Source: Dehalococcoidia bacterium (GTDB lineage: Bacteria; Chloroflexota; Dehalococcoidia; Dehalococcoidales; UBA1222). From it: a stretch of DNA of 32,377 nucleotides. The notes under the pieces are model-generated. The model saw only the letters and a list, made by a program, of their open reading frames with translations. It was not told where the DNA came from and did not search any database. This document shows, one piece after another, positions 1 to 32,377 of the stretch. The position numbers and the translations under genes are program-made. Where the stretch lies: positions 1-32,377 of the forward strand of contig WREQ01000013.1 of NCBI GenBank assembly GCA_009779255.1, read 5' to 3'. Positions within the stretch are counted from its first letter, which is position 1. The number at the start of each line of letters is the position of its first letter.

Positions 1-260
1 GCCGCACTTCCAGACCTCTCCGCCCGCGGCGTGTATTCGTACTCAGCCAGGGGGTCACCGTCAAAGGTAATGTCAGGCGGCAGGTCAGAAGTTGCGGGGG
101 AGTTGTCTGCCCACGTGGCGTCTCCACTATATGCACCGGCAGGAAGATTATTCTGGACGGAGGGAAAACTGATTTTGATAGTGTCTGAAGGGAGCGTCTG
201 CACCAACATCGCAGCTAGCATCGTTATGCTTATCGCGTTGATGAAGAGCTTATTGTTCAT
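1..260 (-). CDS. Exported protein of unknown function, 5' part only
   Basis: An open frame starts at an ATG whose first base is 260 and runs off the left edge, giving about 86 codons. The N-terminus (MNNKLFINAISITMLAAMLV) is a plausible signal peptide: a lysine-containing head followed by a hydrophobic stretch ending near residue 20. After it comes a Pro/Asp/Ser-rich segment typical of the start of a secreted domain. An AAGGGGC ribosome site lies about 6 bases upstream. The start overlaps the end of a small upstream frame by 11 bases, which suggests translational coupling. I do not recognise the family; the functional part lies outside the window. Confidence 0.6.
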   Translation of the reverse strand, partial: MNNKLFINAISITMLAAMLVQTLPSDTIKISFPSVQNNLPAGAYSGDATWADNSPATSDLPPDITFDGDPLAEYEYTPRAERSGSA

Positions 261-405
261 AACTGCCCCTTTTGTTTTTTATCGGTTGTATGACCATACC
301 GAGGTTTTTAACCTGGGCACCAGATACTCCATAACGAAGAATACAAGAGGGGCTGATAAAAGGGTTGCAGAAGAGGAAACGGTTCCGCTTTGTCGGGTTC
401 TCCAT
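250..405 (-). CDS. Possible 51-codon leader ORF coupled to the exported protein
   Basis: A small frame starts at an ATG preceded at 6 bases by a strong GGAGGGAGAG ribosome site, and its stop lies inside the first codons of the exported-protein gene, an arrangement typical of translational coupling. The product is basic, has two cysteines and shows no family I recognise. It could be a genuine small protein, a leader peptide, or chance; coding support is only the ribosome site and the overlap. Confidence 0.3.
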   Translation of the reverse strand: MENPTKRNRFLFCNPFISPSCILRYGVSGAQVKNLGMVIQPIKNKRGSYEQ

Positions 406-438
406 GTCTCTCCCTCCAACTTTGGATTCTGGTGGGAG

Positions 439-466
439 GTTATCATACTTCATCGGGGTATGTCAA
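439..466 (-). promoter_or_regulatory. Possible promoter of the leader ORF/exported protein
   Basis: A perfect TTGACA (461-466) is followed after 16 bases by GATAAC (439-444), a moderate -10 match. It lies about 35 bases upstream of the small ORF start. Confidence 0.35.
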
Positions 467-532
467 CCACATGTATCAGTCCAATATGTATTTAGGAATA
501 CCACCAACCGCGGGCGTGGTACCAGTTGGTTG

Positions 533-1318
533 TTAACGCATTTTTTCGGTATCTATCAGCTTATAACGGATTTTTTCTTTTTCAAGTCTGGCTATCAGCA
601 CCGAAACTTCGCTGTCGGTGCAAACCACCAGCGGGTTAAGCCCACTTCTTGCAGACTCGATAGCAACTTCGGTCGCGCCGTATTGCCAAAAGTCCGCCCC
701 GATGCTGCGTAAGGCAACGTATGCTTCCAGTCCCAGCGAAACCACCGGAAATCCGCCTGTGACATGGCGCTTGAGCGCGGCATAATCCACTTTCCGAGAA
801 CCGCCTCTTTCTATACCTGGAATCTTGATGATAGTAGCATTGCCTATTTCAAGCTGGACAATCCCTTTGATATTGTAGACACCGACATCTTCGCCGTGTT
901 CGGCATCTATAGTGGCGATACCGCTTGCCCCGCTTCCGATATCGGAAACAGCGAAAAGCAGGCCGTTTTTCATTTTGATACCGACCTTCTGGCCTTCTTT
1001 GACTTTGTCCTCGGCCAAAGCGGCGCAGATGGAGATATTATTCACCGCCCTCTGGACAAACGTGTTATAGTCGTGCAGTTCTCTAAGCGAACGGATTATC
1101 CAGTTTACCCCCTCGTTGGTAACACGGTAACTAGAGCGCCCTTCGGACACAAGCAGATTCTCACCGATAAGCTGGGCTACATAGTCAGACACTGCCTGAG
1201 GGGTGATGTTCAGCTCTTTTGCAATCTCCCGCTGCTGTATCTCAGGTCCCCCGTTGGCGATTTCAACCAGTATTTGAAACTTCGTGGTAGAATTTTTGTT
1301 ACGCAGTATCTCAATCAT
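533..1318 (-). CDS. Winged-helix transcriptional regulator, archaeal-like type
   Basis: A 261-residue protein. Residues 1-75 form a winged helix: the segment REIAKELNITPQAVSDYVAQ (about 31-50) is a clear helix-turn-helix and is followed by a wing with the usual LLVSEGRSSYRVTNEG pattern. The remaining 180 residues are a mixed alpha/beta domain of unknown ligand, with a glycine-rich central part. MarR/ArsR-like proteins with such a large C-terminal domain are familiar from methanogenic archaea, which makes lateral exchange possible, but this is impression rather than comparison. The gene is monocistronic, has its own promoter and carries inverted repeats at the probable transcription start, which suggests autoregulation. 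The regulated genes and ligand are unknown. Confidence 0.75.
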   Translation of the reverse strand: MIEILRNKNSTTKFQILVEIANGGPEIQQREIAKELNITPQAVSDYVAQLIGENLLVSEGRSSYRVTNEGVNWIIRSLRELHDYNTFVQRAVNNISICAALAEDKVKEGQKVGIKMKNGLLFAVSDIGSGASGIATIDAEHGEDVGVYNIKGIVQLEIGNATIIKIPGIERGGSRKVDYAALKRHVTGGFPVVSLGLEAYVALRSIGADFWQYGATEVAIESARSGLNPLVVCTDSEVSVLIARLEKEKIRYKLIDTEKMR

Positions 1319-1341
1319 GGTTTACCCGCCTTGCTTTTTTA

Positions 1342-1393
1342 TCAATTCTGATTGACTTTGCAATCATTATAACAACCGGTTCAGAAAAAGCAA
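1342..1393 (-). promoter_or_regulatory. Promoter with overlapping operator-like inverted repeats
   Basis: TTGCTT (1388-1393), 16 bases, then a perfect TATAAT (1366-1371). Directly after the -10 lie two overlapping inverted repeats read on the plus strand: TCAAT-4-ATTGA (1342-1355) and GATTG-6-CAATC (1350-1365). Placed over the start of transcription, they would be a natural repression site for the winged-helix protein encoded just downstream. Confidence 0.6.
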
Positions 1394-1537
1394 GCCCGAC
1401 ATCAAATGGTTGGAAATTTGAACTCCCGACATTCGTGTATGAACCCTCAAACTATAAAAAGCGGTGTACCTTGACTGAAAAACGGTTGACTTCTCAATCC
1501 GGCTACCGTAGCTTTAACCGCAGCCCGGTCGCGCAAC

Positions 1538-1571
1538 TAAAACAAAAGAGAGAGGTTGAAACCTCTCTCTT
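1538..1571 (-). terminator. Rho-independent terminator of the thrS-rplT operon
   Basis: An 11-bp perfect stem (1546-1556 with 1561-1571) closes a TGAA tetraloop (plus strand), followed on the minus strand by TTTTGTTTT. It sits 20 bases after the stop of the last operon gene. Confidence 0.8.
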
Positions 1572-1591
1572 AACTTATCCGGCAAACCCTG

Positions 1592-1768
1592 TTATCTTTT
1601 GACCGCGGGCTGGGACTTTGGGAAACGCCAACCCCAGCTTTCTTTTACATACAGCACCGTGTCGCACTTCAAACAGACCAAGTGAACCGCTTCGCCGATC
1701 TTTTTTTCAGTGGGAGTCACCAGTTTTTTATCAACGGGGCAATAGACGCGCTTGACTACAGTCTTCAC
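1592..1768 (-). CDS. Small cysteine/zinc-ribbon-like protein in the rplT operon
   Basis: I place the start at a GTG (1768) that overlaps the rplT stop as GTGA and has GAGG 7-8 bases upstream. A longer reading from 1798 would overlap rplT by 34 bases. The product is 58 residues, rich in Lys and Val, with one Cys in YCPVDKK and a CLKC pair about 23 residues later. That resembles half of a ribosomal-protein-type zinc ribbon, though only three cysteines are visible. It is not bL33, bL36 or bL31 by sequence. Position and coupling imply a role in translation or ribosome assembly, but the function is unknown. Confidence 0.65.
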   Translation of the reverse strand: MKTVVKRVYCPVDKKLVTPTEKKIGEAVHLVCLKCDTVLYVKESWGWRFPKSQPAVKR

Positions 1769-2133
1769 TTGGCTTCCTCTACTCTTGCGACCTGACACTG
1801 CTTTACCAGCTCGGCAAAAACGTCTGGCTCGCGCACAGCGATGTCGGCAAGTATCTTGCGATTGAGATCAACCCCGCCAGTTTTGAGTGAGGCGATGAAG
1901 GTGCTGTAGCTCACTCCGTTGGCATGGCAGGCAGCGTTGATACGCGTAATCCACAGGGCACGCATATCCGACTTGCGCTCGCGGCGATGCGCATAGGCAT
2001 AGCTCAGCGAATGCATCATTGACTCGTGCGCGCGGCGATACAGACTGTGGCGCGTGGCGCGCTGTCCTTTGGTCAGCGCGAGAACTTTTTTGTGCCGTTG
2101 GCGTGCAGTAACGCCCTTTTTAACTCTAGCCAT
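1765..2133 (-). CDS. rplT: Ribosomal protein bL20
   Basis: 122 residues, the usual length, starting MARVKKGVTARQRHKKVL, which is the hallmark N-terminus. The conserved stretch around GQRATRHSLYRRAHESMMHSL (residues 23-43) and the C-terminal NRKILADIAVREPDVF segment are typical. bL20 binds 23S rRNA early in 50S assembly. It follows rpmI by 12 bases, and its stop overlaps the next start. In other bacteria bL20 also represses this operon at the rpmI leader; no such structure was identified here. Confidence 0.97.
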   Translation of the reverse strand: MARVKKGVTARQRHKKVLALTKGQRATRHSLYRRAHESMMHSLSYAYAHRRERKSDMRALWITRINAACHANGVSYSTFIASLKTGGVDLNRKILADIAVREPDVFAELVKQCQVARVEEAK

Positions 2134-2145
2134 GTTACTCTTCCT

Positions 2146-2346
2146 TTACGTACCGTTGGGTATCAGGCGCTGAATACGCTTTCTGTCACTTGGATGCAAC
2201 GGAATCATCTCGTCAAACAGGGTTTTGCTGCGGTATGACTTGTTACGGCGCAGATGGCTTTTGCCACCCTTCATACGCATGATCTTACCGCTACCGGTGA
2301 TATGGAACCGGCTGCTGGCCCCCTTATGTGTTTTAATCTTCGGCAT
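2146..2346 (-). CDS. rpmI: Ribosomal protein bL35
   Basis: 66 residues from MPKIKTHKGASSRFHITGSG, the standard bL35 start. The chosen ATG has GGGGAG about 8 bases upstream; the longer frame adds eight non-family residues and is rejected. The start lies inside the last codons of infC (14-base overlap), so translation is probably coupled. The basic tail with LRRNKSYRSKTLFDEM is family-typical. Confidence 0.96.
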   Translation of the reverse strand: MPKIKTHKGASSRFHITGSGKIMRMKGGKSHLRRNKSYRSKTLFDEMIPLHPSDRKRIQRLIPNGT

Positions 2347-2908
2347 TTTGTAACTCCCCGGTTTCTTCAACTGAATCTTCTTTTATCTTGCCCTGCTTCG
2401 GCACCAGCGGCGCCAGTATGGCATGCAGCCTGGCACCCTCGCGCACCGGTGTTTTTTCAACAGTGGAGACATCCGACAGTAGCTGTGTCATGCGCTCAAT
2501 CAACTTGATTCCCAGCTCTGGATGAGTATTCTCACGGCCGCGAAACATAATGGTTACCTTTACCTTGTCCCCATCTTCCAGCAGCTTGCGAGCGGTTCTG
2601 GCCTTGGCGTCAAAATCATGGTTGCCAATCTTAGGACGCAACCTGATTTCCCGAAGCAACGCCGTCTTCTGGCTCTTGCGAGCCTCGCGCTCTTTCTTTG
2701 TCTGCATGTACTTGAATCTGCCGTAGTCCATAAGACGGCAGACCGGCGGCACCGCCGTCGGGGCAACCTCCACCAGATCCAATCCGGCCTTATCGGCCAC
2801 TTCGCGAGCCTGGTACAGCGGCATTACTCCGAGCTGCTCGCCTTTATCCCCGACGAGCCGCACCTCTCTGCCCCGTATCACCTGATTAACGCGTAATTCT
2901 TTAACTAT
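2333..2908 (-). CDS. infC: Translation initiation factor IF-3, probable AUA start
   Basis: IF-3 binds the 30S subunit, prevents premature 50S joining and proofreads the start codon. The N-domain (REVRLVGDKGEQLGVMPLY), linker and C-domain (IRLRPKIGNHDFDAKAR) are all present. The first canonical codon, GTG at 2881, has no ribosome site and would cut the conserved N-terminal strand. Reading upstream adds IVKELRVNQ, matching the usual IF-3 start, up to an in-frame stop at 2927-2929. No ATG, GTG or TTG occurs there. The only plausible initiator is ATA at 2906-2908, about 11 bases after GGAGG. Rare AUN starts are the known basis of infC autoregulation. This gives 191 residues and is inference from context. 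Confidence 0.93.
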   Translation of the reverse strand: MVKELRVNQVIRGREVRLVGDKGEQLGVMPLYQAREVADKAGLDLVEVAPTAVPPVCRLMDYGRFKYMQTKKEREARKSQKTALLREIRLRPKIGNHDFDAKARTARKLLEDGDKVKVTIMFRGRENTHPELGIKLIERMTQLLSDVSTVEKTPVREGARLHAILAPLVPKQGKIKEDSVEETGELQNAED

Positions 2909-2969
2909 ACTGTTCGCTACCTCCGTTTAGCATGAAACCAAGCGCCCACTCAATGAACGCAGATATGCA

Positions 2970-4736
2970 TTATAACCCGAAGCCTTCGGCTTTGTCCACA
3001 ATCGTTTTGGCAACCGCCGTTTTGAAAGCAGCAAAATCAAGATTATTCTTCTGTTCCCCGCTGCGAAGGCGTACCGAAACCGTCCCACTGGAGGACTCTT
3101 TTTCACCAATAACGACCATATACGGCACTTTCCCCAATTGTGCTTCACGAATTTTGGCACTCATACGATCAGATCGGGCATCCAATTTCACTCGTACCCC
3201 TGCATCCCTTAGCTCTCTTTCAATGCTCCGGGCGTAATCGATAAAGCTGTCGGTCACCGGTATAATCACCGCCTGCACCGGCGCCAGCCACACCGGAAAA
3301 GCCCCCGCGTAATGCTCAAGCAGGAAGCCTATCAACCGTTCGTGAGTGGACAACGGCGCTCTGTGAATAATCAGCGGGCGCTCTTTTTCGCCGGATTCAT
3401 TGGTGAACTCAAGTTCAAAGCGCTCCGCCTGGGCGAAGTCGACCTGATTTGTAGCCAGAGTGAACTCCCGGCCGATGGCGCTCCTGACCTGCACGTCGAT
3501 TTTAGGGCCATAGAAGGCAGCCTCATCGGCTATTTCAATAAAGGGAATGTTGTTGTCCCTCATGGCACTGCGCACCATATCTTCAGTCTTGAGCCATAAT
3601 TCCGGGTTGTCGACATATTTTTTGCCCAATCCATCCGGTGTATGTGTGGACAGGCGCATGAAATATTCTGAAATATTGAAGACCTTGAAGTATTCAAGAT
3701 AGAGATTGATGACCGACACGAACTCGTGCGCAAACTGCTCTTCGGGGACATAGATGTGAGCGTCGTTCATCTGCATCGAACGCACCCGCATCAAGCCAAA
3801 GAGTTCTCCCGATTTTTCATACCGATAGCAGGTGCCGTACTCGGCCAGTCTCAGAGGCAGGTCACGGTAACTGCGCGGCCTGCTAGCAAAAATCTTGTGA
3901 TGCATGGGGCAGTTCATTGGTTTGATGTAATAACGCACACCCTCAAGTTCCATCGGCGGGTACATGCTATCGGCATAGTACGGCAAATGCCCGCTGTGCA
4001 AAAAGAGATTTTCTTTGCTGATATGTGGAGTCTTGACCCGCACATAGCCATTTTTGAGCTCGATATCCTTGGCAAGTTTTTCCAGCTCCTCTATCATGGC
4101 GCCGCCGTTGGGCAGCCATAACGGCAGCCCTGGCCCTATTTCATCGTCAAAGGTGAATATTTCCAGTTCTTTTCCTAGTTTGCGATGGTCACGCTTGGCG
4201 GCTTCTTCCTGCTGTTTCAGATATTCATCAAGCTCTTCCTGAGTGGCAAAAGCCGCGCCATAAACGCGTTGCAACATGGGACGCTTCTCGTCGCCGCGCC
4301 AGTACGCTCCTGCAATCGAGGTCAGTTTAAACACCTGTATCGCACCGGTGAAGGAGACATGCGGTCCGCAACATAAATCCACAAAGCTTCCGCTGCGATA
4401 CAGAGAAATCGCCTCGTCCTCTGGTATTTCGTCAATAAGCTCCAGTTTGTAGGGCTGCGAAACCATAATGCGGCGCGCCTCTTCCCTGCTTATTTCCTCG
4501 CGGACGAAAGAAGCGTTATTCCGGATAATAGCCACCATGCCCTCAGCGATTTTAGGAAGGTCCTCCGGTGTCAGGGTGCGAGGCAGATCAAAATCGTAGT
4601 AAAATCCATTCTCGATTGCCGGCCCGATGCCGAGTTTGGCACCCGGGAACATTTCCAGCACCGCCTGCGCCATTACATGCGAAGCGGAATGCCGCATGGC
4701 TTCAATATTGATGTCTTGCCTGTTATCAGAACTCAT
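2970..4736 (-). CDS. thrS: Threonyl-tRNA synthetase lacking the TGS domain
   Basis: Class II synthetase charging tRNA-Thr. 588 residues from the ATG at 4736 (GAAGG 7 bases upstream; the TTG two codons earlier is less likely). Visible are the editing domain opening with MRHSASHVMAQAV and carrying the SVDLCC-type FVDLCCGPHVSFTG segment, the catalytic core with MNCPMHH (zinc cysteine), the motif 2 region RLAEYGTCYRYEKSGELFGLMRVRSMQMNDAH (residues approximately 305-335), and the C-terminal anticodon domain. The usual N-terminal TGS domain (about 60 residues) is missing, so the protein starts directly with the editing domain. It is the first gene of the operon with infC, rpmI and rplT, 61 bases upstream of infC. 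Confidence 0.96.
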   Translation of the reverse strand: MSSDNRQDINIEAMRHSASHVMAQAVLEMFPGAKLGIGPAIENGFYYDFDLPRTLTPEDLPKIAEGMVAIIRNNASFVREEISREEARRIMVSQPYKLELIDEIPEDEAISLYRSGSFVDLCCGPHVSFTGAIQVFKLTSIAGAYWRGDEKRPMLQRVYGAAFATQEELDEYLKQQEEAAKRDHRKLGKELEIFTFDDEIGPGLPLWLPNGGAMIEELEKLAKDIELKNGYVRVKTPHISKENLFLHSGHLPYYADSMYPPMELEGVRYYIKPMNCPMHHKIFASRPRSYRDLPLRLAEYGTCYRYEKSGELFGLMRVRSMQMNDAHIYVPEEQFAHEFVSVINLYLEYFKVFNISEYFMRLSTHTPDGLGKKYVDNPELWLKTEDMVRSAMRDNNIPFIEIADEAAFYGPKIDVQVRSAIGREFTLATNQVDFAQAERFELEFTNESGEKERPLIIHRAPLSTHERLIGFLLEHYAGAFPVWLAPVQAVIIPVTDSFIDYARSIERELRDAGVRVKLDARSDRMSAKIREAQLGKVPYMVVIGEKESSSGTVSVRLRSGEQKNNLDFAAFKTAVAKTIVDKAEGFGL

Positions 4737-4799
4737 TCGCAACCTTCTACGCCCTCTCCGACGTCATGTCAGGGGCGTCTTACGTCATAACCAGCGTTT

Positions 4800-4829
4800 A
4801 TTGTATCAGCATATGCCGGCAAACACCAA
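4800..4829 (-). promoter_or_regulatory. Promoter of the thrS operon
   Basis: TTGGTG (4824-4829), an 18-base spacer and TACAAT (4800-4805). The leader to the thrS ATG is only about 55 bases, too short for a T-box riboswitch. Confidence 0.55.
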
Positions 4830-4830
4830 C

Positions 4831-4867
4831 AAAAGAAAGACACGGTTTCTACCCGTGTCTTTCTTTT
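4831..4867. terminator. Strong bidirectional-looking terminator
   Basis: A perfect 15-bp stem (4831-4845 with 4853-4867) with a 7-base loop. Its arms end in A/T runs on both strands. On the minus strand it lies about 45 bases after the split YedE gene and directly upstream of the thrS promoter, so it insulates the two units. Confidence 0.85.
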
Positions 4868-4912
4868 ATAACCACGCCTGCCCAACGCAGGAAATTCCGA
4901 TTCACCGCAGCG

Positions 4913-5404
4913 CTAATCGGGGAAACGCAGTGTCAGCAGTTGCAGATAGGGCACGACAACCACGTTAAAGAACACCACCCCGGCCAATAATCCCGTCAGA
5001 TATATAATACCAGACAGGCGTCCCTCACCAGCCATAACATGTTGACGGAAAGGACATCCCTCCGCCATCACCGAGAAATAAGCCATGAAAAACGCCCCCA
5101 CCGCGCTCAATGGAATAAGAATCGCAGGCGTGACATCAAGCCCATCCTTGAGCATCGGCATGAATTGCCAAGTGCCAGCTTTGAAGTCGGATAGATTGCC
5201 GCCAAGCATGTTAACTAAGGCAAAACCCACTACGGCGCCGACGAAAACACCAATAAGGCCTTTGAGGCGATAGGCATCCCTTACCAGAAAGAAATCGCGT
5301 ATGCCGGAGATGGTGCAAAAACGCGAGCGCTGCCCCAAGTAGCCCACGATGATACCGATGAATAGGGTCGCCAGTCCAATTTTCCAAGCAGCAATTCCGG
5401 TCAT
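4913..5404 (-). CDS. YeeE/YedE-family membrane protein, C-terminal half of a split transporter
   Basis: 163 residues from MTGIAAWKIG; the longer frame to 5539 only repeats the upstream gene in another phase. The start overlaps the stop of the preceding gene as ATGA. It has about four to five membrane segments, with GQRSRFCTISGIRDFFLVRD after the first and AEGCPFRQHVMAGEG in the middle. These are the conserved RFC and GCP(F/L)R cysteine motifs of the YeeE/YedE sulfur-transport family (known members import thiosulfate, and selenium is proposed for the YedE branch). Full-length relatives, including the one at 9163-10302 here, carry both halves in one chain, so this is a two-gene version. Likely works with the upstream half in the membrane. 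Confidence 0.88.
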   Translation of the reverse strand: MTGIAAWKIGLATLFIGIIVGYLGQRSRFCTISGIRDFFLVRDAYRLKGLIGVFVGAVVGFALVNMLGGNLSDFKAGTWQFMPMLKDGLDVTPAILIPLSAVGAFFMAYFSVMAEGCPFRQHVMAGEGRLSGIIYLTGLLAGVVFFNVVVVPYLQLLTLRFPD

Positions 5405-5955
5405 CGCGTTCTCCTTACTTTCCACTTGATATACAGGCAGGCCGCCACCACCCCCAAGATCATCATGCCCATCATCAACATGGCAAAATACATGCCGTAA
5501 GCCGACAGCACCGCCGTGCGGATGGGGCACGAACCCCACAAAAGACCTACGTTTATGATAACAAAACCGAGAATGAAGGCCAGCACGTTGTCGCGCACCG
5601 GTCCGCGGCGGAACTTGAATTCCTTGTTGCGCACCGAAGCGATGACGGAGCCTATAATGAAGCCCACCGAAGTTAACACCGGCACCTCCACGAAAATACT
5701 GTGAAGGGTGTAATCAGTGTTGAAGATATTGTTAAGAAACCAGTTAATCAGATTAACCGGATGCGACACGGCGCAAATACCATCGCCGGCCGGAGGCTGC
5801 AAACCGAAATACCCCTGCACCACCGCCGCCAACAGCCCCATGGTGACTCCGGTAATCAGCGCCATGTTGCCACTAAGCTTGAAGTTTGGCTTCTTAAACT
5901 TGAAGCTCGGCTTCCAGCGCCCCGGCTTTTCAGAAGGTGAGCCGACCTGATCCAT
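5401..5955 (-). CDS. YeeE/YedE-family membrane protein, N-terminal half of a split transporter
   Basis: 184 residues with a basic cytoplasmic head (about 30 residues, Lys/Phe-rich) and four to five membrane helices. Family cysteines appear in GDGICAVSHPVN (about residue 60) and in WGSCPIRTAV (about residue 142), which corresponds to the first CP motif of full-length YedE. A clear GGGAGG-class ribosome site precedes the ATG. It overlaps the C-terminal half by 4 bases, which would give equimolar synthesis of the two halves. The last gene pair of unit B; cargo (sulfur or selenium species) cannot be told from sequence. Confidence 0.87.
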   Translation of the reverse strand: MDQVGSPSEKPGRWKPSFKFKKPNFKLSGNMALITGVTMGLLAAVVQGYFGLQPPAGDGICAVSHPVNLINWFLNNIFNTDYTLHSIFVEVPVLTSVGFIIGSVIASVRNKEFKFRRGPVRDNVLAFILGFVIINVGLLWGSCPIRTAVLSAYGMYFAMLMMGMMILGVVAACLYIKWKVRRTR

Positions 5956-6000
5956 AGAGCAACCTCCCTTTTAACTTTTATCGCTGCCGCGCAGCCGAAG

Positions 6001-6870
6001 TTATTTGTTGAGCACCTTTTTTACCGCTTCGGGTATGAACGGGATAAACTGGGCGATGGTAGTGGCCGGATTGGGTTTAGCCAGCTCCCCGGCAGTACGG
6101 TTGATTTTACAGGCAGCAGCACAGGCCTCAGCCACGTCCATCCCGCCGGATATGAGCGCCGATACCACCCCGGTAATCGTATCTCCGGTACCGCCGATAG
6201 GCTCCAGTTCCGGCACATTGGGTTCTTTTATGACAGATACCACTTTGCCCTCGACAATTACGTGGTCAATAGGCGCTTTAACCAGCATATATCTGGGAGC
6301 ATCTCCATTATCGTAGGCTTCCTGGCTTAACTTGGGCACCTCGGTCTGGTCGACATTGAAAATGAAGTGCTGCACATATGCCGGATGGGCGGCATCAGGA
6401 TCAGCCAAGAAACTCAATTCACCCGGGTCGGGAGTGAACAGATCAAACTTTTGCGAGAATTTGACAGCCTTGGCATTCAGGAGCGCCCCGGCATCAGTGA
6501 TCAGAAACGGACGATTGGGTATGCTATGCGCGGCGTTTATAAGGTTAGTAAAAGGATCGCGGGTGGGAAGGATATAATGCAACGTCATCACCGACGGAGG
6601 CGTTTTGACAATTTCTTCCGTCAGATATTTGAGCAGCTTGATGGTGCCATCGCCCATCCCGATATCGCCAATAACAGCGGCATAAGGCTCCTCAATGCCA
6701 GCGGCCTGACAAGCCGCTGACGCCGCTGAAATCATGGCTGCCGTTCCCAGCATCACATACTTCCCCTCGAGCGCGTAATCGCCGATGGTGAGCTTGTCCG
6801 GCTGGTAATGCACCTTGCCGAAGGTAATGGGCAGGCCTTCCATGGGGATAGTTCCAACTAAAAGCAACAT
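6001..6870 (-). CDS. Ribokinase-fold protein (PfkB or NAD(P)HX-dehydratase-like)
   Basis: 289 residues. The C-terminal part carries IGGTGDTITGVVSALISGG (about 225-243), the ribokinase-superfamily signature with the catalytic Asp (about residue 230) and the anion hole. A central FLITDAGALLNAK and LFTPDPGELSFL match the substrate/nucleotide region of the carbohydrate-kinase/YjeF-C branch. The reaction is unknown: a sugar or cofactor kinase and an ATP/ADP-dependent NAD(P)HX dehydratase are both possible. GGGGGAG lies 7 bases upstream of the ATG, only three bases after the preceding gene. A shorter, mutated paralogue is encoded at 8417-9094. Being locked between S/Se carrier and transporter genes suggests a role in that pathway. 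Confidence 0.75.
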   Translation of the reverse strand: MLLLVGTIPMEGLPITFGKVHYQPDKLTIGDYALEGKYVMLGTAAMISAASAACQAAGIEEPYAAVIGDIGMGDGTIKLLKYLTEEIVKTPPSVMTLHYILPTRDPFTNLINAAHSIPNRPFLITDAGALLNAKAVKFSQKFDLFTPDPGELSFLADPDAAHPAYVQHFIFNVDQTEVPKLSQEAYDNGDAPRYMLVKAPIDHVIVEGKVVSVIKEPNVPELEPIGGTGDTITGVVSALISGGMDVAEACAAACKINRTAGELAKPNPATTIAQFIPFIPEAVKKVLNK

Positions 6871-6873
6871 CTT

Positions 6874-7431
6874 CTATCTCCCCCTCTTAGAGGTTTCCTT
6901 TTTGTAGATTCCCAGCGCCTTTTCATAGGCATGTTCCAGCGTATAGGCGCAAATTGTGCGCCCCAAGCTGCGAGGACGCGGCCCCTGCCCGATAACCGTC
7001 CCGTAAAGCTGCATACCCAGATACGGAATATCCGGACAGCCGCCACCGGAAATATTCACGATAACGCCGCTACCCTTCTGATAGGTGATTTTCATGTTGC
7101 CGCAGCGCACCATTACATAGTCGCCGTAGTCCACAGTCTTGATAAGGGTGGTAAGATACACCGGAATCATCTTGGCGCCTTTGGGCATGAAAAGGATGTC
7201 GAGTATCATGACGCCTTTTTCGATGAGAATGTTCTCGGCGGCGTCGACATCGGTGGCATCCACTTCGACCGCCAAGTCGCAGCCGGTACGATATTCCACA
7301 GGGGGAGCCACCTCTCGCGCCTGAATGGACACTTCCTCAAGAACAGGCTTGGCGCGCATGGCATGATAGATATAATCAAACACAATTAACGCTTTATCTT
7401 TTTCTTCTTCTGACAATCCAGGTACCTCCAT
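6874..7431 (-). CDS. DUF3343-like S/Se carrier domain with a conserved C-terminal extension
   Basis: About 185 residues from an ATG at 7431; a longer frame to 7527 would include the promoter and is rejected. The start has no strong ribosome site and stays uncertain. The first 80 residues follow the DUF3343 (putative Se/S carrier) pattern: a hydrophobic strand, HAM, a helix with LEEVSIQAREV, a proline, then RTGCDLAVEV with the single conserved cysteine, and a DAAENIL helix. The remaining 100 residues form a second, Gly-rich domain (NISGGGCPDIPYLG and GPRPRSLGRTICAYTLEHA), which I do not recognise. The gene opens unit B, four bases before the ribokinase-fold gene. The cysteine is a candidate for holding a persulfide or selenide. 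Confidence 0.6.
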   Translation of the reverse strand: MEVPGLSEEEKDKALIVFDYIYHAMRAKPVLEEVSIQAREVAPPVEYRTGCDLAVEVDATDVDAAENILIEKGVMILDILFMPKGAKMIPVYLTTLIKTVDYGDYVMVRCGNMKITYQKGSGVIVNISGGGCPDIPYLGMQLYGTVIGQGPRPRSLGRTICAYTLEHAYEKALGIYKKETSKRGR

Positions 7432-7466
7432 CGCGTCATAATGCGGGTCATCCCCAATACGCAGCA

Positions 7467-7496
7467 ATTTTATTACAGTATAAAAGCGGATGTCAA
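7467..7496 (-). promoter_or_regulatory. Promoter of unit B (DUF3343-like gene to split YedE)
   Basis: Perfect TTGACA (7491-7496), 18 bases, TAAAAT (7467-7472). It lies directly downstream of the unit A terminator, so the two halves of the locus are separate transcription units. Confidence 0.65.
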
Positions 7497-7528
7497 CACT
7501 TGGTGCGTAGCACATGCGGGAAGGCAAA

Positions 7529-7562
7529 CAAAAAATCCCCCTGTAAGCAGAGGGATTTTTTG
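7529..7562 (-). terminator. Terminator of unit A (YedE-TusA-YedF)
   Basis: A 14-bp stem with one mismatch (7529-7542 with 7549-7562), GTAAGC loop, A/T-rich outer arms providing a T run on either strand. It starts about 20 bases after the yedF stop. Confidence 0.8.
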
Positions 7563-7583
7563 TTTCAGCGCGCCGATGATGTC

Positions 7584-8177
7584 TTAGATTTTGATAATCT
7601 TGCCTGCTTCAAGCAGGGAATTAACAATGTCGTACATGTTGCCAGTGATGCCGAATTTGAGCTTGTCGATAATGTTATAATAGTTAAGGCAGGTGCCGCA
7701 TGCCACTATTTCAATACCGTCCCCTGACAACGCCGCCAGACTGTCCAGAACATCCGACCCTTCAACGACAAGTCTGACCCCGTTATTGATAAATATGATT
7801 TTATCTGGCTTGGGTTCGGAGTCATGCAGCGTATTGAGAAACGCCTTCATCAGGATGCCACCCAACATGTCATCGCCCTCGCCCAGTTTATCAGTGGTGA
7901 TGAACACCACCACCCCTCCAGCAACAGACGCAGCTATCTCCGTTTTGCTGGCGGCTTCCGGATTGCGCGTAATGTGCATATAAAACAGGTTTTCGCCCCT
8001 GTCCTCGATTTTAATGTCGTGGCCACGGCTCTGCACGAAGCGGCGCACGTTGTCGCGGTTGACGACATCATCCACAATGACCATCAGCTCATCTTCCTGC
8101 GCCTGCTCCAGCGCCTTCTTGGTGTTAATTACCGGCACCGGGCAATTCTGTTTGCGACAATCTATCTCAACAACCAT
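7584..8177 (-). CDS. yedF: Sulfurtransferase-like selenium metabolism protein YedF
   Basis: 197 residues with two domains. Residues 1-72 are a TusA-like domain: CRKQNCPVPVINTKKAL carries the CPxP cysteine (C12), followed by the VVDDVVNRDNVRRFVQSRGHD pattern. Residues about 85-197 are a DsrE-like domain with GDDMLGGILMKAFLNTL and a second cysteine pair in VACGTCLNYY. This two-domain layout is the YedF type, which in many anaerobes sits with selD or selenium-transport genes; the proposed role is to pass selenium or sulfur between proteins. AAGGAGG lies 6 bases before the ATG, ten bases after the tusA-like gene. No selD is in view. Confidence 0.9.
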   Translation of the reverse strand: MVVEIDCRKQNCPVPVINTKKALEQAQEDELMVIVDDVVNRDNVRRFVQSRGHDIKIEDRGENLFYMHITRNPEAASKTEIAASVAGGVVVFITTDKLGEGDDMLGGILMKAFLNTLHDSEPKPDKIIFINNGVRLVVEGSDVLDSLAALSGDGIEIVACGTCLNYYNIIDKLKFGITGNMYDIVNSLLEAGKIIKI

Positions 8178-8186
8178 AGAGCCTCC

Positions 8187-8402
8187 TTATGATTTGGGAG
8201 TCAGCTCCAGATGAAACTCTCCGTCTTTTGACTCTGATTTTACCGCATATCCCTTGCTCTCCGCCAGACGCGTCACATGGTCTATGGCACTGCCGCCATC
8301 AACCTTAACCAGCAGCACCTCGCCCGGATGAGACGCCATGGCTTTCTGCACGCGCACCAACGGTATGGGACAGGCCAACCCCAAAGCATCTACTTCAAAC
8401 AT
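8187..8402 (-). CDS. TusA-family sulfur carrier protein
   Basis: 71 residues, the family's usual size. MFEVDALGLACPIPLVRVQKAM holds the invariant CPxP cysteine (C11) at the end of the first strand, followed by the LLVKVDGGSAIDHVTRLAESKGY pattern. Members accept sulfur as a persulfide from cysteine desulfurases or related donors. A strong GAAGGAG ribosome site precedes the ATG. It lies between the degenerate ribokinase-fold gene and yedF in unit A, and is often paired with YedE-type permeases. Confidence 0.92.
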   Translation of the reverse strand: MFEVDALGLACPIPLVRVQKAMASHPGEVLLVKVDGGSAIDHVTRLAESKGYAVKSESKDGEFHLELTPKS

Positions 8403-8416
8403 AGCTTTTCTCCTTC

Positions 8417-9094
8417 TTATTTGGCATTATCCGTATAACACACGCCCGCCCAGGCGCAGTAGTTCTGTTTAGCCACCACCGGAATCAGGTCGATGATTTC
8501 CCCAATTCCGGCCACCGTTTGCGCTGCCGCGTTGTAAGTACGACCAGCATAAACGGCTGCGGTTTCCGGCTCAAGGCCGGTATAAGCCAGCGCCGACAGC
8601 ATTCCGATGACAACCTCTTCCGAACCTTCAAGTTCCGCCCCTGCCACACCGGCTTTTTCGACAGACGCCAGGAGTTTGTCGTCACGGAATATATACGCCA
8701 ACCCGTCCCCACGAGCAGACAGCATTCCGGCGCCGGCAACAAGCAGTGGAGACGTGGAACAGACGCCGCTCTCGCGCAATTTTTCAAACTGCGCCACGTC
8801 CTGCAGACTGCGGTGCAAAACCAGCACCTCCGGAGACATTTCCGAGGTATGCCCGGCAAGATAGCTGTAAATCTCCCGCGAGCCTTCGCCATCATTATCA
8901 CTAGCGACAATGACATGCGGAGCATCCAACCTGAAGTAGCTGGTGATAGACAATGCCACGCTTACCATAGCTCCGAATCCCTGCACCCGCGCCATGCGCA
9001 GGTCGCCAACACACACGGAGTCCCCATCATGCCGCGCCTGTCCAAAGACCGACGGTAAATTCATTTCAGATACTGCGCCGCAAAGAAGAATCAT
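8417..9094 (-). CDS. Degenerate paralogue of the ribokinase-fold protein, catalytic motif lost
   Basis: 225 residues. It aligns by eye with the protein at 6001-6870 over its full length: both start M(I/L)LL-G, share a VGDL/IGDY segment at about 30, an IVAS/AVIGD-(N)DGEG/GMGDG segment at 63-72, PEVLVLHRSL versus PSVMTLHYIL at 88-97, and a closing SALA-TGLEPETAA versus SALISGGMDVAEA helix. Where the relative has GGTGDT, this protein has GSEEVV (157-162), so the catalytic Asp and anion hole are gone, and about 60 internal residues are missing. It gains a tail with YCAWAGVCY (two cysteines). I infer a non-catalytic partner or a chalcogen-binding derivative; a drifted enzyme with new chemistry is the alternative. 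GGGAGAGG precedes the ATG. Confidence 0.65.
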   Translation of the reverse strand: MILLCGAVSEMNLPSVFGQARHDGDSVCVGDLRMARVQGFGAMVSVALSITSYFRLDAPHVIVASDNDGEGSREIYSYLAGHTSEMSPEVLVLHRSLQDVAQFEKLRESGVCSTSPLLVAGAGMLSARGDGLAYIFRDDKLLASVEKAGVAGAELEGSEEVVIGMLSALAYTGLEPETAAVYAGRTYNAAAQTVAGIGEIIDLIPVVAKQNYCAWAGVCYTDNAK

Positions 9095-9162
9095 TGAGTC
9101 ACCTCTCCCGATTGAATTACAGGCTTGGCAAGTTTATCGGTATTATATCATCCCACCGAATC

Positions 9163-10302
9163 TCAAGCCGTATCTTCCCGCATGGTGAACCCGATACCGA
9201 TACAGAAGACCAAGCCGATAATTACCGCTATCGGGGCATTTTGGCCAATCGCCCCTGCGGCACCGGCGCTGGATGCAATCGCAAAATTCATGGCGAGAGC
9301 GCCACCGGCAATGTATCCCAGCACGCCAATGCCGGCATCGGTATCGCCTTCACCGGCCAGCACCGTAGTGCGCAACGGACAGCCGCCCATCTGGGAAGCC
9401 GCCAGGCCGACCAACACGAAACCGAGGAAACTCCAGACTATCTGAGACCAGATAATACCGTCGGTATTTTCATACGGCAAGGCAATCGGCTGATTGAAAA
9501 ATCCTACGTTATAGTTTACATCGATGCCGGATATCACCAGACCACCGACGCCGAAGTTGCCAGCCACCAGATTGGCGACCACCACGCCAGCGAGGAATGC
9601 CACAAAACCGGCGAACAAGTAGAAATCCCTGGTCAGGAAAATATCGCGGAAGCCGCCGATAGAGCAAAAGCGAGTGCGCTGTACGATGCAGCCAACCACC
9701 AGACCGAGACCCAACCCCAGCCACGGGTTAACATGCTGGGAGCCAGGACCGGTTTCGCTGAACGACAGCGCGCCGGATTTGATGAAAAGCAGCACCAGCA
9801 AAGCCATCATCAGCAGCGGCATGATATACCCGACCGCCTTAGGCATTTTTTTGGCGCGTCCCAGAGAGAAACCTTGCCTCAGGAAGAAGACGCCTATCAG
9901 GACGCCGACAACCAGACCGGCAACGCCTATCAGCGCGCTCATGTCGCCGCCACCTAGCCTCAGCGTCATGCGAGTGGGACAACCGAGAAAGACCATCGTG
10001 CCCACAATAACACACATGCCAAGGATAAAACGGACGATCGGCGAAGAGCCGCCGCGTGGACGGAATTCTTTAAAGATCATTGATGAGCCAAGCGCGCCCA
10101 GAACGATGCCCATGATTTCGGGGCGCAGGTACTGCACGGCGGCGGCTGAATGATATTTGAGCGCGCCGGCAATATCGCGCAGGAAGCAGGCGACGCAGAT
10201 GCCCATATTCAGTGGATTGCCACAGTTAACCGCCAGCGCCCCCAGCACACCGAAGATAAAGCCGCCCAGGATTATCCATTTGCTTTTGAGAAAAAACTTC
10301 AC
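9163..10302 (-). CDS. yedE: YedE-family putative selenium (sulfur) transporter
   Basis: About 379 residues and roughly ten membrane helices. Conserved cysteine motifs, in order: ACFLRDIAG (about 38), FLGCPTRMTLRLGGGDM (about 105), QRTRFCSIGGFRDIFLTRD (about 210) and MGGCPLRTTVLAGEGDTDAG (about 310). These match the YedE branch that neighbours YedF and TusA in anaerobes. I prefer the GTG at 10302, which has GGAGG 5 bases upstream and gives MKFFLKSKWIILGG; an ATG at 10314 is possible but its own ribosome site is poor. First gene of unit A, divergent from the TusA-like gene at 10707. Cargo could be a selenium species, thiosulfate or another reduced sulfur compound. Confidence 0.9.
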   Translation of the reverse strand: MKFFLKSKWIILGGFIFGVLGALAVNCGNPLNMGICVACFLRDIAGALKYHSAAAVQYLRPEIMGIVLGALGSSMIFKEFRPRGGSSPIVRFILGMCVIVGTMVFLGCPTRMTLRLGGGDMSALIGVAGLVVGVLIGVFFLRQGFSLGRAKKMPKAVGYIMPLLMMALLVLLFIKSGALSFSETGPGSQHVNPWLGLGLGLVVGCIVQRTRFCSIGGFRDIFLTRDFYLFAGFVAFLAGVVVANLVAGNFGVGGLVISGIDVNYNVGFFNQPIALPYENTDGIIWSQIVWSFLGFVLVGLAASQMGGCPLRTTVLAGEGDTDAGIGVLGYIAGGALAMNFAIASSAGAAGAIGQNAPIAVIIGLVFCIGIGFTMREDTA

Positions 10303-10376
10303 CAAAACCTCCATTTAACCCATCCAGCTCTTGCCATACAGCCTAATGATAAGAGAATTATTCGCTCAGCATAAGT

Positions 10377-10406
10377 ATTATATATGCACCGTTGGGGGAA
10401 AGTCAA
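10377..10406 (-). promoter_or_regulatory. Promoter of unit A
   Basis: TTGACT (10401-10406), 18 bases, perfect TATAAT (10377-10382), about 65-70 bases upstream of the yedE start. Confidence 0.75.
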
Positions 10407-10535
10407 TACCACATTGCCGGAATTTTTCCAAGTTCGTTCAGGCAGATGGTGCCGCATTAAAGACACGTTGTTCGTGGTGAGTTGGCATGACAGAGGAAGT
10501 GCGATAGCTATTAGATATCAATCCCCATCCCCAAA

Positions 10536-10596
10536 TGTCATTGCGGGCTTGACCCGCAATCCAAGAGGGACGTGAATCCATGCTGGCGGAATGACA
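10536..10596. repeat. Short MITE-like palindromic repeat
   Basis: TGTCATT at 10536-10542 and AATGACA at 10590-10596 form terminal inverted repeats. Inside is the hairpin ATTGCGGG-6-CCCGCAAT (10540-10560) and a CCATGCTGG piece also found in the longer repeat near 29020. It separates the divergent promoters of the S/Se locus. Confidence 0.6.
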
Positions 10597-10647
10597 ATGG
10601 AGGGATAAGGTGGAAGCCAAAAGCTAAATACTAAATAGCTGATTATC

Positions 10648-10676
10648 TTGACAGGACGCCGCCGCCACGATAAATT
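10648..10676 (+). promoter_or_regulatory. Promoter of the divergent TusA-like gene
   Basis: Perfect TTGACA (10648-10653), 17 bases, TAAATT (10671-10676), 30 bases upstream of the ATG. Confidence 0.7.
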
Positions 10677-10706
10677 AAACACAGCGACTATAAGGAGAGG
10701 TGACTT

Positions 10707-11009
10707 ATGGCCGAAATGACTGCCGCCGCCTCGCTAGACACCTGCGGCAAAATCTGCCCGGAACCAAACATCATGATTAAGGACAAGCTGCCGGAAATCA
10801 AGCCGGGAGAAATCCTTGAAGTTGTAGGCGATGTGCCCAACAAGCGCAGCATGGAGCGCTTCGTGCGCTTCCGCGGGCACGAGTTGGTAAGCTCAACCGT
10901 CGACGGCGACATCTTCACCATGCTGGTTCGCAGGGCCGAAAACGAACGCACCGATATTCCCCTGTCTCAATGCACCTTCCTCAACCCAGGTGAACGACCG
11001 CTGATGTAG
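10707..11009 (+). CDS. Divergent TusA-like carrier with extra cysteines
   Basis: 100 residues with AGGAG 9 bases before the ATG. The core follows the TusA fold pattern: LDTCGKICPEPNIMIKDKL (residues 10-28) carries the CPxP cysteine plus a second Cys four residues before it, then EILEVVGDVPNKRSMERFVRFRGHEL. The C-terminal 20 residues (after RAENERTD) are an extension with another Cys near residue 89. Usual TusA proteins have one essential cysteine; CxxxC here could form a disulfide or bind metal. It has its own promoter, back-to-back with unit A, and is followed by the CRISPR-like remnant. Confidence 0.8.
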   Translation: MAEMTAAASLDTCGKICPEPNIMIKDKLPEIKPGEILEVVGDVPNKRSMERFVRFRGHELVSSTVDGDIFTMLVRRAENERTDIPLSQCTFLNPGERPLM

Positions 11010-11092
11010 CGGCCTCGCATCACATCTGTTGATTCTTCTTAACTTATATGGTGGCACTCAAGATATGACCCGCCATCTTTTTAGTTAAATGA

Positions 11093-11192
11093 GCCGCTCC
11101 TCGCATGAAAGGTGTGGATTGAAATTGCTATGCCATAAATGCTATTGTGAAGCATGATCGTCGCCCCTCGCGCAATGGGCATGGACTGAAAT
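11093..11192 (+). CRISPR. Decayed two-repeat CRISPR-like remnant, type I-C-like repeats
   Basis: Two 33-base units, 11093-11125 and 11160-11192, are separated by exactly 34 bases (11126-11159). They agree at 23 of 33 positions. Both end in the tail TGGATTGAAAT or TGGACTGAAAT, and both start with G(T/C)CGC(C/T)CCTCGC, the shape of type I-C repeats (inverted repeat then ATTGAAAT tail). Windows one period upstream and downstream contain no further repeat. A perfect copy of the first 22 bases of the inferred consensus stands at 11861-11882. No cas gene is in view, so this is probably a dying array or the edge of a lost one. Confidence 0.5.
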
Positions 11193-11218
11193 TTGACTAT
11201 AAGGAGGCACCTGAATCT

Positions 11219-11761
11219 GTGGACGCATTTAAACTGTCGCAAGCACTCAAAGTCATGAGCGGCGTATCCCCGCAAATGGAAGCCGCCGCAGAGAAAATCG
11301 CCAAGATCTACGGTATACGGATTGTCGATAATGATGGCTACAATGGGGACTATCCGCAAGGCAAAGTCGGGGCAATAGGCAGCACAGAGTTTGATATATC
11401 AGTAAACGAAGACTTAGTGCGCAATGCGGCTAATAACACCGAGTATTGTGCGGCATTGGGGCGGCTTTGCCAAGCCAGACAGCGCAGATATGTGGCAAAT
11501 GGCAACCCCATAACTGACGAGTATCTGCGGCTCAATCCGATCCCAATGAGCGCATGGTTTTTAGATCCGGCACTCCAAGGCAAGTATCGGTGGTTTGAAA
11601 ACGGAGAGCAGCTGCCATTGCCCGAATACCAAGACTTTCAAGGTCAGCCCATCATAGTGGGTGTGCCGTTCAGAGAGCGCAACACGGGTAAAGAATGGCG
11701 CGTCATACAGGCAAACACAGACCCGCCTTATCTGATTCCGAGGGAGGGATTGCCCCAATAA
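11219..11761 (+). CDS. Protein of unknown function beside the CRISPR-like remnant
   Basis: About 180 residues from a GTG at 11219, 11 bases after AAGGAGG. The open frame extends back to a GTG at 11147, but those codons run through the second CRISPR-like repeat and are probably not coding. The protein is soluble, with a helical start, a central YGIRIVDNDGYNGDYPQG segment, and a basic ARQRRY patch. A late run of Pro/Tyr/Trp residues suggests a compact domain. I see no signature of a known family; phage or plasmid origin is possible given the surroundings. It is convergent with the restriction endonuclease. Confidence 0.5.
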   Translation: MDAFKLSQALKVMSGVSPQMEAAAEKIAKIYGIRIVDNDGYNGDYPQGKVGAIGSTEFDISVNEDLVRNAANNTEYCAALGRLCQARQRRYVANGNPITDEYLRLNPIPMSAWFLDPALQGKYRWFENGEQLPLPEYQDFQGQPIIVGVPFRERNTGKEWRVIQANTDPPYLIPREGLPQ

Positions 11762-11857
11762 CGAATTCATGGGGCATCACGTTTTAGACTGGATTGCGCA
11801 AGCGTATTTCTGGTTCTACCACCATTTCATCCAGAGATCAGATGATGAGCTAATAAC

Positions 11858-11887
11858 ATTGTCGCCCCTCGCATGAGGGGCGACAAT
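11858..11887. repeat. Perfect 13-bp hairpin carrying a half CRISPR-like repeat
   Basis: Arms 11858-11870 and 11875-11887 are perfectly complementary around a GCAT loop. The 22 bases at 11861-11882 equal the first two-thirds of the repeat inferred for 11093-11192. It lies between convergent genes, so it may now act as a terminator, though neither side has a good T run. Confidence 0.6.
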
Positions 11888-11913
11888 AAGCTGAAAGACC
11901 ACGCCAACTTAAC

Positions 11914-12708
11914 TCACAATACTTCTGCGACACTTTCATACAAATCTGGCAGGCAATTATGTCGCAGCCTGAACTTAGTACCATGATTGTGACCAGTTCT
12001 GGCGTCAAAGTCGACGTAGAGAGTTCCATTCTCCAAAGCTTGCAGAAACTTTTCAAAACCAAACTTCTTAAGCATTAACACACTAGAATATCTGTAAAAT
12101 TCCTTGCCATTTTCCCGTTTTATTTCCGCACGAGCGTAAAAAGCATTCAGCAATTTTGTTCCTGCTTTATGCTCCAAATCAACAAATCCCCAATACGGTT
12201 GTGGCGATAACTCACTAAGTCCAATTCTCCTACCCACTTGTTCGAGCCAACTCGCATGCCTGTTATCAACGCTTGCAGCGTCAAAGGAAATTAAAATCTT
12301 CTGTGCTTTTCTATCGATTACAACCTTAAAACCACGATCGCTTCGCGTGATTGTGCTAATGGTCTGCCTAAAGCTCATCTCATTAGCGGTATATTTACCT
12401 CCAGCGTCATTGTGCGCCCAACCATAGTTCAATAAAAGAACTGTCGGGACAAATTTAACAGCTCGCGGGCTTGGTTCCATATGAAAAAGCGTCGTTAGCG
12501 AAGTGGTATTACCTCTTTGGGTTTTCAGTTCCCATTCAGCAGCATTCGGAATTGGCAAATTATTCTCTTCAATACCAAGCAGATCTTCAAGAGTGTTTCC
12601 AACCCCGCCAGCGTTGCCATGGCGATGATTTTCAACCCAGCCTAAAGCCTTTATCTCTTTGAATTTCCCGATGAGATCTTCCTTTGTGTACAGTGTTGGA
12701 TTAGGCAT
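11914..12708 (-). CDS. MvaI/BcnI-family type II restriction endonuclease
   Basis: 264 residues. The N-terminal third carries GNAGGVGNTLEDLLGIEENN (31-50) followed by NAAEWELKTQRG (55-66), whose E-x-K (E60, K62) is the MutH-like catalytic signature of the MvaI/BcnI group. Members cut CCWGG or CCSGG-type sites as monomers. The target of this enzyme cannot be read from sequence. It follows the methyltransferase by 6 bases, the common arrangement for a coupled type II system. Lower GC than neighbouring core genes and its position by tRNA-Leu fit horizontal transfer. Confidence 0.85.
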   Translation of the reverse strand: MPNPTLYTKEDLIGKFKEIKALGWVENHRHGNAGGVGNTLEDLLGIEENNLPIPNAAEWELKTQRGNTTSLTTLFHMEPSPRAVKFVPTVLLLNYGWAHNDAGGKYTANEMSFRQTISTITRSDRGFKVVIDRKAQKILISFDAASVDNRHASWLEQVGRRIGLSELSPQPYWGFVDLEHKAGTKLLNAFYARAEIKRENGKEFYRYSSVLMLKKFGFEKFLQALENGTLYVDFDARTGHNHGTKFRLRHNCLPDLYESVAEVL

Positions 12709-12714
12709 TAATAG

Positions 12715-13524
12715 TTATATTAACCTTTGTTGGCTGGTTTCTTTTTCAATCCGGCTTTTGGCCACATCACAGTAAGCCGGTGAAATATCAATGCCGATAT
12801 AGTCAATTCTATTCCGCAACGCCGCAACGGCTGTTGTGCCTGATCCCACAAATGGGTCAAGAACCATTCTCGCTGTCGTAGATGAAATAATTCTGTCAAT
12901 GAGTTTTATAGGGAATGGTGCCGGATGTCCATTTTTCATCTCTTGAGTAAACTCCCATATATCACCCCGTGCATTAGCTTTAGGCGCCAGCTCAAAGTTT
13001 GGTTTTGCAATCAAATAAATCACTTCGTAAGTGGGGAGAAAATATCCGGGATTGAAATTAAGCCCGCCTTTCCGTTTCCAAATGATAACTTGGCGAACAG
13101 GAAACCCGTGAACTATGTCATGCCGATCTTGTAATAACCCTCCCTGAACCCGCCACTTATGATTATAGAAAATTGCTCCGTTATCAGGAATGATTCTCAT
13201 CATTTCTTCCAAACAACCACGCTGCCATTTTACATACTCATCATGCGGCATGTTGTCAGCATGGTGCGAATACCCGTTTTGCAAAGCCGCGTTAGCCCAC
13301 TTCCCCCTACTGCCATTTTTCATGCCATTTCCAGTAGAGTTTTTAAGATTATACGGTGGCGACGTGACAACTAGTTCCACAGATTGTGCCGGTATTTTTT
13401 GCATCACCTCGACGGCATCGCCGCAAATAATTTTGTTGCGGAAAGCAACCAGCGTATCCACTGTTGTTGGTGTCTTTTCAGAAACATCAAATAGCGTCCC
13501 AGTCATAGAAGAAAAACCAGCCAT
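12715..13524 (-). CDS. DNA methyltransferase, beta class, probably N4-cytosine specific
   Basis: 269 residues. The catalytic motif TSPPYN (54-59) comes before the AdoMet motif DPFVGSGTT (about 223-231), which is the beta-class order. S-P-P-Y rather than D-P-P-Y points to N4-cytosine, as in the methylases that pair with MvaI and BcnI. YIGIDISPAYCDVAK after motif I is the usual motif II/III region. It protects host DNA from the endonuclease encoded 6 bases downstream. The start at 13524 has a modest ribosome site; an internal ATG six codons later is an alternative. Confidence 0.88.
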   Translation of the reverse strand: MAGFSSMTGTLFDVSEKTPTTVDTLVAFRNKIICGDAVEVMQKIPAQSVELVVTSPPYNLKNSTGNGMKNGSRGKWANAALQNGYSHHADNMPHDEYVKWQRGCLEEMMRIIPDNGAIFYNHKWRVQGGLLQDRHDIVHGFPVRQVIIWKRKGGLNFNPGYFLPTYEVIYLIAKPNFELAPKANARGDIWEFTQEMKNGHPAPFPIKLIDRIISSTTARMVLDPFVGSGTTAVAALRNRIDYIGIDISPAYCDVAKSRIEKETSQQRLI

Positions 13525-13572
13525 TTCATATTACTTTCCCAATATTACCCCATCCTTGCGGCAACATCCAAC

Positions 13573-13654
13573 TGGGGAAGCGGGGATTTGAACCCCGACG
13601 CCTTGCGGCACAAGATCCTAAGTCTTGCTCGTCTGCCAGTTCCGACACTCCCCC
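13573..13654 (-). tRNA. tRNA-Leu (anticodon UAG)
   Basis: 82 bases on the minus strand. The acceptor GGGGGAG pairs with CTTCCCC (one G-T), the discriminator is A and CCA is not encoded. The anticodon arm CAAGA-CTTAGGA-TCTTG gives UAG. A long variable arm (TGCCGCAAGGCGT) marks a class II tRNA, and the T arm has GGTTCAAAT. It borders the restriction-modification genes. Confidence 0.95.
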
Positions 13655-13700
13655 GTGCAACTATATTTTATCACAGACATGCCACCTCCGATACCGGATA

Positions 13701-13729
13701 TTGACGCAAACTGTGCCATGCCTTAATGT
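13701..13729 (+). promoter_or_regulatory. Promoter placing transcription start on the yggS ATG
   Basis: TTGACG (13701-13706), 17 bases, TAATGT (13724-13729). Seven bases after the -10 is 13736, the A of the yggS ATG, and no ribosome site is visible in between. Confidence 0.45.
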
Positions 13730-13735
13730 ATCCCC

Positions 13736-14389
13736 ATGTCATATATCGCAGACAACGTACGCGCCATACTAGCCGAACTGCCACCAGGCGTGGAGCTGGC
13801 AGCCGCTGTCAAGACACGCACCGCCACCGAAATCGCCGAAGCGGCCGCCGCCGGAATACGCATCGCCGGCGAAAACTACGTACAGGAGGCCGAAGCTCAC
13901 CACGCCGCCGTCAGCGCCGACTTGAAATGGCACCTCATCGGACATCTTCAACAGAACAAGGTCAAAAAGGCGGTGCGACTGTTCGACATGATAGAGACGC
14001 TCGACAGCCCCAGCCTGGCACGAGCGATTGAACACGAATGCGCCGCCATCGGCAAGGTAATGCCGGTACTCATCGAGGTGAATTCAGGGCGCGAACCTCA
14101 AAAATCAGGCGTACTGCCGGAGCATACAGAGACGCTGGCGAAGGAAATATCGCAACTGCCCCATTTAAAACTTGTGGGACTGATGACCATGGGGACGGCT
14201 ACGGGTGATGCACGCCCCGCCTTCCGCGAGACACGGCGGCTGTTTGAGACACTCCAGCGATTGCATCTGCCGCATTCCGATATACGCCAGCTTTCGATGG
14301 GTATGAGCAATTCATACCGCGAGGCCATAGAGGAGGGAGCGAATCTGGTACGGCTGGGAACACTGCTGTTCGGTGAACGGACAGAGTAA
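13736..14389 (+). CDS. yggS: YggS-family pyridoxal-phosphate-binding protein
   Basis: 217 residues. AAVKTRT (23-29) holds the PLP lysine (usually AVSKTKP in relatives), followed by AGENYVQEA, WHLIGHLQQNKVKKA, the GVLPEHTE strand, LVGLMTMG, and the closing LSMGMSNSYREAIEEGANLVRLGTLLFGER. These are the family's signature blocks in the right order. Members bind PLP without known catalysis and maintain vitamin B6 and amino-acid balance. The N-terminus is some 10-15 residues shorter than usual. The promoter indicates a leaderless mRNA. Confidence 0.94.
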   Translation: MSYIADNVRAILAELPPGVELAAAVKTRTATEIAEAAAAGIRIAGENYVQEAEAHHAAVSADLKWHLIGHLQQNKVKKAVRLFDMIETLDSPSLARAIEHECAAIGKVMPVLIEVNSGREPQKSGVLPEHTETLAKEISQLPHLKLVGLMTMGTATGDARPAFRETRRLFETLQRLHLPHSDIRQLSMGMSNSYREAIEEGANLVRLGTLLFGERTE

Positions 14390-14454
14390 CGGAGTATCCC
14401 CAATCTGACGGCTGGACACTGACTACTAAAAACCGGAGATGAGGCGTGGGTTAA

Positions 14455-15108
14455 CTACGCCAATTTTTCCAGTTCGGCGGCAATCTCGCGCAGATCGTCG
14501 AAGGCCGTGCAGGCCACGCCCTCTTCCAGGCAGGCCTTTTCCAGACTCTCGATGCCGAAAATACGGCTGCACCGCTTCGCCGGTGGGAAGTCAGATGCGC
14601 CGTTGCCAATATAGATTATGTCATATCCCTGGTCAAGGAAGTGCTGCGTCCACGCCTCCTTGAAGCCATCCTCCACTGTTTTGCCGTCCGGCCCCTCGTA
14701 CCAAGCTTCGATTTCATCCGGTTTGAAGTTGGCTTTGGCCGCCGTAAACTCCACGCCGTCCAGTCCCAGCATTTTGAGCAGAGTTTCAATATAGAACATC
14801 ATGCCGTTGGAGACAATCACGAAGCGAATGTCCATACGGCGCGCGGTTTCGACAAGCTCCTTGAAACCGGGGCGCATCACGGCATTCTTTTTGACAAACT
14901 CGTCGAGTTCGTGCCGCCCGGCTTTCACCTTTGAAAAAACCGCGGCGTTGAAGCGATTGACCGAGATTTTACCAGCCATGTAATCGTCGAGCATCCGGCG
15001 CCAACTTTCGCCGGTATAGTGGTCGAGAATCAGAAAGCTGACGTCTCCGACTGTGACGGTGCCATCAAAGTCGCACTGAATCAGGATTGGGCGGGATGAA
15101 ATGCTCAT
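14455..15108 (-). CDS. MtnX-like HAD-IB phosphatase
   Basis: 217 residues. The HAD motif I QCDFDGTVTVGDV (11-23, nucleophile D13), motif II VIVSNGMMFYI (97-107) and motif IV IYIGNGASDFPPA (residues 163-175) are all present, and the spacing with a helical C1 cap between I and II is HAD-IB. Such proteins include the methionine-salvage phosphatase MtnX and SerB relatives. No other methionine-salvage gene is near, so the substrate is open. The start overlaps the deformylase stop by 4 bases (ATGA). Confidence 0.85.
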   Translation of the reverse strand: MSISSRPILIQCDFDGTVTVGDVSFLILDHYTGESWRRMLDDYMAGKISVNRFNAAVFSKVKAGRHELDEFVKKNAVMRPGFKELVETARRMDIRFVIVSNGMMFYIETLLKMLGLDGVEFTAAKANFKPDEIEAWYEGPDGKTVEDGFKEAWTQHFLDQGYDIIYIGNGASDFPPAKRCSRIFGIESLEKACLEEGVACTAFDDLREIAAELEKLA

Positions 15109-15641
15109 GCTGTTTTAACCTCACTTCTGGCCGCCGGTGAAGCGCCGGTTTCCGGCGTCTCCCTTTCCGGCTTGACCTCCACACGATAGAGCTGATTGGG
15201 CGGACGAATATAGTCGGTGTACAGAATACCGTCGAGATGCTCGATTTCATGCTCCAACGCCTGCGACAGCAAATCGGAGGCGCGGATGCGAAACGGACGC
15301 CCCTCTATGTCGAAATATTTGACCGTGACCGATTTAGCCCGCTTGATACGCGCCTGCCAGCCGGGCAGGCTTAGACAGCCCTCTTCAACTTCGCGCTCGC
15401 CGATGCGCTTGACGATTTCCGGATTGATGATGGCGAAAGGCTCCTCGTCCGGCATCCACAGCACCGCCACACGGCGCGACGAACCGATCTGCGGCGCGGC
15501 AAGACCGACACCGCCAGCATCGCGAATGGTCTCTTCCATATCCGCAATCAGCTTCCTCACAGACGAGTCTATTCTGAGCACAGGTTTGGTCATGCGCCTC
15601 AGGACAGGATCGTCCATCGGCAATATCGGTTTAATCGCCAT
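15105..15641 (-). CDS. def: Peptide deformylase
   Basis: Removes the formyl group from nascent proteins at the ribosome. 178 residues with all three motifs: GGVGLAAPQIG (43-53), EGCLSLPG (87-94, metal Cys) and QALEHEIEHLDG (127-138, metal histidines and catalytic Glu in HEIEH). The 30-residue C-terminal tail after RPPNQLYRVEV is Pro/Glu-rich and longer than in minimal forms. The ribosome site is weak. Co-transcribed with the MtnX-like phosphatase through a 4-base overlap. Confidence 0.96.
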   Translation of the reverse strand: MAIKPILPMDDPVLRRMTKPVLRIDSSVRKLIADMEETIRDAGGVGLAAPQIGSSRRVAVLWMPDEEPFAIINPEIVKRIGEREVEEGCLSLPGWQARIKRAKSVTVKYFDIEGRPFRIRASDLLSQALEHEIEHLDGILYTDYIRPPNQLYRVEVKPERETPETGASPAARSEVKTA

Positions 15642-15816
15642 TTCGTAAATTTCCGGAAAGTGAATACAGCAGATAATCTAGCACAAAGGCCGTGTGAACG
15701 TCCAGACCGGCAGGCCGCAAGGCACCATTCGTTATTGCGAGTTGGGTACGTCATTGGGCAGATAGGCTATGAGTCTTGGATTATGGGTTATAAGTCTAAT
15801 ACATGGACGAAAGACA

Positions 15817-15845
15817 TTTACCTCGCGGCGCTCTTGTGCTACTAT
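15817..15845 (+). promoter_or_regulatory. Promoter of tRNA-Pro
   Basis: TTTACC (15817-15822), 17 bases, TACTAT (15840-15845), ending 14 bases before the mature 5' end. Confidence 0.5.
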
Positions 15846-15859
15846 ATTAGGGTTTTCAT

Positions 15860-15933
15860 CGGGGTGTAGCGCAGCCTGGTAGCGCACCTGAATGGGGTTC
15901 AGGTGGTCGGAGGTTCAAATCCTCTCACCCCGA
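15860..15933 (+). tRNA. tRNA-Pro (anticodon GGG)
   Basis: 74 bases. CGGGGTG pairs with CACCCCG, discriminator A, no encoded CCA. Anticodon arm CCTGA-ATGGGGT-TCAGG gives GGG; the D arm has AGCCTGGTAGCGC and the T arm GGTTCAAAT. A TTTTT run follows directly and may end the transcript. Confidence 0.95.
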
Positions 15934-16050
15934 TTTTTCCCCGTCTATATCCCTAAAGCGCCATCCCAGCGTTAGCTTGAAAACATTCCATTTTGGGTGT
16001 AAAATAACGATGGGTTCCGCGGATATAATCAATAACGGTGGGGTAAAATT

Positions 16051-16716
16051 ATGAATCAAATACGCAAGTTGTTCAGTAAGAGACCGGCCTATTATTTCGC
16101 ATTCCCGATCGTGATTGGCGGCCTTTTCGGCGCCAGCCTGATTCAGGCACCCTGCCCCGTGTGTTCCGGTAGCGGCATCCTTTCCTATTCCATAGGCATG
16201 GATGACGTGACCATCGTATCCCTTCGCCCGCGCATTATCAGCACCGCCCAGGATGCCTGCACCGCCTATATTGTGGTCAAGGCCGAGCCTGTCATCATCG
16301 CTAAAAACAGCGGTTCTATCGACGCCACCGGCTATGTAAAGCTCACCCTGACTGACGTCACGTCCAACAACGCTGACCTCGTCTCTATTCACGTCCGCAT
16401 TAACGTCCCTGCCGACTCCATGGCCACACTTCAAGCTGGGAACGTCGGCTTCGTCTGGGTATCTTCAGATTTACCGCCAACTAATCTGGACATGCGTTGC
16501 GAAGCGGTAGACGACGCGTCTGTACCCTGCATCTCATGCAAAGGCGGAGGCATGACCAACTTCAGCTCCTATTTCCTGCTCAAGTACTTCAGGGATAACT
16601 TCGTTTCCAGCATCATTGATCAGTCCCATTATAACCCCGACGGCTATGAGCTTATCAATGGCGAGTTGGTAGCCATCGGCTCCGATAAATGGCTCGAATG
16701 GATGGAACTCAACTAG
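16051..16716 (+). CDS. Membrane-anchored protein with two DnaJ-like cysteine motifs
   Basis: 221 residues; GGTGGGG lies about 8 bases before the ATG. Residues 1-15 are basic, residues 16-33 form one hydrophobic segment, so the body is probably outside the cytoplasm with an N-terminal anchor. Directly after it comes CPVCSGSG (35-42), and near residue 163 CISCKGGG. Both match the CxxCxGxG element of DnaJ-type zinc fingers. Between them lies a beta-rich domain of about 110 residues (ALTYIVVKAEP... DLVSIHVRINVPADS pattern), perhaps Ig-like. I infer zinc binding that pins the domain's ends together. Function unknown. It heads a row of three plus-strand genes. Confidence 0.65.
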   Translation: MNQIRKLFSKRPAYYFAFPIVIGGLFGASLIQAPCPVCSGSGILSYSIGMDDVTIVSLRPRIISTAQDACTAYIVVKAEPVIIAKNSGSIDATGYVKLTLTDVTSNNADLVSIHVRINVPADSMATLQAGNVGFVWVSSDLPPTNLDMRCEAVDDASVPCISCKGGGMTNFSSYFLLKYFRDNFVSSIIDQSHYNPDGYELINGELVAIGSDKWLEWMELN

Positions 16717-16775
16717 GGATACCCTCCCCGCAGTCATGTGTAACGCCCTGCAACCAATTACGGAGCAATGACAGC

Positions 16776-17375
16776 TTGGCCGATCTCGACCTGCCTGAAA
16801 TGAAAATGTTCGCCCGGTGGCATGGCATCACCGGTCTGGCGGATAACGACGATTTCTGGCACGACTGCGCCGCGGCTTACACGGGAAAAAGTGTCACGCT
16901 CCCCGTCTACGACACACCAGCCGACCGCGAAGCCGTGCTGAACATGGTTAAGTGTCCGCCCGGCGAATGCGGCCGCTGCTGCCGCGCCCACGACGGCGTG
17001 CACATCACACACGAAGAATATACTCGCCTGACAGCCTTTTCCGGCAAAACCCCCGATGTAATTATCAGAGAAAACGGCAAGATGTTTCTACACGTTACCA
17101 ACGGATGCGAATTCCTGAAGAACAACGCCTGCACCATTTACGCCGTGCGTCCAGATATCTGCCGAACCTTTCCGCTGGTGACATCTCAGAATGCCGTCTC
17201 CAGTGAGGGCGTCCCGGTAAGACAGCTCCGGATAAAGCTCATTTGCACGGCGGCGCTGGACGCAGCAAAGTCCATCCTGACCCGTGCCTGCACCACCGGC
17301 AATTTAATCCTGCTGCCGGACATGTCACTTGTTCCGGCTTACAAAGACGGTAAAGGCTTATTAGGGCCGATTTAA
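16776..17375 (+). CDS. YkgJ-type CxxCxxCC cysteine-cluster protein
   Basis: About 200 residues from a TTG at 16776, 10 bases after CGGAG; an ATG at 16689 is possible but overlaps the previous gene and adds residues that do not look conserved. KCPPGECGRCCRAH (C-x5-C-x2-CC), GCEFLKNNACTIYAVRPDICRTFPL later in the chain, are the zinc/iron-chelating signature of the YkgJ family. Members bind a metal through these cysteines, and some act as flagellin lysine methylases; for most the role is unknown. An N-terminal extension of about 80 residues precedes the cluster. The gene follows the membrane-anchored cysteine protein. Confidence 0.82.
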   Translation: MADLDLPEMKMFARWHGITGLADNDDFWHDCAAAYTGKSVTLPVYDTPADREAVLNMVKCPPGECGRCCRAHDGVHITHEEYTRLTAFSGKTPDVIIRENGKMFLHVTNGCEFLKNNACTIYAVRPDICRTFPLVTSQNAVSSEGVPVRQLRIKLICTAALDAAKSILTRACTTGNLILLPDMSLVPAYKDGKGLLGPI

Positions 17376-17411
17376 ATTCATACCAACAAAACACTGGGAG
17401 GAGCACACATC

Positions 17412-18656
17412 ATGGAATCATCATGGAAACAGACTCTGGCACAGCTTGAAGAGTATGTCATGAGCAATCCTTCAATCATCATAACCCGCGGCAAAATCGT
17501 CATGCCGGGGGAAGTCCGCGACGGATTCTACGAGTTGTTCGACCGCGTGGAAAACGAGTTCACAACGGAACACTTCGCCAGTGAAATCGCTGGCGGAGCT
17601 GCTCTCAGCGCAGCATGGTATGAGCTGAGTCAGCGCCTTACTGAACGCATGGAACTGGAATCCATAGTCATAGCGCCAAGCCTGAGATGGCTTCTTGAAA
17701 ACCCGCTGACCGGACTGTCACGGTATCTTTTCGACGACCTGTTTGCCGTGTTGAAAGGCACCATGGACGCCGATGCCTTCGAAGCCGCCGGGAAGGCGCG
17801 CATCGCGCCCATTTACGCCGAACTCTTCAAGGAGGGCTACCGCAAATGGGCGACGCTGGCATTGCTGGAACAGCTTGACGCCGACCGGAATTTCTTCGTA
17901 CCGGCGGCTGACAATACTACCGATAATGCAATGGGGGAAGGGCACGAAAACCCAGGGCAGAAGACTGCAACCCTGCCTGAAGCAGAGCCATGTTCAATGA
18001 TTTCCTTTCAACAACCACAAATCGTATCATTCGTGGTTCCCAAGATTCTGGTACATTCTACCAAACTCGGACGCTATGCCTCGCTGCATTCCGAATTCGT
18101 GGAACCTTTCTGGACAGCGCAGCCGGTAAGCGAACGCGTCGAATGGTTCGACTACGACGCGCTAAAGACCGCCCACAGGCTGGATAAAGTTCGCCCCGAT
18201 ATCAAAAATCCAACAAATCTGCCCTACATACTGCCCGACATCGCCGTCCACACCATGGAATATATCGAGGACTTGGTTATGGTAACCGACCATTCACGCA
18301 TCGCCCGTCCGGATCTTAATGTCGAGATTATGGATGAAGCCGACTGGTACGAAAAAGGCAAGATGGCTGATGTATTACGCCGCCACCGCGTTATGCAGCC
18401 GCGTTACGGCAGCTATGTAATTTGCCGTGAGGAACCGCCCCAGGCGGCATTTGACGAACTGGCGCCCAAACCGGTGGAAACAAACCCACAGGAAACCCCG
18501 ACAGATGAGACATCCGCGCCACCTCAGCCGGCACCCGCCGAACCGCCACTCAACATTCATCTTGTCGCCACTGGCTACGATGTGACCAGACTCGCCGCAG
18601 TTATTGAAGCTCTGCCGGTAACGAAGGTGGACGAGGACACTGCGCCTGAACAGTAG
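17412..18656 (+). CDS. 414-residue protein of unknown function
   Basis: GGGAGGAG lies 8-9 bases before the ATG and the stop is 230 bases from the next gene. The N-terminal 180 residues are predicted mostly helical (QTLAQLEEYV, YELFDRVENEF, LSQRLTERMELES). A linker of about 40 residues follows, then a second domain with SFVVPKILVHSTKLGRYASLHSEF and long acidic helices. Residues about 350-385 are a Pro/Glu/Thr-rich linker, and a last 30-residue block (NIHLVATGYDVTRLAAVIEAL) may be a small domain. No catalytic motif is recognised. It is probably in the same unit as the YkgJ-type gene, 36 bases upstream. Confidence 0.7.
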   Translation: MESSWKQTLAQLEEYVMSNPSIIITRGKIVMPGEVRDGFYELFDRVENEFTTEHFASEIAGGAALSAAWYELSQRLTERMELESIVIAPSLRWLLENPLTGLSRYLFDDLFAVLKGTMDADAFEAAGKARIAPIYAELFKEGYRKWATLALLEQLDADRNFFVPAADNTTDNAMGEGHENPGQKTATLPEAEPCSMISFQQPQIVSFVVPKILVHSTKLGRYASLHSEFVEPFWTAQPVSERVEWFDYDALKTAHRLDKVRPDIKNPTNLPYILPDIAVHTMEYIEDLVMVTDHSRIARPDLNVEIMDEADWYEKGKMADVLRRHRVMQPRYGSYVICREEPPQAAFDELAPKPVETNPQETPTDETSAPPQPAPAEPPLNIHLVATGYDVTRLAAVIEALPVTKVDEDTAPEQ

Positions 18657-18663
18657 CAACCAG

Positions 18664-18817
18664 GCAAAAAATCAGGGCGCCAACCGGAACAGATCCGCTT
18701 TTACAGCCGCAGTGATTCCGTGACGAGTCGGCGCCATTAAGCAAAGCCGTGGGTTGCCGCGCTAAGCCCAGTCCGGTGAAGACGCCTCTGGTTCCTCTCC
18801 CAGCGCAGGCACTCAGC
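18664..18817 (-). ncRNA. Candidate structured RNA between convergent genes
   Basis: The 230 bases between the stops at 18656 and 18887 are GC-rich and full of pairing elements. On the minus strand a weak promoter (TTGTCC 18846-18851, 16 bases, TACTAT 18824-18829) would start near 18817. The transcript would hold CUGG-GAGAGGAA-CCAG and GUC-7-GAC hairpins and end in GGCGCC...CGGAA...UUCCG...GGCGCC followed by CUGAUUUUUU, a complex terminator. I compared it by eye with RNase P, 6S, SRP, tmRNA and common riboswitch cores and found no match. The alternative is a complicated terminator region for the protease gene. Confidence 0.3.
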
Positions 18818-18861
18818 TTCTCTATAGTAACATCAAGCTTCGTAGGGACAAAAGCCGACCC

Positions 18862-18881
18862 AAAAAATATCCGTGCACGGA
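18862..18881 (-). terminator. Weak terminator after the M50 protease gene
   Basis: The 12-base palindrome TCCGTGCACGGA (18870-18881) is followed on the minus strand by TATTTTTT, just after the protease stop. The stem is short. Confidence 0.4.
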
Positions 18882-18886
18882 GGCGG

Positions 18887-20017
18887 CTATCCTCCCAGCT
18901 TCGCCTGCATGTCCAGAAAGGCCAGCATCTGCTCGCGGCTGACAAGCCCCACGATTTTATCGTCTTCGATGACAGGCACCTGCGGCATGTTGTACTCTGT
19001 CATGACAGACAGCACTTTGACCAAATCGTCCGACGCCGCCACCGACCCCAACCGCTCACGCGGCGTCATAATCTGCGCCGCCGTTTTTTCCCTGCGCTCT
19101 TCGCGATGTACGCCGCGCAGACTGTCAAAGGTAACCATGCCCTCAAGTTTCTCCCCATTCATCACAGGGAAGCACTGTTGCCCTTTTGTAAGAGCGTAAT
19201 CATTTATAATCTGGTCAGCAGTAGTATGGGGAGCCACTGCCACACAGTCACGAGTCATAATCTCGCCAGCTCTGCGTCCGGACAGAAGGTCGTTGAGCTG
19301 CATCTGACGATAACTGCCGACAGCAGCATTATGCAAAAACCAGCCTATCATCGCCAGCCATATGCCGTTGAGCCAGCTGCCAGTGAAAAGGTAATAGACA
19401 CCGATAAAGACGAAAATGTAGGACACCACGCGCCCAGCAATTGAAGCCATCCTGGTGGCGCTACGCAGATTCCCTGAGCGCCCCCACAGTATGGAGCGCA
19501 ATACCCGGCCTCCATCCAGTGGAAAACCAGGTATGAGGTTAAAAAGCCCCAATGACAGGTTTATAAGTCCCAGCCAGTAGGAAACCGCCGCTACATACCC
19601 CGCAGCTCCGACTGCATCCCGAAGCGCGAACCACATCCCGAACAGCAGCCCTCCCAGCGCCAGACTGGTAAGCGGGCCAGCAATCGCTATATAAAACTCA
19701 TCGCCTGGCTCTTTGGGTTCTTCAGCAATCTCGGACACCCCGCCGAAGATAAACAGGGTAATGGCCCGTACCTTCAGTCCTTTGCGCAAAGCCACCAGAC
19801 TGTGCATTAATTCATGCGCCAGCACCGAGACGAAAAACAGCAGGCTGGTAATCACGCCGGTTATGATTCCCGCCGACAGACTCCATTCGGGATAACTGTT
19901 GGGAAACCAACCCCTTGCCAACGCCCATGTCACCAGCGCGAAAATAACAAACCACGAAGGGCTGAGCCTGAGAGTAATGCCGCATATTCTGCCGAAGGTA
20001 ACGCCTTTTTCACCCAT
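18887..20017 (-). CDS. M50-family intramembrane metalloprotease with two CBS domains
   Basis: 376 residues and about six membrane helices. LAHELMH (67-72, zinc H68 and H72, catalytic E69) lies in a helix, and NLIPGFPLDGGRV (160-172, third ligand D168) in another; these are the site-2 protease signatures. Residues about 245-376 hold a tandem CBS pair (AGEIMTRDCVAV... and AAQIMTPRERLGSV...VPVIEDDKIVGLVSRE), which usually bind adenine nucleotides and could gate the protease. No PDZ domain is seen. AAGGAGG lies 9 bases before the ATG. Likely role: cleavage of a membrane-bound regulator; substrate unknown. Confidence 0.92.
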   Translation of the reverse strand: MGEKGVTFGRICGITLRLSPSWFVIFALVTWALARGWFPNSYPEWSLSAGIITGVITSLLFFVSVLAHELMHSLVALRKGLKVRAITLFIFGGVSEIAEEPKEPGDEFYIAIAGPLTSLALGGLLFGMWFALRDAVGAAGYVAAVSYWLGLINLSLGLFNLIPGFPLDGGRVLRSILWGRSGNLRSATRMASIAGRVVSYIFVFIGVYYLFTGSWLNGIWLAMIGWFLHNAAVGSYRQMQLNDLLSGRRAGEIMTRDCVAVAPHTTADQIINDYALTKGQQCFPVMNGEKLEGMVTFDSLRGVHREERREKTAAQIMTPRERLGSVAASDDLVKVLSVMTEYNMPQVPVIEDDKIVGLVSREQMLAFLDMQAKLGG

Positions 20018-20223
20018 TGCGAAAAACCTCCTTATATGAGTATAGCATTACAAAACACACTCTGTGTAAATTTTCCGGCGCTCAGGTTCGAGGTTTCTGG
20101 TTACGATGCAATTTACGTATCAAGCAGTAAAAAAGATTTGAAATCAAGCGTGAGGGCAACTATCCCTTTTCTCATGTCTAAAAAATGCATCCTCCGCGAT
20201 TCTAGACAAGTAATTGAAAATGC
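20018..20223. other. Gene-free stretch upstream of the protease
   Basis: The bases next to the protease start contain its ribosome site. Beyond that I see no coding frame, tRNA or strong hairpin; the segment is AT-rich and lies downstream of the broken DUF6440-like gene. Confidence 0.5.
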
Positions 20224-20420
20224 TTATTCGTTGCGTTCCTTGCCAATTATCGGATTACCGTCTTTGTTGAGCAATGGCGTTAACCCGCCCGAATACCCCT
20301 ACCACATAAACAAATACTGTGCACTCCGGTTTTGGTATCCTGCAAAATTGAGGCGCCTTTCATCTTGATGGCTTCTTCATGCAAAACCTCAAATCTTTTC
20401 TCTTTCTTTGCTCTCACCAT
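20224..20420 (-). pseudogene. Broken DUF6440-like small protein gene
   Basis: Reading from the ATG at 20420 gives MVRAKKEKRFEVLHEEAIKM... up to a DTKTGV motif near 20322. The family pattern then continues, but in another frame: QYLF-MW-stop-GYSGGLTPLLNKDGNPIIGKER, ending in TAA at 20224. KRF-V at the start, D-x-x-TGVQY-F, and GY-GGLTPLLD-DGKP near the end are the features of the DUF6440 family. A 2-base insertion at about 20316-20320 and one in-frame TAG break the gene. It is therefore a remnant, function unknown even in intact relatives. Confidence 0.65.
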
Positions 20421-20467
20421 ATCATTTATCTCACGCTTAAACTACAAATTTTAAGCACGCAGGCCAG

Positions 20468-21988
20468 TCAAAGCGCCCCATGTGATGAGGGCTGCCCTTT
20501 TCCCGCTACAGGCCTAACCGGCGCCCGTTTCCTGTCACGCTGTACCCGACTGTACCCGACGCGTCTGCCATCAGACGCCCCGCCCGCTTCCCCAGATCTG
20601 TCAGACACAGGCGCTTCCCGGTCATAGCTGAAACCTTCCAACATACGACGCTCTATTTTTCGCCCTATTACGCGCTCTACGGTGCGCACCATCTCCCCAT
20701 CCTCCGGGGTTACAAAAGTAAATGCTTCTCCAGTCTGCTCAATACGTCCGGTGCGCCCTATCCTGTGAGTATAGGCATCAACCGTATCCGGCATGTCGTA
20801 ATTGATGACATGGGAAATGGATAGTACGTCAATGCCGCGCGCGGCGATATCGGTGGCAACCAATATCTTGGCTCTGCCGCGGCGGAAGCTGTCGATAGCC
20901 GCCTGCCTGCGAGCCTGCGCCAGGTTACCCTGAAGCGACGTCACATTGAATCCGGCGTTCTTGAGCTGTTCGCAAACACGCTCGGCGCGATGCTTGGTAC
21001 GGGTAAAGACGACTACGGATTCCGTATCTACGCGCCTGAGTATCTCCATCAGCAATGGCGTTTTGAGATGCTGGCTTACAGGATAGAGCGCGTGCGAAAC
21101 CGTGCTGGCAGGCGCCACAAGCCCTATTTGAACGGTTACCGGGTTATCGAGATATTCTGATACCAGCTTGCGCACGTCGTCCGGCATGGTGGCAGAAAAT
21201 AGCAACACCTGTTTCTTTTGCGGCAGACATGAGAAAATTTTACGTATGTCCGGCAGGAATCCCATGTCAAACATGCGGTCCGCCTCATCAATAACCAGCG
21301 TATCCACCGCAGACAGATCAATCGAGCCTTGCCAGACGTGATCCAGCAATCTGCCAGGGCAGGCCACGACTATATCCACACCGTCACGCAGGCTCTTCAC
21401 CTGCGGATAGATTCCCACCCCGCCATAAAGCGTGATGCTGCGAACGCGCGTACGGCGCCCCAGCGCAGCAATAGTGTCATTAGTCTGCTCCGCCAACTCA
21501 CGGGTGGGAGAAATGATAAGCGCGCGCAACCTGCCACGAGGACCACTGGTGAGCAATTTTTGCAGAGTCGGTAGTACGAAAGCCGCTGTTTTTCCAGTCC
21601 CGGTCTGCGCCATACCAATAAGGTCGCGGCCTTCCAACGCCGGCGGGATGGCCTTTGCCTGTATCGGGGTCGGCACGGTATAGCCAGACAACCGAACACC
21701 TGACATTATGTCCGGTAATAGTCCAAAACTATCAAATACCATTGTTGCTGTAGTGGAGACGTCCGATCCATCACGGGGTTCAACAGCAACCTCTGTTGCA
21801 GAAGATGACTCAACCACTGGAATAAGTGAATTTTTGCCCTCGCGGCTGCGCTTACCGCGACAATCGGGGCAATGTTTGGGGTCTTTGCTAAAACCGCGGG
21901 ATTTGAAAAACTTCTGGTCACGGGCGCTGAAAACAAAATCCGCGCCGCATCCGACGCACTTAAGTGTCCTGTCCTGAAAAATCAACAA
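20468..21988 (-). CDS. DEAD-box RNA helicase with an N-terminal zinc ribbon
   Basis: 506 residues. Residues 1-50 are a probable zinc ribbon, CVGCGADFVFSARDQKFF...CPDCRGKR (C11, C14, C40, C43), nearly the same domain as the protein at 28378-28677. Then follow Q motif (F-SFGL...PTPIQ), AQTGTGKT (127-134), PTRELAEQ, PGRLLD, IDEADRMFDMGF (DEAD 234-237), SAT (265-267), and HRIGRTGR (408-415). The C-terminus is short, basic and Arg/Pro-rich, fit for RNA contact. The start is a TTG (21988) near AGAGGA. ATP-dependent RNA unwinding, probably for ribosome assembly or cold adaptation. The ribbon fusion is unusual for the family. Confidence 0.93.
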   Translation of the reverse strand: MLIFQDRTLKCVGCGADFVFSARDQKFFKSRGFSKDPKHCPDCRGKRSREGKNSLIPVVESSSATEVAVEPRDGSDVSTTATMVFDSFGLLPDIMSGVRLSGYTVPTPIQAKAIPPALEGRDLIGMAQTGTGKTAAFVLPTLQKLLTSGPRGRLRALIISPTRELAEQTNDTIAALGRRTRVRSITLYGGVGIYPQVKSLRDGVDIVVACPGRLLDHVWQGSIDLSAVDTLVIDEADRMFDMGFLPDIRKIFSCLPQKKQVLLFSATMPDDVRKLVSEYLDNPVTVQIGLVAPASTVSHALYPVSQHLKTPLLMEILRRVDTESVVVFTRTKHRAERVCEQLKNAGFNVTSLQGNLAQARRQAAIDSFRRGRAKILVATDIAARGIDVLSISHVINYDMPDTVDAYTHRIGRTGRIEQTGEAFTFVTPEDGEMVRTVERVIGRKIERRMLEGFSYDREAPVSDRSGEAGGASDGRRVGYSRVQRDRKRAPVRPVAGKGQPSSHGAL

Positions 21989-22324
21989 ACATCCTCTTGA
22001 ATGAAATTTTTAGTCCGAAGCTCAAAACGATGTTGTCACAGGAGAAAACCAGCGGCAAAATTCTGGACTTTGAACTAATGATAACTGATTGTAACACGCT
22101 ATTCTGCAATACTCAAACCATTGTGTGAGTCCAATATCTGTCTGAACTTATCCACTGATTAAATAACCAGTGTGCTTGGGACGAGAAATAACCCCATAAG
22201 GTTATTTGTACCCTCTTTTCTCACTTTTGCATATCCGAAAGAATACAACGGCAATACATTGCATTTGTGCACTAGCAGTGTATTGCGCTATGGCTAAAAG
22301 TCTTAGCACAAGTTCGCGCAGACG
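21989..22324. other. Intergenic region with helicase promoter
   Basis: 336 bases without a gene. They contain the helicase promoter and a hairpin with 8-bp arms (AAATAACC 22186-22193 with GGTTATTT 22200-22207), possibly the end of the upstream membrane-protein gene. The helicase leader is about 90 bases. Confidence 0.5.
22088..22116 (-). promoter_or_regulatory. Promoter of the DEAD-box helicase gene
   Basis: TTGAGT (22111-22116), 17 bases, TACAAT (22088-22093), about 100 bases upstream of the TTG start. Confidence 0.6.
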
Positions 22325-22711
22325 TTATGTGATACTGCTTTTACGAGCTTTACGAATCCCGCCAAACAATAGAGCAATGGCGAGAAAAGTTAAAGGAATT
22401 GCGAACGCAATACTTGATCCCGGGCCCGTATACTCTCTAAGCATAATGAGTTGATACCAGAAATACACCACCGCCAGTGCGCTCAACCCACCGGTAGTAA
22501 TCATGGTTAGTCCGGGTTTCCGCTGTCTGACAGACCAGATTACCCCTCCGATTATAAGATAATACATCCATGCTGCCCAGAAAAGTAGCATGCCCGGCTT
22601 GTTCGATAATGCAACAAGAACACAAACTGCGATAATAACGCTGGTCCAAAATTGATTCCTTGCCGCCAGCCCTGGTAAACGGCTTAGCCATTCTTTAAAC
22701 CAGTCTTTCAT
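22325..22711 (-). CDS. Small four-helix membrane protein, unknown
   Basis: 128 residues. A charged amphipathic head (MKDWFKEWLSRLPG) is followed by four hydrophobic segments near residues 22-38, 40-61, 68-90 and 101-118, and a basic tail. No family motif is recognised. The ribosome site is weak. It marks the left part of the accessory block and could be a bacteriocin-immunity or stress-type membrane protein, but nothing in the sequence decides that. Confidence 0.6.
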   Translation of the reverse strand: MKDWFKEWLSRLPGLAARNQFWTSVIIAVCVLVALSNKPGMLLFWAAWMYYLIIGGVIWSVRQRKPGLTMITTGGLSALAVVYFWYQLIMLREYTGPGSSIAFAIPLTFLAIALLFGGIRKARKSSIT

Positions 22712-22769
22712 TTGCTGTATCTTCTGCTACTTTGCTGAATCCCGGACGCCTCTTGCAGAATAATATATG

Positions 22770-22815
22770 CGAAACGCTTAGTCAAGGACACCATTGCCCA
22801 TGACCAAGCGTTTCG
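22770..22815. repeat. 15-bp inverted repeat
   Basis: Arms 22770-22784 and 22801-22815 match except for one position, with a 16-base loop. It lies between two minus-strand genes and lacks a T run, so it may be a weak terminator or a leftover end of a mobile element. Confidence 0.5.
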
Positions 22816-22832
22816 TGTTCTAGCTGTGTTTG

Positions 22833-23171
22833 TTAAGGCGAATATTCAAGATGGAGATAGCTCCAACTACTACCAAAATAGTCCCCAAACGCGCTCTTAC
22901 TCATGCAATCAGCCATGGCTGCCCCATTGAGTCCGAATGCAGTCGCTGTAGTTTCGACCATGAGCGAAATTCTATATAGCGCACCAGCATATAAGCGCAC
23001 GTATGTTGGCGTGGAATATTGAAAAGATGCGAAATGGTTCCAATTCAAGGCGCCATAAGTATCTATAAGAAAGCTAGTGGACCAATATCCACCATTTCTC
23101 CACTCCTCTACAAGCAAAGTGAGATTGCCAGTACCCCAACAAAGTGAAGATATGAACCACTTGCAATCCAT
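22833..23171 (-). CDS. Unknown protein, probably 5'-truncated
   Basis: About 112 residues from an internal ATG at 23171 (frame open to a TTG at 23186). The sequence is rich in Trp, Tyr and Ser in an alternating, beta-rich pattern (LTLLVEEWRNGGYWSTSFLI and PTYVRLYAGALYRISLMVET), like the repeats of secreted Firmicutes proteins. It lacks the signal peptide expected for such a protein, has no good ribosome site, and its start abuts the broken relaxase fragment on the other strand. I infer a C-terminal fragment left by a recombination at about 23175. Confidence 0.4.
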   Translation of the reverse strand: MDCKWFISSLCWGTGNLTLLVEEWRNGGYWSTSFLIDTYGALNWNHFASFQYSTPTYVRLYAGALYRISLMVETTATAFGLNGAAMADCMSKSAFGDYFGSSWSYLHLEYSP

Positions 23172-23342
23172 ATCAATAAGGAACAACAGAGCCTTACGAC
23201 CGCCAAATACGCCCTCACAGAGCGTTACTACGCCTTACAGGAGGAAGTACGGAGCATAGAGCAGTTACGCAAGGGCGCGGAGAATATCATGCGTGATGAA
23301 GCGAGGGACGCGCCCACGCGCAAGCATGCTATTGTGTTATGA
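23172..23342 (+). pseudogene. C-terminal fragment of a probable conjugative relaxase
   Basis: In this frame an uninterrupted run reads KEQQSLTTAKYALTERYYAL...EEVRSIEQLRKGAENIMRDEA and ends ...KHAIVL-stop. The pattern (an SLTTAKYAL-Y-LKEE-R--E--RK--E heptad followed by a short basic tail) is the C-terminal coiled coil of Firmicutes MobA/relaxase proteins. There is no start codon or catalytic domain, and it joins abruptly to the opposite-strand gene at about 23170-23180. It is a remnant of an integrated mobile element. Confidence 0.5.
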
Positions 23343-23349
23343 TAAACGG

Positions 23350-23382
23350 AAACGGCGGGCAATGGAAAGTCCGCCGTTTTTA
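23350..23382. terminator. Terminator shared by the relaxase remnant and the DUF4386 gene
   Basis: AAACGGCGG (23350-23358) and CCGCCGTTT (23371-23379) form a 9-bp stem with a 12-base loop, followed on the plus strand by TTTAT. It lies between convergent units. Confidence 0.7.
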
Positions 23383-23403
23383 TCCGTTTTTAGCTTTTGG
23401 TAT

Positions 23404-24036
23404 TCATTTTTCAACTTTTACTCCTTTAATCAACAGCCAAAGAACCAAGCCAAATTCTCCAAGCATTCCAACTATGTAGCACACATTCAAAACAGCTTCT
23501 GGCGTATTCGGTGCGAAAAAATATATTGTAAAGTCTATCAAATTCCCCACACAAGCCCCAAGCAATAGAATACCGATTATCTTTGGAATGAGATTTGATT
23601 TAAGAATGAGCAGTCCAAGCGGCAGTAGCCACAAGCCCCAAAATATAACCGCTACCGCGTTGCCGTTCTCATAAATAGCCATAAGATTTTCGGCGTTAGT
23701 GATTACGGCTATTAACTGCACGAGTTTACAAACAAGCACAATCGCCGTTCCAACGAATACAAAAATCCTCATCATTAGAGTTAGTCGGCTATCAGTTGAT
23801 TTGAATAGTTTGCCGAGTGTGTTTGCTGTAAGTATGAAGCAAACATATCCCGCGATATAGGCTACCGTTCCGAAACAGAACAACACGCCATTTGCACGAA
23901 TGTTTGCAATAGTAGCCGCCGCATCACCCGCGACGGATAACGTATCATCGACAAACATAATCGAGAATACGCCTAACAGGATAAAAGCTAAATACCAAAG
24001 TCCCGCAATCCGAGCGGTTTTTTTGTTGTTAATCAT
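23404..24036 (-). CDS. DUF4386-family membrane protein
   Basis: 210 residues from an ATG at 24036, with AAGGAGG 9 bases upstream; the longer frame to 24084 is not supported. Six to seven hydrophobic segments start with [22 protein letters not shown], the characteristic opening of DUF4386 proteins, and include [23 protein letters not shown] and [15 protein letters not shown]. Function unknown. The start overlaps the stop of the XRE-type regulator gene by 8 bases, so the two are translated together; the pair is common in Firmicutes. Confidence 0.8.
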
Positions 24037-24262
24037 TGTTGTTTTCCTCCTTAATACATTCAAAGACTTCGCCAATCGGAACATTGAAAACGTCTGCTAT
24101 CCGAAATGCCAATTCCAAAGACGGTGTATATTTCCCTGCTTCCAAAGCCATGATGGTTTGCCTTGAAGCTCCTGCCTTTTCTGCTAATTCGAGTTGCGTC
24201 ATTTCATTTGCGAAAAAACGAAGTGTCCGTATTTTATTAGTGATGGTGAGTTTTTTACCCAT
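24029..24262 (-). CDS. Short XRE-type transcriptional regulator
   Basis: 77 residues from [15 protein letters not shown] at 24262; the ATG overlaps the stop of the membrane protein upstream. [40 protein letters not shown] is a textbook five-helix XRE/Cro DNA-binding domain, ending in PIGEVFE. There is no extra effector domain. It sits between two membrane-protein genes, like the YozG/DUF trios of Firmicutes, and the inverted repeat over the -35 of the upstream promoter is a likely operator. Confidence 0.88.
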
Positions 24263-24740
24263 TCCGAACGCCCCTTTCATCAAGGTAAATGCCTACGCAC
24301 CCCTCAATTATCGAGCCAACAGCGAACGCCCCCGCTATGATATGCAACACTACCACAGCCGATATTCCTAATGCTAACGCAATAAGACCCGCCACAAATC
24401 CAACGCCCGCACAGGCAGAGCCGATATGAGAGGACTTCAAGTTAATCAGCTTATCTCTTTCATCCTCATACATCGAAGATTCTATAATTCGTTCGACCTT
24501 TTTATCGTCATTCTCCTTTTCCTTTACCGCCATTCCAACGGCAAGCCCAATATGGAAAAGTATATGAATGACAATCGTTACGACAACGCTTATACCGATA
24601 AAGATAAGCAAAGCCACCGCCCATGTTTTCAAATCGTCTGGCGCGGGTGAAGCCTTCCCAAAGGCATAGATGGTGTAGGCTATAATCAACAGGACACCCA
24701 CGACCATGCTGATAAGATTTCGTTTGCTCTTGTACGACAT
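24255..24740 (-). CDS. Membrane protein, first gene of the XRE trio
   Basis: 161 residues from [12 protein letters not shown] at 24740 (AAAGGGG upstream). Four hydrophobic segments at about 8-25, 38-62, 105-126 and 128-150. Between the second and third is a charged cytoplasmic loop [30 protein letters not shown], a pattern seen in small Firmicutes membrane proteins that pair with an XRE regulator. Function unknown. Its stop overlaps the regulator start by 8 bases. Confidence 0.72.
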
Positions 24741-24781
24741 TTCAAGTACCCCTTTCAGATGTAGTTTGTTCAACTAAACAT

Positions 24782-24823
24782 AGTGTATCATATTGTTTTC
24801 CATATGTCAAGTATTTTATACTT
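24782..24823 (-). promoter_or_regulatory. Promoter and operator-like repeat of the XRE trio
   Basis: Perfect TTGACA (24805-24810), 17 bases, TACACT (24782-24787). The inverted repeat AAGTAT-3-ATACTT (24809-24823) touches the -35 from upstream and would suit a small XRE repressor. Confidence 0.65.
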
Positions 24824-24829
24824 TGTGTG

Positions 24830-25227
24830 TAAAATATTTTCCTTGTCCTTTTAAGCACCGTTCCGACAGCCCAATGAACAGGAAAGGGAAACCTTGAAAT
24901 CGTAACACCGATATGTTGACATTTACCGCTTTTTAACAGCCTGCAAACCCGCATGAATACAGGCTTTTTGTAACGCTTACAAGCCGTTTCGAGAGGTTAG
25001 AGGGATAATACCCTACCCACCCCCCGAAACGGCTTTATTCTTTCTACAAAGCTCCATTTGTAACTTTTTTGTGAAAAGCGTCCATAAAACAAAAAATACA
25101 GTTGACAAAACGCTTCATGAGGGGCGGCACTGTACGCCGGATGGGATTAACATAGTGGGTGACAATGGGCAAGACTAACTTAATAATTGTACCAAATAGT
25201 GGGGGTTTGACAATTTCCTCCTCTTTA
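24830..25227. other. Non-coding, hairpin-rich stretch of the island
   Basis: About 400 bases without a convincing gene. Two consecutive hairpins occur: AGCCTG-14-CAGGCT (24939-24964) followed by TTTT, and AAGCCGTTTCG (24981-24991) with CGAAACGGCTT (25025-25035). A further perfect TTGACA lies near 25102. The arrangement looks like the non-coding end of a mobile element, but no attachment or nick site could be fixed. Confidence 0.5.
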
Positions 25228-25641
25228 TTAACCAGGATACCCTATCCCATTAGGTTCGGCTGAAAAGATTTCCGGTCTTGTATTCAGATAATAAATTGCC
25301 CTGAGCACATTTTCCCTGCTGGGTTCTGTCAAATGAAATATCAAATAGCGCTTAGAGCCTGTCAGTTCTTTGTTTTCTATTTGTGAAAAAGCAAACTTTG
25401 GAAAGTCAGAGGGCGCCCATGTTTTGTCCCGGGCTGATGCTTCATCAGTCAGCATCACGATAACTATATCGTATGTAAATTCCCCGCCTGGGTCAGGTAT
25501 TTGCCATTCGTCATTGTTTTTGCACGTTTCCGTCGTTGGGTTTGGCGACCCATTGTTATTATCGGTATTGTTGCACGCCACCATCACAATAGATGTGAGC
25601 GCAATCAATGAGAGTAAAGCAATCAGTTTTAGCTTTTTCAT
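25228..25641 (-). CDS. Lipoprotein of unknown function
   Basis: 137 residues from MKKLKLIALL at 25641; the longer frame to 25737 is not needed. The signal is a basic start, a hydrophobic core and a lipobox MVAC (C23), followed by an Asn/Thr-rich linker NNTDNNNGSPNP. The mature domain has PGGEFTYDIVIVMLTDEASARD and ends in NGIGYPG; no known family is recognised. It would be attached to the outer face of the membrane. It forms the right end of the accessory block. Confidence 0.68.
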   Translation of the reverse strand: MKKLKLIALLSLIALTSIVMVACNNTDNNNGSPNPTTETCKNNDEWQIPDPGGEFTYDIVIVMLTDEASARDKTWAPSDFPKFAFSQIENKELTGSKRYLIFHLTEPSRENVLRAIYYLNTRPEIFSAEPNGIGYPG

Positions 25642-25882
25642 GTCAACACCGCCTTTGCGCTGATTTGCTTCATATTGCTTTCCCACTAAAAACAATAAAG
25701 CAACCAGACACCCGCGCCATCGAAACAACACGGACAATACTGGTTGCTGAAGGTTCTCTGCGTTTTTGCGTCTTATTCATCATAAGAAAGCCCGCCTGCA
25801 ACACCTCGCTTGTGAATATTTGCTAGAGGTTGTTCATCTTATGTGAAGCGTAGCAAGATAAAAGGCCACACGTCAAACTTAC

Positions 25883-25901
25883 AAGCCTGCTAGTCAGGCT
25901 T
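25883..25901 (-). terminator. Terminator after typA
   Basis: AAGCCTG-CTAGT-CAGGCTT is a perfect 7-bp stem with a 5-base loop about 25 bases after the typA stop. The following T tract is weak. Confidence 0.5.
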
Positions 25902-25925
25902 CCCGTCCGACAGCCTGCCGCCGTG

Positions 25926-27758
25926 CTATCCCTGTTCGGTCTCGCTGGCCTTGCGCTCGCGCAAACGCATGGTCTCTGAAAGCATCTTCTTACGCAGACG
26001 GATATTCTCTGGAGTCACCTCGACCAGCTCGTCCTTGTTGATAAAATCAATGGCCTGCTCCAGGCTCATGATGATCGGCGGCGTGAGTTTGACGGCGATA
26101 TCGGAGGTGGAGGAGCGGATATTGGTCTTCTTCTTTTCCTTGCAGACATTTATGGCGATGTCATGCACACGCTGTGTGGTACCGATGATCATGCCCTCGT
26201 ACACCTGAACGCCTGGACCGATGAAAGTCATACCGCGCTCCTGGGCTACATTCAACCCATAGGCCAATGTCTCGCCGGTTTCTGCCGCCACCAGCACGCC
26301 GGAGCGACCGGAAATAATATCCTTGCGCCACGGCTCATATCCGATAAAGATACTGTTCATCACGCCTTCGCCTCTGGTAGCAGTGATGAAAGCGCCGCGA
26401 AAACCGATGAGACCTTTGGTAGGAATACGAAATTCAAGATGCACGTTGCCATCTCCATCATTGTGCATATCGCGCATCTCGGCTTGGCGCCTGCCCAGCA
26501 TTTCGGTGACGGCGCCCATATAATCCTGCCTGATGTCAATGGAAAGATTTTCCACCGGCTCCATCAACACACCATCCACCATCTTGGTAATAGCCTCGGG
26601 GCGCGACACCTGGAACTCGTACCCCTCGCGGCGCAGACTTTCTATCAACACCGCCAGATGCAGTTCGCCACGCCCCTTAACAAGGAATGTATCGGGGGAA
26701 TCGGTGTCGGAAACACGCATGGAAAGGTTGGTCTCAAGCTCCTTGTACAGGCGCTCACGTAGCTGCCGCGTGGTGGAAAATTTACCCTCGCGCCCGGAGA
26801 ACGGCGAGGTGTTGACGGCAAAGGTCATTTCAACCGTCGGTTCGCCTATTTCAATGCGCGGCCTGGGTTCAGGCTTATCTGGAGATGCCAACGTATCGCC
26901 TATACTGCACTCATCCACGCCGGTAACCGCAATGATATCTCCGGCTTCAGCGCCGCTGACGTCAACGCGTTTGAGTCCCATATAGGTCATGACTTCGGCC
27001 ACTTCCCACGATTTTTGCGTGCCGCCATCATAAATGCAGACCACACGCTCACGCGGCCTTATGGAGCCGCGGAAGATGCGCCCGACGGCAATTTTACCTT
27101 TGTGAGAATCGTAATCGAGATTGGAAATCATCATCTGGAACGGCCCTTCCTCAATGCGCGGCGGCGGCATCTTTTCCAGTATGGCATCAAACAGCGCTGA
27201 GGCATCCGACGCCTTGCTCAAATCCGGTTTCGCAACCACGATGCCCTGACGGCCGCTGGCATAGAGCACCGGAAAATCAAGCTGTTCTGGCGTGGTGGCC
27301 AATTCCAGAAACAGATCCTGCGCCAGCTGAAGCACCTCTGGCACGCGGGCGTTCTCTCTGTCTATCTTATTAATCACTACAATAGGCTGCAGGCCATTCT
27401 TGAGCGCCTGCTTGAGCACATATCGGGTCTGCGGCATGGGTCCCTCTACAGCATCAATGAGCAGAAGGCAGCCGTCAGCCATGCTTATCACGCGCTCCAC
27501 CTCACCAGAGAAATCAGCATGTCCGGGAGTGTCAATAATATTGATTTTTATCCCCTTGTAGCTTACGGCCGTATTCTTGGCCATGATGGTGATGCCGCGC
27601 TCGCGCTCCAGCGGGTTCGAGTCCATGATGCAGTCCACCACCGCCTGGTTCTCACGAAAGACCTGACTCTGTTTCAAAAGCGCATCCACTAACGTCGTCT
27701 TGCCATGGTCAACATGGGCAATGATAGCTATATTGCGTATATCCTGACGATACTTCAT
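25926..27758 (-). CDS. typA: GTPase TypA/BipA
   Basis: 610 residues, full length. AHVDHGKT (G1, 14-21), RERGITI (G2), DTPGHADF (G3), NKID (G4) and the SGRQG-type G5 region are all seen. The elongation-factor domains II and III follow, and the C-terminal domain includes [18 protein letters not shown] and [15 protein letters not shown], specific for BipA. It is a ribosome-binding translational GTPase for 50S assembly and stress growth. It has a long leader of about 150 bases from a good promoter. Confidence 0.97.
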
Positions 27759-27915
27759 TTAAACGATTATCCTGCCTTTTCAAACATGTCCGCGCGGACA
27801 CAACTATTAACCAGTATGGAATCCATGGAATAAAAAGCACGGCACGACTCCGCGATGCGAAGCCTCTGATAAATTACCGGAGCCGGAAGCGATGCAGATG
27901 ATACATGTATTTATA
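27759..27915. other. Long typA leader
   Basis: About 150 bases between the typA promoter and the ATG, with no strong ribosome site beside it (AGGA at 13-14 bases). No known riboswitch core is recognised. Confidence 0.4.
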
Positions 27916-27944
27916 ATTATAAGACGAAACAGGCACCTTCGCAA
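27916..27944 (-). promoter_or_regulatory. Promoter of typA
   Basis: TTGCGA (27939-27944), 17 bases, perfect TATAAT (27916-27921). Confidence 0.7.
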
Positions 27945-27983
27945 CTGGATTTGCCAGCAACCCCACTCTGTTGCTTAAAGCAT

Positions 27984-28008
27984 GGAAGCCCGCCGTAGGC
28001 GGGCCTCC
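27984..28008 (-). terminator. Hairpin after rpsU
   Basis: GCCCGCC-GTA-GGCGGGC with further outer pairs, about 65 bases after the rpsU stop. No long T run follows, so efficiency is uncertain. Confidence 0.5.
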
Positions 28009-28071
28009 AAATACGTTATGATAAAGGTGACAACAGCTTCATATGCGCACCCGGACATTATCCACGGCAAC

Positions 28072-28275
28072 TTACCGCGACCTGGACATGCCCTCCTGGC
28101 GCTTGCGCCTTCTGGCGCTCTTCTTGGCCTTGATACGCTCGGCATCGCCGCGAGAGATAAAGTACTCATGCGAACGCGCTTCACGCAGGACACCCTCGGT
28201 CTGCACCATGCGCTGAAAACGCTTGAGCAGAGACTCCTGGCTTTCGCCGTCGCGAATAGTCACTTTCAAAGTCAA
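28072..28275 (-). CDS. rpsU: Ribosomal protein bS21
   Basis: 67 residues: LKVTIRDGESQESLLKRFQRMVQTEGVLREARSHEYF and a basic tail (KKSARRRKRQ) match the family well. It is part of the small subunit near the anti-Shine-Dalgarno end. Initiation is at a TTG (28275) with a very strong AGGAGGTGA site 7 bases upstream. It is the last gene behind the double zinc-ribbon gene, but separate hairpins suggest independent units. Confidence 0.95.
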   Translation of the reverse strand: MTLKVTIRDGESQESLLKRFQRMVQTEGVLREARSHEYFISRGDAERIKAKKSARRRKRQEGMSRSR

Positions 28276-28320
28276 TTCAAATCACCTCCTCGCCATAAAC
28301 GTCCTAGGCGAAAACGACCA

Positions 28321-28354
28321 CACACGGGCTGGCGGGTGTCCGTCAGCCCGTGTG
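28321..28354 (-). terminator. Strong hairpin after the double zinc-ribbon gene
   Basis: An 11-bp perfect stem (28321-28331 with 28344-28354) with a 12-base loop, 23 bases after the stop. The T run is short. Confidence 0.65.
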
Positions 28355-28377
28355 CAGTACTCGTCTTTTAGTTCAGC

Positions 28378-28677
28378 CTACCGCTTGACGGAGCGATAGC
28401 AGTCACTGCAGTAAACCGGCTTGTCGCCGCGAGGCTGGAAAGGAACCTCGGTAGCCTTGCCGCACGCGCCGCAAGTAGCGGGGAACAGCTGACGTGAACC
28501 GCCGCCGTAACCGCCGGTGGAACCACCACGCTCCGCCTTGCGGGCCGACCTGCATGAAGGGCAGCGCTTGGGTTCATTGGTGTAACCCTTGGACTGGAAG
28601 AACTCCTGGTCCTGGGCGCTGAAGACGAACGTAGCGCCGCAATCGCAGCACTGGATCGACTTGTCCTGAAATGCCAT
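28378..28677 (-). CDS. Double zinc-ribbon protein
   Basis: 99 residues from MAFQDKSIQCCDCG at 28677 (GGAGGT 8 bases upstream). It has two ribbons: CCDCG...CPSC (C11, C13, C39, C42; C10 extra) and CGACG...CSDC (C69/C72 with C90/C93), joined by a Gly/Ser-rich linker (residues 50-64). The first is the probable zinc-ribbon type also fused to the DEAD helicase at 20468-21988, with FQD, FVFSA-DQ-FF and CP-CR in common. Such proteins are usually expressed in quantity next to cold-shock or translation genes. Likely nucleic-acid or ribosome binding; no catalytic motif. Confidence 0.85.
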   Translation of the reverse strand: MAFQDKSIQCCDCGATFVFSAQDQEFFQSKGYTNEPKRCPSCRSARKAERGGSTGGYGGGSRQLFPATCGACGKATEVPFQPRGDKPVYCSDCYRSVKR

Positions 28678-28852
28678 GTGGATGACCTCCTCTCTTTTAT
28701 GTCTATTTAGAGTTTGGGTCATCCAACAGCGGCGTCCCCGCCTGAGCTAGCAATAACCTAAACCTAAACCAACCGCCATTATACAACAGGTCCGCAAGGA
28801 CTTCAATACCATGTATAAGTCTAGGTGTTTGGTGACACAAGGCCGAAAGAAA

Positions 28853-28915
28853 TCAGTGGTCAGTTTTCAGTGGTCAGTGGTCAGTGGTCAGTTATGAGTT
28901 TGGAGTTATGAGTTT
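28853..28915. repeat. Heptamer minisatellite
   Basis: Nine consecutive 7-base units related to TCAGTGG (28853-28915), the first six starting TCAGT, the last three drifting to TGAGTTT and GGAGTTA. It lies in a 500-base gene-free region with the palindromic repeat that follows. Confidence 0.8.
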
Positions 28916-28922
28916 CGTGCAA

Positions 28923-29030
28923 GTCCATCCTGGGGGGAGTGCAGCGACCGAAGGATCTGGTGGCGGGGAGCAACCATCCACCACCCCACCAGATGCTTCG
29001 TCACTCGCAGGCTCGTTCCTCCAGCATGGA
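28923..29030. repeat. Long imperfect palindromic repeat (MITE-like)
   Basis: The arm from 28923 (TCCATCCTGG...GATCTGGTGG) and the arm ending at 29030 (CCACCAGATGCTTCG... to CCAGCATGGA) are inverted copies of about 40 bases. The element may extend to AATGACA at 29096-29102, matching the ends of the repeat at 10536-10596, and shares a CCATGCTGG-type core with it. Confidence 0.7.
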
Positions 29031-29218
29031 TTTTTACTTGCCTGCGGGCAATGTCTCCCTTTCTGCCAGGAGAAGTGTTCTGGGCAAGCCTCCCAATGAC
29101 ATGTGGGAAGGCACGGGCTAATCACTAAAAGCTGAAATCTGACTATCGGGAGCCATCGCCCCTGTCATTCCAGCTCAAAACTAATATCTAAATATGTCAA
29201 CCATCTGTCATGGCTGAC

Positions 29219-30031
29219 TCAGTCCTGCTCCCCGACTTTTTCAATGCAATAGCGGATTTTACCAGCAGGGACTTCCACTTCCACCACATCACCGCAGATT
29301 CTCCCAATGCACGCCCTTCCTATAGGCGAAACATGCGATATTTTACCACCCGCCGGGTTTGATTCCCTGGGACCGACAATGGTAAAGCACTGCACGCGAT
29401 CGCTATCCACCGATCTGAGCATAACCGTATCCCCCAGCGCGATGCAGGCACGCCCGCCCGCCACCTGGTCAATTATGGTAGCCGCTTTCAGAATCGTTTC
29501 CAGTTCTTTGATGCGCCCATCAATATGCCCAAGCTGCTCGCGGGCGGCATGCAGCGGGGAGTTTTCGCGAAAGTCCTTGTCGGCGGCGGCTTTGCGAATT
29601 TCATCCAGCACCCCCGGACGCTGGCGCTTGAACTCCTCCAGTTCTTTGCGGGCATCCTCGTAGCCGCTGCGAGTCAGCACGCTTTTATCGGCTGCGGACT
29701 GGCGCAGCCGCGAAGCGCTTGCAATTCTGCCATTGCGAACCCTGAGGTTAACCGCTAGGTTAGACTGCGTCCACCCCTTTTTTCCGGCCTGCGCCAAGAA
29801 TCTGCGCAGTATATCCTGTTTATGCGCTCTCTCGGGGTCGTTGCTGTAAAAGCGGTCGGAATATCCCGCGATTTCCAGCGGCGACAGCCCTCCCATCCTG
29901 CGTTCAGCGTGAAACCAGCTTACAAAACGTTTGATTTCCACTGAAATTTCTGTAGCACCTTCCGGTGGCAACCCTGCAAGATATTCAGCAGCGGCATCGC
30001 CCAGCGCAATATCACCTGATTTTTCAACCAT
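29219..30031 (-). CDS. GreA/GreB-family factor with an integrase-like N-terminal domain
   Basis: 270 residues. Residues 118-187 form the GreA coiled coil, with RPGVLDEIRKAAADKDFRENSPLHAAREQ keeping the acidic tip residues (D151/D153, E156) that act in RNA-polymerase transcript cleavage. Residues 195-267 are the C-terminal domain (GDTVMLRSVDSDRVQCFTIVGP...SPIGRACIG). Residues 10-100 are extra: ISVEIKRFVSWFHAERRMGG...YSDRFYSNDPERAHKQDILRRFLAQA has the helical layout of the core-binding domain of tyrosine recombinases, with no catalytic domain. Known GreA is about 158 residues. The gene start overlaps the next gene by 8 bases. A cleavage factor tethered to DNA or another protein is a reasonable inference. 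Confidence 0.85.
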   Translation of the reverse strand: MVEKSGDIALGDAAAEYLAGLPPEGATEISVEIKRFVSWFHAERRMGGLSPLEIAGYSDRFYSNDPERAHKQDILRRFLAQAGKKGWTQSNLAVNLRVRNGRIASASRLRQSAADKSVLTRSGYEDARKELEEFKRQRPGVLDEIRKAAADKDFRENSPLHAAREQLGHIDGRIKELETILKAATIIDQVAGGRACIALGDTVMLRSVDSDRVQCFTIVGPRESNPAGGKISHVSPIGRACIGRICGDVVEVEVPAGKIRYCIEKVGEQD

Positions 30032-31196
30032 CTGAATCCTCTTTCCTAAACGGAAGCAGCGTCTTTTTCAACATATGAAGCATAGCGCGTCCGTGCCAAT
30101 CAAATTCAACCTTATTGGATGCGGCTAATTTTTCATCCAGTCCGCGTTTATCAGCCATACCGAACAGCCAGTCAATACGGTCATCACTCAAACGGGAGAA
30201 CAGGGAATGCCCGACACGCCCCAAGCGCAACTCACGCCCCAGCAGGCGTTTCCACTTCTTCTGATAAAGTGCCATGCCGGAAGCCGAGAAATCCCACGTT
30301 TCAGCAGCCGAATGCAGTGTATCGGCGGCAATATCGGCACATAACAGGCCGAAATAGATGCCGCCACCCGTCAGCGGCTTGACCTGACCGGCGGCGTCGC
30401 CTGCCAACAGGACACGCGCAAGCGAGCTTTTTCTGGTATAGCCGGTTGTGATGCCCCGATAACATGGCCGGTCGGTAACACGCGTAATTTTGCCAGTGGC
30501 TTTGAGTTTTTCCAAAAAAGCCGTCAGATGGACATCGACAGCGCGGCGCGACATCAGCCCCGCCAGCGCCATGCCGTTCCCCGACGGCACCAGCCACGCA
30601 AAAAAACCTGGCGCCACACCACGCCCGACATACACCTCAACCTCGGAATTGAGTTGAGGCGCCTCGACTTCCACCTGCGCGCCGGCTGTCCATGAATTGA
30701 TTTTTCCGAGTCCCAGCTTTTCCGGCAGACGCGACCCGAATCCGCAGGCCAGTACGACCGCCCGCGCCAGGAAAGTTTCACGCGTGCCGTCGCGCCGTTC
30801 CACAGAGGCTGCCACCTCGTCTGGTTTCACCGACAGGCTCTCGACACGATTGTCAAGCAAATAATCAGCTCCCATTTCCTGCGCCTGGCGCGCCATAAAA
30901 GCGTTGAAAACACCGCGGTCGATGACAACTGCCTGCGCCTCACCGCGCGAAATATGCAAAATCCGGCCTGATGGAGAGAACGCCTGCGCGCCGCGCAATT
31001 CCGCAAGCACCAGTTCGCGCGGGATTTTGAAACGCTTGAGGCACTCCACACTCACGATGCCGGTGCAGCATACCCGCCCACCAACGGACGGGTTGCGTTC
31101 AAGCACGGCAACCTGATGTCCCGCTATTGAAAGTTTGGTGGCGGCGCGGCACCCTACTGGACCACCGCCCACCACCAGAAAATCGTAACGCTTCAT
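30024..31196 (-). CDS. Geranylgeranyl-reductase-family FAD oxidoreductase
   Basis: 390 residues. FLVVGGGPVGCRAATKLSIAGH and the acidic strand end VLERNP are the dinucleotide-binding start. GDAAGQVKPLTGGGIYFG (approximately 275-292) is the second FAD motif, typical of geranylgeranyl reductase and PHBH-like proteins. The cluster CCTGIVSVECLK near 43-54 is common in the archaeal-type lipid reductases of this family. Likely reaction: saturation of isoprenoid chains (a quinone or lipid side chain); the substrate is not shown. AGGGAAGC lies next to the ATG. Overlaps the GreA-family gene by 8 bases, so they are probably one unit. Confidence 0.85.
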   Translation of the reverse strand: MKRYDFLVVGGGPVGCRAATKLSIAGHQVAVLERNPSVGGRVCCTGIVSVECLKRFKIPRELVLAELRGAQAFSPSGRILHISRGEAQAVVIDRGVFNAFMARQAQEMGADYLLDNRVESLSVKPDEVAASVERRDGTRETFLARAVVLACGFGSRLPEKLGLGKINSWTAGAQVEVEAPQLNSEVEVYVGRGVAPGFFAWLVPSGNGMALAGLMSRRAVDVHLTAFLEKLKATGKITRVTDRPCYRGITTGYTRKSSLARVLLAGDAAGQVKPLTGGGIYFGLLCADIAADTLHSAAETWDFSASGMALYQKKWKRLLGRELRLGRVGHSLFSRLSDDRIDWLFGMADKRGLDEKLAASNKVEFDWHGRAMLHMLKKTLLPFRKEDSDG

Positions 31197-31559
31197 GCTT
31201 CCCTGCAGGCATTATAACACAGCATGCCGCTCTACTAAGGGGACTGCGGGGAGGTGGCGGCACTTTCAAGAAGGCAAATCAAAACGGAGAAGATGTTTCA
31301 GGAAATATTACACTATCTCAAATTCAGCATACACCCAGAAATCACCGAGGCGGCTTGGGGTTGCAGTGGGGATTGAAGTCGTAGAAATCGCACCATCTAC
31401 AATAAACTTCCTAAAGTCAGACGGAGGGTCCTTAAGCAGTGTCAAACCCTGTAATTACCCGGCTCGAGACCCCCACACCATGAATTTGGGGAGAATCACC
31501 AGTTCGCCTGAGAATAAGGCTCCAACATCTCTGAATAACCTCCTTATTACGTTTTGGTG
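31197..31559. other. Gene-free stretch
   Basis: 363 bases with no supported gene on either strand; the longest plus-strand frame has no ribosome site and runs into the lipoprotein gene on the other strand. No tRNA or strong hairpin seen. Confidence 0.5.
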
Positions 31560-32246
31560 TTATTTTTCTTGCCACTTGGCGTATAGATTCAACGTCTCAT
31601 CTGCTGACTGAGGCCATCGCTCATTCCACGTGGTGATAAGCTCAGGCTCTAAGTACCACCCTGCAAAAGAGTGATCCTCCCGAATGGGTGTTGGTGGACG
31701 CATAAATATATTTGACCCAGTGACGTAGTCAAACCAATAGTATCCTTGGTTGGGAGCACCGTTGTAATTGTACATGAATGCAACATTGGGACGTTGAGGG
31801 TTTCTATGACATGTACAGTCTATATGAACTAATGCTGTTGCGCCGGTGACAGTGTCAGAATATCCGGTAGGGAGGTCGACTAAATTTACAACAATCACAT
31901 TATCGTGATCAAGTGTTGCGGAGTACCAGGTTTTTTCGACCGAATGTGGAATATAAAGCTTCTTAAGGTTGTTACCGTCAATATGGTACCAACCGCTCCA
32001 AAATTTTCCGATATATCTTCCGATTTGCTTCACAGGTAAACCCTCAACAAACATAGGAACAGCCAATATTTCCTGCTCTTTGCCTAACTCAGTCAATTCC
32101 AGAACGACGGCATATCCCTCTTTTTTATAGAGTTCTACCCGAAAATATTCCGTCTCAACTATTTTATTGCTGTTACAAGCTGTCAAACCTGCAGTGGAGA
32201 ATAACAACGATATCGCTATTGCCAAGGTTAGTAGTTTCTTTGCCAT
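31560..32246 (-). CDS. Lipoprotein with a Listeria-Bacteroides (InlB-type) repeat
   Basis: 228 residues from MAKKLLTLAIAISLLF at 32246 (AAGGAGG 8-9 bases upstream). Lipobox LTAC (C24) places it on the outer membrane face. The mature chain first has a leucine/isoleucine-rich segment with GLPVKQIGRYIGKFWSGWYHIDGNNLKKLYIPHSVEKTWY, which resembles a BspA-type leucine-rich repeat. It closes with FMRPPTPIREDHSFAGWYLEPE...LNLYAKWQEK, the InlB B-repeat signature (P-R-GYxFxGWY...YAKW). Such proteins usually take part in surface binding; the target is unknown. Confidence 0.8.
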   Translation of the reverse strand: MAKKLLTLAIAISLLFSTAGLTACNSNKIVETEYFRVELYKKEGYAVVLELTELGKEQEILAVPMFVEGLPVKQIGRYIGKFWSGWYHIDGNNLKKLYIPHSVEKTWYSATLDHDNVIVVNLVDLPTGYSDTVTGATALVHIDCTCHRNPQRPNVAFMYNYNGAPNQGYYWFDYVTGSNIFMRPPTPIREDHSFAGWYLEPELITTWNERWPQSADETLNLYAKWQEK

Positions 32247-32259
32247 AATCAAAACCTCC

Positions 32260-32320
32260 TTAAAAATAAACAAGCCGCCCCAGACATCCGTATATTTTGC
32301 TCGGATACTCTTCGGCGGCT
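32260..32320 (-). terminator. Terminator or attenuator in front of the lipoprotein gene
   Basis: AGCCGCC (32314-32320) pairs with GGCGGCT (32273-32279), and inside that ATCCG (32302-32306) pairs with CGGAT (32286-32290), all read on the minus strand. A T-rich tail (TTGTTTATTTTT) follows and directly abuts the lipoprotein ribosome site. It could end an upstream gene or attenuate this one. Confidence 0.6.
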
Positions 32321-32377
32321 GAAGGTCTGATTCAAGGCTTTATTCATGTAAAGCTCCTCGATCTTCGGTCGTGTCAA

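What the first reader, a model, noticed from the sequence alone, without database searches (positions are those of the whole stretch)
4913..11009. Two-unit chalcogen locus with duplicated YedE, carrier and ribokinase-fold genes
Seen in sequence: unit A is YedE, ribokinase-fold relative, TusA, YedF; unit B is a DUF3343-like carrier, ribokinase-fold protein and a split YedE; a TusA-like gene is divergent. Each unit has its own promoter and terminator. Known: YedE/YedF/TusA/DUF3343 families occur together in sulfur/selenium handling. Inference: the two units are parallel pathways (for example for two cargoes, or transport plus relay), and the ribokinase-fold proteins are an undescribed component.
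Basis: partly seen in the sequence, partly recalled or inferred. Interest (0 to 1): 0.72.

Follow-up and report, generated by a model that had tools for sequence, protein, structure and literature searches.

The report
Selenium-handling operon with an undescribed kinase-like partner
The locus belongs to a conserved bacterial gene set that very probably imports and hands over selenium; alongside the known parts it always pairs an undescribed ATP-binding, kinase-like protein with a two-domain carrier, and in some relatives of this bacterium that carrier itself appears to contain selenium.

Summary
The ribokinase-fold gene (here RK) is not a local oddity. A collection-wide scan gave 87 RK genes in 79 loci from Chloroflexota, Bacillota, Thermodesulfobacteriota, Acidobacteriota and archaea. 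In 80 of 82 testable cases the carrier gene lies directly upstream, mostly overlapping or within 4 nt, usually with YedE, TusA and YedF, and often with selD and the selenium LysR regulator. One genome has YedE-carrier-RK-TusA-SelD-SelB in a row.

The carrier is a two-domain form of DUF3343 with an invariant SGGG-C-PDIP motif. In ten distinct Dehalococcoidia genes that Cys is an in-frame TGA followed by a SECIS-like hairpin, so the carrier is a predicted selenoprotein not found in the sources held here. Using the carrier as bait, 29 of 29 copies had RK next door.

RK has a ribokinase-superfamily fold but is not NnrD, which is encoded separately. In the window only unit B has an intact carrier-RK pair. 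Unit A has lost its carrier, and its RK copy lost the GGTGD site.

Best reading: a transporter-linked selenium relay feeding SelD, with RK as the ATP-dependent partner of the carrier. Its reaction is unknown. SelD-lacking archaea with the pair argue against a strictly selenium-only role.

The parts
10707..11009 (+). divergent TusA-like gene (100 aa, CPEP motif)
   Evidence: PF01206 52 bits; divergent TusA gene upstream of unit A recurs in relatives
10648..10676 (+). promoter-like site of the divergent TusA-like gene
   Evidence: TTGACA-17-TAAATT, 10/12
10377..10406 (-). promoter-like site of unit A
   Evidence: TTGACT-18-TATAAT, 11/12
9163..10314 (-). yedE-A, full-length YedE-family putative selenium transporter
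   Evidence: TIGR04112 399.7 bits, cut-off 200
8417..9094 (-). RK-A, degenerate ribokinase-fold paralogue; the internal segment with TPDxxE is missing and GGTGD reads EGSEE
   Evidence: alignment A1; 28% to RK-B
8187..8402 (-). tusA (71 aa, CPIP motif)
   Evidence: PF01206 59.3 bits
7584..8177 (-). yedF
   Evidence: TIGR03527 221.3 bits, cut-off 110
7537..7555 (-). terminator-like hairpin after unit A
7467..7496 (-). promoter-like site of unit B
   Evidence: TTGACA-18-TAAAAT, 11/12
6874..7416 (-). two-domain Se/S carrier (DUF3343/PF11823 N-domain plus new C-terminal domain)
   Evidence: PF11823 49.3 bits; invariant C45 and C126 in 72 sequences
7036..7038 (-). TGT codon of the invariant Cys of SGGG-C-PDIP, replaced by TGA in ten distinct relatives
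6001..6870 (-). RK-B, intact ribokinase-superfamily protein, 3 nt after the carrier
   Evidence: PF01256 37.4 bits; model pLDDT 92.5; Foldseek
5401..5955 (-). half-size YedE/YeeE subunit (first gene)
   Evidence: below curated cut-offs, PF04143 19.7 bits; paired half genes recur in unit B relatives
4913..5404 (-). half-size YedE/YeeE subunit (second gene, 4-nt overlap)
   Evidence: PF04143 36.3 bits; TIGR04112 68 bits, below the cut-off of 200
4829..4869 (-). terminator-like hairpin (17 pairs) after unit B

Best explanation
The locus is a selenium acquisition and relay cluster. YedE, or the half-size YedE pair in unit B, moves a reduced selenium species across the membrane (inferred). TusA, YedF and the two-domain carrier take it over on cysteines, or on a predicted selenocysteine in some relatives, and pass it towards SelD for selenophosphate and selenocysteine synthesis (inferred from neighbours and co-occurrence). 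RK is a ribokinase-superfamily ATP-binding protein that works as the obligate partner of the carrier; it probably activates or releases the carrier-bound selenium compound at ATP cost (inferred; weakest step). In this genome unit B holds the only intact carrier-RK pair, while unit A is reduced to YedE, TusA, YedF and an RK remnant that has lost its active-site motifs.
For: RK scan of genome contigs: 79 loci in several phyla. Carrier directly upstream of RK in 80/82, mostly overlapping or within 4 nt; YedE nearby in 41/47 and TusA family in 58/72 testable cases. SelD directly downstream in 18/66. One locus (L050) has YedE-carrier-RK-TusA-SelD-SelB. Neighbouring regulator is NF040786 LysR_Sec_metab, 282 bits, cut-off 250. 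SelD over the cut-off in 39/44 and SelB in 39/44 RK genomes. The window's own genome has a TGA-containing selD and selB on one contig. Peptoclostridium acidaminophilum, which I know as a glycine-reductase selenium organism, has YedE-TusA-DUF3343-RK next to selD. RK with YedE in Chloroflexota: Fisher p=3e-5; RK with SelD in the phylum of Moorella: 15/15 against 183/284, p=0.0017 (species are not independent). Carrier as bait: 29/29 have RK next door. Cys-to-TGA exchange with a SECIS-like hairpin. RK motifs of the active-site class (TPDxxE, K198, GGTGD) invariant in 86 sequences, TPDxxE read as T146 P147 D148 E151.
Against: No experiment exists. Two archaeal genomes with the carrier-RK pair show no SelD over the cut-off, and neither do two Nostoc genomes, where the locus is decaying. 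SelD is common in Chloroflexota (240/301), so co-occurrence there says nothing. YedE also occurs without RK (L138-L141), so RK is an option, not a core part. RK's substrate and even catalysis are unshown.
Confidence: 0.68

Rival explanations
1. The carrier-RK pair serves sulfur (sulfane sulfur or thiosulfate) rather than selenium, and the selenium neighbours reflect shared chemistry; unit B with half-size YedE would be the sulfur branch.
For: YeeE/YedE relatives include thiosulfate transporters TsuA; SelD-lacking archaea carry the pair (L102, L105), one with half-size YedE genes. Half-size YedE scores below the selenium YedE cut-off.
Against: SelD, SelB and LysR_Sec_metab links; full-length partner is the selenium YedE equivalog; the unit B carrier itself is a predicted selenoprotein in relatives.
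Confidence: 0.17
2. RK is a non-catalytic ATP sensor or scaffold that gates the carrier or transporter.
For: RK-A in the window has lost catalytic motifs yet keeps an open frame of 225 codons and its C-terminal tail.
Against: Motifs of the active-site class are invariant in all 86 RKs aligned; RK-A decayed where the carrier gene was lost.
Confidence: 0.2
3. RK is simply an NAD(P)H-hydrate dehydratase placed by chance in the operon, as database annotation says.
For: Annotated NnrD in Nostoc and Peptoclostridium records; weak match to TIGR00196 and PF01256.
Against: 35.5 bits against a cut-off of 129.85; a separate canonical Nnr lies over the cut-off in 24/27 RK genomes, including the window's; operon partner conserved across phyla.
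Confidence: 0.03

Closest known systems
YedE/YedF/SirA-like/DUF3343/LysR_Se selenium gene set (Lin et al. 2015, PMC5322559)
   Same: Same transporter, TusA-type proteins, DUF3343 domain, LysR regulator and SelD neighbourhood
   Different: That paper describes DUF3343 as 80-100 aa proteins and, in the passages found, names no ribokinase-fold partner; here the carrier is about 180 aa with a second domain and is paired with RK
NAD(P)H-hydrate dehydratase NnrD (YjeF C-terminal domain, TM0922, YxkO)
   Same: Fold superfamily; TPHxGE-like and GGxGD motifs align
   Different: Different N-terminal half, TPDxxE instead of TPHxGE, about 15% identity, TM about 0.6, no epimerase domain, far below the family cut-off
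TsuA/TsuB (YeeE/YeeD) thiosulfate uptake
   Same: Membrane protein plus TusA-like partner
   Different: Window YedE scores 24.7 bits or less for the TsuA models against 399.7 for seleno_YedE; no RK or two-domain carrier is part of it to my knowledge
PmpA/PmpB-type half-size YeeE/YedE pairs (from my own knowledge)
   Same: Two small adjacent Sulf_transp subunits
   Different: Here downstream of a carrier-RK pair; assignment to Pmp families not tested

Membership tests
seleno_YedE (TIGR04112) | score over curated cut-off 200 | tested here: met
   yedE-A 399.7 bits
seleno_YedE (TIGR04112) | half-size unit B genes over cut-off | tested here: not met
   68.3 and 18.7 bits
YedF (TIGR03527) | score over cut-off 110 with TusA and DsrE-like parts | tested here: met
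   221.3 bits over residues 5-197
Se/S carrier DUF3343 (PF11823) | N-terminal domain over gathering score with conserved Cys | tested here: met
   49.3 bits over residues 46-111 of the 217-aa frame; C45 invariant
Se/S carrier DUF3343 (PF11823) | typical length 80-100 aa | tested here: not met
   about 180 aa with an extra conserved domain; length norm from PMC5322559
NnrD (TIGR00196) | score over curated cut-off 129.85 | tested here: not met
   35.5 bits; separate canonical Nnr at G000:C24
Carb_kinase (PF01256) | score over gathering 27 | tested here: met
   37.4 bits, C-terminal part of the profile only, positions 92-229 of 242
ribokinase superfamily | fold | tested here: met
   AlphaFold pLDDT 92.5; 104 PDB matches at E<=1e-3, best TM0922, ribokinase, phosphofructokinase-2, ThiM
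ribokinase superfamily | ATP-dependent kinase or dehydratase activity | not testable with these tools
   -
selenoprotein (carrier) | in-frame TGA at a Cys position in the window gene | tested here: not met
   codon TGT at 7036-7038
selenoprotein (carrier in relatives) | in-frame TGA at conserved Cys, conserved downstream frame, SECIS-like hairpin, SelB in genome | tested here: met
   10 distinct genes; hairpin 92% paired, loop invariant; SelB in G306, G307, G311. Sec insertion itself not shown
Sec-using organism (window genome) | selD, selB, tRNA-Sec | tested here: inconclusive
   selD with TGA and selB found; the tRNA-Sec model's best hit is a tRNA-Ser; assembly 77% complete

The most novel reading that the evidence does not exclude
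RK is a new ATP-dependent enzyme of selenium metabolism that acts on selenium held by a dedicated two-domain carrier, which in some lineages is itself a selenoprotein, so that selenium is taken up, carried and activated protein-bound on its way to SelD.
Probability: 0.3. Interest if true: 0.85.

Novelty: new variant of a known kind. Interest (0 to 1): 0.62.

Why it matters
How reactive selenium is imported and handed to SelD without running free is an open question. This cluster names two testable new components, RK and the C-terminal domain of the carrier, in organisms with named strains (Moorella, Peptoclostridium), and a predicted new selenoprotein family. It also corrects a standing misannotation of RK as NAD(P)H-hydrate dehydratase.

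Tried and rejected
NnrD identity for RK: rejected. Split YedE as a frameshift: rejected, the two-gene form recurs in the unit B clade. RK as local curiosity: rejected. SelD co-occurrence within Chloroflexota: uninformative, 240/301 have it. Minimum-free-energy folding of 52 nt after the TGA did not favour the proposed hairpin (z-scores -0.05 to -1.31), because the UGA-proximal bases can pair with the loop; the case for it rests on codon invariance and the G-C to U-A exchange. One such exchange type is modest covariation: the count of changed pairs does not exceed the shuffles. Carrier fold: no PDB match at E<=1e-3, so the C-terminal domain is unassigned. tRNA-Sec in the window genome: the only hit over the cut-off is a tRNA-Ser. 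A single TGA in YedE of L106 was not taken as Sec.
Full report
What is in the window. On the minus strand lie two units. Unit A is yedE-A (10314-9163), RK-A (9094-8417), tusA (8402-8187) and yedF (8177-7584). Unit B is a carrier (7416-6874), RK-B (6870-6001) and two half-size YedE genes (5955-5401, 5404-4913). A TusA-like gene (10707-11009) is divergent. The strongest sigma-70-like matches stand before the three transcription units, and terminator-like hairpins follow both minus-strand units. The carrier frame starts at 7527 in a mechanical list, but homologues begin at the residue encoded by TTG 7416, which has GGAGGT in front; this start is inferred.

RK is conserved beyond this genome. A profile of six RKs scanned against one genome per species gave 79 loci, and the maps are. 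Of 87 RK genes, 80 of 82 testable ones have the carrier directly upstream, most overlapping or within 4 nt; the larger gaps are carriers cut at a TGA, apart from a few truncated ones. YedE is within 2.6 kb in 41/47, TusA-family genes in 58/72, SelD directly downstream in 18/66, and a divergent LysR in 14/56. The LysR tested (L089) is NF040786, the selenium-associated regulator, and the Moorella YedE scores 500 bits for TIGR04112. In L050 the order is YedE, carrier, RK, TusA, SelD, SelB. Peptoclostridium acidaminophilum carries YedE-TusA-DUF3343-RK beside selD, with RK annotated as NAD(P)H-hydrate dehydratase.

Selenium or not. SelD passes the cut-off in 39 of 44 RK genomes and SelB in 39 of 44. 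The SelD exceptions are two Nostoc genomes, two archaea and one unnamed bacterium that has SelB. In the Nostoc plasmid the carrier is cut to 59 codons and no YedE is found next to RK, which looks like decay after transfer. Because 240 of 301 Chloroflexota have SelD, the fair test is another phylum: in that of Moorella all 15 RK genomes have SelD against 183 of 284 others, p=0.0017. RK and full-length YedE co-occur in 3 genomes of 301 where 4 have RK and 7 have YedE, p=3e-5. These tests ignore relatedness. Four Chloroflexota with YedE but no RK have TusA, a 73-74-aa DUF3343 protein and/or a NifS-like gene instead. So RK goes with the long carrier, not with YedE as such. The reverse test agrees: with the carrier as bait in the window's genome and 40 relatives, 29 of 29 carriers had RK next to them.

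The carrier. Its N-terminal domain is PF11823; the C-terminal part has no family. Across 72 sequences C45, C126 (in SGGGCPDIP) and C155 are invariant. In seven scan loci and four further loci from relatives C126 is an in-frame TGA, followed by about 50 conserved codons and, where the contig reaches it, a normal stop. Ten of these are distinct, down to 63% nucleotide identity, and one lies in the window's own family (G641). After the TGA, codons CTC GGT CTG are invariant although 4- or 6-fold degenerate; only one other such codon of 50 is invariant, the GGC just before the TGA (for the first seven). They form the loop side of a hairpin GGCUC-GGUCU-GAGCC whose loop starts 18 nt after UGA. Three pairs never vary and one shows G-C to U-A, accompanied by amino-acid changes W/S to Y/R. 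From memory, the loop GGUCU also occurs in the E. coli fdhF SECIS. Cys-coding relatives, the window included, lack it. I found no mention of a DUF3343 selenoprotein: DUF3343 is named in four papers held, PF11823 in none, and a 2026 selenoproteome review has no such entry under the terms searched.

RK. The model (pLDDT 92.5) matches TM0922, ribokinase, phosphofructokinase-2 and ThiM at TM about 0.5-0.6. GGTGD, TPDxxE and K198 are invariant in 86 sequences. Sequence search reaches only TM0922 and a thiazole kinase. It is not NnrD: 35.5 bits against 129.85, and a canonical Nnr exists elsewhere in 24 of 27 genomes.

Two units. The 13 unit B RKs are one clade (SH-aLRT 99), and the partners of Sec-type carriers in the tree form a subclade. 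Units A and B sit together in several Dehalococcoidia (L030, L031, L034-L037, L042, L069). In the window unit A has lost its carrier gene, leaving 68 nt between yedE-A and RK-A, and RK-A lacks the TPDxxE segment and GGTGD. Loss of the carrier and of the RK site together fits a functional pair.

How it most likely works. Shown by sequence: gene content, pairing, conservation, fold. Inferred: YedE moves a selenium species, TusA-type proteins and the carrier hold it on Cys or Sec, RK spends ATP on the carrier-bound compound, and SelD receives it. The direction of transport, the chemical form and the RK reaction are not known. SelD-lacking archaea with the pair (L102, L105) leave a sulfur role open.

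Novelty. The selenium neighbourhood of YedE, YedF, DUF3343 and LysR is known (PMC5322559). New here are RK as the constant partner of a two-domain carrier, and the predicted Sec form of that carrier.

Noticed in passing
window 11914-13524 (-): Type II restriction-modification pair: MvaI/BcnI-family endonuclease and N6/N4 DNA methylase.
   Followed up: partly
window 2970-4742 and 2333-2881 (-): A threonyl-tRNA synthetase-like frame and IF-3 lie directly downstream of unit B; L069 also has a thrS-like gene downstream of its unit B.
   Followed up: partly
L033 and L048 / L113 (Nostoc): RK about 70% identical to Dehalococcoidia unit A RKs sits in Nostoc (one on a plasmid) without SelD; carrier truncated or fused, apparently decaying after transfer.
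   Followed up: partly
L105:7528-9906 and L102:8455-9873: Nitrososphaerota archaea without SelD over the cut-off carry the carrier-RK pair, one with divergent half-size YedE genes.
   Followed up: partly
L106, YedE region 1705-2577: In-frame TGA in a YedE gene at a position aligned with Gly; pseudogene, recoding or error.
   Followed up: no
L138:3337-4485 and L141:6819-7982: NifS/selenocysteine-lyase-like genes beside YedE in loci that lack RK.
   Followed up: no
window 8417-9094 (-): RK-A keeps the C-terminal tail NYCAWAGVCY, shared with an intact unit A RK, despite loss of the active site.
   Followed up: no
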